A program made the translations under genes and the position numbers. DNA of 55,300 nt. Source: Nitrospira sp. GTDB taxonomy: Bacteria > Nitrospirota > Nitrospiria > Nitrospirales > Nitrospiraceae. Shown piece by piece: positions 1-55,300 of this stretch (position 1 is the first letter of the stretch; every line of letters begins with the position of its first letter). Location: assembly GCA_029865225.1 (NCBI GenBank), contig JAOUHJ010000016.1:1-55300 (forward strand), given 5' to 3'. A model generated the notes under the pieces. It searched no databases, was not told where the DNA came from, and was given only the letters and a program-made list of their open reading frames with translations.

Positions 1-988
1 AGCGGGTGGGTTGCAGCTGAACAATGGTCCCGTTCTCACCGCTTGCCCAGCCGGCGGTGGAATCAGGAAAACTGAGCCCAAATAAGGAATGGGGAGTGAT
101 GGATTTTCCCTCGCTCCACGTCAGGCCGGCGTCAGTCGTGTGATAGAACATGCCCCGTTCGCCGACGATCCAGCCTTCTCGTGGGCTGGTAAAGCGAATT
201 TTCAACAGATCCGTGAGCCTTGTACACGTCTTTCCACAAGGCAAGGTATGATCAACCCACGTGGCTCCGCCGTCTATCGTCTGAAAGAGTGCTCCCGCAT
301 TACCAACCGCCCAGCCGGTTCTAGAATCCGTAAAAACAACATCGAACAAGGTCACGGCATGCTGTGTTTCTTGTGGCGTCCAGGTGATCCCGCCGTCGTG
401 GGTCGACAGGACAGTCCCGAGTGCACCAACGACCGTCCCAGTCCGGTCGCTACGAAAATGCGCGGCATAGAGCGCGGCTGTCGTGCCGCTCGCCTGCTCC
501 ACCCAGTTGTCACCTCCATCGGTCGTATGAAAAATCGTACCGCCTCCGCCGACCGCCCATCCAACCGTTGGAGAAGTGAAATAGATGCCGTACAGCGGTT
601 GCTGCGTATCGAGGGATTGTGAGGACCATGAATTTCCGCCATCGGTCGTGTGCTTGAGGAGGCCTGCAGCCCCAGCCACCCATCCGTTCAATGGGTCGAC
701 GAAAAACACGGAGGTTAAGAGGGAGGAAGTGCCGCTCGTCACCCGCTTCCATTTCTTTCCACCGTCGATGGTCCGCAAAATCGTCCCGCCGGATCCTACA
801 GCCCAACCATTTTGGACCGATTGAAACTGGATGTTCAGCAACGTGGCTTTTGTGGTGCTGACTTGTGTGTAAATGGAGAGAGGGGAATCTGCGCTTCTCG
901 CCATTTGAGGGAACCACAGCATGATGAGACAGAGTGTCACACACGCACGATGAAAGATAGGATGGCCCAAAAGAAACTGAAGCGCCAT
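1..988 (-). CDS. Secreted Ycf48-like/BNR-repeat beta-propeller protein (partial)
   Basis: Reading from the ATG at 988, the frame stays open to base 1, so at least 329 residues are present and the C-terminus lies outside the window. A hydrophobic signal peptide covers about residues 10-33. It is followed by repeated units of the form GWAVGSGGTILRTIDGGKKW, each with a GW..G..G and a T.DGG..W. These are typical of the photosystem II assembly factor Ycf48/HCF136-like propellers found in many non-photosynthetic bacteria. In such bacteria the role is unknown; an extracytoplasmic scaffold or ligand-binding function is likely. The start codon overlaps the stop codon of the upstream IPT gene by one base (TAATG), which points to translational coupling and a shared function at the cell surface. 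Family assignment is firm, function is not. Confidence 0.85.
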   Translation of the reverse strand, partial: MALQFLLGHPIFHRACVTLCLIMLWFPQMARSADSPLSIYTQVSTTKATLLNIQFQSVQNGWAVGSGGTILRTIDGGKKWKRVTSGTSSLLTSVFFVDPLNGWVAGAAGLLKHTTDGGNSWSSQSLDTQQPLYGIYFTSPTVGWAVGGGGTIFHTTDGGDNWVEQASGTTAALYAAHFRSDRTGTVVGALGTVLSTHDGGITWTPQETQHAVTLFDVVFTDSRTGWAVGNAGALFQTIDGGATWVDHTLPCGKTCTRLTDLLKIRFTSPREGWIVGERGMFYHTTDAGLTWSEGKSITPHSLFGLSFPDSTAGWASGENGTIVQLQPTR

Positions 989-2712
989 TATTGATTAGTA
1001 TTCGCGTCCGGTCGGTTGTTCGTCCAGTACCCATCATCGGGAAGTCCCTTTGCTTCGATGGTGAACTGTCCGGCTTCGAGCGTCAGCCATTTCTTCGCCG
1101 AGCAGCAGGTCCCGTCCGGAAGCAGATCCCATGAACCCCGACGTACGACGAGTGGACCGGTCGCAAGGTCATCAAAGAAATCTCCCTTCTTCCCGATTCC
1201 ATAGAGATTACGGTGCGGCACCTTGACCACGATCTCGTGATCGGTCCATGACTGGACTAACGCGGCAGAACCGTTAAAGAGCACTTCCGTCCGCGAGACA
1301 TTCGACACGACGGTGTCGGTCACATCAGGTTCATTAATTTCAAGATCGGTTCGCCGTTTATAGGCCTTCTGATTCAATCCAAGATCGGCATGTTCGGCCG
1401 TCTTGAGAAACGTCCCGAATCCGCTTCCCTTTATGGTGACGGTGGCATCCAATCCAGCCGACTTCGGTTCATACGAGTCAATAACCGGCTTAACAACAGT
1501 GAAGTTCCCGGCTTCGACGGCGACTGTGCCCTGCTCGGCACAACAGAGTCCGGCTACGTTCGGTCTGTTGGCGCTACGGTAAATGACGACCTTCCCGCTT
1601 TTTGCGCTAAACGGGACCCAGACGTCGATACGATCGTCGTTCCATCGATACACGACGGCCGGCACTCCGCCGATCTCGACTCGATTTTCACCTGTATTAA
1701 AATCCGTAAAATTGAACGGCGTGGATCCGCTTTCCGAGTAAAACCCAAAGTGTTCCCCATTGATGCGGAGCAGCGTCCCGATAGGAGCACTGGCTGGACT
1801 CAGAGAAACGGCGCGTGGCATGTGCACCGTAAACTCGCCGACGACGCGCTCCCGTCCTTTGTATCGGAGCACAACCGGACCGGACTCGGCATCCAGTGGA
1901 ACATGCACTACGATAAGATCATCCTTCCACTGGGCGATCGTGGTCGGTCGTCCTCCGATCAAGACCGCGTCATCCACCGATTCTTTGACAGAGCCAAATC
2001 CCTGACCGAACAAGACCACCTTCGTACCGACCGGGCCACTAAGGGGATCCACGCGCACAGAGGGAATCAGCTTTAGCGGAACAGGATTGCTAACCAGGTA
2101 CTCGACGGGCGAGCAGCAAGACCCATTCGGAAGGGGATCAGATGACGCAAGACGAACCATCACCTCGCCGCTCGCGGCATTCGGAGGAATGACCAACTCG
2201 ATCTTATCATCCTTCCAACGACGCGGACGGACCTTGACGCCACCGACCATCACATCATTCACACCGAACATCGTATTGGGATCTCTAGCTCCCGCGGACA
2301 GGCCGAAATGACGACCCGTAATCTGTAATGTTGCACCACGTTCAGCTTCGGCTGGTGAAATGGTCTCGATGTATGGAGCAACGATAGCCACATGTCCAGC
2401 GAGCAGATTCTTCTTCCCGATCAACACCTCAACGAAACCGCTCGTCGCTTTGAAAGGAACTTTAATTTCAATGGCCTCTGATTCCCATCGTTGCACCAAC
2501 GCCGGGACTCCATTGACGGTCACTCGATTGAACTGAGTCGACTGAAAGCTCCCAAACCCTGTCCCGCTCAACGTCAACGTCGCCCCCGGAGTGACGGCCG
2601 GGGAAGAGAGCGCAATGGCAGCCTGCTTGGCGTATGTGAGTGCATCGCTCCATCCACAGAACATGAGCAGCGTGTATGTCAGCAACCTAGGAATGATCGA
2701 CTTTCGATGCAT
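988..2712 (-). CDS. Secreted multi-domain IPT/TIG protein
   Basis: A protein of about 574 residues with an N-terminal signal peptide (basic MHRKS start, hydrophobic stretch to about residue 25). About five tandem IPT/TIG immunoglobulin-like domains follow, each opening with a pattern like P..G..G....I.G..FG and carrying V.ING/V.VGG.P..V..W and I.V.VP segments. IPT domains are common in extracellular binding proteins. Three of the repeats carry a loop with two adjacent cysteines (LPNGSCCS, AGLCCAEQG, LPDGTCCS), which is unusual. The frame is open back to a TTG at 2736; I prefer the ATG at 2712 because it gives a normal signal peptide and has TAGG six bases upstream. The Ycf48-like gene follows with a one-base overlap. 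No enzymatic domain is visible; surface or periplasmic scaffold is an inference. Confidence 0.85.
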   Translation of the reverse strand: MHRKSIIPRLLTYTLLMFCGWSDALTYAKQAAIALSSPAVTPGATLTLSGTGFGSFQSTQFNRVTVNGVPALVQRWESEAIEIKVPFKATSGFVEVLIGKKNLLAGHVAIVAPYIETISPAEAERGATLQITGRHFGLSAGARDPNTMFGVNDVMVGGVKVRPRRWKDDKIELVIPPNAASGEVMVRLASSDPLPNGSCCSPVEYLVSNPVPLKLIPSVRVDPLSGPVGTKVVLFGQGFGSVKESVDDAVLIGGRPTTIAQWKDDLIVVHVPLDAESGPVVLRYKGRERVVGEFTVHMPRAVSLSPASAPIGTLLRINGEHFGFYSESGSTPFNFTDFNTGENRVEIGGVPAVVYRWNDDRIDVWVPFSAKSGKVVIYRSANRPNVAGLCCAEQGTVAVEAGNFTVVKPVIDSYEPKSAGLDATVTIKGSGFGTFLKTAEHADLGLNQKAYKRRTDLEINEPDVTDTVVSNVSRTEVLFNGSAALVQSWTDHEIVVKVPHRNLYGIGKKGDFFDDLATGPLVVRRGSWDLLPDGTCCSAKKWLTLEAGQFTIEAKGLPDDGYWTNNRPDANTNQ

Positions 2713-2806
2713 AAATAGCCTATTGGAAAGTTTCAAAGACCTATGTAGGTTTTCAAGCGATGTCTGTTCGACTTTAACAAGCGAATTTTTGCGGAGTCAA
2801 GGCGGG

Positions 2807-3268
2807 CTAAGACATAATCTGGACAATCAGTTCGATCTCCACCGGAGCGTGGCGCGGTAGTTCTGCAGCACCGACGGCAACACGGGCGTGTCGCCCTGCC
2901 TCCCCGAAGAGTGCTATGAGCAGATCCGACGCACCATTAAGGATCTGAGGTTGCTCGGTAAACCCCGGACCGGATGCAACATAGCCGACCATCTTGACGA
3001 TCTGTTTCACCCGATCCAGCGATCCGGTGGTGCTCCGAATAATACTCAGGCCGTTCAAGACCGCCACTCGCGCCGCTTCCACCCCTTGCTCGATGGTGAG
3101 ACCATGCCCGAGTTTGCCAGTCATAATGAGCTGTCCATCACGTAACGGTAAAACCCCCGACAGAAAAAGGAGATCGCCGACTCGGACGACAGGAACGTAG
3201 TTCGCTAATGGCTTCGGAGGAGCCGGCAAGTCAAGCTGCAATTCTTTGAGACGTTGTTCAACGGACAT
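2807..3268 (-). CDS. ridA: RidA family protein (YjgF/YER057c/UK114), reactive enamine/imine deaminase
   Basis: A 153-residue protein matching the RidA family over its whole length: VGDLLFLSG near the N-terminus, a central NGLSII segment, and the C-terminal ARVAVGAAELPRHAPVEIE signature. That signature contains the arginine which in RidA holds the substrate carboxylate. Family members hydrolyse 2-aminoacrylate-type intermediates released by PLP enzymes and so protect other PLP enzymes. The protein is longer than the usual 125-130 residues because of an N-terminal extension typical of the YjgF-like subgroup (opening VEQRLKELQLDLP), so the substrate may differ from classical RidA. It lies 23 bases after deoB on the same strand and is probably co-transcribed. 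Confidence 0.85.
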   Translation of the reverse strand: MSVEQRLKELQLDLPAPPKPLANYVPVVRVGDLLFLSGVLPLRDGQLIMTGKLGHGLTIEQGVEAARVAVLNGLSIIRSTTGSLDRVKQIVKMVGYVASGPGFTEQPQILNGASDLLIALFGEAGRHARVAVGAAELPRHAPVEIELIVQIMS

Positions 3269-3291
3269 GGTTGTTTCGTTCTCGTTCTTTA

Positions 3292-4449
3292 TTACCCAGG
3301 CCTGAGCGCATCAAAAAAACTATCGCCGACCAGGAGTCGCTCAGCTCGAAGTGCTTCCACGATCGTCTGACCCACATCAGCGGCAGTTGGTCTGCTTCCC
3401 AAGTCGACCCCTTGCGCAAGCTTCGGCCCGCTTACAAAGACGGGAACATACTCTCGTGTAGACGTCCGGCCCGGCAAGGAGAAATCCCTCCCATGATCCC
3501 CCGTTACGATCACCATATCGCCAATGCGCAGTTTCTCGAATAGTTCTGGGAGACGACGATCAAACTCTTGCACGGCCGTGGCCGCTTGTGCAGCATCCTC
3601 AGATAGCAGATCCAGACTGGCACAGACAAGGCCCCTCGGCATCTTGCCTAGCATGACGATCACCTCATCAAACGCCGCCATTCCTGATGCAACCGGAAAC
3701 GCTTTCGTGAATCCTCGGCCGCTGTACAAATCGTAGACTTTTCCCACGCCCATCGCGAGCTGTCCAGATCGGCTCAAGACGTCCAACATCGTCACACCCG
3801 GTGGTTCCACCACAAAGTCCTTTCGTCCGACCTGTGGGCGAAGTGCGTCATGCCCACCGGTGACCGGCTGAGCGACGACACGGACAAAAAGACCTGCATC
3901 TTTCGCCGCTTTTCGAATGTCCCGACAGCGCTGATGAAATTCCGATGGTGCCATGAATGATTCATGCATGGCTAAACAACAGGTATTCCCCCCATCGGTC
4001 CAAAGGATCGGCCCCCCGGTAGCCATATGTTCCGCGCCATATCGATGGAGCATCACCCCCATCGATGCGACGCTGTTGCCGATCGATTTCCGTCCTAAGA
4101 TCTGTTCAACGAGGTCGACGATCTTGGCTGGAACGCCGGTGTTGCAGACCGTCGGGACATCTCGCTGGATCACTCCGCCGATTTCCCAGTACCCCACAAT
4201 GGAATCTCTGCCAGGCGAGGCGAACGCGAGGCGTCCGAAGTTGCCGCTCGGTTGCCCCATCCTGCGCACGCCTTTGACCGACGCGACATGTCCAAGCCCA
4301 AGCATCTCGAAATTGGGTAAAGTCAATCCATCGACCGCCTCAGCTAAATGTTCGAGGGTGTTGGCGTCCGTATCGCCGTAGTCCCCGCCATCCGGCAAGG
4401 CACCAATTCCAAACCCGTCGATGACGAGAAGAATAATTCGATTGATCAT
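3292..4449 (-). CDS. deoB: Phosphopentomutase
   Basis: A 385-residue cytoplasmic enzyme of the alkaline-phosphatase superfamily that interconverts ribose-1-phosphate and ribose-5-phosphate (or the deoxy forms). The N-terminal LLVIDGFGIGALPD contains the metal-binding aspartate (D11). GDTDANTL supplies the phosphorylated threonine region, and VTGDHGRDFSLPGR near residue 325 supplies the second metal cluster. Length is close to the family norm (about 390). The gene follows deoC after 115 bases. DeoB and DeoC together connect deoxynucleoside-derived sugar phosphates to central metabolism; no nucleoside phosphorylase (deoA/deoD) is visible in the window. Start is the ATG at 4449. Confidence 0.95.
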   Translation of the reverse strand: MINRIILLVIDGFGIGALPDGGDYGDTDANTLEHLAEAVDGLTLPNFEMLGLGHVASVKGVRRMGQPSGNFGRLAFASPGRDSIVGYWEIGGVIQRDVPTVCNTGVPAKIVDLVEQILGRKSIGNSVASMGVMLHRYGAEHMATGGPILWTDGGNTCCLAMHESFMAPSEFHQRCRDIRKAAKDAGLFVRVVAQPVTGGHDALRPQVGRKDFVVEPPGVTMLDVLSRSGQLAMGVGKVYDLYSGRGFTKAFPVASGMAAFDEVIVMLGKMPRGLVCASLDLLSEDAAQAATAVQEFDRRLPELFEKLRIGDMVIVTGDHGRDFSLPGRTSTREYVPVFVSGPKLAQGVDLGSRPTAADVGQTIVEALRAERLLVGDSFFDALRPG

Positions 4450-4564
4450 AGATGCACTCTACCCAAATCGAGGTGGATGGAAGTAGAGACGTATGGGACC
4501 GACGGGGAGATCCGAGAGGACCTAGAGAAGAGGATTACCGCGTCATGCGATAATCCAGCTCGGG

Positions 4565-5227
4565 TTATGCCACACGCCATTCATGAAGGATCTTGAGGCT
4601 GGCGCTGGTGCCGATTCGGTCAGCTCCTGCTTCCAGCATCGCCAGGGTCGTCTTCCAATCACGGATACCACCCGAAGCCTTGACCTTTGCCCGCCCTGCA
4701 ACACTGTCCTTCATCAACCGTACATCTTCAACTGTGGCACCCGCTTGGCCAAAACCTGTCGACGTCTTGACGTAATCTGCCCCAGCTTCAACCACCAGAT
4801 GACAAGCGGTCCGCTTCTCCTCCTGCGTCAGGTAGCAGGTCTCAAGAATGACTTTGTGCTCGACCCCAGGTGTCGCCTTGACGACCTCAGCAATGTCGGA
4901 TCGGACCAGGGTATGATCTCCCGATTTCAGACGGCTGACGTTGAGCACCATGTCCAAGACTCGTGCACCACGACCCACGGCTTCAACCGCCTCAGCCACC
5001 TTCGTCTTCGTCGTGTGTCCACCCAAGGGAAACCCAATCGGAATGCCGACGCGAATAGCCGTATCCGCCACCGCTTCGACGGCCTCATCGATATAGCATG
5101 GCGGAACAAACACAACGGTGAACTTGTTGTCTCTCGCCTCCTGGCACAACCGGAGCACATCGTCTTTCGTCGCATCCGGCCTCAACACCGTATGGTCAAT
5201 CAGATCAGGCAGATCCCATCGAGACAT
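4565..5227 (-). CDS. deoC: Deoxyribose-phosphate aldolase
   Basis: A 220-residue TIM-barrel class I aldolase that cleaves 2-deoxyribose-5-phosphate to glyceraldehyde-3-phosphate and acetaldehyde. The Schiff-base lysine is in ADYVKTSTGF and the second essential lysine is in KVKASGGIRDW. The N-terminal IDHTVLRPDATKDDV block is also diagnostic. It starts three bases after the mltG stop codon, so it belongs to the recA-to-deoB transcript. Acetaldehyde and glyceraldehyde-3-phosphate then enter central carbon metabolism. Length matches the family. Confidence 0.95.
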   Translation of the reverse strand: MSRWDLPDLIDHTVLRPDATKDDVLRLCQEARDNKFTVVFVPPCYIDEAVEAVADTAIRVGIPIGFPLGGHTTKTKVAEAVEAVGRGARVLDMVLNVSRLKSGDHTLVRSDIAEVVKATPGVEHKVILETCYLTQEEKRTACHLVVEAGADYVKTSTGFGQAGATVEDVRLMKDSVAGRAKVKASGGIRDWKTTLAMLEAGADRIGTSASLKILHEWRVA

Positions 5228-5230
5228 CCG

Positions 5231-6313
5231 TTACGATACTCCTTTGACAAAGGCCAGATCGTGAGTCGTTGGCCTAACCGAGGTTTGCGACCGAGGCCCC
5301 CTTCTGAACGGACGCTTCTGGTACTTTTCGACGGCCCGATTATGTTCCATCAGGGTGGCCGAAAAGTGATGCGTGCCATCGTTTCTGGATACAAAGTAGA
5401 GGTATTTTGACATCGCAGGATACAGGGCAGCACGAATCGACTCAGCCCCAGGACTCGCAATCGGACCAGGTGGCAAGCCGGCCCATCGATAAGTGTTATA
5501 GGGGCTGGCATGGGAAAGATCTTTCTTGCGAAGGTTGCCGTCGAAATTCGGCAGACCGTAGATCACCGTTGGATCACTCTGCAGGGGAATGCGTTTCTTT
5601 AACCGATTGTGGAACACGGAGGAAATGTGAGGCCGTTCATCCCCCGATCCGGTTTCTTTTTCAATCACCGAGGCCAGCGTCAGGACTTGATGGACCGTCA
5701 AGTTCATATCTTTTGCTCTCGCCTGCCATTCCTCGGTCATGACACGTTCAAGCTGTTCTACCATCGTTCTCATGACATCCTTGGCAGGTGTGCCCTTGGC
5801 AAAGCGATAGGTATCGGGAAACAGGTACCCCTCAACGGTTTCTGCAGCTATTCCAAGAGTCGTTATGAAGGCCTTGTCTGAAGCCAGACTCAGCAACTCT
5901 GCTCGGTTCGTAATCTGCCGTTCTTCCAGGGCATCGGCGATTTGATTCACGGTATACCCTTCGGGAATAGTCACAGTGTGAAGAAGCACTCGACCGGTGA
6001 GCAGTTTGGAAAGAATGTCTGCCGGAGGCATCGCACCATTGAGTTCGTACTCCCCCGGTTGAATTTTGCGATCCGCTTCTTGTGACTTTCCCAGCCTGAC
6101 AAACGCGGATCGACTTCGGATCAGCTCCTCACGTTCAAGCAAGGCCGCCACTTGGAGGAATGTCGCCCCTTCCGCGATCACTACGATTTTGTTGACCGCG
6201 TGATCAGACTCGGATAGGACGGGCCCTTCAGCCCATCGCATCATCTGATAGCCGACCGTTGCGGCGAGCGCGGCGACGGCGATGATTCCGGTCAGGAGTA
6301 CGCGTAGCGTCAT
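5231..6313 (-). CDS. mltG: Endolytic murein transglycosylase MltG (YceG-like)
   Basis: A protein of about 360 residues with one N-terminal membrane anchor (residues 3-22 from this start) and a periplasmic YceG domain. The catalytic glutamate is in LASVIEKETGS, followed by SVFHNRLKKRIPLQSDPTVI and the conserved SPYNTYRWAGLPPGPI block. MltG cuts nascent glycan strands and sets their length. The frame is open to a GTG at 6331; the ATG at 6313 places the membrane segment at the expected distance. The 5' end overlaps the 3' end of ruvX by about 86 bases, and ruvX-mltG adjacency is a common arrangement. Confidence 0.92.
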   Translation of the reverse strand: MTLRVLLTGIIAVAALAATVGYQMMRWAEGPVLSESDHAVNKIVVIAEGATFLQVAALLEREELIRSRSAFVRLGKSQEADRKIQPGEYELNGAMPPADILSKLLTGRVLLHTVTIPEGYTVNQIADALEERQITNRAELLSLASDKAFITTLGIAAETVEGYLFPDTYRFAKGTPAKDVMRTMVEQLERVMTEEWQARAKDMNLTVHQVLTLASVIEKETGSGDERPHISSVFHNRLKKRIPLQSDPTVIYGLPNFDGNLRKKDLSHASPYNTYRWAGLPPGPIASPGAESIRAALYPAMSKYLYFVSRNDGTHHFSATLMEHNRAVEKYQKRPFRRGPRSQTSVRPTTHDLAFVKGVS

Positions 6314-6812
6314 ACGATTGGTTGCCTGCACTCTCTATCACCCACGGCTGCTCCATCCCGTCAACACCGTTGGTCGTTTGGTCGGCCGTCGAGGAAGAGG
6401 ATTGTGCCTCAAGATAGCTCTGCAAAAGTATCGCCGCCGCGACTCGATCGACCACACCCTTTCGTTTTTTTCGACTGACGTCGGCCGCAATCAGAAGATC
6501 CTCCGCTGCCTTCGTCGTCATCCGTTCGTCCCACAAGACGATCGGCGCGGAGATCCCCGCCTCCAGCTTCACCGCAAACTCTCGCATGGCTAGCACGGCA
6601 GGCCCTTCGCGGCCATCCAGCTGAAGCGGAAAGCCTAGGACCACACACTCTACCTCGTGAGCCGTCACCAACCCCGCGACGTGTGCGATATCCCACGCCA
6701 ATGCCCGCCGCTCGAAGGTTTCAAGAGGTTGCGCCGTCCACTTCAACTCGTCGCTGAGTGCGACGCCGATTCGCTTGGTACCATAATCGAGCGCGAGAAT
6801 ACGACCAGGCAT
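6228..6812 (-). CDS. ruvX: Putative pre-16S rRNA nuclease / Holliday junction resolvase-like YqgF (RuvX)
   Basis: The RNase-H-fold YqgF domain is clear: LALDYGTKRIGVALSDE with the first catalytic aspartate, VVLGFPLQLDGREG, and LWDERMTTKAAE with the last acidic residues. E. coli YqgF trims the 5' end of 16S rRNA. The ATG at 6812 starts directly at the domain and lies four bases after the alaS stop codon; an in-frame ATG further upstream would lie inside alaS and adds no conserved sequence. The protein (194 residues) is about 50 residues longer than usual because a basic, low-complexity C-terminal tail is read through the start of mltG in another frame. That tail is probably dispensable. Confidence 0.92.
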   Translation of the reverse strand: MPGRILALDYGTKRIGVALSDELKWTAQPLETFERRALAWDIAHVAGLVTAHEVECVVLGFPLQLDGREGPAVLAMREFAVKLEAGISAPIVLWDERMTTKAAEDLLIAADVSRKKRKGVVDRVAAAILLQSYLEAQSSSSTADQTTNGVDGMEQPWVIESAGNQSYDATRTPDRNHRRRRARRNGRLSDDAMG

Positions 6813-6816
6813 GATT

Positions 6817-9450
6817 TTACCGCTGCAAAGCCTTTTCGACCAAGCCAAAGACTTTTTCCAACGCCGCATCAAGCTTGGCTGGATCCTTGCCTCCGGCCTG
6901 AGCCATTTCAGGTCGACCGCCGCCGCTGCCTCCGACTTCGGCGGCCATCGCTTTGATCAGATCGCCTGCCTTAACCTTCCCGATCAAGTCTTTCGTCACC
7001 ACAACCAGCAATGAAACTTTCCCATCTCCCAAAGCTGCGCCCAGCGCAATCACGCCGCTCTTCAGCTTATCCCGCAACTGATCAGCCAGCGCCCGCATAC
7101 CATTCACATCAAGCCCGTCCGTCCGTTGAACATGCACCGCCACTCCGGCAACAGTTTTGGCAGTCGAAGCGGCTGCCGATCCGCCGGCCATCTTGAGCTT
7201 GAGCTCTTCCAACTCCCGTTCCTTGTCCTTAAGTTGCGCCATCAGTTTGCGAGTCTTGGCCGCCAATTCAGATTGACCAACCTTCAACACGTCCGAGAGC
7301 TCACGGACGTCGGCTTCAAGCTTCTTCATCAACGTATAGGCCCCACTGCCGGTCTGAGCCTCGATGCGGCGTACACCGGCTGCGACACCTCCCTCCGACA
7401 CGATGCGGAACAGCCCGATGTCCCCTGTCCGCCCGACGTGGGTGCCTCCGCACAGTTCCTTGCTGAATGATTCGACGCTGACCACCCGTACCTGCTCTCC
7501 ATACTTGTCGCCAAAAAATGCCAAGGCGCCGTTAGCGACGGCATCTTGGATGTTCATGACTTCCGCACACACGGCCTCGTTCTTCCTGATCTCTTCATTC
7601 ACCGTCGACTCGATGTCGTCGATATCGCGAGACGAGAGCGGCCGAAAATGGGCGAAGTCGAACCGAAGCCGGTTTGGCCCAACCAGCGAACCGTATTGCT
7701 TCACATGAGGGCCCAAGAGATCACGCAAGGCCGCATGGACCAAGTGTGTCGCCGTGTGATTCCGAGCAGCATCCTGTCTGGTGGAGGCATTGACGGCTAG
7801 ACGCAGTTGCTCGCCTTCTCGGATCGTCCCCTTCTGAACGATGCCTTTGTGCAAGATCAGCATCGGGGCCGGCCTCGTCGTATCGGTAATCTCCACCAAC
7901 CCTTCCGGGCCCAGTAATGTCCCACAATCTCCAACCTGTCCACCGCCTTCGGCATAAAAGGGCGTCGCATCCAGCGCGAGCTCCACTTCGTCTCCCTCCG
8001 ATGCCTCCTTGACCAACTGCTCACCTTTGAGAATGGCACGCAGAACGCTGTCGCTCTCCAGCCGATCATAGCCGACAAATTGCGTGCTTCCTACGCGCTT
8101 TGCCAGTTCAGCCACCGCCGGACGGGCCGTGACTTGCTCAAACCCGCCGGTCTTGCGCGCGCGCGCGCGCTGTTCTTCAATCGCTGCATCAAATCCCGGC
8201 TCATCGACAGTCATTCCCTGCTCACGGCAGGCTTCGGTGATGAGATCCATTGGAAACCCGTACGTATCGTAGAGCTTGAAGACATCACCACCTGCCAGGA
8301 CTGTGCCTCCGGCCGCTCTGGTCATTCCAATCATATCGTTGAGAATCGGCAAGCCTTGATCGAGGGTCGCGATGAACCGCTCTTCTTCGCCTCGCGTGGC
8401 TTCGGCAATCGTGCCTGCCGCACGGGTGACCTCGGAATAGGCCGCCCCCATTTGCTCAACCACCGATGTCGTCAACCCGTACAAGAATGGCTCAACAATC
8501 CCGAGCAGCCGTCCATGACGCGCAGCACGGCGCAAGATTCGCCGCAGCACATAACCTCGTCCTTCATTGGATGGCAACACCCCATCGGTCATCAGGAAGG
8601 CGATGGCCCGCAAATGGTCGGCCACGACTCGCATGGACCGATCTAACTGGTCGTTGTCGCCATACTTCACTCCGGCGCGGTTCGCAATGGCAGTCAACAG
8701 CGGCGTGAACAGGTCGCTGTCATAATTGCTCAAGACGCCCTGCGCGACTGCCACTAGTCGTTCAAGCCCCATCCCTGTATCGATACTCGGTTTCGGCAAG
8801 GGATGAAGGGTGCCGGCGGCATCCCGGTTGTACTGCATGAAGACCAGGTTCCAGATTTCGATAACTCGATCGCCCTCTCCATTTGGCCGATCGTCGCCAG
8901 GAACCACCGCCCCTTGATCAAAATGGATCTCTGAACAAGGGCCACAGGGCCCCGTGTCGGCCATCTGCCAAAAATTGTCCTTTTCGTCGCATCGCATGAT
9001 CCGGGACGCCGGTACACCGATTTTCCTCCAGAGACGGTCCGCCTCTTCATCCTCCCGGAAGATCGTCACCCAGAGTCGGTCCTTCGCCAAGCCGACGGTC
9101 TCAGTCAAAAACTCCCAGCCGAATCGAATCGCGTCTTCCTTGAAATAATCGCCGAAGGAAAAATTTCCGAGCATCTCGAAAAACGTATGGTGCCGCCTCG
9201 TATATCCGACATTTTCCAGATCGTTGTGCTTGCCGCCGGCACGCAGACACTTTTGCACCGTCACCGCGCGTTTGTAGGCGCGCGATTCTTCGCCGAGAAA
9301 CACCCGCTTGAACTGATTCATCCCGGCATTGGTGAACAACAGCGTCGGATCAGCCTGTGGAATCAGAGCAGAGCTGGGAACAGCCTGGTGGCCGTGCTGC
9401 TCAAAATAGCGAATAAAGGCACGCCGGAGCTCAGTCGCGCTATTCTTCAT
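6817..9450 (-). CDS. alaS: Alanyl-tRNA synthetase
   Basis: A class II synthetase of 877 residues that charges tRNA-Ala and edits mischarged Ser/Gly. The N-terminal catalytic core has PTLLFTNAGMNQFK and RRHHTFFEMLGNFSFGDYF (motif 2 region). The editing domain has the zinc ligands HTATHLVHAALR and CGGTHVGRTGDIG. A DHHA1 domain with a glycine-rich GGSGGGRPEMAQAGG block ends the protein. All are in order and the length is normal. Start: the ATG at 9450 has AAGGA eight bases upstream and lies within the last codons of recX (11-base overlap); a GTG two codons earlier is possible. A 16-base GC dinucleotide run at 8155-8170 encodes RARAR in a linker. Confidence 0.97.
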   Translation of the reverse strand: MKNSATELRRAFIRYFEQHGHQAVPSSALIPQADPTLLFTNAGMNQFKRVFLGEESRAYKRAVTVQKCLRAGGKHNDLENVGYTRRHHTFFEMLGNFSFGDYFKEDAIRFGWEFLTETVGLAKDRLWVTIFREDEEADRLWRKIGVPASRIMRCDEKDNFWQMADTGPCGPCSEIHFDQGAVVPGDDRPNGEGDRVIEIWNLVFMQYNRDAAGTLHPLPKPSIDTGMGLERLVAVAQGVLSNYDSDLFTPLLTAIANRAGVKYGDNDQLDRSMRVVADHLRAIAFLMTDGVLPSNEGRGYVLRRILRRAARHGRLLGIVEPFLYGLTTSVVEQMGAAYSEVTRAAGTIAEATRGEEERFIATLDQGLPILNDMIGMTRAAGGTVLAGGDVFKLYDTYGFPMDLITEACREQGMTVDEPGFDAAIEEQRARARKTGGFEQVTARPAVAELAKRVGSTQFVGYDRLESDSVLRAILKGEQLVKEASEGDEVELALDATPFYAEGGGQVGDCGTLLGPEGLVEITDTTRPAPMLILHKGIVQKGTIREGEQLRLAVNASTRQDAARNHTATHLVHAALRDLLGPHVKQYGSLVGPNRLRFDFAHFRPLSSRDIDDIESTVNEEIRKNEAVCAEVMNIQDAVANGALAFFGDKYGEQVRVVSVESFSKELCGGTHVGRTGDIGLFRIVSEGGVAAGVRRIEAQTGSGAYTLMKKLEADVRELSDVLKVGQSELAAKTRKLMAQLKDKERELEELKLKMAGGSAAASTAKTVAGVAVHVQRTDGLDVNGMRALADQLRDKLKSGVIALGAALGDGKVSLLVVVTKDLIGKVKAGDLIKAMAAEVGGSGGGRPEMAQAGGKDPAKLDAALEKVFGLVEKALQR

Positions 9451-9937
9451 GGGCACATTCCTTGTTCATTTCTACCCTCGTCATTATATGATCGATCGTC
9501 TCTTCAGTGAAACCCCGTTGATGGAGCAGGCGCCCAATTTGGACCGGCGTTAACCGGCGTCCAGGCCTTTCCGCCTTTCTCACCACTCGTTGCGCCAAGG
9601 TCTCCTCATCAATCGATCGAAAGACTTCGGCAGCCACTTGGTCGGCCAAACGATCGGCAATTCCCTTTGCCTGCAATTCTTCCGTCAGCCGTTCCAGACC
9701 CACTGGTCGAGACACCAACCGCTTCTCAGCGTATCGCCGGGCATAGGCCGCATCATCAAGATAGCGGAGCTCAGATAGGCGGCGAATCGTCTGCTTGGCC
9801 CAGAGAGGCGAGACGCCGTGTGAGGCGAGAAACTGATCGATTTGCGCGGTTGTCCGATCTCGATAAGCTAAAAAGCGAACGGCGAGCCGGAAGACATCTT
9901 CCGGACTCGACAAGGTTGCGCGTGCACGAGCCGTCAC
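9440..9937 (-). CDS. recX: Regulatory protein RecX
   Basis: RecX binds the RecA filament and limits its growth. The protein consists of three-helix repeats: SPEDVFRLAVRFLAYRDRTTAQIDQFL, RRLSELRYLDDAAYARRYAEKRL and LHQRGFTEETIDHIMTRV are recognisable RecX modules. The frame is open far into recA, but that part is only a basic read-through of the recA tail. I choose the GTG at 9937, four bases after the recA stop; a TTG at 9913 is the alternative. At about 165 residues it has family-typical length. The stop overlaps the alaS start. The recA-recX-alaS order is common in bacteria and fits co-regulation of recX with recA. Confidence 0.88.
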   Translation of the reverse strand: MTARARATLSSPEDVFRLAVRFLAYRDRTTAQIDQFLASHGVSPLWAKQTIRRLSELRYLDDAAYARRYAEKRLVSRPVGLERLTEELQAKGIADRLADQVAAEVFRSIDEETLAQRVVRKAERPGRRLTPVQIGRLLHQRGFTEETIDHIMTRVEMNKECAHEE

Positions 9938-9941
9938 ACTC

Positions 9942-11045
9942 CTACTGCGATCGATGCGCCCGTTTGTCCTCGCTTCGTCCAACAGGCTTCTCTTCCTTGA
10001 CTTCCTTCGCTTCCTTCGTCTCTTTCGCTTCCGATTTCTTCTCAGCACGAGCTGGAACACCGGCGGCTTCTCGAATGCGCGCTTCAATCTCGCGTGCCGT
10101 GGACGCGTTGGTCTTCAGAAACTCTCGAACCGCATCACGTCCCTGTCCGATGCGTTCTCCCTTATAGGAGTACCAGGCTCCGGATTTCTCAATGATCTTC
10201 TTGTCGACACCGAGATCCACCAACTCGCCGGTCTTGGAAATCCCCTCGGCAAACATGATGTCGAACTCTGCCTGCCGGAACGGAGGCGCCATCTTGTTCT
10301 TCACGACTTTGACGCGAACCCGGCTGCCCATCACATCCTGGCCCTCTTTAATCGACTCGATGCGGCGGATATCCAACCGGACAGACGAGTAAAACTTCAG
10401 CGCGTTGCCGCCAGTCGTCGTCTCAGGATTGCCGAACATCACGCCGAGCTTCATGCGAATTTGATTGATAAAGATCACCGTCGTCAGGGATTTCGAAATG
10501 GCCGCCGTGAGCTTTCTGAGCGCCTGCGACATGAGCCGCGCCTGCAGCCCCATATGGGCATCACCCATCTCTCCTTCGATTTCCGCGCGTGGAGTCAACG
10601 CTGCCACCGAGTCGATCACAATCAAATCGATCGCGCCGCTTCGCACTAAGGTTTCAGCTATCTCCAATGCCTGTTCACCAGTGTCCGGTTGCGACACCAG
10701 GAGATCGTCTGGTTGAACACCGAGTTTTTTGCCATAGGCGAGGTCCAGCGCATGCTCCGCATCGATAAAGGCGGCCACCCCACCCATCTTCTGCACCTCG
10801 GCAATGCAGTGCAACGTCATCGTCGTCTTGCCAGAAGCCTCTGGTCCAAAGATCTCAATAACCCGTCCGCGCGGCAAACCTCCGACCCCGAGTGCAATAT
10901 CGAGCGTCAGTGAGCCAGTCGAAATCGCCGGCACATCGACCTTCTCTTCAGCTCCCAGCTTCATGATGGCGCCCTTCCCGTATTGCTTCTCGATCTGGGA
11001 TAGGGCGAGGTCGAGTGCGCGCTTCTTGTCGTCTTTTTCGGACAT
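9942..11045 (-). CDS. recA: Recombinase RecA
   Basis: A 367-residue RecA: the Walker A region is [10 protein letters not shown] (alanine where many RecAs have serine), with the diagnostic [34 protein letters not shown], the [21 protein letters not shown] (L2) loop and a C-terminal [11 protein letters not shown] segment. RecA forms filaments on single-stranded DNA and drives strand exchange and LexA cleavage. The last 35 residues are a Lys/Glu-rich repeat-like tail ([18 protein letters not shown]). Such acidic or charged tails modulate DNA binding in other RecAs. A good ribosome site (TAGGAG) lies seven bases before the ATG. recX follows four bases downstream. Confidence 0.98.
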
Positions 11046-11081
11046 ACGAATCTCCTACGATGAAAAGAATGAATCCGAGCG

Positions 11082-11087
11082 ATTATA
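11082..11087 (-). promoter_or_regulatory. Putative -10 element of the recA operon promoter
   Basis: A perfect TATAAT on the minus strand lies 37 bases upstream of the recA start codon. The -35 hexamer at the right distance is poor, which would fit a promoter needing an activator or an extended -10, but this is an inference. I see no recognisable LexA box of the E. coli or Bacillus type next to it. Confidence 0.4.
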
Positions 11088-11324
11088 CCCAAGTGGGCAA
11101 GCGAAGCATAGCCTGATCTCAGGCAAGAGCGTCTCCACGTCGCCCGGAATCTTCCTTCCTGGCCCTCACCTGCATGCAGGCACGATCAGCCCTAGCCGAT
11201 CCTACGGCTATGTATCTCTACCCGCACGAACAGGAGATCGATAATCTGCCGCGAAGAGTGAGATGAGTATTTTTCTTTGAAACATCGAACACGCCACGTA
11301 CAGGCTCACAGGGAGATAACAGGA

Positions 11325-11720
11325 ATGGAGCGCATACGATTTCGTTGGCATGTCTTTCGGCAGGTAACTATTGCGGTCGTTACGGTGAGCTTTACCGGAT
11401 GCTCGATCTTTGCCCCATCCATGCAAAGGATTCAAGTGAGCTCCTCACCCGATGGTGCCACGGTCGTCGCCGGAGGAACACCGGTGGGGGAAACGCCCAT
11501 TCAATTCGAAGCGCACAGGGGCAAGGACCTCCTCATTGAAGTCAAGAAACCAGGGTATCAGAGCCAATTCCGCACGACATCTCGCACCCTCAGCTCGATC
11601 GGGACGGTCGATGTCATTGGGGCCTATTTCATCCTCTTGCCACTCTTAGGCCTGTTGTCGTCCGGAGCATGGAAACACGATCCTGAAACTTATGGGTTTG
11701 TCCTGGAGCCGGAAAAGTAG
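11325..11720 (+). CDS. PEGA-domain lipoprotein
   Basis: A 131-residue protein with a lipoprotein signal: hydrophobic VTIAVVTVSFTGC with the lipidated cysteine at about residue 26. A PEGA domain follows (QVSSSPDGATVVAGGTPVGETPI), a small beta domain common in surface and S-layer-associated proteins. A hydrophobic segment near residues 95-110 (GAYFILLPLLGLLSSG) may be a membrane helix. The frame is open from 11277, but the ATG at 11325 has GGGAG upstream and yields a standard signal peptide. It stands alone between the recA promoter and the toxin-antitoxin pair. The function is unknown. Confidence 0.75.
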   Translation: MERIRFRWHVFRQVTIAVVTVSFTGCSIFAPSMQRIQVSSSPDGATVVAGGTPVGETPIQFEAHRGKDLLIEVKKPGYQSQFRTTSRTLSSIGTVDVIGAYFILLPLLGLLSSGAWKHDPETYGFVLEPEK

Positions 11721-11905
11721 CGTTCGGCTCTGCCTCTATGATAATGACCGGCCAAAGGAGAGGTTCTGGCTTGAGGATGAACATGGATGGTGATCGGACA
11801 ACAATATCTCCTCTTGAGCTTGCCGGTCGGCGGTGGGGTTCCACTTCTGCTCCCGGACTACGCACACGAAATCTATCAGATTGACTTGAAGTTGAGTGCG
11901 GTCAC

Positions 11906-12187
11906 TTAGCTGGCAAGCTTATGGAAAGAAATGCCGGTCATATCGAGATCTTTGCCGACACGGAATAACCGTTCGACGGCATCGCTGATCTTAAGGGCTG
12001 TCTGGCCAGGCACGCTTCTCGTCCCGCATCGTTCACACAGCATGGCTCTAACATTTTCGACGTCAGCATAGAATCCGCCGCGTTCAAAGTGCAACGAGGT
12101 CCTGCCCCGACGCATAGCCGCGCCACATTCGGGACACGTTTTTCTCTCTAACTCCTTCGTTTTTTTCGTACTTGGCTTCTTATCCAT
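11906..12187 (-). CDS. YgiT-type zinc-finger protein, probable antitoxin
   Basis: A 93-residue protein with two CxxC knuckles (CPECGAAM and CERCGTRSVPGQ) separated by about 32 residues. This is the YgiT/MqsA N-terminal zinc domain that caps toxins of several type II systems; the C-terminal segment GQTALKISDAVERLF is also typical. No full MqsA-type HTH is present, so it may not bind DNA by itself. The 5' end overlaps the DUF4258 gene by 40 bases. The toxin-first order is usual for DUF4258/YgiT pairs. Confidence 0.8.
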   Translation of the reverse strand: MDKKPSTKKTKELERKTCPECGAAMRRGRTSLHFERGGFYADVENVRAMLCERCGTRSVPGQTALKISDAVERLFRVGKDLDMTGISFHKLAS

Positions 12188-12501
12188 TGGTCCCTTTGAG
12201 GAATGTACGTGGTGACAATATCCACGAACTTCTTAGCACGGAAGTCTACCACAACGTGAATCGGAATCGCATCCGCATTGCATCCATAGATCAGACATCG
12301 GTGTCGCTCTGGATATCGCTCAATGATAGCCCCCGTCCGGATCACATCAAGCATGTCGGCCACGTTGATCCCATCCTTAAATCCCTCGGTTAACGCATGA
12401 TCTGTGACAAAGAAACGGCCTTTCTGAATGGCAGCCCGAATGGCATCAATTTCCATGGCCGCCGCAGAATAACGAAACGCAGGAAGGTCGTCAAACTCCA
12501 T
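12148..12501 (-). CDS. DUF4258 protein, probable toxin of a type II toxin-antitoxin pair
   Basis: The segment from the second methionine on (IDAIRAAIQKGRFFVTDHAL) matches DUF4258. The family resembles RelE/BrnT-like small RNases and is usually encoded with YgiT zinc-finger partners. Visible hallmarks are the DHAL motif, an IIERYPERHRCLIYG strand pair and VVVDFRAKKFVDIVTTY. The annotated start gives 117 residues; the in-frame ATG at 12456 gives about 102 and fits family length better. No clear ribosome site helps decide. RNase activity is a family-level inference and no catalytic residues were verified. Confidence 0.75.
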   Translation of the reverse strand: MEFDDLPAFRYSAAAMEIDAIRAAIQKGRFFVTDHALTEGFKDGINVADMLDVIRTGAIIERYPERHRCLIYGCNADAIPIHVVVDFRAKKFVDIVTTYIPQRDQWIRSQVRKKRRS

Positions 12502-12879
12502 AATCGGGTTGAATGCACAAAAACTCCTTAGACCTGAATCAGCGTCTTACATACAAACAACGGATGCCCCCTCTGCTCCGGGCAACACTCTCAAGCGCTC
12601 ATAACCTGAAAACCAACCTACTCCATTCGCTTGCGCAGTGACGCTCAATGCGTATTGGAAAGCTGGACAGGACATCCCTCCAACATGACTGGCGAGACTA
12701 GTTCTTGGTTCATGGAATCACGAAAGGGAATACCACCGTATGAGGAACAAGTGAGAGAAGAATTAGGGTTCCCAACAGGGCGAAGTCAAGAACCGACCCC
12801 CAGCGTAGAGGAGCCTTCGAGATGGGCGCCTTCTTTTATGGGTTTCGAGGACTACCAGGAACCCATCCGCTACATCGCG
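12502..12879. other. Intergenic stretch without a supported gene
   Basis: About 380 bases between the DUF4258 gene and an unknown gene. A plus-strand frame runs from a TTG at 12631 to 12930, with an ATG at 12685. It has no ribosome site, no recognisable domain, and its end overlaps the opposite gene. It is proline- and glutamate-rich and could be a remnant. I see no clear promoter or hairpin here. Confidence 0.4.
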
Positions 12880-13614
12880 CTAATAGCTAGAATTCTCATC
12901 ATTCCCATAGGCATACCGCGAGGCATCTAGCTCGATAAAAAATACGTCGGTATCGGAGTGATGGCCAAACAGTGTCGTGCGAAGCCCTATGGGTGGGATA
13001 TCCTTTAACAGAGCCGCCCCCCTCTTTTGTACCTTCGCCCTGTTTTCCTCAATCATCTTCACGGTGTTCACATCAAGCTTTTGGTTCTTATGTACAGCCC
13101 ATGTTGCCCTTGTCCGACAAACCATCGTACCTAAGAGGTTGCCGTTCTTTTCTGGATTCACCCATGAGAATTCAGTCGGTGGTTCAGCTATAAAAACTGT
13201 AACCACCACGGCGCGTCCTTCTCCTGGGGCTGGAATCCAAGCCATCGGTTCCTTCTCTTCCGAGGCAAACTCCGCCAAGTCACTGTCCGGAACAAGGATC
13301 TGAAAACCTTTGACAACGGGACTACCTGGGAGGACCCATCGGTGCCAATGACGACTTGAAAATCCGAACTTCTTCGACTCGAACTCCTTGGTGAACCCAA
13401 CGCTGCACCGTCGGTCCCGGTGCAGGCTGACCTTGAGGGTAGCTCCTATAGAGCGCATCGAAAGGTAACAGTCTCCCTTTTTGTCACCCCACATTCTCCA
13501 AGTGGAGCTGCGTCGGCCATCCTTCGTGCCAACTGCCCATCGCACCCCGTCACGAGGATGCAGGTCGTGCATGGTGTACGAATATCCCTCACCACCGATC
13601 GTTCGTGGTGTCAT
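12880..13614 (-). CDS. Hypothetical protein of the accessory island
   Basis: A 244-residue protein I do not recognise. It has no signal peptide or membrane segment. Tryptophan- and charge-rich stretches (TWRMWGDKKGDCYL, RHWHRWVLPGSP, FIAEPPTEFSWVNPEKNG) suggest a folded soluble protein. The C-terminal part has a basic amphipathic helix (VNTVKMIEENRAKVQKRG). No catalytic motif is evident. It lies between a toxin-antitoxin pair and a deaminase gene, with no close partner on its strand, so it may be mobile-element cargo. The start is uncertain; a methionine at residue 15 is an alternative. Coding status rests on length and plausible composition only. Confidence 0.5.
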   Translation of the reverse strand: MTPRTIGGEGYSYTMHDLHPRDGVRWAVGTKDGRRSSTWRMWGDKKGDCYLSMRSIGATLKVSLHRDRRCSVGFTKEFESKKFGFSSRHWHRWVLPGSPVVKGFQILVPDSDLAEFASEEKEPMAWIPAPGEGRAVVVTVFIAEPPTEFSWVNPEKNGNLLGTMVCRTRATWAVHKNQKLDVNTVKMIEENRAKVQKRGAALLKDIPPIGLRTTLFGHHSDTDVFFIELDASRYAYGNDENSSY

Positions 13615-13848
13615 GACAGTTAGGTAACTCCCAGATTACCGGCACTCTTGCTTGTCCTTCAGTTATGAACGAGGGTGCGATGTCAGTACGCCATCGCCGA
13701 GCGGTTCATGAGGCCAACAGCTTTCCCTCGGCGAAAACTGTAGCAAACGGTGACGGGAACTCTGCAACAGCCACCTGATTATGCAGCTTTCCAATGAAAG
13801 CTGAGCTAGAAATTAAAGCATTTCTACTTGAGTACCGATAGTGTCACC

Positions 13849-14361
13849 ATGACTAAGAAATCAAGTGGCAATACCAAGAGCACCCGGCAAAGTTGGGATG
13901 AGTATTTTTATGAAATGGCTAAACTTGTCGCAACTCGGTCTCGTGATGATTGCCCGGTAGGGGCGGTAGTTGTTGGAGAGGATCAGGTTGTAATTGCAAC
14001 AGGTTATAATGGGTTGGCTAGGCGTGTTTCAGACTTGGAAGAGCGCATAGACACCAAGCCAGAAAAACTTCGCTGGACTGTTCATGCTGAAGCAAACGCG
14101 ATATGTAATGCGGCTCGCGTTGGAACATCTACAAAGGATGGTACAATCTACGTTACAAAATTTCCTTGCTCAATGTGTTCAGGCTTGCTTGTACAAGCAG
14201 GTATACGCCGTCTCGTTACTCATGACACAGCTTTTTGGGGACATGATCCAAACGGCGACGATGGACAGCGATCATTGAGAATGCTAATGGAAGCAGGCGT
14301 AGAAATACATGCTCCAAATATAAATATTGGCGAAATTCCAACAGGCCGACGAGCTGCATAA
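13849..14361 (+). CDS. Cytidine/deoxycytidylate deaminase family protein
   Basis: A 170-residue zinc-dependent deaminase: the HAEANAI motif carries the zinc histidine and the proton-shuttling glutamate, and PCSMCSGLLVQAGIRRLV carries the two zinc cysteines. The CPVGAVVVGEDQVVIATGYNG block is typical of dCMP deaminases (ComEB type), which make dUMP for thymidylate synthesis. The coding sequence is visibly richer in A and T than its neighbours and uses AT-ending codons, which suggests acquisition by transfer. The ATG at 13849 is preferred over a TTG at 13828; neither has a strong ribosome site. Phages and defence islands also carry such deaminases, so a role outside housekeeping pyrimidine synthesis is possible but unproven. 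Confidence 0.85.
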   Translation: MTKKSSGNTKSTRQSWDEYFYEMAKLVATRSRDDCPVGAVVVGEDQVVIATGYNGLARRVSDLEERIDTKPEKLRWTVHAEANAICNAARVGTSTKDGTIYVTKFPCSMCSGLLVQAGIRRLVTHDTAFWGHDPNGDDGQRSLRMLMEAGVEIHAPNINIGEIPTGRRAA

Positions 14362-14477
14362 CGATGTGTAGACCTTGTTACGCATAAGTGCCGGATAGTT
14401 GAGTTTCTACCCATGTAGCACGCCACTTAGGTTCCTGACCAATACGCCCTAACAGTTAGCGCTTCAAAGAGTTGTGG

Positions 14478-14820
14478 TGACCTTCCCCTGAATCCGTGGA
14501 CACCGGGTTATGCGACCGCCGCCTGTGCTTCATACTCAGCCGGGGACCGATAGCCGAAGGTCGAGTGGCGGCACTGCCGATTATAAAACACTTCGAGATC
14601 TTCAAAGATCTCCTGCTTGGCCTCTTCCCGTGTGTGGTACTGCCGATAATGAACGAGTTCCCGTTTCAAGGTGCCAAAGAAGCTCTCGACGCAGGCGTTG
14701 TCCCAGCAAGTCCCTTTGAGCCTCATGCTGGAGATGAGACCGTACTCCTCAAGGTCATGCTGGTAGCTCGTGGCTGCATACTGACTCCCACGGTCTGTAT
14801 GGGGAGGGCAGAAAGGGGTC
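14478..14820 (-). mobile_element. Truncated IS3-family element
   Basis: The right part of an IS3-family element. It runs from a terminal-repeat-like sequence at 14478-14504 (begins TGACCTTCCCC and includes GGACACC) through the last third of the transposase, and is cut off at the right end of the IS1111-type element. No second copy of the terminal repeat is found further right, so the rest of the element has been lost rather than merely displaced. Confidence 0.7.
14508..14820 (-). pseudogene. IS3-family transposase OrfB, C-terminal fragment
   Basis: About 100 codons remain. HTDRGSQYAA holds the second aspartate of the DDE triad and CWDNACVESFFGTLKREL holds the glutamate. YNRQCRHSTFGYRSPAEYE is the standard IS3 C-terminal rve_3 segment. 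The first catalytic aspartate and the N-terminal HTH_21 region are missing, because the reading frame runs into the neighbouring element at about 14820. The fragment cannot be active. Confidence 0.85.
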
Positions 14821-14823
14821 GCC

Positions 14824-14837
14824 CATCTCGAAGGCTC
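14824..14837 (+). repeat. Subterminal inverted repeat, right end of the IS1111-type element
   Basis: CATCTCGAAGGCTC is a perfect 14-base inverted match to 16375-16388. The match stops exactly at both flanks. Subterminal rather than terminal repeats distinguish the IS1111 group from the rest of IS110. Confidence 0.85.
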
Positions 14838-15289
14838 TGGTCAAGAGGGCACAACTCCCCATGCCCTCCGTATTCTGCGAACGGGGCGAGGTTTCACGCG
14901 ACAACATTCGCCCTCGCCAGACCAATCGCGAGACAGCGTCCCATCCCGGTTGTCCACGTCAGTGGTGTTCGCTCTGTCCTGAGCCGCACCAGTCACCCAT
15001 CAGGATCAAGGCCTCGGAGCGAGCTCGCGGCACGGATCAGCTCCAGCCCCTGGCACGTCGTGCCCCAGACAACCGTCGGTTCTCGGTCGCGTCCATCGTA
15101 ACTACGCACAGGATGTTGGGCTACCAGCGCGCTGGTGCCAACCCCATTCTGGCTCACCACCGAGGCGTCTCAGTCCCCACGCTGCGTGGCGCGGGAGAAA
15201 ACAGGGTGGAGACTGCGGCTAATCGGGAGTGCGGGGTCGCACCCCACCCCCTTTGCGAGCTCTCAGTTCCACCCCTCATCGGTTCGCAA
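14838..15289 (-). ncRNA. Candidate seekRNA/bridge-RNA region of the IS1111-type element
   Basis: This segment lies between the transposase stop codon and the right inverted repeat and has no plausible reading frame. On the minus strand it is full of potential stems. TTGCGA/TCGCAA (15284-15289 with 15253-15258) begins directly after the stop codon. GGGGTGCGACCCC lies at 15233-15245. A 10-bp stem with one G-U pair joins 15206-15215 with 15171-15180 across a 25-base loop. ACCAGCGCGCTGGT lies at 15123-15136 and GGCACGACGTGCC at 15052-15064. IS1111-group elements are known to encode, downstream of the transposase, a structured RNA whose loops pair with donor and target DNA. Position and structure fit; the exact RNA ends and guide loops are not resolved. 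Confidence 0.5.
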
Positions 15290-16306
15290 TCAGCCGAAGG
15301 CGCGTGACAGATTGAACGGCACCTGCTCGCGCAACATGTGATAACAGGCCCGTGCCAGTTTATGCGCCACGGCCTTGAGTGCCACCAACGGATGTGTCCG
15401 CGTCTGCTTCCGCTGATAATAATTCCGAATCACGGCCTCATAGCGAATCGCGAAGTGCGCCGCCTCGATGAAGGCCCAGCTCAAGTATTTATTGCCGTTC
15501 TTTGTATTCCCAGCTCCTTTGCGCTTGCCGTTGCTAAGATGTTCACTGCCCACGCAGCGGCAATAGGAGGCGAAGTGTCCAACGGTCGGAAATCGCCGGA
15601 GGTCGCCGATTTCTAACAGAATGGTGCCTGCCAAGATCGGCCCAATGCCCGGAACGCTTTGTAACAGCGCATACCCGGGCTGCTTCTGTTCGGCCTCGCG
15701 CACCATCTCCTCCATCCGCCGAATCTCCTGCTCCAAACACTGCAGGATAGTCAACGAACTCCTGACCGCGTGCACCTGCTCGGGAAACGACACGAGGGTT
15801 TGGATACTGTCCGGTGTGAGCGCCCGGAGGCGCGGCAGGGACAAGCGGGTTCCGGTCAGGCGCGTGAGCAGACTTTGCAGGCTGAGCACCACCATCGTCT
15901 TGTGTCGCACCAACTGACTGCGTTTCCGTAGGAGATCACGAACGGCGCGTGCGGCTTTGGGATAGATGTACCCGGTGGGGAGCAAGCCGAGACGGAGAAG
16001 GTGCGCGAGCCACCGCGCATCATGCTGATCGTCGGCGTGCTTTAGGCCACTGTACTGCGGTAGCGCTGGGGCATGGGCCAAGTGCACGCGATAGCCCGCA
16101 TCCATGAGACCATCGACGAGCCAATACCAATTATAGGTCGATTCGACAACCACGCCCTGGATTGTAGCCCGATACGGTTCCAGCGCGGTGAGTACCAGCG
16201 TGAGGTCATTGCGCAGCCGCTTCTGATACAGCACCCGATCCGTCTCATCAATGACCACCACCACACTGCTGGTGGCATGAAGATCGATCCCAACATAACA
16301 CATCAT
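15290..16306 (-). CDS. IS110-family (IS1111 type) DEDD transposase/recombinase
   Basis: A 338-residue transposase. The N-terminal RuvC-like domain (DEDD_Tnp_IS110) shows YVGIDLHATSS with the first aspartate, VVVESTYNWYWLVD with the glutamate, and KHADDQHDARWLAHL with the last two aspartates. The C-terminal Tnp_20 domain shows LLQSVPGIGPILAGTIL, a helix-hairpin-helix, and GNTKNGNKYLSWAFIEAAH, which includes the candidate nucleophilic serine. Such enzymes recombine DNA under guidance of an element-encoded RNA. The ATG at 16306 follows AGGAGG by five bases; the longer frame from 16393 begins inside the terminal repeat. All expected motifs are intact, so the protein may be active. Confidence 0.92.
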   Translation of the reverse strand: MMCYVGIDLHATSSVVVVIDETDRVLYQKRLRNDLTLVLTALEPYRATIQGVVVESTYNWYWLVDGLMDAGYRVHLAHAPALPQYSGLKHADDQHDARWLAHLLRLGLLPTGYIYPKAARAVRDLLRKRSQLVRHKTMVVLSLQSLLTRLTGTRLSLPRLRALTPDSIQTLVSFPEQVHAVRSSLTILQCLEQEIRRMEEMVREAEQKQPGYALLQSVPGIGPILAGTILLEIGDLRRFPTVGHFASYCRCVGSEHLSNGKRKGAGNTKNGNKYLSWAFIEAAHFAIRYEAVIRNYYQRKQTRTHPLVALKAVAHKLARACYHMLREQVPFNLSRAFG

Positions 16307-16374
16307 CACAACCTCCTCGGTTAAGGTGGATGAGAACGCCGCGTCGCACACGACGACTCTACACTCCACGAGAG

Positions 16375-16388
16375 GAGCCTTCGAGATG
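16375..16388 (-). repeat. Subterminal inverted repeat, left end of the IS1111-type element
   Basis: On the minus strand it reads CATCTCGAAGGCTC, identical to 14824-14837 on the plus strand. About seven bases (16389-16395) probably separate it from the element's left end, by analogy with other IS1111 members. Confidence 0.85.
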
Positions 16389-16395
16389 ATCATCG

Positions 16396-16616
16396 GGAGT
16401 CTTTTCTTAGAAGCTCTTGGGCCGTCCCTATGGCCGCAGCGTCGATTCCATGTGAAACAGCGGCAGAATCCTGCACTGGTCCTATCGCGCTGTTAAGTAG
16501 GACACGCCTATCCCCTCGCCTCTCCTCATTTGACAGGCAATCCTTTCACTTCAGCGCGTCGACGAACCACTTGCCGTTTCCTACGCACGGTGGGCAGCAC
16601 CCACAAGTCCGTTCAT
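16396..16616. other. Non-coding flank between the IS element and the toxin-antitoxin promoter
   Basis: About 220 bases. One minus-strand frame stays open for some 34 codons up to the IS boundary but matches nothing I recognise. It could be the interrupted remainder of a gene or older IS debris. No gene is supported. Confidence 0.35.
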
Positions 16617-16646
16617 TTGACGGCACCTGATCCGTCGCTGTATGAT
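16617..16646 (+). promoter_or_regulatory. Promoter of the Phd/RelE toxin-antitoxin pair
   Basis: TTGACG at 16617-16622, an 18-base spacer, then TATGAT at 16641-16646. The predicted transcription start (about 16652) falls inside the palindrome at 16650-16665, about 34 bases before the antitoxin start codon. Confidence 0.6.
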
Positions 16647-16649
16647 ACC

Positions 16650-16665
16650 GACCAGAATTCTGGTC
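16650..16665. promoter_or_regulatory. Palindromic operator of the toxin-antitoxin pair
   Basis: GACCAGAATTCTGGTC is a perfect 16-base palindrome just after the -10 element, over the expected transcription start. Phd/YefM antitoxins repress their own operon through such palindromes and toxin acts as co-repressor. That this one is the Phd site is an inference from position and symmetry. Confidence 0.6.
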
Positions 16666-16685
16666 TCCAATGAAAGAGGTCTTCT

Positions 16686-16982
16686 ATGGCAAAAACCTTG
16701 TCGCTATCTGAAGTAAAAACTCGCCTCCCAGAGCTTGTGGCAGGTGTTCAAGAGCGTGAAGAGGAGGTCATCGTCACAAAGAATGGCCGTCCGGCTGCCA
16801 TCTTGATCAATATCGATGAATATACCCGTCTCAAAGAGACCTTGGATGTCCTGAGCGATCCTGGACTGATGAGCCAGATTGCCGAAAGCCGAGCTTTTTA
16901 CAAAACAAAACGCAAAGGGCTCTCGTTTGAAGACGTATTCAGTGAGCCTCTCACACCAAGTAAGAAGCGACGCACGGCGTGA
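16686..16982 (+). CDS. Phd/YefM family antitoxin
   Basis: A 98-residue antitoxin. The N-terminal half (LSLSEVKTRLPELV, then EEEVIVTKNGRPAAILINIDEY) is the Phd/YefM DNA-binding dimerisation domain. The C-terminal half (residues 55-98) is the flexible toxin-wrapping tail. AGAGG lies six bases before the ATG. The stop codon overlaps the toxin start by four bases (GTGA), so both are made in a coupled way. The upstream palindrome is the likely autoregulatory site. Confidence 0.9.
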   Translation: MAKTLSLSEVKTRLPELVAGVQEREEEVIVTKNGRPAAILINIDEYTRLKETLDVLSDPGLMSQIAESRAFYKTKRKGLSFEDVFSEPLTPSKKRRTA

Positions 16983-17272
16983 CTCCCTTCCGTGTGGACA
17001 TCCCTCCCCATGTCGCAACAGTTATCCGCTCACTCCACCCCGATCTTAAGGCACTGATCAAGTCTGCCATTCGTGCGATTACCACAAATCCTGAATGTGG
17101 AGAACCGCTCAAGCGGGATCTTGCTGGATTACATAAATATCGCGTTCGCCGCTTTCGCATCGTCTATTCCGTCGACCAGAGAAAACGTATCGTTCGTCTG
17201 ATGGCGGTAGGTCACCGTCGAACTATCTATGAAGAGCTGACCGAGCAGTTTCGACGAAAGACGCGATCATAG
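16979..17272 (+). CDS. RelE/ParE family toxin
   Basis: A 97-residue RelE-fold protein starting with GTG. The core GEPLKRDLAGLHKYRVRRFRIVYSVD matches the RelE/ParE consensus (KL.G....RVGDYRIIY...). It is followed by the basic VRLMAVGHRRTIYEEL. RelE-type members cleave mRNA in the ribosome, while ParE-type members poison gyrase; the sequence alone does not separate them, although the Arg/Lys-rich strand and terminal Tyr favour RelE. It is paired with the Phd antitoxin. Confidence 0.9.
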   Translation: MTPFRVDIPPHVATVIRSLHPDLKALIKSAIRAITTNPECGEPLKRDLAGLHKYRVRRFRIVYSVDQRKRIVRLMAVGHRRTIYEELTEQFRRKTRS

Positions 17273-17352
17273 CGATTCGCCGATTGACTCCCCCACCCTC
17301 TCACTTATAAGTTCTTCCACCAACGCTTCCGTTACAATCCAAAGGACGCTCA

Positions 17353-18423
17353 ATGCCCACATTATTTACTCCGTTGCAAGCTGGAGAAATTCTCCTACCA
17401 AACCGCATTGTCATGGCTCCCCTGACTCGTGTGAGAGCTGGCTCGACACACATACCCAACGACATGATGGTCGACTACTATTCCCAGCGCTCGTCGAGCG
17501 GGCTCATCATGACAGAATGTACGATGGTCGATGCCCACGCCTGCGCCTTCATGGGTGAAGGCGGCATTTACAGTCCTGCGCATGTCGCAGGCTGGAAACG
17601 TGTCACAGATGCCGTGCATGCCAAGGGAGGCCGGATCTTTATGCAAATCTGGCATCCCGGGAGAGCAGCCCATTCCCTCTTAAACGATGGGGAGCAACCA
17701 GTCTCTAGCAGTGCCAAGGCGATTCGCCATGAGATGACTCAGACTCCGCAGGGATCAAAACCCTATGAAGTCCCTCGCGCGCTCCGCACCGAGGAGATGC
17801 CACAGTATGTGGAGATGTTCCGGCTCGCCGCGCAGAATGCCAAACAGGCAGGGTTTGACGGGGTCCAGGTCCATGGTGCCCACGGCTATTTAATCGACAA
17901 CTTCTTGCGTGATGGTGTGAACGCGCGAACAGATGTCTATGGAGGTTCTATCCCCAACCGTGCCCGGTTTCTGTTGCAGGTGACGGACGCCGTCATCGGC
18001 GTCTGGGGCGCCGGGCGTGTGGCCGTTCGGATCTCACCGCTGGTCCCATTCAATGACATGACTGACAGTCAACCAGACGCGCTGGTGACATACATCGCAC
18101 AGGAAATGAGTCAGCGTAAGATCGCCTTTCTCGAAATCCGGCATGAGAATCATGCGGTGCCGGAAGAGCAAGCCATCTTGGTAACTGCCCGCCGACATTT
18201 CCAAGGTACCCTGATGACCAATGGGAGCTACACCCACGAGAACGGCGAATTCACAGTCGCCAGCGGAGCGGCCGATGCGATCGTCTACGGCCGTCCCTAT
18301 ATCGCCAATCCAGACCTGGTCGAACGATTCGCTAAGCAGGCACCGCTTAACGAGGTCAACTATGATCGGCTCTATGGCGGCGGACCTGACGGCTACAGCG
18401 ACTATCCACCCTTGGCGCCATGA
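17353..18423 (+). CDS. Alkene reductase, Old Yellow Enzyme family (NemA-like)
   Basis: A 356-residue FMN-dependent TIM-barrel reductase that uses NAD(P)H to reduce activated alkenes such as N-ethylmaleimide, and often nitro compounds. LFTPLQAGEILLPNRIVMAPLTR is the N-terminal FMN-binding block. IWHPGRAAH, VHGAHGYLIDNFLRDGVN (substrate-anchoring residues) and the YGGS motif follow. The C-terminal GAADAIVYGRPYIANPDL binds the FMN phosphate. Length and motifs are standard. The gene stands alone, 80 bases after the toxin gene, and begins the conserved chromosome again after the island. Confidence 0.92.
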   Translation: MPTLFTPLQAGEILLPNRIVMAPLTRVRAGSTHIPNDMMVDYYSQRSSSGLIMTECTMVDAHACAFMGEGGIYSPAHVAGWKRVTDAVHAKGGRIFMQIWHPGRAAHSLLNDGEQPVSSSAKAIRHEMTQTPQGSKPYEVPRALRTEEMPQYVEMFRLAAQNAKQAGFDGVQVHGAHGYLIDNFLRDGVNARTDVYGGSIPNRARFLLQVTDAVIGVWGAGRVAVRISPLVPFNDMTDSQPDALVTYIAQEMSQRKIAFLEIRHENHAVPEEQAILVTARRHFQGTLMTNGSYTHENGEFTVASGAADAIVYGRPYIANPDLVERFAKQAPLNEVNYDRLYGGGPDGYSDYPPLAP

Positions 18424-18487
18424 TGCTTGATTCGTCCGCCATGACCACGTGCCCAACGTAACCTTCCGTCGAGAAAGGATGGAATTG

Positions 18488-19063
18488 ATGGTACCGGCCC
18501 GCAAAGGAGAAATGAACGTGACGCATAGTGTTTGGAGCAGTTGGTGGACGATCATCTTCCTCGCACTTATCCTCATCACTGGCTGCGCCACGTCGCCTGA
18601 GGAACAACTGCGCAAGGCTGCGGCGGAAGGGAATGTCCTTCGCGTGCAGACCTTCCTTGAACAAGGAGTCAGTACTCAGGCAGCCGATGAGCAAGGGAAC
18701 ACGCCGATCTTCATGGCGGCCAAGAACGGGCACCGGGACGTGGTCGCCCTTCTCTTAGAACGAGGGGCTACGGTGACTCCTGTAAGGCAGGACAGCGTCT
18801 CACCGCTCTTCGTCGCGGGACAAGAACGACGGCTTGATGTACTCGCACTCCTTCTTGAAAAAGGAGCCGACGTCAACGTTCAGGCGCCGATGGGTGGTGT
18901 CACGCTGTTGCACATTGGTGCATTTCGAGGCGATCGGGAGATCGTCACACTGTTGCTCCGGCATGGAGCGGACAAGAACGCCAGAATGACGGCAGGCGAG
19001 CGCCCCGTGGATTTAGCCCGTACACAAGGACACACCGCACTCATTCCCCTCCTCGAGCCATGA
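18488..19063 (+). CDS. Ankyrin-repeat lipoprotein
   Basis: A protein of about 191 residues. The lipobox IFLALILITGC puts a lipidated cysteine at about residue 33. About five ankyrin repeats follow; GNTPIFMAAKNGHRDVVALL, SPLFVAGQERRLDVLALLL and GVTLLHIGAFRGDREIVTLL are clear. Ankyrin repeats bind proteins; in a periplasmic lipoprotein the partner is unknown. The frame is open from a GTG at 18449. I choose the ATG at 18488 because AAGGA lies eight bases upstream; an ATG at 18512 is also possible and gives a shorter signal peptide. Confidence 0.8.
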   Translation: MVPARKGEMNVTHSVWSSWWTIIFLALILITGCATSPEEQLRKAAAEGNVLRVQTFLEQGVSTQAADEQGNTPIFMAAKNGHRDVVALLLERGATVTPVRQDSVSPLFVAGQERRLDVLALLLEKGADVNVQAPMGGVTLLHIGAFRGDREIVTLLLRHGADKNARMTAGERPVDLARTQGHTALIPLLEP

Positions 19064-19106
19064 GGTGCTGGCGTCTAGATACACCTTGCATCGCGAAACG
19101 CACAGG

Positions 19107-19721
19107 CTAACTGCGGCCACCCACCTTCACGTCCCATAGCTTGGTATAACGTGGACCGGTCGGCCTGAGATCACTTTTTATCAGCGCGAGTGACCCCACC
19201 GTGATTTTTCCCAACGTCAGAGGTTGATCACAGACGCCGCTCTGGGCCAGCAGTGGCCCCACCTGTCGCTCACCCATCTTGATCCGTGCCAAGGTCAGAT
19301 GAGGGGTGAACGATTTGTCATCCGGCGCGACCCCCAACGAGCAGCAACAGGATTCAATATGTTGCTGCCAAGCCGAGAGCTGCTTGGCAGCGTCACTCCG
19401 CAACCACTCCTCAGACGGTCCGACCCACAGCACCCGTGGCTTTTGGAGCGTTGGAAATGCTTCGAGCCGTTCGATAGGAATCTCCATGGCTGGGCGAGGC
19501 TGATTGATGGTGGTTAGGGCCTCCTGCATCACCGGCAACAGTTTCTCGTCCGTGAGTCCCAGAAACCGGACGGTCAGATGAAACGAATTGGGCTGACCCC
19601 AGGTGATGCGAACGTCTTTGGTAACATGGGGCGCAAGTCGTTGTTTGATGTCGTGCTGCATTCGGACGAGGCCTGCCCGAAGGTCGTCACTGATCTCTAT
19701 AGCAAGGAACGCTCGTATCAT
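19107..19721 (-). CDS. thpR: RNA 2',3'-cyclic phosphodiesterase (2'-5' RNA ligase family)
   Basis: A 204-residue 2H phosphoesterase. The two catalytic HxT motifs are seen in NSFHLTVRFLG and SFTPHLTLARI. MIRAFLAIEISDDLR is the standard N-terminus and fixes the start at 19721; a longer frame only adds read-through of cinA. The start codon overlaps the cinA stop by four bases (ATGA). ThpR opens 2',3'-cyclic phosphates on RNA ends. cinA-thpR pairing is common and also occurs next to recA in some bacteria; here recA lies about 8 kb away. Confidence 0.92.
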   Translation of the reverse strand: MIRAFLAIEISDDLRAGLVRMQHDIKQRLAPHVTKDVRITWGQPNSFHLTVRFLGLTDEKLLPVMQEALTTINQPRPAMEIPIERLEAFPTLQKPRVLWVGPSEEWLRSDAAKQLSAWQQHIESCCCSLGVAPDDKSFTPHLTLARIKMGERQVGPLLAQSGVCDQPLTLGKITVGSLALIKSDLRPTGPRYTKLWDVKVGGRS

Positions 19722-21010
19722 AGGTTGCCTTTGTTCATGAGCCACCGCCGGAGCATATCGAGAGCGGCCTGTGCGGCGCGCTGTCGAATCACGGATCGAT
19801 CGCCATGAAACCGACACTCCTTCGTCATGGCGTCGTCACCACCATCGAGTCCGATATACACGAGGCCAACTGGTTTCGTCTCGGTCGCACCGCCAGGTCC
19901 CGCAATGCCTGTGACACTCAACGCCACCGACACGCCGGTTCGTTCACGCATCCCCTTGGCCATGGCCGCAGCCACTTCACGGCTGACGGCACCATGCTCG
20001 CGTAAGAGATGTTCCGGAACTCCAAGCAACTCCATCTTTGCCTGATTGCTGTAGCACACGACCGTGCGATCAAGATAAGAGGACGATCCCGGCACCTGCG
20101 TCAACCGGTAGGCAATGAGTCCCCCGGTGCAGGATTCCGCTACCGCAACGGTCCGTCCCTGCCCATGCAAGAGTCGGCCAACGACCTCTTCCATCGTATC
20201 CTGTCCCTCAGCATAGATCCATTCTCCCAATCGTGTGCGCACTTCCTCCGCCAATGATGTCAACGCATCTTCCTTGAGAGCCCGTCCTGCCTCCGTAGTC
20301 AGTGACACAAGGACCCCCGTTGGGGATGCGAGCAGCCCTAGGGCAACTGGCAGACTCTTCTTTATGAGTCCCTTTAACTTGGCATCCACGTCGGCTTCCG
20401 ACATACCCCAGGTGTGGAACACTAGGCGTGTCAGAGGCTGCCGACCTCGGCTTCTGGAGGGCTGGAGTTGAGAAAGAAGATGGGGAATCACTGACTGCTC
20501 AACCATTGTCCGCATCTCACTCGGGACACCGGGTAAGGCAATGAGGTGTGTGCCACGCCATGCCAACGCAAAACCTGGCGCTGAGCCCACCGGGTTAGGT
20601 AGCACAGTGGCTTGAGACGGAATCAAAGCCTGTCGCAACTGTCCTTTATTCGGTATTCGTCCCCACTGCGCCAACCGCGCTTTCATTCCTTCAAGCGCTT
20701 CTTTGCGGCGTGCAAGTCGGGCCCCAGTGACGGCTGCGATCGCCTCCCTGGTACGGTCGTCGACCGTGGGGCCAAGCCCTCCCGTCAAGATGACGATTCC
20801 GGCACGGTTACAGGCTGTCTTCAAAACTCTCACGATATCCGATCGATTATCGCCGACAATGGATTTAAACCGCACTTCAACACCGATCGCACCAAGTACG
20901 TCAGTGATGAAGAGTGAATTGCTGTCTGTTCGGCCTCCCAATAGGAGCTCGGAGCCGATCGCAATGGTTTCTGCAATGAAGGACCGATCGTTTCGTGCAC
21001 GCATAGACAT
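19718..21010 (-). CDS. cinA: CinA, nicotinamide-nucleotide amidase / competence-damage protein
   Basis: About 430 residues in two domains. The N-terminal MoCF-biosynthesis/ADP-ribose pyrophosphatase-like domain shows TIAIGSELLLGGRTDSNS and LTGGLGPTVDDRTREAIA. The C-terminal PncC-type amidase shows VAESCTGGLIAYRLTQVPGSS, the substrate-binding CYSNQAKMELLGV and SVTGIAGPGG. It deamidates NMN and so recycles pyridine nucleotides. The frame runs upstream into the preceding gene, but the conserved sequence starts at about 21010 (a second ATG lies at 21004). No strong ribosome site is seen. It is followed by thpR with an ATGA overlap. Confidence 0.93.
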   Translation of the reverse strand: MSMRARNDRSFIAETIAIGSELLLGGRTDSNSLFITDVLGAIGVEVRFKSIVGDNRSDIVRVLKTACNRAGIVILTGGLGPTVDDRTREAIAAVTGARLARRKEALEGMKARLAQWGRIPNKGQLRQALIPSQATVLPNPVGSAPGFALAWRGTHLIALPGVPSEMRTMVEQSVIPHLLSQLQPSRSRGRQPLTRLVFHTWGMSEADVDAKLKGLIKKSLPVALGLLASPTGVLVSLTTEAGRALKEDALTSLAEEVRTRLGEWIYAEGQDTMEEVVGRLLHGQGRTVAVAESCTGGLIAYRLTQVPGSSSYLDRTVVCYSNQAKMELLGVPEHLLREHGAVSREVAAAMAKGMRERTGVSVALSVTGIAGPGGATETKPVGLVYIGLDGGDDAMTKECRFHGDRSVIRQRAAQAALDMLRRWLMNKGNL

Positions 21011-21026
21011 GGCCAGGAGAACGTCT

Positions 21027-21623
21027 CTATTCAATCTGTGCAAAGTCGAGAGAGAAACTGATCTCTCCACCGTGCGCCGGATACACCGTAATGGTTGTCG
21101 TTGCCGATGGATCGAAGTCAGTATAAGCGAAGGACGCCACAATTTTTGCCTTGAATCGGGGATTTTCGGGCCATGCAGTGCTCCGTTCAGCTTGGCCGTC
21201 GAAACGAACCATAACAGGCTTAATGGTCTTTCCTTTTTGATCAAGCAGCATATAACTATCCGTCGCAAAGGATGGATCATCACCGAATATGACGGCATTC
21301 ACCAGCATGGTCGGGGTCTCCATCACTTGGGCAATGTCCGTCGCACTTGGGTCCAGGCCACGCCTGGCCATATGTGTGGCCATCACGGACAAGCTGCCAA
21401 GTTTCGTCAGAAGGAACCCACCGGCTTCCAGCTCACCGGCGCCTCCGAAGCGGGCATACCATCTCTCGGGCGGCTGATACTGAGCACCAGCGCTTCTCCC
21501 TCGATCGAGGGCGGCCTGAATCTTCGTCTGTGATGGGTGCACTTCAATTGCTGTCACGGGATTGACGAAGTACAATGAGCATGCCGATACCCATCCTATT
21601 GCCCACCGCCTATCACAGTTCAT
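21027..21623 (-). CDS. Hypothetical secreted protein
   Basis: A 198-residue protein with a signal peptide (IGWVSACSLYFVNPVTA) followed by a region rich in alanine, glycine and beta-prone segments. I do not recognise a domain. The C-terminal part (KAKIVASFAYTDFDPSATTTI, then VYPAHGGEISFSLDF) looks like beta strands of a small periplasmic sandwich. It lies 16 bases before cinA on the same strand and may share its transcript. Coding status is supported by length, signal peptide and spacing. Confidence 0.7.
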   Translation of the reverse strand: MNCDRRWAIGWVSACSLYFVNPVTAIEVHPSQTKIQAALDRGRSAGAQYQPPERWYARFGGAGELEAGGFLLTKLGSLSVMATHMARRGLDPSATDIAQVMETPTMLVNAVIFGDDPSFATDSYMLLDQKGKTIKPVMVRFDGQAERSTAWPENPRFKAKIVASFAYTDFDPSATTTITVYPAHGGEISFSLDFAQIE

Positions 21624-21767
21624 GCGATTGCGACTAACAGAACCGAAGAGAGCCTGTCAATGAACGCTTCTCTGCCCCGTCTTCCCATTGACAAGACTGA
21701 AGCGGAAATGCTAAACGAAAGAAAAACACAATATGCGTTTTACTTCTATCTACTAAAGGAGCTTTGA

Positions 21768-22490
21768 ATGTCGACTCCGGACACACCCCAGCCTGCCCAG
21801 ACTCCTCGTCGGCAGTTCGTAAACTTCGTGTTTTACAAAGTGGATCCAGCGTGGCGCCGCCTGCCGGAGGATGTGCGCACTCAAGGCAAGCAAGAATTTC
21901 TACGAGCCGTGGAAGACTTCAATGGCAAAGTGTTGGTAGTTCCCTATTCAGCAGTCGGTATCCGTGGGGACTGTGATTTCATGCTCTGGCGTATCAGCTA
22001 TGACTTGGATTTGTTTCAGGACATGAGTGCTAAAATCCTCGCATCCGGGCTCGGACAGTATTTGTCGACGCCGTACTCCTATCTCGCGATGACCAAGAGG
22101 TCGGTCTATGTGGATCACCATTCACATGCGGGACAGGAGGGAAAGCGCCTGACCGTGGTGCCTGGAAAGGGCAAATACATCTTTGTATATCCCTTCTTGA
22201 AAACGCGAGAATGGTTTCTGCTGACAAAAGCGGCTCGCCAGGGAATGATGGACGAGCATATCGAGGTCGGGCATCGATTCCCTTCCGTCAAGCTGAATAC
22301 CACCTATTCCTTCGGGTTGGATGATCAAGAATGGGTTGTCGCATTTGAGAGCGACAAGCCTGAAGATTTTCTGGATCTGGTGATGGCGCTCCGCGAAACG
22401 GAAGGCTCGCGCTATACGTTGCGGGACACCCCGATCTTCACCTGCATCCGCAAAAGTCTCAAGGAAACCCTCGATACGCTGGGAGGCTAA
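21768..22490 (+). CDS. hemQ: Coproheme decarboxylase HemQ/ChdC (chlorite dismutase family)
   Basis: A 240-residue cytoplasmic protein of the Cld/DyP-like fold that turns coproheme III into heme b with hydrogen peroxide. Typical HemQ features are VDPAWRRLPEDVRTQGKQEF at the N-terminus, KYIFVYPFLKTREWFLL, MMDEHIEVGHRF with the likely proximal histidine, NTTYSFGLDDQEWVVAFE, and DTPIFTCIRK at the end. True chlorite dismutases of Nitrospira have a different heme pocket, so I favour heme synthesis over chlorite breakdown. AAAGGAG lies six bases before the ATG. A stem-loop terminator follows the stop codon at 22548. Finding it implies use of the coproporphyrin-dependent heme pathway. Confidence 0.88.
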   Translation: MSTPDTPQPAQTPRRQFVNFVFYKVDPAWRRLPEDVRTQGKQEFLRAVEDFNGKVLVVPYSAVGIRGDCDFMLWRISYDLDLFQDMSAKILASGLGQYLSTPYSYLAMTKRSVYVDHHSHAGQEGKRLTVVPGKGKYIFVYPFLKTREWFLLTKAARQGMMDEHIEVGHRFPSVKLNTTYSFGLDDQEWVVAFESDKPEDFLDLVMALRETEGSRYTLRDTPIFTCIRKSLKETLDTLGG

Positions 22491-22547
22491 GAGAATTCTC
22501 GAGGATTAACTTCCTCATCCTTTTTCCCACGTCATCGACATCGTGAA

Positions 22548-22575
22548 GGGCTTTCGGTCATAGGACCGGAGGCCC
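22548..22575 (+). terminator. Stem-loop terminator after hemQ
   Basis: A 12-bp stem (22548-22559 with 22564-22575; two G-U pairs) closes an ATAG loop and is followed by TTCTGCTTTG. The U-tract is weak, so termination may be partial. Confidence 0.6.
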
Positions 22576-22763
22576 TTCTGCTTTGTAAACCATAGAGGCC
22601 GCGGAGGCCAAACAGATTTTCTAGCCTCCTCGCTTCACATCCCTACCAGAGTAGCCCGGTCTCGTATACTGTTTTGAAGCTCCCCCGGCTGAGAACCGCT
22701 TTGACAGCCTCACAAGGCCTGTGTTACCTCTAACAGGTACCTGATCGGGACCATCAACTCGTC

Positions 22764-22979
22764 ATGGCTGATACGACTGCGCTGTATGCCCTTCGTTTTC
22801 CGGACGGCTCCGTAAGCCTGTATGTCGATGAGACTTACGCACAGGATCGCGGCATCGATCCATCACAGCTCGTACGGGTAGAAATCCCCCGAGAGATGTT
22901 CATTACCGGAACGATTCAGGATATTCGTGAATACGTGGCAGTTCAGCTTGAACGACAGCCACAGACAGGTACAGCCTAA
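22764..22979 (+). CDS. Small hypothetical protein
   Basis: A 71-residue protein that I do not recognise. Its start, ALYALRFPDGSVSLYVDETY, looks like two beta strands, followed by an amphipathic segment (TIQDIREYVAVQLERQ). No signal peptide, membrane segment or metal motif is seen. It lies 50 bases before the next plus-strand gene, which is also of unknown function, and may be co-transcribed with it. A small TACCT-CTAAC-AGGTA hairpin lies just upstream. The conserved look of the sequence and its position support coding. Confidence 0.55.
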   Translation: MADTTALYALRFPDGSVSLYVDETYAQDRGIDPSQLVRVEIPREMFITGTIQDIREYVAVQLERQPQTGTA

Positions 22980-23029
22980 CCGTGGTATGGTTTTGCCTCC
23001 GCTTCATTTGATGAATTAACTGACGCACA

Positions 23030-24217
23030 ATGACGAAGGCTTTGATTTCACCGACGCTGACCGCAGACTTGATCGAAGAGACCATTGCCGGCTTGCCGAT
23101 TCAGGGCCGTATTATCCTTCGACTTCTGTTGCTCCAATATTTGGATGTGACGCACGACGAAATTCTCTTCATGGTCGCCGATCGTCCTGACCCTCGTTGT
23201 GTTTCTGGGAAAAAGCCCGTCACCACGATGACACAGGAATCGATCACGGCAATGATCGATCGACGGAATGAGTACAGCCGACGAGTTCGACTTCGCCGGG
23301 AGAGGACCTGGCTGCAATGTGTCGCGCTCGAACATCTCGCGTCTATGGCCGACGCCTTAGCGACTCGTGCCGCTGCGCTTCTGGTCGATCGAGGAGTTTC
23401 CTCCGATACGGTTCTCACTTTGAAGACACAGGCGCGTTCAGCCGTTCCATCAACCACACTGCGCCTGTTGGAAGAGGCTTGGGACAAGGACGAGATCACC
23501 CCCGACGAGTATCAGAACCATCGTCTCGTCGTTGAAATGCAAACCCAGCTTCGTTTTGCTGAGCGGTTTAAAAAACGCCTCGCTCTCGCGGAACGGGAAC
23601 GTCAATCATCGGATCTGACCACGCTGCAGGACCATGAAATCGGTCATATCTGGGGAATTCCAGCCGGTACGCTTGCCGCCCGCAAGGTGAAGTTTTTGTC
23701 TCAGTATCTCCTAGCTATCCAGGCCAAATGTTCAGGGTCAGACCTTCGCACAGGCGGGAATCTCGTCCCCTCCCAGGATGTTTGGAAAGAAACGATGCGA
23801 GTGCTTTCCCAGCGTCCCATTGAACGCTCGATTCCCACCTACGACGGGCTTGAGCGGACTGAGTCTGCGTTACTTGAAAAGCTGACCGCTTATGCGACCC
23901 TCGCCATACCGGAAGCCAGCGAGACCAAATTTTGGAACTCGCTCGTCTATGGGGCCAGTTCAAATGCGATGCATACTGAAATTACCAGAACCTTGTTTGG
24001 ACTTCAGCGGCTGGTGGCCATCCAAAAAGATGTCGACAGCTCTCACGAGGCATTAGATGACCTGTTGCTCGCGCGATCGAGACCGCCGTCGAAGGAGTCT
24101 CACACAACCTCTGGAGAACGAGAAGCTGGGCACGGAGAACTCACGGACTTACAACGCCAGATTCTGCATAACTTTATCGGAGAAGACGTCAGCGGCAGAT
24201 TTTCCGACAAGTGGTAA
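23030..24217 (+). CDS. Hypothetical cytoplasmic protein, mostly helical
   Basis: A 395-residue protein without a recognised domain, signal peptide or membrane segment. It is rich in Leu, Arg, Glu and Ala and looks largely helical. The N-terminus (LIEETIAGLPIQGRIILRLL, followed by LDVTHDEILFM) resembles a helix-turn-helix-like or sigma-region-4-like arrangement, as does LQDHEIGHIWGIPAGTLAAR (about residues 200-220), but neither is strong. The middle region has many basic-acidic heptad-like stretches. It may form a unit with the small upstream gene. Regulatory function is only a guess. Confidence 0.65.
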   Translation: MTKALISPTLTADLIEETIAGLPIQGRIILRLLLLQYLDVTHDEILFMVADRPDPRCVSGKKPVTTMTQESITAMIDRRNEYSRRVRLRRERTWLQCVALEHLASMADALATRAAALLVDRGVSSDTVLTLKTQARSAVPSTTLRLLEEAWDKDEITPDEYQNHRLVVEMQTQLRFAERFKKRLALAERERQSSDLTTLQDHEIGHIWGIPAGTLAARKVKFLSQYLLAIQAKCSGSDLRTGGNLVPSQDVWKETMRVLSQRPIERSIPTYDGLERTESALLEKLTAYATLAIPEASETKFWNSLVYGASSNAMHTEITRTLFGLQRLVAIQKDVDSSHEALDDLLLARSRPPSKESHTTSGEREAGHGELTDLQRQILHNFIGEDVSGRFSDKW

Positions 24218-24227
24218 ATATACTCCG

Positions 24228-24255
24228 TTGCCAATCCGACGTCATTCGGTATAAT
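24228..24255 (+). promoter_or_regulatory. Near-consensus sigma-70 promoter placing transcription start at the next start codon
   Basis: TTGCCA at 24228-24233, a 16-base spacer and a perfect TATAAT at 24250-24255. Transcription would begin about seven bases after the -10, at about 24262, only 0-2 bases from the ATG at 24264. A leaderless mRNA is therefore likely. Confidence 0.65.
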
Positions 24256-24263
24256 TGGTTTCA

Positions 24264-24707
24264 ATGAAGGTCATCCCTCTCCCCCATTGCCGTCGCATTT
24301 TTCAATCCAGGGTCTTCGGTCGGTTCCTCTCATATACCCTGATCGTCGCCATTGCCCTCTGTGGGGCCACACCAGCTCTGGCTGGAGGGCTCATTGAAAT
24401 CGCCGAGCTCTTGGCCCATCCGGAGCAATACGATCATCTCGATGTCATGGTGACCGGGAAAGTGATGAATGTCCAACTCGCCACAAATCGTCAAGGACAA
24501 CCGGCCTATGGGTTTTTGCTCCAAGACCCAGCTGGTACCCTGAAGGTCGTGAGTCTAGGGCAGGTGGCGGTCCATGAAGGGGATCAAGTGATTGTCGAAG
24601 GCATTTTTAGTCGTCTCCGCCAAGTCGGCCGTAAGATCGTCTACAACGAGATTAAGGCCATCTCTGTCAAGCCACTCACCCGCCTGAACCCGGACCTTGT
24701 CGGCTAG
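24264..24707 (+). CDS. Secreted OB-fold-like protein
   Basis: A 147-residue protein with a signal peptide ending in TPALAGG. The mature part (LDVMVTGKVMNVQL, QPAYGFLLQDPAGTLKVVS, GDQVIVEGIFSRLRQVG, KIVYNEIKAISVKPL) has the strand pattern of a bacterial OB-fold such as DUF4920/YgiW- or tOB-like domains. Function is unknown; binding of a small ligand or metal in the periplasm is possible. The only methionine near the N-terminus is the ATG at 24264. There is no ribosome site, and a strong promoter sits so close that the transcript should be leaderless. Confidence 0.75.
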   Translation: MKVIPLPHCRRIFQSRVFGRFLSYTLIVAIALCGATPALAGGLIEIAELLAHPEQYDHLDVMVTGKVMNVQLATNRQGQPAYGFLLQDPAGTLKVVSLGQVAVHEGDQVIVEGIFSRLRQVGRKIVYNEIKAISVKPLTRLNPDLVG

Positions 24708-24767
24708 ACAACTATAGTTTCAATCACCTTACCACGTTCTCGTGGGCAGCCCACTCCCCGATTCGAC

Positions 24768-25631
24768 TCATTGCGGGAGTTTAAGAATCCAGCTTAACAG
24801 TCTGTCCGAGAGGCGGTCCGACAGTAGCTTTCTCATGAGCGCGCGAAGCTTGGCATCGGTTCCAACTAAATACCGGGTCCTGGGCGTCGATGCCGTCAAG
24901 GCGTCTTCCACCACCTTCGCCACAATCTCAGCGGAGATGGCCCGCTTCGACGCCTCTGCGACAACCTTCCGCACGGCGGTTATAATGGGCTGATACAGCG
25001 ATCGAAGGTCCTCCTTGATTGCTACTTCACGTTCAGCAGCATCGATGGTCGATTTGTTCCAGATTGGTGTGGCAATGGCACCGGGTTCGATGATCGACAC
25101 GTGAATTCCCCATTGTTGGACTTCCAACCGCAGGGCATCGGTCATTGCCTCGAGCGCAAATTTTGACGCCGAATAGGGTCCCATAAGCGGCATCGCTGTG
25201 AGGCCGGCAATGGACCCCATATTGATGATTCGACCACGAGCCTGTCTTAGTAACGGCAGAAACAATTGCGTGACCGCGACCTGCCCGATGACATTGACTT
25301 CGAGTTGCTGACGGAGGTCTGCAAGAGGGACAGCTTCCAGTGGACCGACCACCGCGATGCCAGCGTTGTTCACGAGGCCAAACAATCCACGTCCCTCTGT
25401 CTGTCTTGAGACCAGTGTCTGCGCCTTCTGAATCGTAGAGAGATCGGTGACATCCAGCTCAATAGGCACCAATCGTTCCGAGCAGGATTTTTGAAGAGCA
25501 ACACCATCCTCTGCCTTACGCACTCCCGCGAAGATCCGATATCCCAATCGATCAAGATGCATCGCGCAGGCCGCGCCTATCCCTGTTGATGCTCCAGAAA
25601 TGACGACTGCCCGACTCATTTCATTCGACAT
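24768..25631 (-). CDS. Short-chain dehydrogenase/reductase
   Basis: A 287-residue classical SDR. The NAD(P)-binding SGASTGIGAACAMHL is at residues 12-26, LVNNAGIAVVGPLE (NNAG) at about 88-100, and the catalytic YSASK with an upstream serine (INMGSIAGL) at about 155. The substrate is not predictable from sequence; the C-terminal half is variable, as usual. It lies alone, convergent with the upstream secreted protein gene and divergent from the tRNA gene. The ATG at 25619 is an alternative start. Confidence 0.9.
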   Translation of the reverse strand: MSNEMSRAVVISGASTGIGAACAMHLDRLGYRIFAGVRKAEDGVALQKSCSERLVPIELDVTDLSTIQKAQTLVSRQTEGRGLFGLVNNAGIAVVGPLEAVPLADLRQQLEVNVIGQVAVTQLFLPLLRQARGRIINMGSIAGLTAMPLMGPYSASKFALEAMTDALRLEVQQWGIHVSIIEPGAIATPIWNKSTIDAAEREVAIKEDLRSLYQPIITAVRKVVAEASKRAISAEIVAKVVEDALTASTPRTRYLVGTDAKLRALMRKLLSDRLSDRLLSWILKLPQ

Positions 25632-25719
25632 GCGCCCCTCATGGATATTGCCGGGAAGACCATAACAGGTTTAGACTCTCCTCCTCCAGCGTTCGAGACC
25701 TGTTTCTCGATGCGTTCGG

Positions 25720-25749
25720 TAGACACTGGCCCTCGTCTTCGGCTATCAT
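25720..25749 (+). promoter_or_regulatory. Promoter of the tRNA-Met gene
   Basis: TAGACA at 25720-25725, an 18-base spacer and TATCAT at 25744-25749. Transcription would start about 18 bases before the mature tRNA, which is a normal leader. Confidence 0.5.
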
Positions 25750-25773
25750 CGGCACTCTTCGTTGCCTCATCGT

Positions 25774-25849
25774 GGCGGTGTAGCTCAGTTGGTAGAGCAG
25801 CGGACTCATAAGCCGCGGGTCCCCCGTTCAATCCGGGGCACCGCCACCA
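25774..25849 (+). tRNA. tRNA-Met (anticodon CAT)
   Basis: A 76-base cloverleaf with encoded CCA. The acceptor stem is GGCGGTG/CACCGCC and the D arm is GCTC-AGTTGGTA-GAGC. The anticodon arm GCGGA-CTCATAA-GCCGC has CAT in the loop. The variable region is GGGTC and the T arm is CCCCG-TTCAATC-CGGGG. The acceptor begins with a paired G-C, so it is an elongator type and not initiator tRNA. A tRNA-Ile2 read through lysidine at the CAT anticodon cannot be fully excluded. The 31-39 pair at the bottom of the anticodon stem is A-G, a mismatch. Confidence 0.92.
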
Positions 25850-25975
25850 AACCAAGCTTCGGTTGACCCGTGCCCCATGCATCGTCTTATCGTGACTATT
25901 GCGCACGGACAAGATTCTCAAGCGCCTAGTTTTTAGTGCCGGCGCATGCGGTAGAGAGCCGTTCCTTCCTGGATC

Positions 25976-26341
25976 ATGATGCATCCCCAACTACGCCAGG
26001 CCTACCAGAGAGAAATGACCGCAGCCGCCGAGGAGTACGAGATCGGTAACCTGAAATCCGCATTCACTCATCTTGAGCGTGCCCATATCCTTGGTCAATC
26101 CTTCCCGATCGCCCATGCGCGAGCCCACTGGTGGATGCTGAAAGTTGGATGGAAATGCCGAGACGTCGTCGAGATTACTGGTCAGATTCCGAGGATCCTT
26201 GGATCGCTGCTGTTCTCACAGATTTGGGTTCCGGCAGGCAATACCGGTGGCTCCCGGGTTCCCCCGTTCAAGTCGATGCCAATTCCCGATGACCTTCAGA
26301 TCATTTTGGACAAGTACGGACGAGGCGCCAAGGCCGACTAA
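25976..26341 (+). CDS. DUF3703 family protein
   Basis: A 121-residue protein of the DUF3703 family. AFTHLERAHILGQ, HARAHWWMLKVGWK and the glycine-rich PAGNTGGSRV near the end are typical. Family members have one or two membrane-active helices and often lie near metal-resistance genes, but no function is proven. It is 126 bases downstream of the tRNA gene and convergent with the ABC permease gene, ten bases apart. ATGATG at the start leaves one codon of uncertainty. Confidence 0.8.
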   Translation: MMHPQLRQAYQREMTAAAEEYEIGNLKSAFTHLERAHILGQSFPIAHARAHWWMLKVGWKCRDVVEITGQIPRILGSLLFSQIWVPAGNTGGSRVPPFKSMPIPDDLQIILDKYGRGAKAD

Positions 26342-26350
26342 CCACATCCC

Positions 26351-28963
26351 TTACTCCTCCCGCAATCCTTCCACGATAGGTTGCCGGGCTGCCCACCTCG
26401 CTGGAAAATACCCCGCCACCAACGTCGCCAGCGCGGCCAACAACAACGCCTGGATCAGCGAACCGGTCGGCACAATCATTTGGATGGTCCATCCAAATGA
26501 TTGTCGATTGATGACCTTAATCAGGAGCAGTGAGAGTACGCCACCTCCGATCAGTCCCAAGGCGATGCCAACTGCACCAAGGTACGCCGCCTCCCACAGC
26601 ACGAGCTGACGGATTTGTGTCGAGCTGCCACCAATGGCACGCAACGTGGAAAACTCCCGGCGCCGTTCGAGAACAGATGTGATCAGCGTATTCACGATCC
26701 CGAGCATGGCGATCACAACCGCAATGGCCTCCAAAACATAGGTCAACAGGAATGTCCGATCAAAGATCTTAAGAATCTCTTTCCGTAGTTCGACATTGCT
26801 GATGACTAACGGAGGAAGACCACCATTGGCTAAGGTGCTCAACAGTGCGGTCATTCGCGCCCTCACGCCATCGAGATTCGTTCCATCTCGCAGATACACT
26901 GGGAATACCGTGACGAGGTCATCGTGCCAGAGTGATTGGTACAGGGCCCGATCCATAAGCAGTTTCCCACCGTCAGTCGAATAGTCATAAAATACGGCCA
27001 CGATCGGAAATCGTCGAACACCACTCGGCGTGATGACTTCGAGCATCGAGCCTTCTTCCACTCCCAGTCTGTTCGCCAACACCTCCGACACGAGCAGCCC
27101 ACCGATCTCAGCGGCATGATTGAGCGATTCGGACGAATCACCGCTTCGCACAAGATACCGGCTCCATTGAGCATGTAACCGGAGATCACGTGAAACGACC
27201 GCGACGCGCTGGCCATTCACCTCTATACGCACATCACGGTAGCTATCGACGGCAGCAACATCGGGATCAGAGGCCAGGATGCCCAGCCACGATGCGGGTA
27301 AGCTCCGGCCGACAGTTCCTATTTCCGTGCCACGCAACCACATCGAGGGAGCGACGACAAGATCAGCCAGCACCGTGTCCGTGACCCACACTTCCACGGT
27401 ATGGCGAAAACTCCGTACCATCACCAGCACCCCGATCATGATCGCGAGTCCCACCATGAAGGCAGAGACGGTGACTCCATTCCGTCCTGGATTGCGAGCG
27501 GCGTGCTCCACCGCAATACCTCTCATCACACCCGACACGGCACGTTCCCGTTCCATATATCGCCGTCGGCGCCGCCCGGAGACACAGATCGGAGCCAAAC
27601 AGGCCAATCCCGCCAATAGACACAACGTTGCCGCATACCCCAAAAGCGGAACCCCTCCAATAGGCCCAGGCCAACTCAGGAGTCCTGCGCCCAGGAGTAA
27701 CACCACACCCATAAAGGCGAGAGTTCCGACGCGTAGCTGTTGGCTGGCCTCATAGTCACCGGGGGCGAGAGCTTTCACCGGCGTGGTCCTGCTCGCATCC
27801 AAACTGGGACCGATGGCCCCGATCATGGATACGACACATCCAATCAGGATTCCTTCGATCACAATGCCACCTAAGAACCCCGTCCGGAGCAGGCCGCTCC
27901 CGCCGATTCCGACTGGAACATAGAGGTCTGAAATGGTCCGACTCAGGAGTGTGATCAGTTCGTGAGCCAACGCGATGCCTGCTGCGCTTCCGAGAACTCC
28001 CCCTATGACCCCATAGAGTGCAGCCTCCATCAGAAAGAGAACGGCAATCCGAGGCTGACTCATCCCGATCGCCCGATAAATGCCGATTTCTCGTCGACGC
28101 TGGGCGACAGCAAATGCCATCGTATTGTAAATCAGGAACATCCCCACCAACAGACCAACCCAGCTCAGAACGGTCAAGTTCATGCGGAACGCACCCAGCA
28201 TTTGTTCAACTTGACTGGTCCGATTGGCAGGCCGCTCGACAGTCACATGGGGAGGGAGGACCGTTTTTATCCTCTCTCCCACGTCTTCAACGGACAGATT
28301 GGTCTCGGTAACGATATCAAGCCGATCAACCTTCCCCACTAGACCAAATGCGATCTGTGCGGCCGCAATGTCCATGAGGGCCATCCGTTCCCACGAGGAA
28401 CTCCGATCTGACTCCCCGTGAAGGATCCCGACAACCCGAAACTGAAGGCGCCCGGTTCCGACTAAGAGATCGATGTCATCGCCGACGACAAGCTGCCACT
28501 CATTTGCCAATGCCTCGCCCAAGAACAGGGCTTGTGGATCGACCATGCGCATGAGTTGGTTTTCCGTCTCCGGCTGGTCTACCTGGAAGCCTCGCGCATG
28601 GAGTTCGTCCAACAAATCAAGCCCCAGGACTTGGATGGCTTGGCCGGGTTGATTTCCATGCATCCGCACGGCTGTTTGGATAATCACTGGAGATGCCGAT
28701 ATAACACCGGACACCATTCGCACGGACGTGACAACCTGCTCATCGAGTCCCGTGTCATCCCCAGCGACTTCCAACGTGGTCGGACCGGCCACCGTGAGGA
28801 CAGCCTGTTCAAATGAGCGGAGAACATCAATATTTGCGGTTCGTACGGCGACAGACGCTGACACCCCTAACGAGACACCGACAATGGTGAGCAGCGTCCG
28901 TAACGGCCACTGTCGGAGATGGGAGAGGAGGATAAGGACGACAACCTTGATGAATGTGGGCAT
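26351..28963 (-). CDS. ABC transporter permease with two FtsX domains
   Basis: An 870-residue membrane protein. It has an N-terminal membrane helix (LRTLLTIVGVSLGVSASVAV), a large periplasmic MacB-type domain (about 50-260), and an FtsX core of three to four helices around 270-450 (GMFLIYNTMAFAVAQRRREI is diagnostic). A second helix and periplasmic domain follow, then a second FtsX core at 745-860. This is the LolC/LolE-like or YknZ-like duplicated architecture of permeases that extract or export lipids, lipoproteins or peptides. The LolD-like ATPase is encoded about 1.4 kb upstream on the same strand, separated by pyrD and by an opposite-strand HTH gene. It probably works with that ATPase. 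Confidence 0.9.
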   Translation of the reverse strand: MPTFIKVVVLILLSHLRQWPLRTLLTIVGVSLGVSASVAVRTANIDVLRSFEQAVLTVAGPTTLEVAGDDTGLDEQVVTSVRMVSGVISASPVIIQTAVRMHGNQPGQAIQVLGLDLLDELHARGFQVDQPETENQLMRMVDPQALFLGEALANEWQLVVGDDIDLLVGTGRLQFRVVGILHGESDRSSSWERMALMDIAAAQIAFGLVGKVDRLDIVTETNLSVEDVGERIKTVLPPHVTVERPANRTSQVEQMLGAFRMNLTVLSWVGLLVGMFLIYNTMAFAVAQRRREIGIYRAIGMSQPRIAVLFLMEAALYGVIGGVLGSAAGIALAHELITLLSRTISDLYVPVGIGGSGLLRTGFLGGIVIEGILIGCVVSMIGAIGPSLDASRTTPVKALAPGDYEASQQLRVGTLAFMGVVLLLGAGLLSWPGPIGGVPLLGYAATLCLLAGLACLAPICVSGRRRRRYMERERAVSGVMRGIAVEHAARNPGRNGVTVSAFMVGLAIMIGVLVMVRSFRHTVEVWVTDTVLADLVVAPSMWLRGTEIGTVGRSLPASWLGILASDPDVAAVDSYRDVRIEVNGQRVAVVSRDLRLHAQWSRYLVRSGDSSESLNHAAEIGGLLVSEVLANRLGVEEGSMLEVITPSGVRRFPIVAVFYDYSTDGGKLLMDRALYQSLWHDDLVTVFPVYLRDGTNLDGVRARMTALLSTLANGGLPPLVISNVELRKEILKIFDRTFLLTYVLEAIAVVIAMLGIVNTLITSVLERRREFSTLRAIGGSSTQIRQLVLWEAAYLGAVGIALGLIGGGVLSLLLIKVINRQSFGWTIQMIVPTGSLIQALLLAALATLVAGYFPARWAARQPIVEGLREE

Positions 28964-29060
28964 TACCTTGGAGAAAAACAGATTCTACGGCAATGGACGC
29001 ATTTGGCACAGCCTGCAGGGGATCGAATTGACCGGGTCTCTGCGTATATCGGTCATTTCG

Positions 29061-29089
29061 TTTACACAATTTCCATCATTTGCTACACT
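29061..29089 (+). promoter_or_regulatory. Promoter of the LuxR-type HTH gene
   Basis: TTTACA at 29061-29066, a 17-base spacer and TACACT at 29084-29089. Transcription would begin at about 29096, and AAGGAG at 29106-29111 precedes the ATG by five bases. Confidence 0.6.
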
Positions 29090-29116
29090 TGCAACGAACA
29101 TTGAGAAGGAGCCCCG

Positions 29117-29395
29117 ATGACTAAGCACAAAGGTGTCGCTACCGCTCGATTGAAACGGACCGTTCGCCGCTCTAAGACCGCACCACACATTACCCCTCGG
29201 CAACGTGAGATCCTACGCCTCGTCGCTCTCGGCCATACCAATCGAGAAATTGCCGGGTCCCTTAAGATCAGTGTCCGCACCGTTGAGGTTCATCGGTTCA
29301 ATTTGATGCATAGGCTCGATGTTCGGAATGTCGCACAACTTCTGCGTCAAGCACTCCAGCAGAACCTGTTGCCTCGCAATTTTAGCGGCAAGTAA
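29117..29395 (+). CDS. Stand-alone LuxR/GerE-type HTH regulator
   Basis: A 92-residue protein made of a basic N-terminal arm and a complete LuxR C-terminal HTH: TPRQREILRLVALGHTNREI, then ISVRTVEVHRFNLMHRLDVRN. There is no receiver or ligand-binding domain, as in GerE-like regulators. It has a good promoter and ribosome site of its own. It lies divergent from the ABC permease gene and ends two bases from the convergent pyrD gene, so it may control the transporter. That link is an inference. Confidence 0.9.
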   Translation: MTKHKGVATARLKRTVRRSKTAPHITPRQREILRLVALGHTNREIAGSLKISVRTVEVHRFNLMHRLDVRNVAQLLRQALQQNLLPRNFSGK

Positions 29396-29397
29396 CA

Positions 29398-30327
29398 TCA
29401 GAGTTCGTTGAGCCGTCCTCGGCATTCCTGAATCGACTGGTATCCTTTCCTCATCAGGACCGCACTCAGTTCTGCTTCAAGTCGACCGAAAACATCCAAC
29501 CCTTCCTCAACTAACACCGTGCCGATTTGAACGGCCGATGCGCCGCACAAAACATGTTCGAATGCGTCGATTCCCTCAACAATTCCTCCGGTGCCGATGA
29601 TGGGCATCTTCCCCTCAAAGAACTTATAGAAGGCTCGGACATTGGCCAATGCCACCGGCTTAATAATTCGCCCACCCAGCCCACCAAATCCGCCTTTCGG
29701 CTTAATGACCACCGTTTCTCGCTCCGGGTCCACCACCAATCCATTCCCTACTGAATTGATCAAACTTAGAAAGTCGACGCCGCATCGACCGAGCACCGCC
29801 CCCATCACCTGATGATGCGCCGGGTCAAAGTACGGGGGCAGCTTGACTCCCATCGGCACCGTCACTTTTGGTCGGACTCTCTTGAGGAGGCGCTCAGAAG
29901 CTTCTGGATCGTAACCAATCTGAGGTTTGCCGGGAATATTTGGGCAAGAAAGATTCACCTCAATGAGGTCCGGACCAGCTGCATTAATGAATTCAGCAAT
30001 CGTGGGAAAATCGTCCTCCACAAGTCCCGCCACACTCGCGATGACGGGCTTCCCGAAGCGTTTCAGGTGAGGAATTAATTCCGCATAGGCTTTATATCCA
30101 AGATTAGGCAATCCCATGGAATTAATGGATCCACCAAGAAACCCGTAATAGCGTGGCTCAGGATTGCCTTGGCGCGCTTCGATCGTCATAGACTTGGTGA
30201 CGATCGCCCCGGCACCGGACCGGCCCAGCGACTCAAGTTCATCCTGCGTCACGCACAGTGCCCCCGCTGCATTCATGAAGCAGCTGGGAAACGTAACGCC
30301 GGCGATCGTCGTAGACAGGTTCATCAT
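29398..30327 (-). CDS. pyrD: Dihydroorotate dehydrogenase, class 1A-like
   Basis: About 309 residues in an FMN-binding barrel. ITVAG-type start LSTTIAGVTFPSCFMNAAGA, GFLGGSINSMGLPN, and EVNLSCPNIPGKPQIGYD with the catalytic cysteine of class 1A enzymes follow in order, then SLINSVGNGLVVD and IIGTGGIVEG. Class 1A enzymes are cytosolic, homodimeric and use fumarate; the cysteine separates them from the membrane-bound class 2 (serine). The ATG at 30327 overlaps the ATPase stop codon by four bases (ATGA). The longer frame only reads through the ATPase gene. The pairing with an ABC ATPase is odd. Confidence 0.9.
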   Translation of the reverse strand: MMNLSTTIAGVTFPSCFMNAAGALCVTQDELESLGRSGAGAIVTKSMTIEARQGNPEPRYYGFLGGSINSMGLPNLGYKAYAELIPHLKRFGKPVIASVAGLVEDDFPTIAEFINAAGPDLIEVNLSCPNIPGKPQIGYDPEASERLLKRVRPKVTVPMGVKLPPYFDPAHHQVMGAVLGRCGVDFLSLINSVGNGLVVDPERETVVIKPKGGFGGLGGRIIKPVALANVRAFYKFFEGKMPIIGTGGIVEGIDAFEHVLCGASAVQIGTVLVEEGLDVFGRLEAELSAVLMRKGYQSIQECRGRLNEL

Positions 30328-31034
30328 AAATCGACCACACCGGCTTGTCGTGGTGTGCGGGAGATCAATTGTCCATCCCGCATGGTCCACGTATAGTCCC
30401 CAGCTTGCGCTGCTTGTGGACTATGAGTCACCAAGAGCACCGTTTGTCCTCCAGAGGTCGCCAGATCCCGAATGAGTGCCATGATCTCTGCTCCATGATG
30501 GGAATCGAGATTGCCCGTGGGTTCATCGGCCAGGAGGAGACGAGGCCGATGGGCCAACGCTCTCGCAATCGCAACACGTTGCTGCTCCCCGCCGGAAAGT
30601 TCCGCCGGCCGGTGGAGACGCCTATGGGACATCCCCACACGTTCCAATAGTTCGTCGACTCGCTTCCTGACCTCCCGTCCTTCATCTCCCCGTAACATCA
30701 GGGGCAATGCGATATTTTCTTCCGCCGTTAATCCATGAACAAGGTGAAAGGCTTGAAAGACAATGCCGAGTGTTTCACGTCGGATCCTGGTCCATTCATA
30801 ACTGGTCAGCGTTGTCGTAGACCGTCCATCGAGTACGATTTCTCCTGAGGTCGGCATATCCAAACCAGCCACGAGGTTGAGCAGCGTACTTTTCCCACAT
30901 CCACTCGGCCCCACAAATGCACAAAACTCTCCGTATTGGATTTCCAAGTTCACGTCCTGCAATGCCGAAACCATGGCTTGACCGCGTGCATGGGTTTTAC
31001 ACAAATGTCTCAGTGTAACCATTCGGTTGCTCAC
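30324..31034 (-). CDS. ABC transporter ATP-binding protein, LolD/MacB type
   Basis: A 236-residue ATPase: Walker [14 protein letters not shown]-loop [18 protein letters not shown], signature [15 protein letters not shown], Walker [14 protein letters not shown] and a switch histidine [21 protein letters not shown] is typical of the LolD/MacB subfamily that works with FtsX-type permeases. The likely partner is the 870-residue permease downstream. It ends in an ATGA overlap with pyrD. Confidence 0.93.
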
Positions 31035-31106
31035 TCAGAAGCGACTACCCCCGACCAAACTACGTGTTCGCATTCCTATAGCACAACGAATCAAAGAGCG
31101 ACAACC

Positions 31107-31134
31107 TTGACAGCCGGTAGCACTTCGCCATAAA
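31107..31134 (+). promoter_or_regulatory. Possible promoter of comF-fmdB
   Basis: A perfect TTGACA at 31107-31112 with CATAAA 16 bases further on (31129-31134). The -10 is only a fair match. It lies 35 bases before the comF start codon. Confidence 0.4.
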
Positions 31135-31168
31135 GACATGGTCTCGACGGAAGACATAAGGTCAGGTG

Positions 31169-31984
31169 ATGGACCGCCGTATCTCAGAATGGATGCCAGG
31201 ACTCGTACGCCGCACGATTCGATTTGTGCTGCCGGTTCATTGTTCGATCTGCGGTTGCTCGCTGACCGATGATCCGACTCCTCATTTTTGTACCGATTGC
31301 TGGCGCACGATCGTACTGATGCCCTCCGCCCGATGCTCACGCTGCGACCGTCCGTTTCCGTCGGCCATCGCCACAGCCTACAGTCCTCACCACAGGTGCC
31401 AATCATGCCTCATGCGTCCACCTTCGTACACGAGAGCGTGGACTCTCTACCCCTACACCTCACCCCTCCGTGACGCCATCTGTTTATTCAAGTATCGCGG
31501 CAAGGTCTCATTGGCATCGGCTCTTGGGGCGCTGATGACCGAGCAGCTCCCTTTACTCGGTCGCGTGGATGTCATTATACCGGTTCCCTTGCACGCTGAA
31601 CGACTTCGTCAACGGGAATTTAATCAATCGTTGCTCCTCGCTGATCAGATCGGACGCGCACTGGGTATTTCTGTCTCGTACACCAACCTCATACGCACAA
31701 CCCCTTCTCCCCCACAAACTTCCCTCACCAAACAGAATCGCTTAAAGAACCTTCGTGGAGCATTCGCGTTGCAATACCCTGATGAGATCAGGAAGAAACG
31801 AGTTCTTCTCATCGACGATGTCTTCACAACCGGCACGACAGTCAACGAGTGTGCGAAGTCATTGCGTAAGGCGGGTTCATCCGATGTCCTGGTGCTGACG
31901 TTAGGTCGAACCCTGGATCATGATCTCATTCCAGATCGTGTTCCTGTTCCACACCGACACCCTTTCGAACCGTTCGGAGTCTAA
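31169..31984 (+). CDS. ComF family protein (phosphoribosyltransferase-like)
   Basis: A protein of about 271 residues. The N-terminal zinc ribbon has paired CxxC motifs (CSICGCSL, CTDCWRTI, CSRCDRPF and CQSCLMRP, about residues 26-80). A phosphoribosyltransferase domain follows, with the PRPP loop VLLIDDVFTTGTTVNECAK and the ComF motif VIIPVPLHAERLRQREFNQS. ComF is needed for DNA uptake in competent bacteria, but many non-competent species have homologues of unclear role. ATG at 31169 is chosen over the GTG one codon earlier. fmdB follows four bases downstream. Confidence 0.9.
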   Translation: MDRRISEWMPGLVRRTIRFVLPVHCSICGCSLTDDPTPHFCTDCWRTIVLMPSARCSRCDRPFPSAIATAYSPHHRCQSCLMRPPSYTRAWTLYPYTSPLRDAICLFKYRGKVSLASALGALMTEQLPLLGRVDVIIPVPLHAERLRQREFNQSLLLADQIGRALGISVSYTNLIRTTPSPPQTSLTKQNRLKNLRGAFALQYPDEIRKKRVLLIDDVFTTGTTVNECAKSLRKAGSSDVLVLTLGRTLDHDLIPDRVPVPHRHPFEPFGV

Positions 31985-31988
31985 ACCC

Positions 31989-32333
31989 GTGCCAATATAT
32001 GAATACCTCTGCCAACAATGCCATCGACGAAGTTCTATTCTGACCCTAACTGTTGGGTCTCCCGGTTCGGCTAGATGTCGCCACTGCGACAGCCCGCAAA
32101 TGGATCGGCTCCTGTCCAGATTTGCTTCTCCAAAATCGGAAGACGCGAGGCTTGAATCACTGATGGATCCAAGCAAACTTGGTCATCTCGATGAGAATGA
32201 CCCAACGAGCGTTGCTCGGTTTATGAAGAAAATGGGACAGGAAATGGGAGAAGATGTGAGTGACATAGAAGAAGCCCTCACGACCGAGCACCCCGGAGCT
32301 GAGGAATCAACCGACCATACCGACGGTCTTTGA
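31989..32333 (+). CDS. FmdB-type zinc-ribbon protein
   Basis: A 114-residue protein starting with GTG. VPIYEYLCQQCHRRSS and ARCRHCDSPQMDRLLSRF form the CxxC...CxxC FmdB zinc ribbon, residues 5-50. The remainder is an acidic, flexible tail. Members are proposed as small regulators but no role is established. It lies four bases after comF and is clearly co-transcribed. Confidence 0.88.
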   Translation: MPIYEYLCQQCHRRSSILTLTVGSPGSARCRHCDSPQMDRLLSRFASPKSEDARLESLMDPSKLGHLDENDPTSVARFMKKMGQEMGEDVSDIEEALTTEHPGAEESTDHTDGL

Positions 32334-32356
32334 CATACACTGTCACATATTTTCGC

Positions 32357-32384
32357 TTGACATTTGATCGACGACCTCTAGAAT
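32357..32384 (+). promoter_or_regulatory. Promoter of the HTH-mraZ-rusA cluster
   Basis: A perfect TTGACA at 32357-32362, a 16-base spacer and TAGAAT at 32379-32384. Expected transcription start is about 32391, followed by the GGAGGGTAGCGTGGG segment that contains two TGG-type triplets. I do not find the three evenly spaced TGGG boxes known for E. coli MraZ. Confidence 0.6.
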
Positions 32385-32441
32385 GTCCATAAGTACTGGA
32401 GGGTAGCGTGGGTCTCGCCGGTCCAGTTGTGAAGCGGAATC

Positions 32442-32639
32442 ATGCGGAGTTCCCCCAAAAGCGAACTGATGACGGCGACAGAAACATGCCGTTACCTCAA
32501 GATCACTCAGCGCACACTCTACCGGTATCTCCAAAGCCGGAAAATTCCAGCCTTCAAGCTGGGAAAAGAGTGGCGATTTGTCCGTTCAGACTTAGAGCAA
32601 TGGATTCGAGACCGAACCAAGTCTTCCACCGGCTCCTAA
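32442..32639 (+). CDS. Excisionase/MerR-type HTH DNA-binding protein
   Basis: A 65-residue HTH_17 protein: MTATETCRYLKITQRTLYRY, then SRKIPAFKLGKEWRFVRSDL, then EQWIRDR matches the excisionase-family winged helix nearly end to end. It has no further domain. The ATG at 32469 is an alternative start right at the domain. It lies 14 bases before mraZ behind a strong promoter. Such small HTH proteins act as repressors or as architectural factors in excision; here a regulatory role for the cluster is more likely, as there is no integrase. Confidence 0.88.
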   Translation: MRSSPKSELMTATETCRYLKITQRTLYRYLQSRKIPAFKLGKEWRFVRSDLEQWIRDRTKSSTGS

Positions 32640-32653
32640 ATTAGGTTGTCAAG

Positions 32654-33094
32654 ATGTTCGCTGGTGAGTACCTCTGCAAGTTGGATGAGAAGGGACGCTT
32701 TATCGTTCCCTCGCCTATTCGTGAACAAATTGAGGCCGATGGAGAAACGGTGATGTTTCTCAAAGGACCGGAGCAATCCCTATTGATCTATTCAACGAAG
32801 GAATGGGAGAAGGTCCTCGAACGAACCAGGACTTCGTTAGATGAGGACCAGAGTCGCCTTTTCATGCATTACGTGGTTTCAGAAGCTGGCCCATCTGACA
32901 TCGATAAGACAGGGCGGATCTTGATCCCAAGCCGCTTGCGGAAGCTCGTCCCGGTCGATGAAGATCAGGAAATCATCCTCGTCGGCCTCTATCACAGAAT
33001 GGAAATTTGGAACCCAAGCGATTGGCGTCGGTATATTGCCCGTACGGAAGATCGTTACGAGCAAAACATGGCAAAGATCCAAAACCTCCTGTAG
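32654..33094 (+). CDS. mraZ: Transcriptional regulator MraZ
   Basis: A 146-residue protein with two SpoVT/AbrB-like domains: FAGEYLCKLDEKGRFIVPSP at the N-terminus and SEAGPSDIDKTGRILIPSRL in the middle. DKTGRI/DEKGRF are the twin DXXXR signatures. MraZ normally heads the division and cell-wall (dcw) cluster and represses it, with rsmH (mraW) immediately downstream. Here it is followed by rusA instead, so it is an orphan copy. Length is typical. Confidence 0.95.
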   Translation: MFAGEYLCKLDEKGRFIVPSPIREQIEADGETVMFLKGPEQSLLIYSTKEWEKVLERTRTSLDEDQSRLFMHYVVSEAGPSDIDKTGRILIPSRLRKLVPVDEDQEIILVGLYHRMEIWNPSDWRRYIARTEDRYEQNMAKIQNLL

Positions 33095-33103
33095 CCCGAG
33101 CAC

Positions 33104-33700
33104 ATGTCATCGAGCCAACTCCCCCGTCACGATCGCACAACGATGTATCCATCTCGGACCATCGCTCATCGAACCGGGAGAGGGCTTTCCGCTACTTCAC
33201 CCACTCGACCGTCTATGCAGCACCCGACAGTAGCGGTCGAATCCGACCGGTTGACCTCAAGAGCCGCCACGGGGAAGATATGGCACCCTTCGGTTGTCTC
33301 ATCAAACGGACTCACCGTCACGCTACCGATCCCTCCCAGCATCAACCATCAGTATGCGACCGTCAACGGACGCCGTGTGCTCTCCTCTGCGGGGCGGGCC
33401 TACAAAACACAGGTCGGGCACCATGTATGGTTAGCCTTAGTACGATCCCCGTTCAAGGTCACCTTACTGGATCAACTCCTTTCTGGACCATTGGTGATCT
33501 CCATTAAATTTTTCTTTGCCTCCTCGCTGCGCCGTGACCTCGATGGAGGTCTTAAAATCACTCAAGATGCCGTCTGCGAGGGGCTTGGTATCAACGATAA
33601 TCGCATTGTCGAAACCCATCTATACAAACATGTGGATAAGGCGAGCCCTCGTATTGAGCTCTCGCTTTCCACCCTTCCTCCCTCGCCCACGTTGCCCTAG
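33104..33700 (+). CDS. RusA-like crossover-junction endodeoxyribonuclease
   Basis: The C-terminal two thirds are RusA: LTVTLPIPPSINHQYATVNG, FFFASSLRRDLDGGLKITQDAV and the acidic GINDNRIVETHLYKH. The RRDLDG and NDNRI segments hold the metal-binding aspartates. RusA cleaves Holliday junctions and is usually prophage-derived. The first 60 residues are unrelated and basic; translation may begin later, for example at a GTG close to the domain. It starts nine bases after mraZ. RusA and MraZ are not normally linked. Confidence 0.85.
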   Translation: MSSSQLPRHDRTTMYPSRTIAHRTGRGLSATSPTRPSMQHPTVAVESDRLTSRAATGKIWHPSVVSSNGLTVTLPIPPSINHQYATVNGRRVLSSAGRAYKTQVGHHVWLALVRSPFKVTLLDQLLSGPLVISIKFFFASSLRRDLDGGLKITQDAVCEGLGINDNRIVETHLYKHVDKASPRIELSLSTLPPSPTLP

Positions 33701-33774
33701 CAACAGGTATCCTCATTCTCCACCTACAGTTTTCTTTCCTTCTGACCGATATACAAGTGTCTTACTTTCATGTC

Positions 33775-35004
33775 ATGGAGATCACATATCCTACTCTAGA
33801 TATGATGTCCCAGCGCATCTCAATCGCCGATCTGCAAATTGGCATGTATGTCTCCGCGTTAGATCTTCCTTGGTATCGCAGTCCGTTTCTTCGCCATTCT
33901 TTTCTTGTGGAACGCGACACTCAAATCAACAAATTGGTTCGAGCAGGAGTCCGAACCGTCACGATCGATCTCGCCCGTGGACTTGCCCCACACTCACGGC
34001 ATGACGAAGCTGCACCATCGTCTCCCGCAGCCCACTTTTCGCCAGCTCCGATTGTCAAACAACCCAAACCTTTAGCTCAATTGACTGAAGAGTATAGACA
34101 AGCAAAACTGGCCAAGCAGCAACTGACCCAGGCTGTCCAGTCCGTATTCACGGCAATCTCCAAGACCGGCACAGTTAATACTCAGCAAGCCGCCGAAGCA
34201 GTCCAGGAAATCACCATCGTCACGAGAACCCTCACACACTCTTCTCTTTTTATGGCGCTGAGTCAGAATCAACCGGGAGAATCGATGCTGAGCCAACATG
34301 CCCTGACGACGTGCACGCTTTCTCTTGTTCTTGGCCAAGCACTTCAATTCAATCCCCTGGAACTGCAGGAACTCGCCACCGCCGCGTTGTTACACGACGT
34401 CGGACTCATGCAGATCAAATCCACTATCCGGCATCGTATCCATTCCCTGTCCGGTCTTTCTCAGACGGAGAAGTCTGAATTTGAGAGTCACCCCAATCGA
34501 GGGGTGCGTACGCTACAAGGACAAGGTGGGTTTGACGCTTCCATCCTTCATCTCATTGCCAATCATCACGCGTACCTTGACGACAGCGGGTACCCTCAAG
34601 AGGCCCGTGGGGAGTTTACCTCCGATCGCACTCGGATTCTCATGGTTGTCGACCGATACGATGAGATACTTACAGGATTTGGAGGGGCCACTCCACTGAC
34701 ATCACATCAAACCTTTCAGCGTCTTTATCAGGAAGTGCAGAAGGGAAAACTCGACGAACGCATTGTGTCGACGTTCATCACTCTGATCGGAATCTATCCG
34801 ATTCATAGCCACGTCCGACTCAATACCCAGGAGGTGGCGGTCGTCACAGAACTCAACCAGACACAATTACATCAACCGATCATCACCATCACGCATCGAC
34901 CCGGCGGAACAGAGTATCCCAACCCCCTTATCATTAACCTCGCTGAACAAGTCGATGCGCCTGAGCCGAGGTCGATCGAAACCATCATCCAACTGAACAA
35001 TTGA
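33775..35004 (+). CDS. HD-GYP-like phosphodiesterase with N-terminal DUF3391 region
   Basis: A protein of about 409 residues. The N-terminus (SIADLQIGMYVSALDLPW) is the DUF3391 segment that precedes many HD-GYP proteins. A helical linker (about 100-170) follows. The HD domain has LLHDVGLMQI, FESHPNRG and IANHHAYLDDSGYPQEARGE, then VDRYDEIL. HD-GYP enzymes hydrolyse cyclic di-GMP. The motifs are degenerate: HDIGK is HDVGL, and HHExxDGxGYP is HHAYLDDSGYP. Metal-binding histidines and aspartates remain, so activity is possible but may be reduced. The frame is open from a GTG at 33757. It lies 74 bases after rusA. Confidence 0.85.
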   Translation: MEITYPTLDMMSQRISIADLQIGMYVSALDLPWYRSPFLRHSFLVERDTQINKLVRAGVRTVTIDLARGLAPHSRHDEAAPSSPAAHFSPAPIVKQPKPLAQLTEEYRQAKLAKQQLTQAVQSVFTAISKTGTVNTQQAAEAVQEITIVTRTLTHSSLFMALSQNQPGESMLSQHALTTCTLSLVLGQALQFNPLELQELATAALLHDVGLMQIKSTIRHRIHSLSGLSQTEKSEFESHPNRGVRTLQGQGGFDASILHLIANHHAYLDDSGYPQEARGEFTSDRTRILMVVDRYDEILTGFGGATPLTSHQTFQRLYQEVQKGKLDERIVSTFITLIGIYPIHSHVRLNTQEVAVVTELNQTQLHQPIITITHRPGGTEYPNPLIINLAEQVDAPEPRSIETIIQLNN

Positions 35005-35026
35005 AGAACGCTCCGGCAGCAGTTCC

Positions 35027-36256
35027 CTATTCGTAGCGCAATGCTTCGATGGGGTTCAGTCGAGCAGCTTTGTTGGCTGGATAGAGACCGAAAAACAGGC
35101 CGACGACGACGGAAAAGATAAAGGCAACCACCACAGCATCGGTCGAGATGATGGTTGGCCACCCGGCAATAATCGTGGTTAAGCGAGCAGCTAGAATCCC
35201 ACACGCAATTCCTATCAATCCTCCCACGACACCAAGCGTCATCGCTTCGATAAGGAATTGCATCATGATGTGCGCCCGTTTCGCTCCAACCGCCATCCGG
35301 ATGCCGATTTCCCTGGTCCGTTCGGTGACAGAGACCAGCAGAATATTCATGATTCCGATGCCACCGACTAGAAGCGAGACACATGCGATGACCATCAACA
35401 TGATGGTCAGTGTTTCACTTGTCTCCTCCTGGACCATTCCCATCTCCACTTGCGTGCGAATCGTGAAATCATCAGGGTCTCCACCTTTTACGCGGTGACG
35501 AGATCTCATCACTTGACGGATTTCCTCTGTCGCGTCTTGGAGATCCTCCATACGTCCGGTGGATGCGTAGATACCCCCGACCGATCCGAGAAACATGGTT
35601 CCCAGGACTTTTCGCTCGGCCGTCGAAAAAGGAATAACAACGACATCGTCCTGATCTGAACCATACAGTGACTGTCCCTTCGGCGATAAGACTCCAATCA
35701 CCCGGAGTGGGACATTATTGATGCGAATCAGCGCCCCTAGCGCTTCTTCTCCTGGTTCAAAAATTTCATTCACCACGGTCTGGCCGAGAATGGCTATAAG
35801 GGCAGCACTGTCCATATCTGTCTGCGTAAATGGACCTCCACTGCTTAACCGCCAGTCTCGGATATGAAGATAATTCGCCGAGACCCCATAAACCGGGCTG
35901 TTACAGTTACGATTCCCATGGACGATCTGCGTGACGTTTTTCATCGACCACCCGGTCTCGGTCAAGAGAGGAACTTTCTTCTTGAGCTCCATCGCATCCG
36001 CAACTGTCAAAGTCACAGCACTACCCTGTGCGCCTCGTACCCCACCCACTCTCGTTGCGCTCGGCCAGATCATGATGACATTCGTACCGATTGAGGCAAT
36101 TTGCTTCCGCACGGCCTGCTTCGCCCCCTCACCGATACTGACCATCGCGATGACTGCAGCCACACCAATCACGATCCCGAGTAACGTCAGACCAGCGCGT
36201 AACCGATTTCGTCGAAGAATTCGCAGCGCCGTCACGATCGTCAGCCAGATGAACAC
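35027..36256 (-). CDS. MacB-type ABC transporter permease
   Basis: A 409-residue permease with four membrane helices: one near the N-terminus (LRAGLTLLGIVIGVAAVIAM) and three in the last 130 residues. A large MacB periplasmic domain lies between them (about 45-275). ISVTERTREIGIRMAVGAKR (motif SVTERTREIGIR) is the coupling-helix signature. It starts with GTG right after the ATPase stop codon. Together with the ATPase and adaptor it forms a MacAB-like tripartite exporter. An outer-membrane channel (TolC) is not encoded in the window. Confidence 0.93.
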   Translation of the reverse strand: MFIWLTIVTALRILRRNRLRAGLTLLGIVIGVAAVIAMVSIGEGAKQAVRKQIASIGTNVIMIWPSATRVGGVRGAQGSAVTLTVADAMELKKKVPLLTETGWSMKNVTQIVHGNRNCNSPVYGVSANYLHIRDWRLSSGGPFTQTDMDSAALIAILGQTVVNEIFEPGEEALGALIRINNVPLRVIGVLSPKGQSLYGSDQDDVVVIPFSTAERKVLGTMFLGSVGGIYASTGRMEDLQDATEEIRQVMRSRHRVKGGDPDDFTIRTQVEMGMVQEETSETLTIMLMVIACVSLLVGGIGIMNILLVSVTERTREIGIRMAVGAKRAHIMMQFLIEAMTLGVVGGLIGIACGILAARLTTIIAGWPTIISTDAVVVAFIFSVVVGLFFGLYPANKAARLNPIEALRYE

Positions 36257-36994
36257 CTAAGCCCCCGTTGCTTGAACATGATGCTTGGTGACACGGTCAC
36301 TCTGGATCAGACCATCTTTGATCATAATTTCTCGGGACGCGAAGGCCGCAACATCACTCTCATGAGTCACCAAGATTACCGTCATACCCTCCTGGTTCAG
36401 TTCGCTGAGAATGTCCATGATCTCTCGGCTGGATTGCGTATCCAAATTCCCGGTTGGTTCATCCGCCAAGAGTAGCGAGGGGGTTGCGACCAATGCCCGG
36501 GCAATCGCCACTCGCTGTTGCTGCCCGCCAGAAAGTTGCGTCGGGGAATGCCCTTCACGACCGCGCAACCCGACACGTTGCAACGCCGCAGACGCGAGCG
36601 CCCGCTGCTCTCTTACAGAAAGTCCTCGGTAGAACAACGGCAATTGGGTGTTTTCCAACGCGCTGGTACGAGGAATCAGATTAAAACTCTGAAAGACAAA
36701 CCCAATCTGCTGATTCCGAATCTCCGCCAACTGGTCATGGCGAAGACGTCCCGTATCAATCCCGTTGAGCCAGTAATGCCCCTGACTTGGCTTATCCAGG
36801 CAACCAAGGATGTTCATCAGCGTCGACTTGCCGGAGCCACTAGATCCCATAATCGCGACGAACTCACCCTGGTCGATTGAGAGACTCAACCCTCGCAACG
36901 CTTGTACTTCAACATCACCAACTCGATAGACCTTCCACATGTCTTTACAGACAATCAAGGAATTCACGACAAGAGACCATGGTCGAATAGACAC
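36257..36994 (-). CDS. MacB-type ABC transporter ATP-binding protein
   Basis: A 245-residue ATPase: Walker [14 protein letters not shown]-loop [20 protein letters not shown], signature [15 protein letters not shown], Walker [17 protein letters not shown] and [12 protein letters not shown]. In E. coli MacB this domain is fused to the permease; here it is separate, as in many other bacteria. The start is uncertain: GTG codons at 36994 and 36967 and a TTG at 36958 are possible, and none has a clear ribosome site. The conserved sequence begins at CKDMWKVY. Confidence 0.93.
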
Positions 36995-37080
36995 TCAGCA
37001 ACTATGGAGAGTTGCCCTTGCCTCCCTCGAATCAGCCCGTACTGACACCTTCTTAAAGATCCCTCGAGCGTGTGCATACC

Positions 37081-38334
37081 TCATCGGGAACGTGAACGCC
37101 GCTTGCTTCCAAAACCAGGCGGCAACTCACTGCCCCTCTCCTCACCTGACGGCTGCTCAAGACCAATAACCACCATATCGCCCTCGGTCAGACCTCCAGA
37201 TAGGATTTCCGTACCAACACCATCCGAAATCCCCGTTTGAACCGGAATCTTCTCAAGGATTTCATTTTCCGTTAACTTCCAGACGCCTTTCTGTGTCAGC
37301 GCTTCATCGCTCTTCAACAGTGAACCTCCTGCGACAACACTCCCCGTTGCACTATTGACCTCAGGATGCTCTCTCTCTGCCTGTGGAGGTCTGAACCGAA
37401 GCGCCGCATTAGGAACCTTCAGCGCTTTGTCATTCTGGGCTACGATGATCGACACATTGGCGGTCATGCCTGGCTTAAGCCGGAGATCTGTATTATCCAC
37501 GCCGACCACGACATTATAGGTGACCACATTCTGCACGTTGATGGGGGCAAGGCGCACTTGTCGAATAGTACCGGTAAAAGACTCACCGGGGTAGGCATCC
37601 ACCGTAAAGAGGGCTGCTTGCCCCTCTGTCATTCCGCCGATGTCCGACTCACTCACGTTGGTATTGACCTGCATTTTGGTGAGATCGAGAGCGATGAGAA
37701 ACAGGTTCGGTGTCGCGAAACTCGCCGCGACTGTTTGCCCCACCTCAACATTACGCGCCACAACAATCCCATCGATAGGTGACCGAATGACGGTATATTT
37801 TAATTCCTGCTCGGCCGCGCTCAACGCCGCCGTTGCTTGCTTGACCTGCGCTTCGGCAACCCGCAACTGTGCTTCCGCACTCTGATAACTTGTCAGTGCG
37901 ACATCTACGTCGTTCTGCGCCACGAACTGCTGTGGCAAGAGGGACTGCACTCGCTCAAGTTCACGTTTTCGCTGAGCAAGATCAGCCTTAGATCGTGCCA
38001 CATTGGAGCGTGCCACTTCCAAATTGCTGGCGGCTTGTTCTCGGCGCGCTTTAAACGGTTCGGCGTCGATGACTGCAACGGTTTCCCCAGCCTTCACTCG
38101 TGAATTGAAATCAACATGGAGCGCCTTAATCATCCCCGACACTTGCGTCCCCACCTCTACTAACACCACGGGATTGATCGTGCCGGTCGCACTAACGATA
38201 GAAATTACCGGACCTCGTTCCACGGCTGCCGTTCGGTAGTGCACCGGGACCTTGCGCTCTCCGTTAAAAAACACGTAACCGCCTATGGCCAAGCCGATTG
38301 ATAAGATGGCGATAATTAAAAGACTTTTTCTCAT
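37081..38334 (-). CDS. MacA-like periplasmic adaptor subunit (HlyD/RND family)
   Basis: A 417-residue membrane-fusion protein with one N-terminal membrane anchor (LLIIAILSIGLAIGGYVFF). It has a lipoyl half (GTINPVVLVEVGTQVSGMIK), a long coiled-coil hairpin (about 100-165, KADLAQRKRELERVQSLL) and a second lipoyl half (IRSPIDGIVVARNVEVGQTV). A beta-barrel domain and membrane-proximal domain follow. It links the inner-membrane MacB-like complex to an outer-membrane channel. The ATPase gene begins 86 bases downstream. The C-terminus is basic (KRRSRSR). Substrate unknown; MacAB relatives export macrolides, peptides or lipids. Confidence 0.92.
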   Translation of the reverse strand: MRKSLLIIAILSIGLAIGGYVFFNGERKVPVHYRTAAVERGPVISIVSATGTINPVVLVEVGTQVSGMIKALHVDFNSRVKAGETVAVIDAEPFKARREQAASNLEVARSNVARSKADLAQRKRELERVQSLLPQQFVAQNDVDVALTSYQSAEAQLRVAEAQVKQATAALSAAEQELKYTVIRSPIDGIVVARNVEVGQTVAASFATPNLFLIALDLTKMQVNTNVSESDIGGMTEGQAALFTVDAYPGESFTGTIRQVRLAPINVQNVVTYNVVVGVDNTDLRLKPGMTANVSIIVAQNDKALKVPNAALRFRPPQAEREHPEVNSATGSVVAGGSLLKSDEALTQKGVWKLTENEILEKIPVQTGISDGVGTEILSGGLTEGDMVVIGLEQPSGEERGSELPPGFGSKRRSRSR

Positions 38335-38537
38335 GCGCTTGATTCACCACCCTCGAGAAATAGATCCATCCTATCAGGAAGACAGGAGAGAATCACCCCT
38401 GTGCCAGCACCAAGCGACCACTCTGTTCATCTCTGTCTTGGGTTAGACTACCATGGCTTCAATGGCAGACCAAGGAATGAGAAACCTTGCGGAAGGAAAG
38501 AATATGCTGCCAGACAAATTGAAGCGAGATCGTGGAT

Positions 38538-39878
38538 CTACTTGGCGAGAAATCGTTCCAGAAACGTCGTCGACACGTGCCCCTTCTGAAAGTCCGGATC
38601 CTCAAGAATCCGACGATGCAGTGGGATGGTCGTCTTGATGCCTTCGATGGTGAATTCACCCAGCGCACGTTTCATACGCGCCATAGACTCCTGCCGATCA
38701 CGTCCATGTGTAATCAGCTTGGCGATCATCGAGTCATAATAAGGCACGACGGTCGAGCCTGATTCCATAGCAGAGTCAACACGAACTCCAAACCCTCCAG
38801 GCGGACTATACTTCGTGATCGTGCCGGGAGACGGTGTGAATTTCTCAGGGTCTTCGGCGTTAATACGACACTCGAGACTATGGCCAGTGAGCACCACATC
38901 TTGTTGTCGTATCGCAAGTGGATGACCCGCGGCAAGACGGATCTGTTCCTTGATGAGATCAATCCCCGTCACCATCTCCGTGATCGGATGCTCAACCTGA
39001 ATCCGAGTATTGACTTCCATAAAGTAAAAGTTCTTGTCCTTATCGAGCAGAAATTCAACCGTTCCAATATTTCGATACTGGGCTGCCTTGACGGCTTCAA
39101 TCGCAACCCGTCCAATTTCTCGACGAAGCTTCTCATCGACGACAGGTGACGGGGTTTCCTCGACCAGTTTCTGATGCCGACGCTGAATCGAACAGTCCCG
39201 TTCTCCTAGATGGACCACTCGGCCGTGCTGGTCGGCCATGATTTGCACTTCGATATGTCGCGGTTCCAAAAAATAGCGCTCGAGGTAGACGCCATCATTG
39301 CCAAACGTCGACTTCGCCTCAGCCTGAGCAGCCTGAAACGCTCGACCTAAGTCCTCGACTCGGCTGACGACACGCATCCCCCGACCGCCTCCCCCAGCGG
39401 TTGCCTTAATGATGACGGGGAATCCTATCTGCTTGGCAGCCTGCAATGCCTCTTCTTCACTGCGCAACTCTCCTGGGCTGCCTGGTGTGACAGGAAGCCC
39501 TCGTTTCGCCACGATCTCCCGTGCCTTCGCCTTATCCCCCATCAGGGCGATATTCTCGGAACTAGGACCGATAAATTTAATACCGATCGACTCACAGACC
39601 TCTGCGAAATGAGCGTTCTCAGAAAGGAATCCATACCCGGGATGGATCGCATCGACTCCCATGATCTCAGCAGCACTGAGGACGTTGGGAATATTCCGGT
39701 AGCTTAAGGACGAATCGGCAGGCCCAACACACACCTTTGCGTCAGCCGCTCGAACGTGCAAGCTCAATGCATCGGCTTCTGAATGAATGGCGACAGTCTC
39801 GATACCAAGCTCTTTGCACGCTCGGATGACTCGCAGTGCGATTTCCCCGCGATTAGCCACCAATACTCTCTTGAACAC
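38538..39878 (-). CDS. accC: Biotin carboxylase subunit of acetyl-CoA carboxylase
   Basis: A 446-residue ATP-grasp enzyme that carboxylates biotin on AccB with bicarbonate and [23 protein letters not shown] starts the protein. [14 protein letters not shown] is the glycine-rich ATP loop, and [19 protein letters not shown] holds the catalytic glutamate and arginine. Full length. It is the last gene of the tsaD-to-accC run, 47 bases after accB. Confidence 0.97.
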
Positions 39879-39925
39879 GACTCAACTCCGACACATGGGT
39901 GAGGATTGACGTGAGAACAACCTAC

Positions 39926-40477
39926 TTACACAGCTTTGGGGTCGATGAGAAAAAGCGCCTGACCGTATTCCACGGATTTCGTATTCTCAACCAGAATCTT
40001 CACGATACGGCCATCCACTTCTGACTCAATCTCATTCATCAGCTTCATGGCTTCAACAATGCACAGCACTTGGCCCTTCTTGACCGAATCCCCCTCTTCA
40101 ACATACGCGTCGGCGTCAGGAGAAGGCGACCGATAGAACGTGCCGACAATTGGAGAAGTGACCGTAAGGAAACCGATGGCCGCTTCAGGTACTGGAGTCG
40201 TAGTTGAAGCGGAATGCGTTGGTTGTTGTGGCGAGACAGGAACCGACTCTTGTAGCACGGTTGTGGTGGCCTTAACAGAAGCCTCGTGACGGACACGGAT
40301 GCGGGTCCCGTGGCATTCAAACTCAAGCTCGGTCAGGTTATTCCGGCGAAGCAGATCGATCAGTTCTTGAATTTGCTTGCCGGAACCTCCCGTCAGTGAG
40401 GCCTCAGGGATTGGCTCGCTCGCGATCTCTGGCATCACAATCCGGCGAGCCTTGACTTTGGATCGACGACGTTTCAC
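39926..40477 (-). CDS. accB: Biotin carboxyl carrier protein of acetyl-CoA carboxylase
   Basis: A 183-residue protein. The C-terminal biotinyl domain shows [20 protein letters not shown] and the biotinylated lysine in [13 protein letters not shown] proline- and threonine-rich linker (about 70-105) joins it to an N-terminal docking segment ([19 protein letters not shown]). The GTG at 40477 overlaps the efp stop codon by four bases (GTGA). A basic N-terminal stretch [12 protein letters not shown] is unusual; an ATG at 40435 may be the true start. Confidence 0.93.
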
Positions 40478-41034
40478 CGGACTCGCTCCACATAGGACCT
40501 TGTGCGCGTGTCGATCCGGATTGTAGTTCCAACCTCCAGGTACAAGGGCACCTTGATCGTAGCTCCCGTTTCAACGACTGCCGGCTTGGTCCCACCAGAT
40601 GCGGTATCTCCCCGCACTCCAGGTTCCGCATCAACCACCTTCAGCTCAATAAAATTTGGCAACTCGACCGCGATGGGACGATGCTCATAGATAAGAATCT
40701 TCACAACCATATTTTCCTTGAGCAGATCCGCATTCTCACCCAACTGATTCTTTTCAAATGTGAGTTGCTCATAGGATTCTGTATCCATCAGTGTATAGGA
40801 CTCACCGGACGCGTAGAGAAACTGCATGTCCCGCTCTTCGAGATCAGGTTCTTCAAATCGCTCGCCCGATCGAAACGTTCGGTCCAATACGTTCCCAGAC
40901 AGGTAACTCTTCAATTTGGTACGGACAAATGCCCCGCCCTTACCAGGCTTGACATGTTGAAAATCGACAATATAGAAAGGTTCACCTTCAACCATCAACC
41001 GAACGCCGCTGCGAAAATCAACCGTAGAAATCAC
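40474..41034 (-). CDS. efp: Translation elongation factor P
   Basis: A 186-residue, three-domain EF-P that rescues ribosomes stalled at polyproline. The domain I loop [10 protein letters not shown] has a lysine (residue 32 here) at the position that is modified in other bacteria. The central and C-terminal OB domains end with the usual [19 protein letters not shown] and RTRSYVERV. No EpmA or EpmB gene is in the window, so the lysine's modification state is unknown. It lies 59 bases after aroQ. Confidence 0.96.
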
Positions 41035-41093
41035 TCCTCACTCCCTTCGATTACACACTCACCATTCAGTGATTGTATGACTGAAAACAAAGT

Positions 41094-41576
41094 CTACTTA
41101 GGAGCCGCAGGATGACTTTTGGGCAACCCCTTCGCTCCCATAGCCGCAATGTATTCATACAATCCCCTGAGCGCCAGCCGATATCCATTGGGGCCAAAAC
41201 CGGCGATCTGTCCTAACGCGACCCCTGACACGTATGAATGCTGTCTGAACTTCTCCCGTCGATAAATGTTTGATAAGTGAACTTCAACGGTTGGTAGATT
41301 CACGGCCGCAAGAGCATCCCGTATGGCGACGCTCGTATGGGTATAGGCCGCCGGATTGATGATGATGCCATGATAGCCATGGCGCGCCTCCTGAACCCAG
41401 TTGACCAATTCCCCTTCCAGATTCGATTGGTGGATAACAAGCTCGACTCCGAGCTCACCACTAAGCTTATGAAGAGAGCTGTCGATCATCTCGAGCGTCT
41501 CGGTGCCGTAGATCGACTCTTCCCGACTGCCTAGTAGATTGAGGTTGGGACCATGTAGCACCAAAATCCGCAGCAT
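41094..41576 (-). CDS. aroQ: 3-Dehydroquinate dehydratase type II
   Basis: A 160-residue dodecameric-type enzyme of the shikimate pathway. [18 protein letters not shown] contains the catalytic tyrosine, [17 protein letters not shown] the catalytic histidine, and [17 protein letters not shown] a substrate-binding histidine. Length is slightly above the usual 145-150. A near-consensus promoter lies upstream (41622-41650), so aroQ-efp-accB-accC can be transcribed apart from the genes before it. Confidence 0.95.
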
Positions 41577-41621
41577 GTTTCGTATGAAACCTCACGTACA
41601 CACTACCACGCTGAACGAGGC

Positions 41622-41650
41622 ATTCTAGCAGTCCCGATTCTAGGGGTCAA
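41622..41650 (-). promoter_or_regulatory. Promoter of aroQ-efp-accB-accC
   Basis: On the minus strand TTGACC (41645-41650), a 17-base spacer and TAGAAT (41622-41627). It lies just after the TPR gene stop codon, 46 bases before the aroQ start. Confidence 0.6.
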
Positions 41651-41659
41651 ACCGTCGAG

Positions 41660-42427
41660 TCACGTAGAGGCTTTTGTGGGTGGGTGCAAAGAGTGTTGGG
41701 AGTCACGACGACGGGCCTGAACCGAACGGAGCCACTGCTCTAATTTCAGAACCACTGAGCTACTCCCCCGTTGCGGGTTCTCCAGGCCAAGAACCTCCCG
41801 AGGACGGGAATGAGTACTAGTTTCCCCCTGAGATATGAGGTCGCTATGCAGACCATCTGCTTCGTTGGCCGTGACCAATAGTGTACCACCTTTGGCAGAA
41901 GCTCGTGGCTCCCTGCTACCAGAACCCGAAGCACCGGCGTTCGATCGTTGCTCAGGAGTCGGTCCCTCCGTCTTTGTTGCTCCTGATTCCAGCGGCACCT
42001 CGAGCCCAGCTCGTAAAGCAAGCGCCTCTTGATCCTGTGGGTGCAATGCCAGAATGACATTGCAGGATTGGATCGCTGCGTCGTTCGCCCCCTGGGCGGC
42101 ATACAGCTTGGCCAAGGTCCGATGGGCCCGTAGGTTCTCAGGGCTCAGCTTTATGGCTTCTTCTAGAATCGCTTGGGCTTTCACAGGCTGATTCATGTGG
42201 TCGTAGGCACGGCCTAGGGCCACCATGGCGGTGATAAAGCCCGGATAGGTCTTCAATCCATCTTCAAGAACTGCGGCAGCCTCTTCCCACATGGCGGCTT
42301 TTCCGTATTCCTCCGCCAAAGGGATAAACGCCTTTGATCCCGGCTCCTTGGCAAATGCCAGCGCCAACCGGTCAATCTCGGCTGCATTATTCGTCTTTTT
42401 GGATCCGGAAGCCATTTCCCTGCTCAT
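41660..42427 (-). CDS. Tetratricopeptide-repeat protein
   Basis: A protein of about 255 residues. Three to four TPR units cover residues 15-135: LAEEYGKAAMWEEAAAVLED, then ALGRAYDHMNQPVKAQAILE, then TLAKLYAAQGANDAAIQSCN. The second half is a low-complexity, Ser/Gly/Thr-rich region with no domain. No signal peptide, so it is cytoplasmic and probably a protein-binding scaffold. The ATG at 42427 overlaps the coaBC stop by four bases; a longer start would lie within coaBC. Confidence 0.8.
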   Translation of the reverse strand: MSREMASGSKKTNNAAEIDRLALAFAKEPGSKAFIPLAEEYGKAAMWEEAAAVLEDGLKTYPGFITAMVALGRAYDHMNQPVKAQAILEEAIKLSPENLRAHRTLAKLYAAQGANDAAIQSCNVILALHPQDQEALALRAGLEVPLESGATKTEGPTPEQRSNAGASGSGSREPRASAKGGTLLVTANEADGLHSDLISQGETSTHSRPREVLGLENPQRGSSSVVLKLEQWLRSVQARRRDSQHSLHPPTKAST

Positions 42428-43671
42428 TGCACTAAAACTTTTTGACAAGGCCTGACCAGACACAGTTCGTGCACAGCGGTTAAGATTTCGTCGGCTAACC
42501 GACGCTTGGACATCAACCCCAAGTCTCGCTGTTCGCCTCTCGCCGAGAGAATTATCGCCGCATTGTCATCACTGCCGAATCCCCCTCCTCCTGTTTGGGT
42601 CACATCATTGGCCACAATGAGATCCAGTCCCTTCGCGTTCAGCTTGTCTGTCGCATGGGACAGTATGTGCTCCGTTTCTGCAGCAAATCCCACCATGATT
42701 TGCGAGGTTCGACGCGCAGAGAGCATTGCGAGGATATCAGGCGTTGCTTCAAGTTCAAGAACCATGTCGGTTTTCCCCTGCTTCTTCACCTTCTGCGCGA
42801 ACGATTCTTTGGGACGAAAGTCTGCGACGGCTGCGGCCATAATCAGAACGGTACAGGTAGGAAAATGTCGGAATAAGGCATCCGCCATTTCTGCGGCAGT
42901 GTTCACGCGGACCGTGGTAATTCCCGGCTCAGGACTTAAGGATGAGGGACCTGAAACTAAGATCACCTCTGCGCCACGGGCCTTGGCAGCGGCTGCAATC
43001 GCATATCCCATCTTTCCTGACGAACGATTGGAAAGAAAACGAACAGGATCGATGGGCTCCTGTGTCGGGCCCGCAGAGACCAGGACAACTTGATTTTGCC
43101 AATCACATCGTGAAGCCATCGCGCTATCGACTGCTGCCACAATTTTTGGCTCCTCGGATAACCGCCCTTGCGCAATCTGCCCTGAGGCTAGTGGTCCGAC
43201 TTCAGGATCGAGCACCACGACCCCACGAGATCGAAGCGTCTGCACGTGCTGAACGACCGGAGGGTGTGTCCACATATCCCCATCCATCGCAGGAGCGACA
43301 ATGACTGGGCAGCGAGCGCTTAACAGCATTGTGGTTAACACATCGTCGGCAAGCCCAAGAGCGGCCTTTGCCAGAAAGTTTGCTGTTGCAGGTGCCACAA
43401 GCACCACATCGGCGCGCTCCGGAATTGTCAGGTGGGCCATCGGTTCATGAGCGTCGAAAAGATCGGTGACCACTCGCTCCCCTGACAGAACCTCAAATGT
43501 GCGGGGCGTGACAAACTTCGTCGCGGCCTTGGTCATCACCACAGACACGGTGGCCCCCGCACACCGCAAGGCTCGAAGCACGCTGACCGCTTTATAGGCC
43601 GCAATGCTGCCGGTTACTCCCAGAACAACCCGCTTGCCCGATAGATGGGTGACTAATCGTGCCTCGTCCAA
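42424..43671 (-). CDS. coaBC: CoaBC: phosphopantothenoylcysteine decarboxylase / phosphopantothenate-cysteine ligase
   Basis: A 415-residue bifunctional enzyme of coenzyme A synthesis. The N-terminal CoaC flavoprotein domain (about 1-190) has LGVTGSIAAYKAVSVLRAL, PMAHLTIPERADVVLVAPAT with the catalytic histidine, and VIVAPAMDGDMW. The C-terminal CoaB ligase domain has VLVSAGPTQEPIDPVRFLSN, SSGKMGYAIAAAA and VGFAAETEHIL. Full length. It starts four bases after rpoZ. Confidence 0.96.
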   Translation of the reverse strand: MDEARLVTHLSGKRVVLGVTGSIAAYKAVSVLRALRCAGATVSVVMTKAATKFVTPRTFEVLSGERVVTDLFDAHEPMAHLTIPERADVVLVAPATANFLAKAALGLADDVLTTMLLSARCPVIVAPAMDGDMWTHPPVVQHVQTLRSRGVVVLDPEVGPLASGQIAQGRLSEEPKIVAAVDSAMASRCDWQNQVVLVSAGPTQEPIDPVRFLSNRSSGKMGYAIAAAAKARGAEVILVSGPSSLSPEPGITTVRVNTAAEMADALFRHFPTCTVLIMAAAVADFRPKESFAQKVKKQGKTDMVLELEATPDILAMLSARRTSQIMVGFAAETEHILSHATDKLNAKGLDLIVANDVTQTGGGGFGSDDNAAIILSARGEQRDLGLMSKRRLADEILTAVHELCLVRPCQKVLVQ

Positions 43672-43675
43672 ATCT

Positions 43676-44035
43676 TTACTCCTCGGTCGGCGTCACCACA
43701 GGTTGGGTGGTATCATCGACGTACACGCTGAGTTCCTTCTTGATTTCGCGCGCATCTTCTCCCGTCATCATCGCTATGCGCTCGGTTTCTCCCTCCTTCC
43801 CACGCTTAGCTTCCTTCATCGCATCGCGCGCCTCCTTGCCAGTGAGGTATCGGATATGCCCCCTTAACACCTCATCAAGAGCAATGGTGGTTTCTTTCGT
43901 AAATCGAGAGGACACGGCCGACTTGGCCCCTTGGGTGAGATGTTTTGCACGTTGCGACGCGACGATGACCAAGCGATGGCGAGAATCAAATTCATCGGTC
44001 GTGTACTGCGGCAACAAGCTCAGCATATCGATCAT
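43676..44035 (-). CDS. rpoZ: RNA polymerase omega subunit
   Basis: A 119-residue protein. DSRHRLVIVASQRAKHLTQG is the conserved omega core that clamps the beta-prime C-terminus, and TIALDEVLRGHIRYL continues it. The charged C-terminal 40 residues are variable in the family. Position between gmk and coaBC (gmk-rpoZ-coaBC) is the classic order and confirms the call despite modest sequence signature. Confidence 0.88.
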   Translation of the reverse strand: MIDMLSLLPQYTTDEFDSRHRLVIVASQRAKHLTQGAKSAVSSRFTKETTIALDEVLRGHIRYLTGKEARDAMKEAKRGKEGETERIAMMTGEDAREIKKELSVYVDDTTQPVVTPTEE

Positions 44036-44052
44036 AATTCACCTTGCTCCTG

Positions 44053-44769
44053 CTATGAAGTGGTTGATGGCTCCCGTTCTGCTGCTTCGACATTCGTGTC
44101 ACGGATAAAACTCTGCTCAAACCAACGCATATCCAACCGCCTGGTCTTGAGACGTTCGGCTAGCACAATACTCTGTAGATCGGGAAGAGATCGAGTGAGA
44201 TCATCGTTCCGCACGATGTAGTCGTACTCCCGGAAACACCATATCTCTTCTTTCACCTTCCTCAATCGGCGAACAATTTCTTCGTGAGAGTCTGACTTTC
44301 GATTCTGCAGTCGAGTCCGTAGGATGTCCAAAGACGGAGGTAAAATAAAAATGCAGACCGCATCGTCAAAACTTTTCTTAATTTGGAGGGCGCCCTGCAC
44401 GTCAATTTCAAGCAACACATCAACCCCCGCTTCCATCTTCTCCATCAGAGGCTTCCGCGGGGTCCCATACCAATGGCTGTACACATGGGCATATTCTAAA
44501 AACTCGTTTCGGGCAACCATACCCTGAAATACGTTCTCATCGACGAAGAAGTAGTCACGTCCGTGTTCTTCTCCAGGACGAGGCTTTCTGGTCGTAAACG
44601 ACACGGAATGCCAAATCGCAGGCACAGACGTGAGGATCTGCTTGCACAGCGTCGTCTTTCCTGCACCAGATGGTGCTGAGACGATGTACAGGATTCCCCG
44701 ACGGCCTGGAACTTGACAATTTACCGTTGGAGTGGATGAGTGGCTATCTGCAGACATCACGGTACTCAT
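44053..44769 (-). CDS. gmk: Guanylate kinase
   Basis: A 238-residue kinase converting GMP to GDP. The P-loop is IVSAPSGAGKTTLCKQIL. SVSFTTRKPRPGEEHGRDYF binds GMP, and LLEIDVQGALQIKKSF and FILPPSLDILRTRLQNRK follow. It has about 20 extra residues at the N-terminus (low complexity, probably flexible). The start overlaps the yicC stop by four bases (ATGA). Confidence 0.96.
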   Translation of the reverse strand: MSTVMSADSHSSTPTVNCQVPGRRGILYIVSAPSGAGKTTLCKQILTSVPAIWHSVSFTTRKPRPGEEHGRDYFFVDENVFQGMVARNEFLEYAHVYSHWYGTPRKPLMEKMEAGVDVLLEIDVQGALQIKKSFDDAVCIFILPPSLDILRTRLQNRKSDSHEEIVRRLRKVKEEIWCFREYDYIVRNDDLTRSLPDLQSIVLAERLKTRRLDMRWFEQSFIRDTNVEAAEREPSTTS

Positions 44770-45644
44770 TCGACATTTTGCATCTGTTCACGTAGACGTT
44801 CAAGCTCGGCTTTCATTCGGACAACTTCCGCCGTGATCGTGACGTCATTTGCTTTGGATCCAATCGTGTTGACTTCACGGCTCATTTCCTGAAGAAGAAA
44901 ATCCAATGTCTTTCCGACCGGTTCCGCACATTGGATAGTACCGTCAAACTGTATCATATGCGCGTTTAATCTGACCAATTCTTCCGTAATGTCACACCGA
45001 TCTGCGTATAAAGCCAATTCCTGGTTGAGTCGAGGGAGGTCTGGGATAGAGTCGCCCAATAGTTTCTCGACACGGACCTTCATACGCTCGAAGGCCTCCT
45101 GAGCAACCAGGGGTGCGCGAGCAGACACCGTCGTTTTCGCTTCGTGCAACCGTTTCAGCCGATGACGAATATCCTCAGCGAGAAGCGCTCCCTCCCTCTT
45201 TCGCATATTCGCCATCTCCAGAACAGCCTGACGTCCTAGTTTCTCGACCAATCTGGTTAGCTTTCGGTCATCGGTCGGCTGCTCAGAAACCACAACCACA
45301 TCCCGTAATCCCGCCATCAATCCGATATCAATGACCCCTTTCAGCTTGAGGGTGCGTTGAAGCGTACGAAGCGCTTCATGGTACTGTTTGGCCAAACCAA
45401 CGTCAACCTGGAGCGAGCGAACGTTACCTCGACTTCCCTGCAGGATGACTGTGAGGTCGACTCTCCCCCGCGCACAATGTTGCTGAATAGTCTTCTTAAA
45501 ACCTTCCTCTAAGCTAGTCATGGTTTTCGGCAGTCGAATCGAGGTTTCAAGGAAGCGATGATTGACTGATCGCACCTCTATCGTAACGGTTCCATCTGAC
45601 CATGCCGCCTGTTGTCGGCCGAACCCCGTCATACTCGTGATCAT
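44766..45644 (-). CDS. YicC/YloC family endoribonuclease
   Basis: About 292 residues. MITSMTGFGRQQA at the start, SVNHRFLETSIRLP, RGRVDLTVIL and the C-terminal GKTLDFLLQEMSREVNTIGSK with NDVTITAEVVRMKAELERLR are diagnostic. E. coli YicC is an RNase that degrades small RNAs such as RyhB. The ATG at 45644 overlaps the nth stop codon by four bases (ATGA). yicC-gmk linkage is very common. Confidence 0.94.
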   Translation of the reverse strand: MITSMTGFGRQQAAWSDGTVTIEVRSVNHRFLETSIRLPKTMTSLEEGFKKTIQQHCARGRVDLTVILQGSRGNVRSLQVDVGLAKQYHEALRTLQRTLKLKGVIDIGLMAGLRDVVVVSEQPTDDRKLTRLVEKLGRQAVLEMANMRKREGALLAEDIRHRLKRLHEAKTTVSARAPLVAQEAFERMKVRVEKLLGDSIPDLPRLNQELALYADRCDITEELVRLNAHMIQFDGTIQCAEPVGKTLDFLLQEMSREVNTIGSKANDVTITAEVVRMKAELERLREQMQNVE

Positions 45645-46306
45645 GTCGATACTTTTCCTTCCCACCCGCAGACGTCATGAATCGGACACACAGGGCAGCG
45701 TGGCTTTCGTGCGAGGCAGATATAGCGGCCATGCAGTAATAACCGCTGGGACACACCAGTCCACTGGACTTCAGGGAATACAGATTGAAGATCACGCTCA
45801 ATTTGTTCGGGGTTGCTTGAGCGAGTCATCGACAACCGGTTAGCCACCCGCTTCACATGTGTATCCACCACGATCCCAGGCTTTCCAAAAGCCGCTCCAA
45901 GCAGAACGTTGGCCGTTTTACGACCGACACCGGGAATCGACGTGAGTTCCTCCATTGTATCGGGCACCTCGCCGCCGAATCGCGTGACAACGGCATGCGC
46001 ACAGCCGATCAAGTTCTTCGCCTTGCTTTTGTAAAACCCCGTGGATCTGATGAGCTCCTCCAGATCACCTACAGTTGCGTTCGCCAGAGCACGGGGAGTG
46101 GCGTACCGTTTGAACAGTGCCGGCGTCACTTGGTTGACCCTTTGATCGGTGCACTGGGCTGACAGAATGGTTGCAACCAGGAGCTCCCATGGGGAACAAT
46201 AGTTCAGTTCTACTTTCGCGATAGTGATAGCAAGGAGCAGCCGCTCAGCGATCTGCTTAGCCCGGCCCATCACCACCTGCTTCTTCTTGTTCTTTGCTCC
46301 AGTCAC
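45641..46306 (-). CDS. nth: Endonuclease III (DNA glycosylase/AP lyase)
   Basis: A 221-residue base-excision-repair enzyme that removes oxidised pyrimidines. The helix-hairpin-helix LTSIPGVGRKTANVLLG contains the catalytic lysine and VVDTHVKRVANRLSM the catalytic aspartate. The C-terminal CLARKPRCPVCPIHDVC has the C-x6-C-x2-C-x5-C pattern that binds a 4Fe-4S cluster. Lies 21 bases after hflX and overlaps yicC. nth in front of yicC is less common. Confidence 0.96.
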   Translation of the reverse strand: MTGAKNKKKQVVMGRAKQIAERLLLAITIAKVELNYCSPWELLVATILSAQCTDQRVNQVTPALFKRYATPRALANATVGDLEELIRSTGFYKSKAKNLIGCAHAVVTRFGGEVPDTMEELTSIPGVGRKTANVLLGAAFGKPGIVVDTHVKRVANRLSMTRSSNPEQIERDLQSVFPEVQWTGVSQRLLLHGRYICLARKPRCPVCPIHDVCGWEGKVST

Positions 46307-46327
46307 AGCAGGCTGATTCTGCAGTGG

Positions 46328-48076
46328 TCAGCGACGAGACGCAAGCGGCAGCGCATGATCCTGTTCAGTCACTTGGCACGTCCGGTCAGCCGAGGCTGAT
46401 AAAGATCGCACATATGTTTCCAATCGAGCTAGAAGAGGACGCAGTGTGGTTGGCTGAAGTGCTGAAATTCCGATGGCTCCGAACCGCCGGCACAGCACTT
46501 CGACCTGTTGTGCCGGTGCCTGATCACATTTATTAAACACCAGCCATCTCGACACGGAACTAAGCCTCAACTCATCGAGGATAGCCTCGACCGCTGTAAG
46601 CTGAATCTCGATATCCCTCGCATTAATATCGACGACATGAAGCAGGAGATCCGCCTCTCGCAATTCATCGAGTGTGGTCCGGAAGGCGCCAACTAACTCT
46701 TGCGGGAGATCTCGAATAAATCCGACCGTATCTGTGATGATGACCTCTCGATCTTCAGGAAACCGCAGACGTCGGCTGGTCGTATCGAGCGTCTCAAATA
46801 ATCGGTCTTGTGCGGCGACATGGCTTTTGGTCAGTACATTGAGGAGGGTGGACTTGCCGGCGTTCGTATAGCCCACAAGCGACACGACGGGAAGTCCATA
46901 TCGGTCTCGACGAGCTCGTCGTTGGTCCTGGTGCCGTTCAAATTGAGCCAGATCTCGCTCCAAATGCGTGATGCGATTCCGCACCCTCCGTCGATCGGTT
47001 TCCAATTTTGTCTCACCGGGGCCTCGAGTTCCAATACCTCCTCCTAGCCGAGACAATTGAGTACCTTTTCCCGACAATCGCGGAAGTAAATAGCGTAACT
47101 GGGCCAGCTCGACTTGTACCTTCCCCTCACGACTATGGGCTCGTCGGGCAAAGATGTCGAGAATCAGTTGTGTGCGATCGATAACCTTGATATCGGTCAT
47201 TTCCGAGATTGCTCGAAGTTGAGCCGGCGATAAGGTTTGATCAAAGATCACCATATCCGCACCTCGATGCAGCGTCTGGATCAACACCTCCTTCATCTTG
47301 CCGCTCCCCAGAAGATACCGCTGATGCCCATCCGACGTGCGTTGCGCGATACGATCGATCACCGTCACATCGGCTGAGGTCGCAAGCTCCGCCAACTCCA
47401 GCAAATATTCTTCCTGCTCGGCCCGGCTCTTAGCTGAAGCGCTCACCAGGATGGCCGATTCCTTGCCGTCGCCAACCGCGTGATGGGCACGGGCAACCTG
47501 CAACTGAGACTCGAGGTCCTTAATGAACACATCGAATGGGGTCGTGAGGTTGTGGAATGGAATTGATTTGAGGACCTTGAACAATTGCCCGGTAGGACCA
47601 GGAGCCATAAGATGGGCCATATAGATGTTTCCTATATGCCCGTCCTCTCTAACGGATAGAATGCCGACCAAATCCAGCCTCAAAAACGCGAGATCCGTCA
47701 GAACTTCTTGGCTTAGGGGTTGGTCATGCAGTTGAGTGCGGACGAAGCGTAATCCTCGAAGCGATCGAGGGCTCGCTCGGAACAGCGTCATCGTTGTAGA
47801 AGACAGAGTCAACTCTGTTCCCACGATCACTTCTTGAACCTGACCTCGTCTGGTCAGCAACACTCCGAGAGGACGACGAATGTCAAGGGTAAGCTGCGCC
47901 ATGGCTTTCGCCAGCTCCGATGACACGATCTTGTCGATTGGGACTCGACGCCGGTACAGCCGTTCGACCGCTGCCACCTGACTCGCTCGAAGTCCTGTGA
48001 TCTGCCCACGGATGTTAGAAATAGATCGTCTCCTTCTTAGGGTCGGAACTGTCACGTCCCCGAGGTTCCATTGCAA
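46328..48076 (-). CDS. hflX: GTPase HflX
   Basis: Up to 582 residues. The HflX N-terminal domain includes the glycine-rich GGIGTRGPGETKLETDRRRV. The G domain has GYTNAGKSTLLNVLTKS (G1), TDTVGFIRDLPQELVGAF (G3) and LVFNKCDQ (G4). HflX splits stalled or hibernating ribosomes, notably under stress. An extra N-terminal region of about 200 residues makes it longer than the 420-residue E. coli protein, as in the long HflX forms. The frame starts 62 bases inside tsaD; a GTG at 48055 is another option, so the exact start is not fixed. Confidence 0.93.
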   Translation of the reverse strand: MQWNLGDVTVPTLRRRRSISNIRGQITGLRASQVAAVERLYRRRVPIDKIVSSELAKAMAQLTLDIRRPLGVLLTRRGQVQEVIVGTELTLSSTTMTLFRASPRSLRGLRFVRTQLHDQPLSQEVLTDLAFLRLDLVGILSVREDGHIGNIYMAHLMAPGPTGQLFKVLKSIPFHNLTTPFDVFIKDLESQLQVARAHHAVGDGKESAILVSASAKSRAEQEEYLLELAELATSADVTVIDRIAQRTSDGHQRYLLGSGKMKEVLIQTLHRGADMVIFDQTLSPAQLRAISEMTDIKVIDRTQLILDIFARRAHSREGKVQVELAQLRYLLPRLSGKGTQLSRLGGGIGTRGPGETKLETDRRRVRNRITHLERDLAQFERHQDQRRARRDRYGLPVVSLVGYTNAGKSTLLNVLTKSHVAAQDRLFETLDTTSRRLRFPEDREVIITDTVGFIRDLPQELVGAFRTTLDELREADLLLHVVDINARDIEIQLTAVEAILDELRLSSVSRWLVFNKCDQAPAQQVEVLCRRFGAIGISALQPTTLRPLLARLETYVRSLSASADRTCQVTEQDHALPLASRR

Positions 48077-49142
48077 TCAATGTTGGGGCACCCATCGAAT
48101 CAACCTCCACACCGATCGATGGTTGTGCTCCGCTCATGAGCAGTTGACGTCCTACCGCTGCAATCATTGCAGCATTATCGGTGCAATATTCGACCGGAGG
48201 AAGCGCTAGACGAATACAAGACCGTGCTGCTCGCTCATTCAAGAGCATCCGCAGCCGTGAGTTTGCAGAGACACCGCCGACGACTGCAAGAGCATCCAGG
48301 TTCCCCCGTTCGAGCGCGACGAACGCTTTAGCAACCAAGACGTCCACAATCGCTTCCTGGTAACTCGCCGCCAAGTCGGCGATCTGACCAGGAGACGGAG
48401 CACCCACCCTGTCACGCAACTTGTAGAGCAAAGAAGTCTTGAGGCCGCTGAAACTGAAGTCTAGGCTGTGTTTTCCGCCTCGGAATCGAGGGAAGGCAAT
48501 CGCTCGTGGATCCCCGGAACGGGCGACCCTATCAATAGCCGGTCCCCCCGGATAGCCGAGTCCAAGCATCTGGGCCCCCTTATCAAAGGCTTCACCAGCA
48601 GCATCATCGCGAGTGCGACCGAGTAGAACACAACCTCCGTCAATTTCGTGACGATAGAGATGCGTATGCCCCCCCGATACAACCAGAACAATACACGAGA
48701 CCGGAAACGTCGGGTCTGCTAGCCACGCCGAGGCAATATGCCCCTGCAGATGATTGACCCCAACGATTGGAATTCTCAATCCATAGCTGAGGGCCTTGGC
48801 GTAACTCGTACCGACCAACAACGCACCAGCAAGACCAGGTCCTTGAGTCACAGCGATCGCGCCAAGGTCGCACTTCGAGACGTGAGCCTGCGACAACGCC
48901 TGTTCTACAACCTGATCGATCATGCCGAGATGGGCTCGAGCCGCCAATTCGGGGACGATGCCGCCAAATTTTTCATGGATGCCTACCTGAGAAGAGACAA
49001 CGTTCGATAACACCGTGCCCTCGTGATCAATGATGGCAGCCGCCGTTTCGTCGCATGAGGACTCAATACCAAGCACCAGCCCAGGGCGCCACCTAACACG
49101 ACCTGGAGGTTCTAATTGATTAGACAGAAGATCGATCTGCAT
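48015..49142 (-). CDS. tsaD: tRNA N6-adenosine threonylcarbamoyltransferase TsaD
   Basis: About 375 residues of the Kae1/Qri7 family. LGIESSCDETAAAIIDHEG opens the ASKHA fold. VNHLQGHIASAW holds the metal-binding histidines, VLVVSGGHTHLY and DDAAGEAFDKGAQMLGLGYP follow, and CTDNAAMIAAVG is the C-terminal motif. It transfers threonylcarbamoyl to A37 of ANN-decoding tRNAs. The frame opens with a GTG at 49157 that has AGGT upstream; I list the ATG at 49142. First gene after the clpC terminator. Confidence 0.95.
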   Translation of the reverse strand: MQIDLLSNQLEPPGRVRWRPGLVLGIESSCDETAAAIIDHEGTVLSNVVSSQVGIHEKFGGIVPELAARAHLGMIDQVVEQALSQAHVSKCDLGAIAVTQGPGLAGALLVGTSYAKALSYGLRIPIVGVNHLQGHIASAWLADPTFPVSCIVLVVSGGHTHLYRHEIDGGCVLLGRTRDDAAGEAFDKGAQMLGLGYPGGPAIDRVARSGDPRAIAFPRFRGGKHSLDFSFSGLKTSLLYKLRDRVGAPSPGQIADLAASYQEAIVDVLVAKAFVALERGNLDALAVVGGVSANSRLRMLLNERAARSCIRLALPPVEYCTDNAAMIAAVGRQLLMSGAQPSIGVEVDSMGAPTLIAMEPRGRDSSDPKKETIYF

Positions 49143-49170
49143 AAGCAGCCCACACACAGACCTAGTAATG

Positions 49171-49207
49171 AAACGGCCTCTGCGGTGAATCGCCGCAGAG
49201 GCCGTTT
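49171..49207 (-). terminator. Strong stem-loop terminator after clpC
   Basis: A perfect 15-bp stem (49171-49185 with 49193-49207, arms AAACGGCCTCTGCGG and its complement) around a 7-base loop. It sits between the clpC stop and the tsaD start, so it ends clpC transcription on the minus strand. The stem could also work on the other strand. It has no long U-tract. Confidence 0.8.
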
Positions 49208-49242
49208 CAGATTAGATAGAAACTCTGGTACTCACGAAGGCA

Positions 49243-51669
49243 TTAGACTCCGGCCATCGCCTCCTGCTCTATGAAGGTTGGTGCTCCGTCCCGAAGCACG
49301 ACTTTCACCTTCCGACTCTCCTTGAAGCGCCCTCTGATCAGTTCATCCGAAAGCGGGTCCCCAATGGCACGTTGGATGGCTCGCCGCATGGGTCTGGCTC
49401 CGTACAACGGTTCATACCCTTCCTGAATCAACCATTGTTTGACCTCGTCATCGACCTCAATCTCTATTCCCTTGTCCAATAACCTAAGATTCAATTCACG
49501 AAGGAGAATGTCCAAGATAGAGTAGAGCTGCTCTTTCTCCAGCTGATGGAAAATCACAATCTCATCGATTCGGTTCAAGAATTCCGGGCTGAATGATTTC
49601 CGAAGCTCACCGAGGACCTCATCCTTTTTCTTCCGTGCCGCTTCACCTTCTGTGCTCTGGAACCCAAGAGACACGCCTTTTTGAATCATCTTGGTCCCAA
49701 TATTGGAGGTCATGATGACGACGGTATTCTTAAAATCAACCTTTCGGCCCAGACTATCGGTCAACACCCCATCATCCAACACTTGCAGTAATACGTTAAA
49801 CACGTCGGGATGTGCCTTTTCAATTTCATCGAAGAGTACGACTGAGTACGGCCGACGACGAACTTTCTCGGTCAACTGTCCTCCTTCCTCGTACCCCACA
49901 TAACCGGGAGGAGCTCCGAATAGACGAGAACTCGTAAACTTCTCCTGGTATTCCGACATGTCGACGCGAATCAATGCGTCTTCGCTGTTGAACAAAAACT
50001 CCGCCAACGTTCTCGCCAATTCTGTTTTCCCGACACCTGTCGGCCCGAGGAAGATGAACGAACCAATCGGCTTTTTGGCTTCCTTCAGGCCGGCTCGAGA
50101 GCGACGGATGGCACGCGCTACCGCAGAAATGGCTTCATTTTGTCCGACCACGCGTTTATGTAAGAACTCTTCCATTCGCAGCAGCTTGTTCGATTCCTCC
50201 TCTTCCAATTTGAAGAGCGGGATCCCGGTCATTTTAGAAACTACGTAGGCAACATCCTCTTTGCCGATCACAGGCTTGTTCTTTTCCTGATTCTTTTTCC
50301 ACTCTCGCTTGGATTCATCAAGCAACTTACGCAGCCGTTCTTCTTCCTCACGATGTCGAACCGCCTCCTCGAAGTTCTGCATGGAGATCGAGAGTTCCTT
50401 CTCGCGCGCGACCTTCTTAAGTTCCTGCTCCATCGCTTTCAGTTCAGACGGAAGGGCGTACGTTTGGAGCTTGGCACGAGAACCAGTTTCATCGATGAGA
50501 TCAATGGCCTTGTCTGGTAGGAACCGATCGGTAATATACCGATCCGACAACTTCACGGCCTCGACAATGGCATCTTCCGTGATTTCGACGCCATGATGCT
50601 CCTCATATCGATCACGAAGGCCTTGGATAATACGGATCGTTTCATCGAGATTGGGCGGTTGAACGTAAATCGGCTGGAATCGCCGTTTCAACGCCCCGTC
50701 CTTTTCAATGTGTTTACGGTATTCATCCAGGGTTGTGGCCCCAATGCATTGAATCTCACCGCGTGAGAGAGCAGGTTTCAGCATATTAGAAGCATCGATC
50801 GACCCCTCCGCAGCTCCCGCCCCTACCAGCGTATGAAGCTCATCAATAAAAATGATGATATTCCCAGCTTGCACGATCTCCTTCATGACAACCTTGAGGC
50901 GTTCTTCGAACTGCCCGCGATACTTGGTCCCTGCAACGAGCGAGCCAAGATCCAACGCAATGACCCGACGGGAGAGCAGGTTATCGGGAACTTCAGATTG
51001 AATGATCCGTTGAGCAAGTCCTTCCACAATCGCCGTCTTTCCGACACCGGACTCACCGATCAACACCGGATTATTCTTACTTCTTCGGCTCAGAATCTGG
51101 AGGACGCGTTCAATTTCATCGGCCCGTCCGATCACAGGATCCAGCTGACCCTCTTGCGCCAACTGGGTCAGATCCCGACCGAATTCGTCAAGCGCCGGCG
51201 TATTACTCTTCCGATCCCTCTCTCGTGGCGCTGACTTCCGCAAGAACGTCACGGTCAATTGCCGCGCCGTGAGAAGATTGGCACCTAAGCTCCGAAGGAT
51301 TTTCCCACCGATTCCTTCCTCTTCACGGAGGAGACCAAGAAGAAGATGTTCACTGCCAATATGATTATGACCCAGCAACCTCGCTTCCTCGACTCCGTAC
51401 TCGATTACTTTCTTCACTCGGGGACTAAAAGGGATTTCCCCGAATGTCATCGTCGTCCCTCCACCCGGCAGATTCCGTTCGATTTCTAGCCGGATCTGCT
51501 CTGTGGATAATCCCATCTTTTTTAAGATCATCAGCGCAATCCCATCCGACTCACGGAGGATCGCCAAGACCAGATGTTCGGTGCCGAGGTAATCGTTTTG
51601 ATGACGTTCAGCTTCTTCCCGCGCAAGGATGATGATCTTTCGACCTTTGTCAGTAAATCGTTCGAACAT
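49243..51669 (-). CDS. clpC: ATP-dependent Clp protease ATP-binding subunit ClpC
   Basis: An 808-residue AAA+ unfoldase. Two Clp-N repeats are followed by AAA domain 1 (Walker [17 protein letters not shown], Walker [16 protein letters not shown]). A UVR/coiled-coil middle domain around residues 420-480 ([15 protein letters not shown]) separates it from AAA domain 2 ([17 protein letters not shown]). The middle domain marks it as ClpC and not ClpA or ClpB. It unfolds proteins for ClpP; no clpP is in the window. [19 protein letters not shown] fixes the start at 51669, with AGGAGG upstream. A strong promoter lies at 51738-51766. Confidence 0.96.
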
Positions 51670-51737
51670 CCTGCCTCCTCTTAGTGAGTGCACACATTGG
51701 CTGCGCTGGACCAAAACCCTTGAAAAATCTTGACCTA

Positions 51738-51766
51738 ATTCTAACCACAGTATGATTGAGAGTCAA
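51738..51766 (-). promoter_or_regulatory. Promoter of clpC
   Basis: On the minus strand TTGACT (51761-51766), a 17-base spacer and TAGAAT (51738-51743). The leader is about 60 bases. No CIRCE or CtsR-type repeat is evident. Confidence 0.7.
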
Positions 51767-51865
51767 GGTTGAGAGGAGAACAAGACTGGTGACATAACAA
51801 CATCAATTGCATGGTTCTCAGTCCTGCCAAAATCTATATCCATCAAAATAGGAAGAGACTTCTCA

Positions 51866-51895
51866 TTGACATAAAAAGAAATATCTCTATACAAT
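51866..51895 (+). promoter_or_regulatory. Promoter of nadK
   Basis: A perfect TTGACA (51866-51871), an 18-base AT-rich spacer and TACAAT (51890-51895). Predicted start is about 51902, some 26 bases before the nadK start codon. It is divergent from the clpC promoter, with 99 bases between the two. Confidence 0.7.
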
Positions 51896-51927
51896 CACAC
51901 CCATTTTCTCCTCTATACGCACACCGA

Positions 51928-52788
51928 ATGACAAGCAAAAGCATTGGTATTTTAACTAAACCGAAATTTCTAGAGGTCAAGAGTACGTTATTAGGGGTAG
52001 TTGCCTGGCTCCGTGCCCGCAGCATCGACGTCCTGCTTGATACAACATCTGCAGCATTGCTGAACGAGCCAGGTGGTATGCCGAAAACCCAACTGGCTCA
52101 GAAGGCAGATGTCCTCTTGGTATTGGGTGGAGACGGGACCATCCTGAGTGCCGCACGCCTCGCAGCGGAACGTAGCATTCCCATTCTCGGCGTCAACATG
52201 GGTGGTCTTGGCTTTCTGACAGAAGTGAGGCTGGACAATCTCTATCCCTCGCTGGACCGAGTATTTGCCAACGATTGCATCCTCGATGAACGACTGATGT
52301 TGGCAACCCATATCCATCGCCATGGAGAAACCGTCGCCCGAGGGACTGTCTTGAATGATGTGGTCATCAGCAAGGGTACCCTCGCCCGCATGATCGACCT
52401 ACAGATTTCGATCGACGGTCAATTCGTCACGAACCTGAGAGGGGACGGCCTCATCATCGGAACACCCACAGGATCCACCGCCTACTCACTTTCTGCAGGG
52501 GGGCCCATTATCAATCCTGGCGTGCAGGCGCTCATTTTGACACCGATTTGTCCACACACCTTGAGCCATCGGCCACTTATCGTACCGAGCAATGTGGTGA
52601 TTGACGTTACCCTAACGAGTCAGGATGAAGGATCGATGGTTACGCTCGACGGCCAAGTCGGAGTCGCCATTATTCAGGGGGATAACGCAGTCATCAAAGC
52701 GTCAGACTATCGGACCCGATTGATACGTTTTCCGGAGAGCCACTACTATGAGGTGTTGCGGGGAAAGCTAAAATGGGGGCACGGATAA
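51928..52788 (+). CDS. nadK: NAD kinase
   Basis: A 286-residue enzyme that makes NADP from NAD. VLLVLGGDGTILSAARLAA is the GGDG motif, VNMGGLGFLTEV follows, and IGTPTGSTAYSLSAGGPII is the second signature. NDVVISKGTLARMIDL binds NAD. The frame is open from 51811, but the promoter lies inside that extension, and the ATG at 51928 begins right before the domain (SIGILTKPKFLE). It is followed 15 bases later by a convergent gene. Confidence 0.95.
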   Translation: MTSKSIGILTKPKFLEVKSTLLGVVAWLRARSIDVLLDTTSAALLNEPGGMPKTQLAQKADVLLVLGGDGTILSAARLAAERSIPILGVNMGGLGFLTEVRLDNLYPSLDRVFANDCILDERLMLATHIHRHGETVARGTVLNDVVISKGTLARMIDLQISIDGQFVTNLRGDGLIIGTPTGSTAYSLSAGGPIINPGVQALILTPICPHTLSHRPLIVPSNVVIDVTLTSQDEGSMVTLDGQVGVAIIQGDNAVIKASDYRTRLIRFPESHYYEVLRGKLKWGHG

Positions 52789-52803
52789 CGGCTTCAACCC
52801 CGA

Positions 52804-54159
52804 CTAGGACGACTTCCTCTGTTCAATACAGGCCAGCATGTCCTGATTCGCTGTAAATTTGAACTCCCCGATACAATCGGTTTTCCCAGCGAATGAGCGC
52901 TCCGCCACTTCAAGCGCCCGCAGCCCGTTCACATCAACCGGACGACTCTGTCGCGTTCTGAGCAGCGAATGTAATTGGTCCAACACCGTCTTCGCATCCC
53001 CACCCGAGTTCTTGGTCGACAGATAGCGCTCCACAACCTCTGCGCACCAATCACCGTCGCGCTTCGCCACACCGACAAGGCCTTCACTCGCTTTTCTGGC
53101 CCAACCAGCGAGGAAAACACCATCCATCACTTTCCCGCTCGTCTCATCGTAAGCCTGAAAAAGCGCGTCGTCAGGATCGTTACCCGTTTTGTTGGGGTTC
53201 GTAATAAATGTCCCGTTCTTGTAGGGAAGCCCGACAGTCTCATCGACCTTGTCGCCAACGGCGAATACGACCGCATCACAGGGAAATTCATAGTACTGCT
53301 TCAAGCCGACCGCGACGGTATCCTCGCCTTTTGGATCCAACCGATTATCCTCCATTTCAAGCGCACGAACACGATTGTGTCCGTCCACCAAAATACGCTT
53401 TGGGGAAGCCAGGAAGCGGAAGCCCATTTTTGTTTCTGACACCGGAGGCTCGCACTTCGTGAATTCGTCCGTAAAACCTTTTAACACATCATCATGGTTC
53501 TGCCCCACCGTAGCCAAACGCTCTTTGATCCGCTCGAACTCACTACGGATCCCTTCCAGATCCATATTGGCACAGATACTACGGATCTCCTTCGGGTTGT
53601 ACTTTCGTTCCACTGGGCCTCGTCGGACAATGGCCGTAACCCGCTCGACCTTCTTATAGCGAACCAACCAGTGAGCAATGTCCACCATCACATCCCCGGC
53701 ACCAATCACACAGACATGCTTTCCCACTTCAAAGGGCCGGTCGCCAAAACCAGGAAGGCGATTGTAGTGATACACGACATCTTTCGCGTGGAACACACCC
53801 TGCGCTGAATCTCCCTCCACTCCGATCGCTTTCGTTCCTTGCGCCCCAATGGTGAACACAACCGCGCTTGCTCCAAGTCCACGCACATCATCAACCGTGA
53901 GGTCTTTCCCGTTTCCAATCGAGACATTGCCGAAATAATGCACATTTTTCTGCTGAAGCAGCTCCCAGTACTGTTTCTTAAGACCACCCCGGAGTTTTAA
54001 TTTAGATGGGAAGATTCCGTACTCGGCCAACCCGCCGAACCTGATGTCTCGATTGAGAATGATGATGTCATGTCCGGCTTTCGAAAGCGAACTGGCGACG
54101 GCCATACCGGCTGGCCCTGCTCCTGCAACAATAATCACATGTGACCGCGATCCACTCAT
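52804..54159 (-). CDS. FAD-dependent pyridine nucleotide oxidoreductase, ferredoxin-NADP reductase / GltD-like
   Basis: A 451-residue flavoprotein. FAD-binding IIVAGAGPAGMAVASSLSKAG at residues 9-30, RFGGLAEYGIFPSKLKLR, and a second dinucleotide-binding site CVIGAGDVMVDIAHWL at about 165 match the adrenodoxin-reductase / GltD family, in which electrons pass between NADPH and an iron-sulfur partner. Near the C-terminus FLAGWARKASEGLVGVAKRDGD matches this family too. No iron-sulfur cluster motif is present, so it needs a separate partner such as ferredoxin. In autotrophs like Nitrospira such enzymes may supply reduced ferredoxin or NADPH; that is an inference. Confidence 0.85.
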   Translation of the reverse strand: MSGSRSHVIIVAGAGPAGMAVASSLSKAGHDIIILNRDIRFGGLAEYGIFPSKLKLRGGLKKQYWELLQQKNVHYFGNVSIGNGKDLTVDDVRGLGASAVVFTIGAQGTKAIGVEGDSAQGVFHAKDVVYHYNRLPGFGDRPFEVGKHVCVIGAGDVMVDIAHWLVRYKKVERVTAIVRRGPVERKYNPKEIRSICANMDLEGIRSEFERIKERLATVGQNHDDVLKGFTDEFTKCEPPVSETKMGFRFLASPKRILVDGHNRVRALEMEDNRLDPKGEDTVAVGLKQYYEFPCDAVVFAVGDKVDETVGLPYKNGTFITNPNKTGNDPDDALFQAYDETSGKVMDGVFLAGWARKASEGLVGVAKRDGDWCAEVVERYLSTKNSGGDAKTVLDQLHSLLRTRQSRPVDVNGLRALEVAERSFAGKTDCIGEFKFTANQDMLACIEQRKSS

Positions 54160-54366
54160 AACAATTACCCTTCACTCTATATGATCGAAAAGCTTGGAAT
54201 ATTAACGATTCGCGGACTGTAACACAGCGGTTCTCGCACTGTCAAAATGAACGACTCGCACGCGCATCTACTTGCACGACTCGGTGTAGTCATCTAGAAT
54301 CCGCCCACTTCTGCCCTTGAGGCAAACCTTGTCGAGCGACTATCAAATGGCATACACCTAATCATT

Positions 54367-55300
54367 ATGCCTATTGGTCAACCACTCCCCGCCTCGTTTG
54401 AGGAGGTCCAGACTCCCCCAGTACGTTATTGCCGAGTCTCAACCGCTGACCGATCGTTCTCCTTAAAACAGTTGAATGCCGACCAAGCCTATCTCGTTCA
54501 GAACTTTGAGGATGTAGAAGACCTCGTCGCTCGTGGAGCCGATAGTGCACGCATTGCCATCAGCGACCACATACCCCCCGATGGTCCATCTCCAGAATAT
54601 TCCCAGCTTGCGCTCGGCAGCCCTCTTGTCCCCAACTCACCATTTACCTTCGACCAATCGATCGTCATTGTGCTTCCAACGTACAACGAACGACCCAACC
54701 TTGAAGCGCTCATCAATGCGATTGGTCACTATCTAGTCGCTGATATTTTAGTCGTCGATGATAATTCGCCAGATGGAACCGGACAACTCGCCGATGAACT
54801 GAGTTGCAGACATGGGCACGTCCATGTCTTGCATCGGGCACAAAAACAAGGGCTTGGGCCAGCCTATTTGGCGGGGTTTAACTGGGCGCTCCAACGGAAG
54901 TATGACCGTATCATCGAAATGGATTGTGATTTCAGCCATGCACCGTGGGACTTACCCCGCTTGGTGCACGGCAGCAAAACCGCCAACCTGGTGATCGGCA
55001 GTCGCTACGTGCCTGGTGGGGGCACCGATAACTGGGACGCCAGGCGACGCCTGGTCTCTCGCTGCGGCAACACCTATGTCAGGCTCTTTTTAGGTCCTAT
55101 GATCCATGACTGGACAGGCGGATTTCGATGTTATCATCGCGACCTATTGATGAGGATGCGCCTTGAAACAGTAGGCGCGAAGGGATACGTCTTTCAGGTA
55201 GAGCTGGCCTGGCGGGCGGTTCAACTCGGAGCAGACATTCGTGAACTACCCATTCGCTTCAGCGACCGCGTCCAAGGCCAGAGCAAGCTTGGCTGGCATT
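54367..55300 (+). CDS. GT2-family glycosyltransferase, polyprenol-monophosphomannose-synthase-like (partial)
   Basis: At least 311 residues, truncated by the window end. From about residue 98 the GT-A fold is clear: IVIVLPTYNERPNLEALINA, then ADILVVDDNSPDGTGQLADE, RAQKQGLGPAYLAGFNWAL, the DXD-type IIEMDCDFSHAP, and GSRYVPGGGTDNWD. These belong to dolichol-phosphate mannose synthase-like enzymes that transfer a sugar from GDP-mannose to a polyprenol phosphate. The first 97 residues are unrelated to the family and not recognisable; CRVSTADRSFSLKQLNADQA is part of it. The ATG at 54367 follows an in-frame stop region. The gene continues past base 55300. Confidence 0.88.
   Translation, partial: MPIGQPLPASFEEVQTPPVRYCRVSTADRSFSLKQLNADQAYLVQNFEDVEDLVARGADSARIAISDHIPPDGPSPEYSQLALGSPLVPNSPFTFDQSIVIVLPTYNERPNLEALINAIGHYLVADILVVDDNSPDGTGQLADELSCRHGHVHVLHRAQKQGLGPAYLAGFNWALQRKYDRIIEMDCDFSHAPWDLPRLVHGSKTANLVIGSRYVPGGGTDNWDARRRLVSRCGNTYVRLFLGPMIHDWTGGFRCYHRDLLMRMRLETVGAKGYVFQVELAWRAVQLGADIRELPIRFSDRVQGQSKLGWH

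Follow-up and report, generated by a model that had tools for sequence, protein, structure and literature searches.

The insertion sequence at positions 14821-16395 of Nitrospira sp. contig JAOUHJ010000016.1 is very probably an RNA-guided member of the IS1111 group, its landing site chosen by an RNA that is encoded behind the transposase gene. A preliminary description of the window (the whole stretch of 55,300 nt that was analysed) had regarded the guide RNA of this element as undescribed. As far as we could find this is right, while the kind of RNA, and with it the class of mechanism, is well described (seekRNA and bridge RNA, 2024; PMC11187229, PMC11208160); what appears to be new here is a handshake detail for the IS1111 half.

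The earlier view of the element as a complete IS1111-type insertion was borne out by a 337-amino-acid transposase, perfect 14-bp subterminal inverted repeats, and 471 nt of non-coding region (NCR) 3' of the transposase stop codon. Its parts were located as follows:

14821-16395, minus strand: the whole IS1111-group element, 1574-1575 bp, with a border base common to the target core
16394-16395, minus strand: left core dinucleotide CG (YG across the clade)
16389-16395, minus strand: 7-bp left extension CGATGAT, outside the left repeat
16375-16388, minus strand: left subterminal inverted repeat CATCTCGAAGGCTC
15290-16303, minus strand: DEDD transposase/recombinase, 337 aa, stop included
14839-14844, minus strand: -35 hexamer TTGACC, predicted to form a promoter with GATGAT of the left end (16389-16394) only in the circular form
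14824-14837, minus strand: right subterminal inverted repeat GAGCCTTCGAGATG; beyond it come GG and the core CG
14820-14821, minus strand: right core dinucleotide CG

The transposase reading frame, which starts at 16303, is intact as had been claimed, and contains both IS110-family Pfam domains (DEDD and Transposase_20). The protein's score against the NCBIfam model 'IS110 family RNA-guided transposase' exceeded the cut-off, and the recombinases of IS621 and ISCro4, whose structures are solved, are homologues of it. The acidic residues and the C-terminal serine noted earlier could be placed as candidate catalytic residues D7, E54, D92, D95, and S257, the last of which aligns with the catalytic-serine region of IS621. 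When compared with the IS1111 motif GL-P----S(T)G, its own CVGSEHLSNG has the serine, without the G--P part and without a G directly after it. Protein length and repeat length both fall within the ranges of the IS1111 group (330-350 aa and 7-17 bp). A match below the cut-off (E 2.7e-11) also connects the C-terminal half of the transposase (15290-16303) with the endonuclease model of TIGR-Tas, in agreement with the published link between IS110 and TIGR-Tas.

The subterminal repeat was exact over 14 of 14 bp, as first described, and was present at IS1111 spacing in every close relative; it is thus not a product of chance. All relatives with clear ends begin with YG and ATAATCATCT on the left and finish with ATGGG and YG on the right. 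The extensions outside the repeats measure 7 bp on the left and 2 or 3 bp on the right, depending on where the common core is counted. CG stands directly at both ends of the element, and the right border was placed to within one base. The sequences favour a unit of 1574 bp (14822-16395) plus a common 2-bp core, since uninterrupted GACTCCCGACCCC occurs three times in the element's own genome and GACTCCGACCCC never; two of these three copies (on C22 and C95) lie near contig ends in matching surroundings and may represent a single locus. GACTCCCGACCCC was also observed twice in genome G187 and five times in G012. The one-base-shorter motif, commoner in two related genomes (G005 and G041), points the other way. 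A single full copy is present in the 4.1-Mb genome. Two decayed right ends without a transposase were found there as well (L003 on C145 and L002 on C144); one keeps part of the guide RNA, and the copy on C144 has the right flank ACCCCTTC, the same target as that of the full element.

About 450 non-coding bases had been described behind the stop codon, close to the number measured, and the right end had been called unusually long. The latter is correct only against elements such as ISEc11 and fails within the clade: relatives with clear ends, from several phyla, all have NCRs of about 380-470 nt, so that the long NCR is a clade trait. Three NCRs were aberrant: that of L008 is interrupted by an insertion within its donor guide region, that of L042 has lost about 75 nt in the long-range stem, and that of L044 carries about 120 additional nt. 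Folded as a single sequence, the NCR was modestly more stable than its shuffled versions (z = -2.0), which is weak evidence on its own, and no Rfam family matched it in gathering-threshold and E-value searches. A consensus fold of 27 NCRs (RNAalifold) contained 54 pairs, 31 of which showed at least one two-sided, compensatory change. It places the target loop inside an outer stem and a donor multiloop inside a long-range stem, with covarying inner hairpins. Covariation thus argues strongly for a folded RNA in the NCR, folding energy only modestly.

Near the right end, 63 of 66 elements have the sequence TTGAC, which was present in 2.5% of other NCR stretches. Its spacing to a GATAAT-like hexamer of the left end is 17-18 nt in most cases, so that the promoter would arise only where the ends are joined; a junction promoter has likewise been reported for ISEc11 (PMC11187229).

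The claim that a guide RNA is encoded behind the transposase was supported, and the loops of this RNA could be located. Counted from the first base of the stop codon, the target loop begins after 38 nt; the donor loop lies about 250 nt further downstream. The target loop is ordered RTG, hairpin, LTG, core, and two nucleotides; the donor loop is ordered RDG, stems, LDG, core, and two nucleotides. On this copy they read:

14979-15274, minus strand: structured guide (bridge/seek) RNA, predicted, probable extent
15205-15274, minus strand: outer stem P1 of the consensus fold, closing the target loop (arms about 15258-15274 and 15205-15220)
15247-15254, minus strand: RTG AAAGGGGG, matching the right flank ACCCCTTT at 7 of 8 positions
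15226-15230, minus strand: LTG ACTCC, in the target loop; the left flank ends in the same 5 nt (5/5), and pairing with the bottom strand is predicted
15224-15225, minus strand: core copy CG in the target loop
15222-15223, minus strand: target-loop handshake AT, equal to the left-end bases after the core, its second base covarying with left-end position 3
14979-15173, minus strand: long-range stem P2 of the consensus fold, closing the donor multiloop (arms about 15165-15173 and 14979-14987)
15068-15074, minus strand: probable RDG GGTTGTC, complementary with wobbles to GATGATC of the left end
14996-15001, minus strand: LDG GATGGG, the same sequence as the right end, in the hyperconserved donor loop
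14994-14995, minus strand: core copy TG in the donor loop, a wobble against CG
14992-14993, minus strand: donor-loop handshake AC, equal to right-flank bases 2-3 and covarying with them

The single RTG mismatch is at the base next to the core (G46; G opposite A) and is confined to this copy; its close relatives match. An RDG that is the exact complement of the left end was rejected, as no consistent exact match was found. When wobbles were tolerated, 47 of the 50 loci had a segment, at the position expected from the fold, that could form five or more of the 7 pairs, as against about 5% in the control. RDG probably pairs with the left end, as judged from the complementarity of two conserved sequences rather than from covariation.

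The guides were found by aligning 53 NCRs, from about 60 relatives overall, and comparing each column with the element's own flanks and ends. NCR positions 63-68 repeat bases -5 to -1 of the left flank, followed by the first base of the core (z 4.9-11.7), and positions 40-46, approximately, are complementary to right-flank bases 2-9. Position 71 equals left-end base 3 in 51 of 53 NCRs (z 10.7), positions 300-301 equal right-flank bases 2-3 (z 10.2 and 6.9), and a donor-loop segment tracks a G/A change at right-end position -2 (z 8.7). Positions 300-301 fall in the most conserved segment of the NCR, directly after the copy of right end and core, GATGGG-TG. When own flanks were compared with swapped ones at 51 loci, RTG matched 5.0 versus 3.3 of 6 bases (z 12.7) and LTG 3.7 versus 1.8 of 5 (z 13.3), LTG being the weaker match; the total z was 17.2, and none of 20,000 permutations came close. 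Loci with right flanks other than ACCC (29 in number) gave 143 of 174 matches against an expected 80 +/- 6.

All of these z values are inflated by shared ancestry, since the loci were picked by protein similarity, and the set is limited by the quality of the metagenome-assembled genomes. The cleaner evidence is the exchange of flanks between nearest relatives, chosen to limit this effect, and the multi-copy genome G187. In the nearest-relative swaps the own flank was better by 18 to 3 for RTG and by 19 to 1 for LTG, with the others tied. Eight plasmid elements held out of the discovery set, some of them related to discovery loci, had RTG runs of 5-10 nt (at least 7 nt in seven of the eight), as compared with averages of 3.4-4.0 for other flanks. 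Some loci fitted poorly (L012, L029, L022, and L138). Among the homologues, then, the loops varied together with flanks and ends, as the preliminary description had anticipated for a guide RNA, and the opposite pattern, of loops indifferent to their flanks, was absent.

Close relatives (84-87% protein identity) reside in other Nitrospira genomes; those at 50-63% identity come from Nitrospirota, Elusimicrobia, Burkholderiales, and others. A sister element, 86% related, occurs in G187 as seven identical copies, whose flanks are ACTCC-CG-ACCCCTTT (ACTCC-CG-ACCCCTT(T)) with modest variation and agree with the prediction from the RNA (AAAGGGGT; ACTCC-CG). These copies (L166-L172) have the same score and guide region, a recent burst. 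In the genome of the present element, its joined flanks AGACTCCCGACCCCTTT occur uninterrupted on C81 with no mismatch, at four more sites with one, and at four with two. The target is a short dispersed repeat, and other IS1111 elements likewise aim at repeats (REP, attC; PMC11187229). The dispersed motif TAAAGACTCCCGACCCCTTT and its variants (L115, L118, L119, L122, and L123) are found several times per contig on C113 and C140. An origin of the target as a RAYT/REP end was rejected, as the Y1_Tnp loci of this genome lack the motif.

No allele of exactly this site without the insertion was found, as flanking homologues diverge before the junction. On the right, a remnant reading as an IS3-family transposase (14513-14802, minus strand) has two related copies (80-81%) on C96 and C79 of the same genome; the right flank was rejected as part of it, similarity to the remnant's copies beginning about 18-25 nt beyond the junction. 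Further out lies a ComEB-like dCMP/cytidine deaminase gene (13852-14361), with a partial match, below cut-off, to an anti-phage dCTP deaminase model. On the other side the element directly adjoins a Phd/YefM-ParE type toxin-antitoxin pair (16686-17272); this region is kept in several Nitrospira genomes, the stretch beside the junction is not.

Each 3' guide continues beyond the core for two bases that match the partner DNA and covary with it. The target loop reads left flank, YG, and A(T/A/G), the last base tracking the left end; the donor loop reads right end, YG, and two bases that track the target. Donor-loop bases and right-flank bases 2-3 were AC:AC in 31 elements, TC:TC in 10, GC:GC in three, and TT:TT and TG:TG in one each, with few exceptions; L057 also has CG:CG. 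Independent concordant changes were observed between close relatives (L041/L063, at 91% protein identity, L034/L068, L054/L074, L043/L058, and L036/L044), while four nearest pairs did not fit. Experiments support a handshake guide in IS621, where the two bases that follow each 3' guide pair with DNA of the partner once strands have been exchanged (PMC11208158). By position and covariation, the bases described here appear to equal this handshake guide with the DNA strands mirrored (right of the core, bottom strand). Our search of freely accessible journal papers found no report of handshake guides for IS1111.

Alternative explanations apply to different parts of this reading. That the NCR is an ordinary spacer which folds because it is rich in GC, and guides nothing, we regard as practically excluded; the modest folding energy and the missing Rfam family would suit a spacer, but the covariation, the compensated pairs, and the swap tests contradict it. 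Nor is it at all probable that the NCR makes a target-finding seekRNA only, the hyperconserved downstream segment being a site for protein binding or processing that resembles the right end incidentally. Published IS1111 seekRNAs are indeed short (82-96 nt), with only target matches reported (PMC11187229); a pure protein site, however, need not match the right end, follow its G/A change, and follow target bases 2-3, and the segment lies in a multiloop, where Durrant et al. describe the donor nucleotides of many IS1111 RNAs (PMC11208160).

Two further possibilities are less remote, though each is unlikely in our judgment. The handshake-like matches may reflect shared descent, or recognition of junctions during excision, instead of pairing during strand exchange: the RNA strings correspond to left flank-core-left end and right end-core-right flank, the junctions of an integrated element, and several changes are clade-wide. 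Against this stand the independent concordant changes between close relatives, and a position and role the same as those of the IS621 handshake guide (PMC11208158). Excision is the same reaction reversed, so that the handshake and excision readings overlap. It is also conceivable, if doubtful, that the RNA is real for the clade while this particular copy is a fossil. A fossil would fit a genome in which the only complete copy is accompanied by two decayed right ends; it would also fit base G46 of RTG, which mismatches its own flank and differs from close relatives. The transposase, both ends, the core, and all other guide bases are nevertheless intact, mismatches are also present in other elements, and this copy may remain active.

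The order of events for a guided, handshake-forming element would be as follows. The ends of the element would join as a circle with the junction GGGCGATGATCATC, whose promoter would transcribe transposase and NCR, as others have shown for ISEc11. The NCR RNA would fold into two guide loops and be bound by the recombinase. Of the target-loop guides, RTG would pair to the right of the core, with the top strand (ACCCCTTT), and LTG together with the core to the left, with the bottom strand (ACTCC-CG). The element's own ends would be read by the donor loop, the left end probably by RDG and the right end (GATGGG-YG) by LDG with the core. The DEDD recombinase would then exchange strands at the YG core; since each 3' guide carries two partner-matching bases, the new strand could pair on after exchange. 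Turned by 180 degrees, IS1111 DNA has the layout of IS110, which explains the reversed guide order of Siddiquee et al., who cautioned that the mechanism of movement should not be assumed identical in both families. We lean slightly towards a single RNA topology acting on DNA turned in this way, with IS1111 recombinases first cutting and exchanging the strand opposite to that of IS621, relative to the transposase gene. The 2024 papers left open in which order IS1111 recombination exchanges the strands, and the mirrored handshake gives a direct way to test this. With dozens of IS1111 elements that were retargeted independently in nature and whose guides can be read, the clade also provides ready material from which to derive target rules for programmable recombinases.

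Among known systems, the IS1111-group seekRNA elements ISEc11, ISPa11, and ISKpn4 (PMC11187229) share the subterminal repeat with a 7-bp left extension, the NCR downstream of the transposase gene, a top-strand guide 5' of the bottom-strand guide (here RTG, then LTG), and the junction promoter, which is predicted here. The present element differs in its guide loops, about 250 nt apart, in a donor loop and handshake bases recognized by covariation, and in its target; the NCR of ISEc11 is about 316 nt by the coordinates in PMC11187229, as compared to 471 nt here. Plasmid relatives labelled 'ISGsu4 family' (an ISfinder name; ISGsu4 is known here by that label alone) have transposases 52% identical and the same ends, loops, and core. 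Considered as a putative bridge RNA, the NCR product has strong covariation in the target loop, and in the donor loop covariation at one LDG position and the handshake bases. With IS621 and the IS110 group (PMC11208160, PMC11208158; PDB 8wt6) the element shares target and donor loops of two guides each, a core dinucleotide, handshake bases that immediately follow the 3' guide, and a homologous transposase; it differs in that the RNA is at the right end and not the left, the DNA strands and sides are mirrored, the donor loop is a multiloop, and the subterminal inverted repeat is long.
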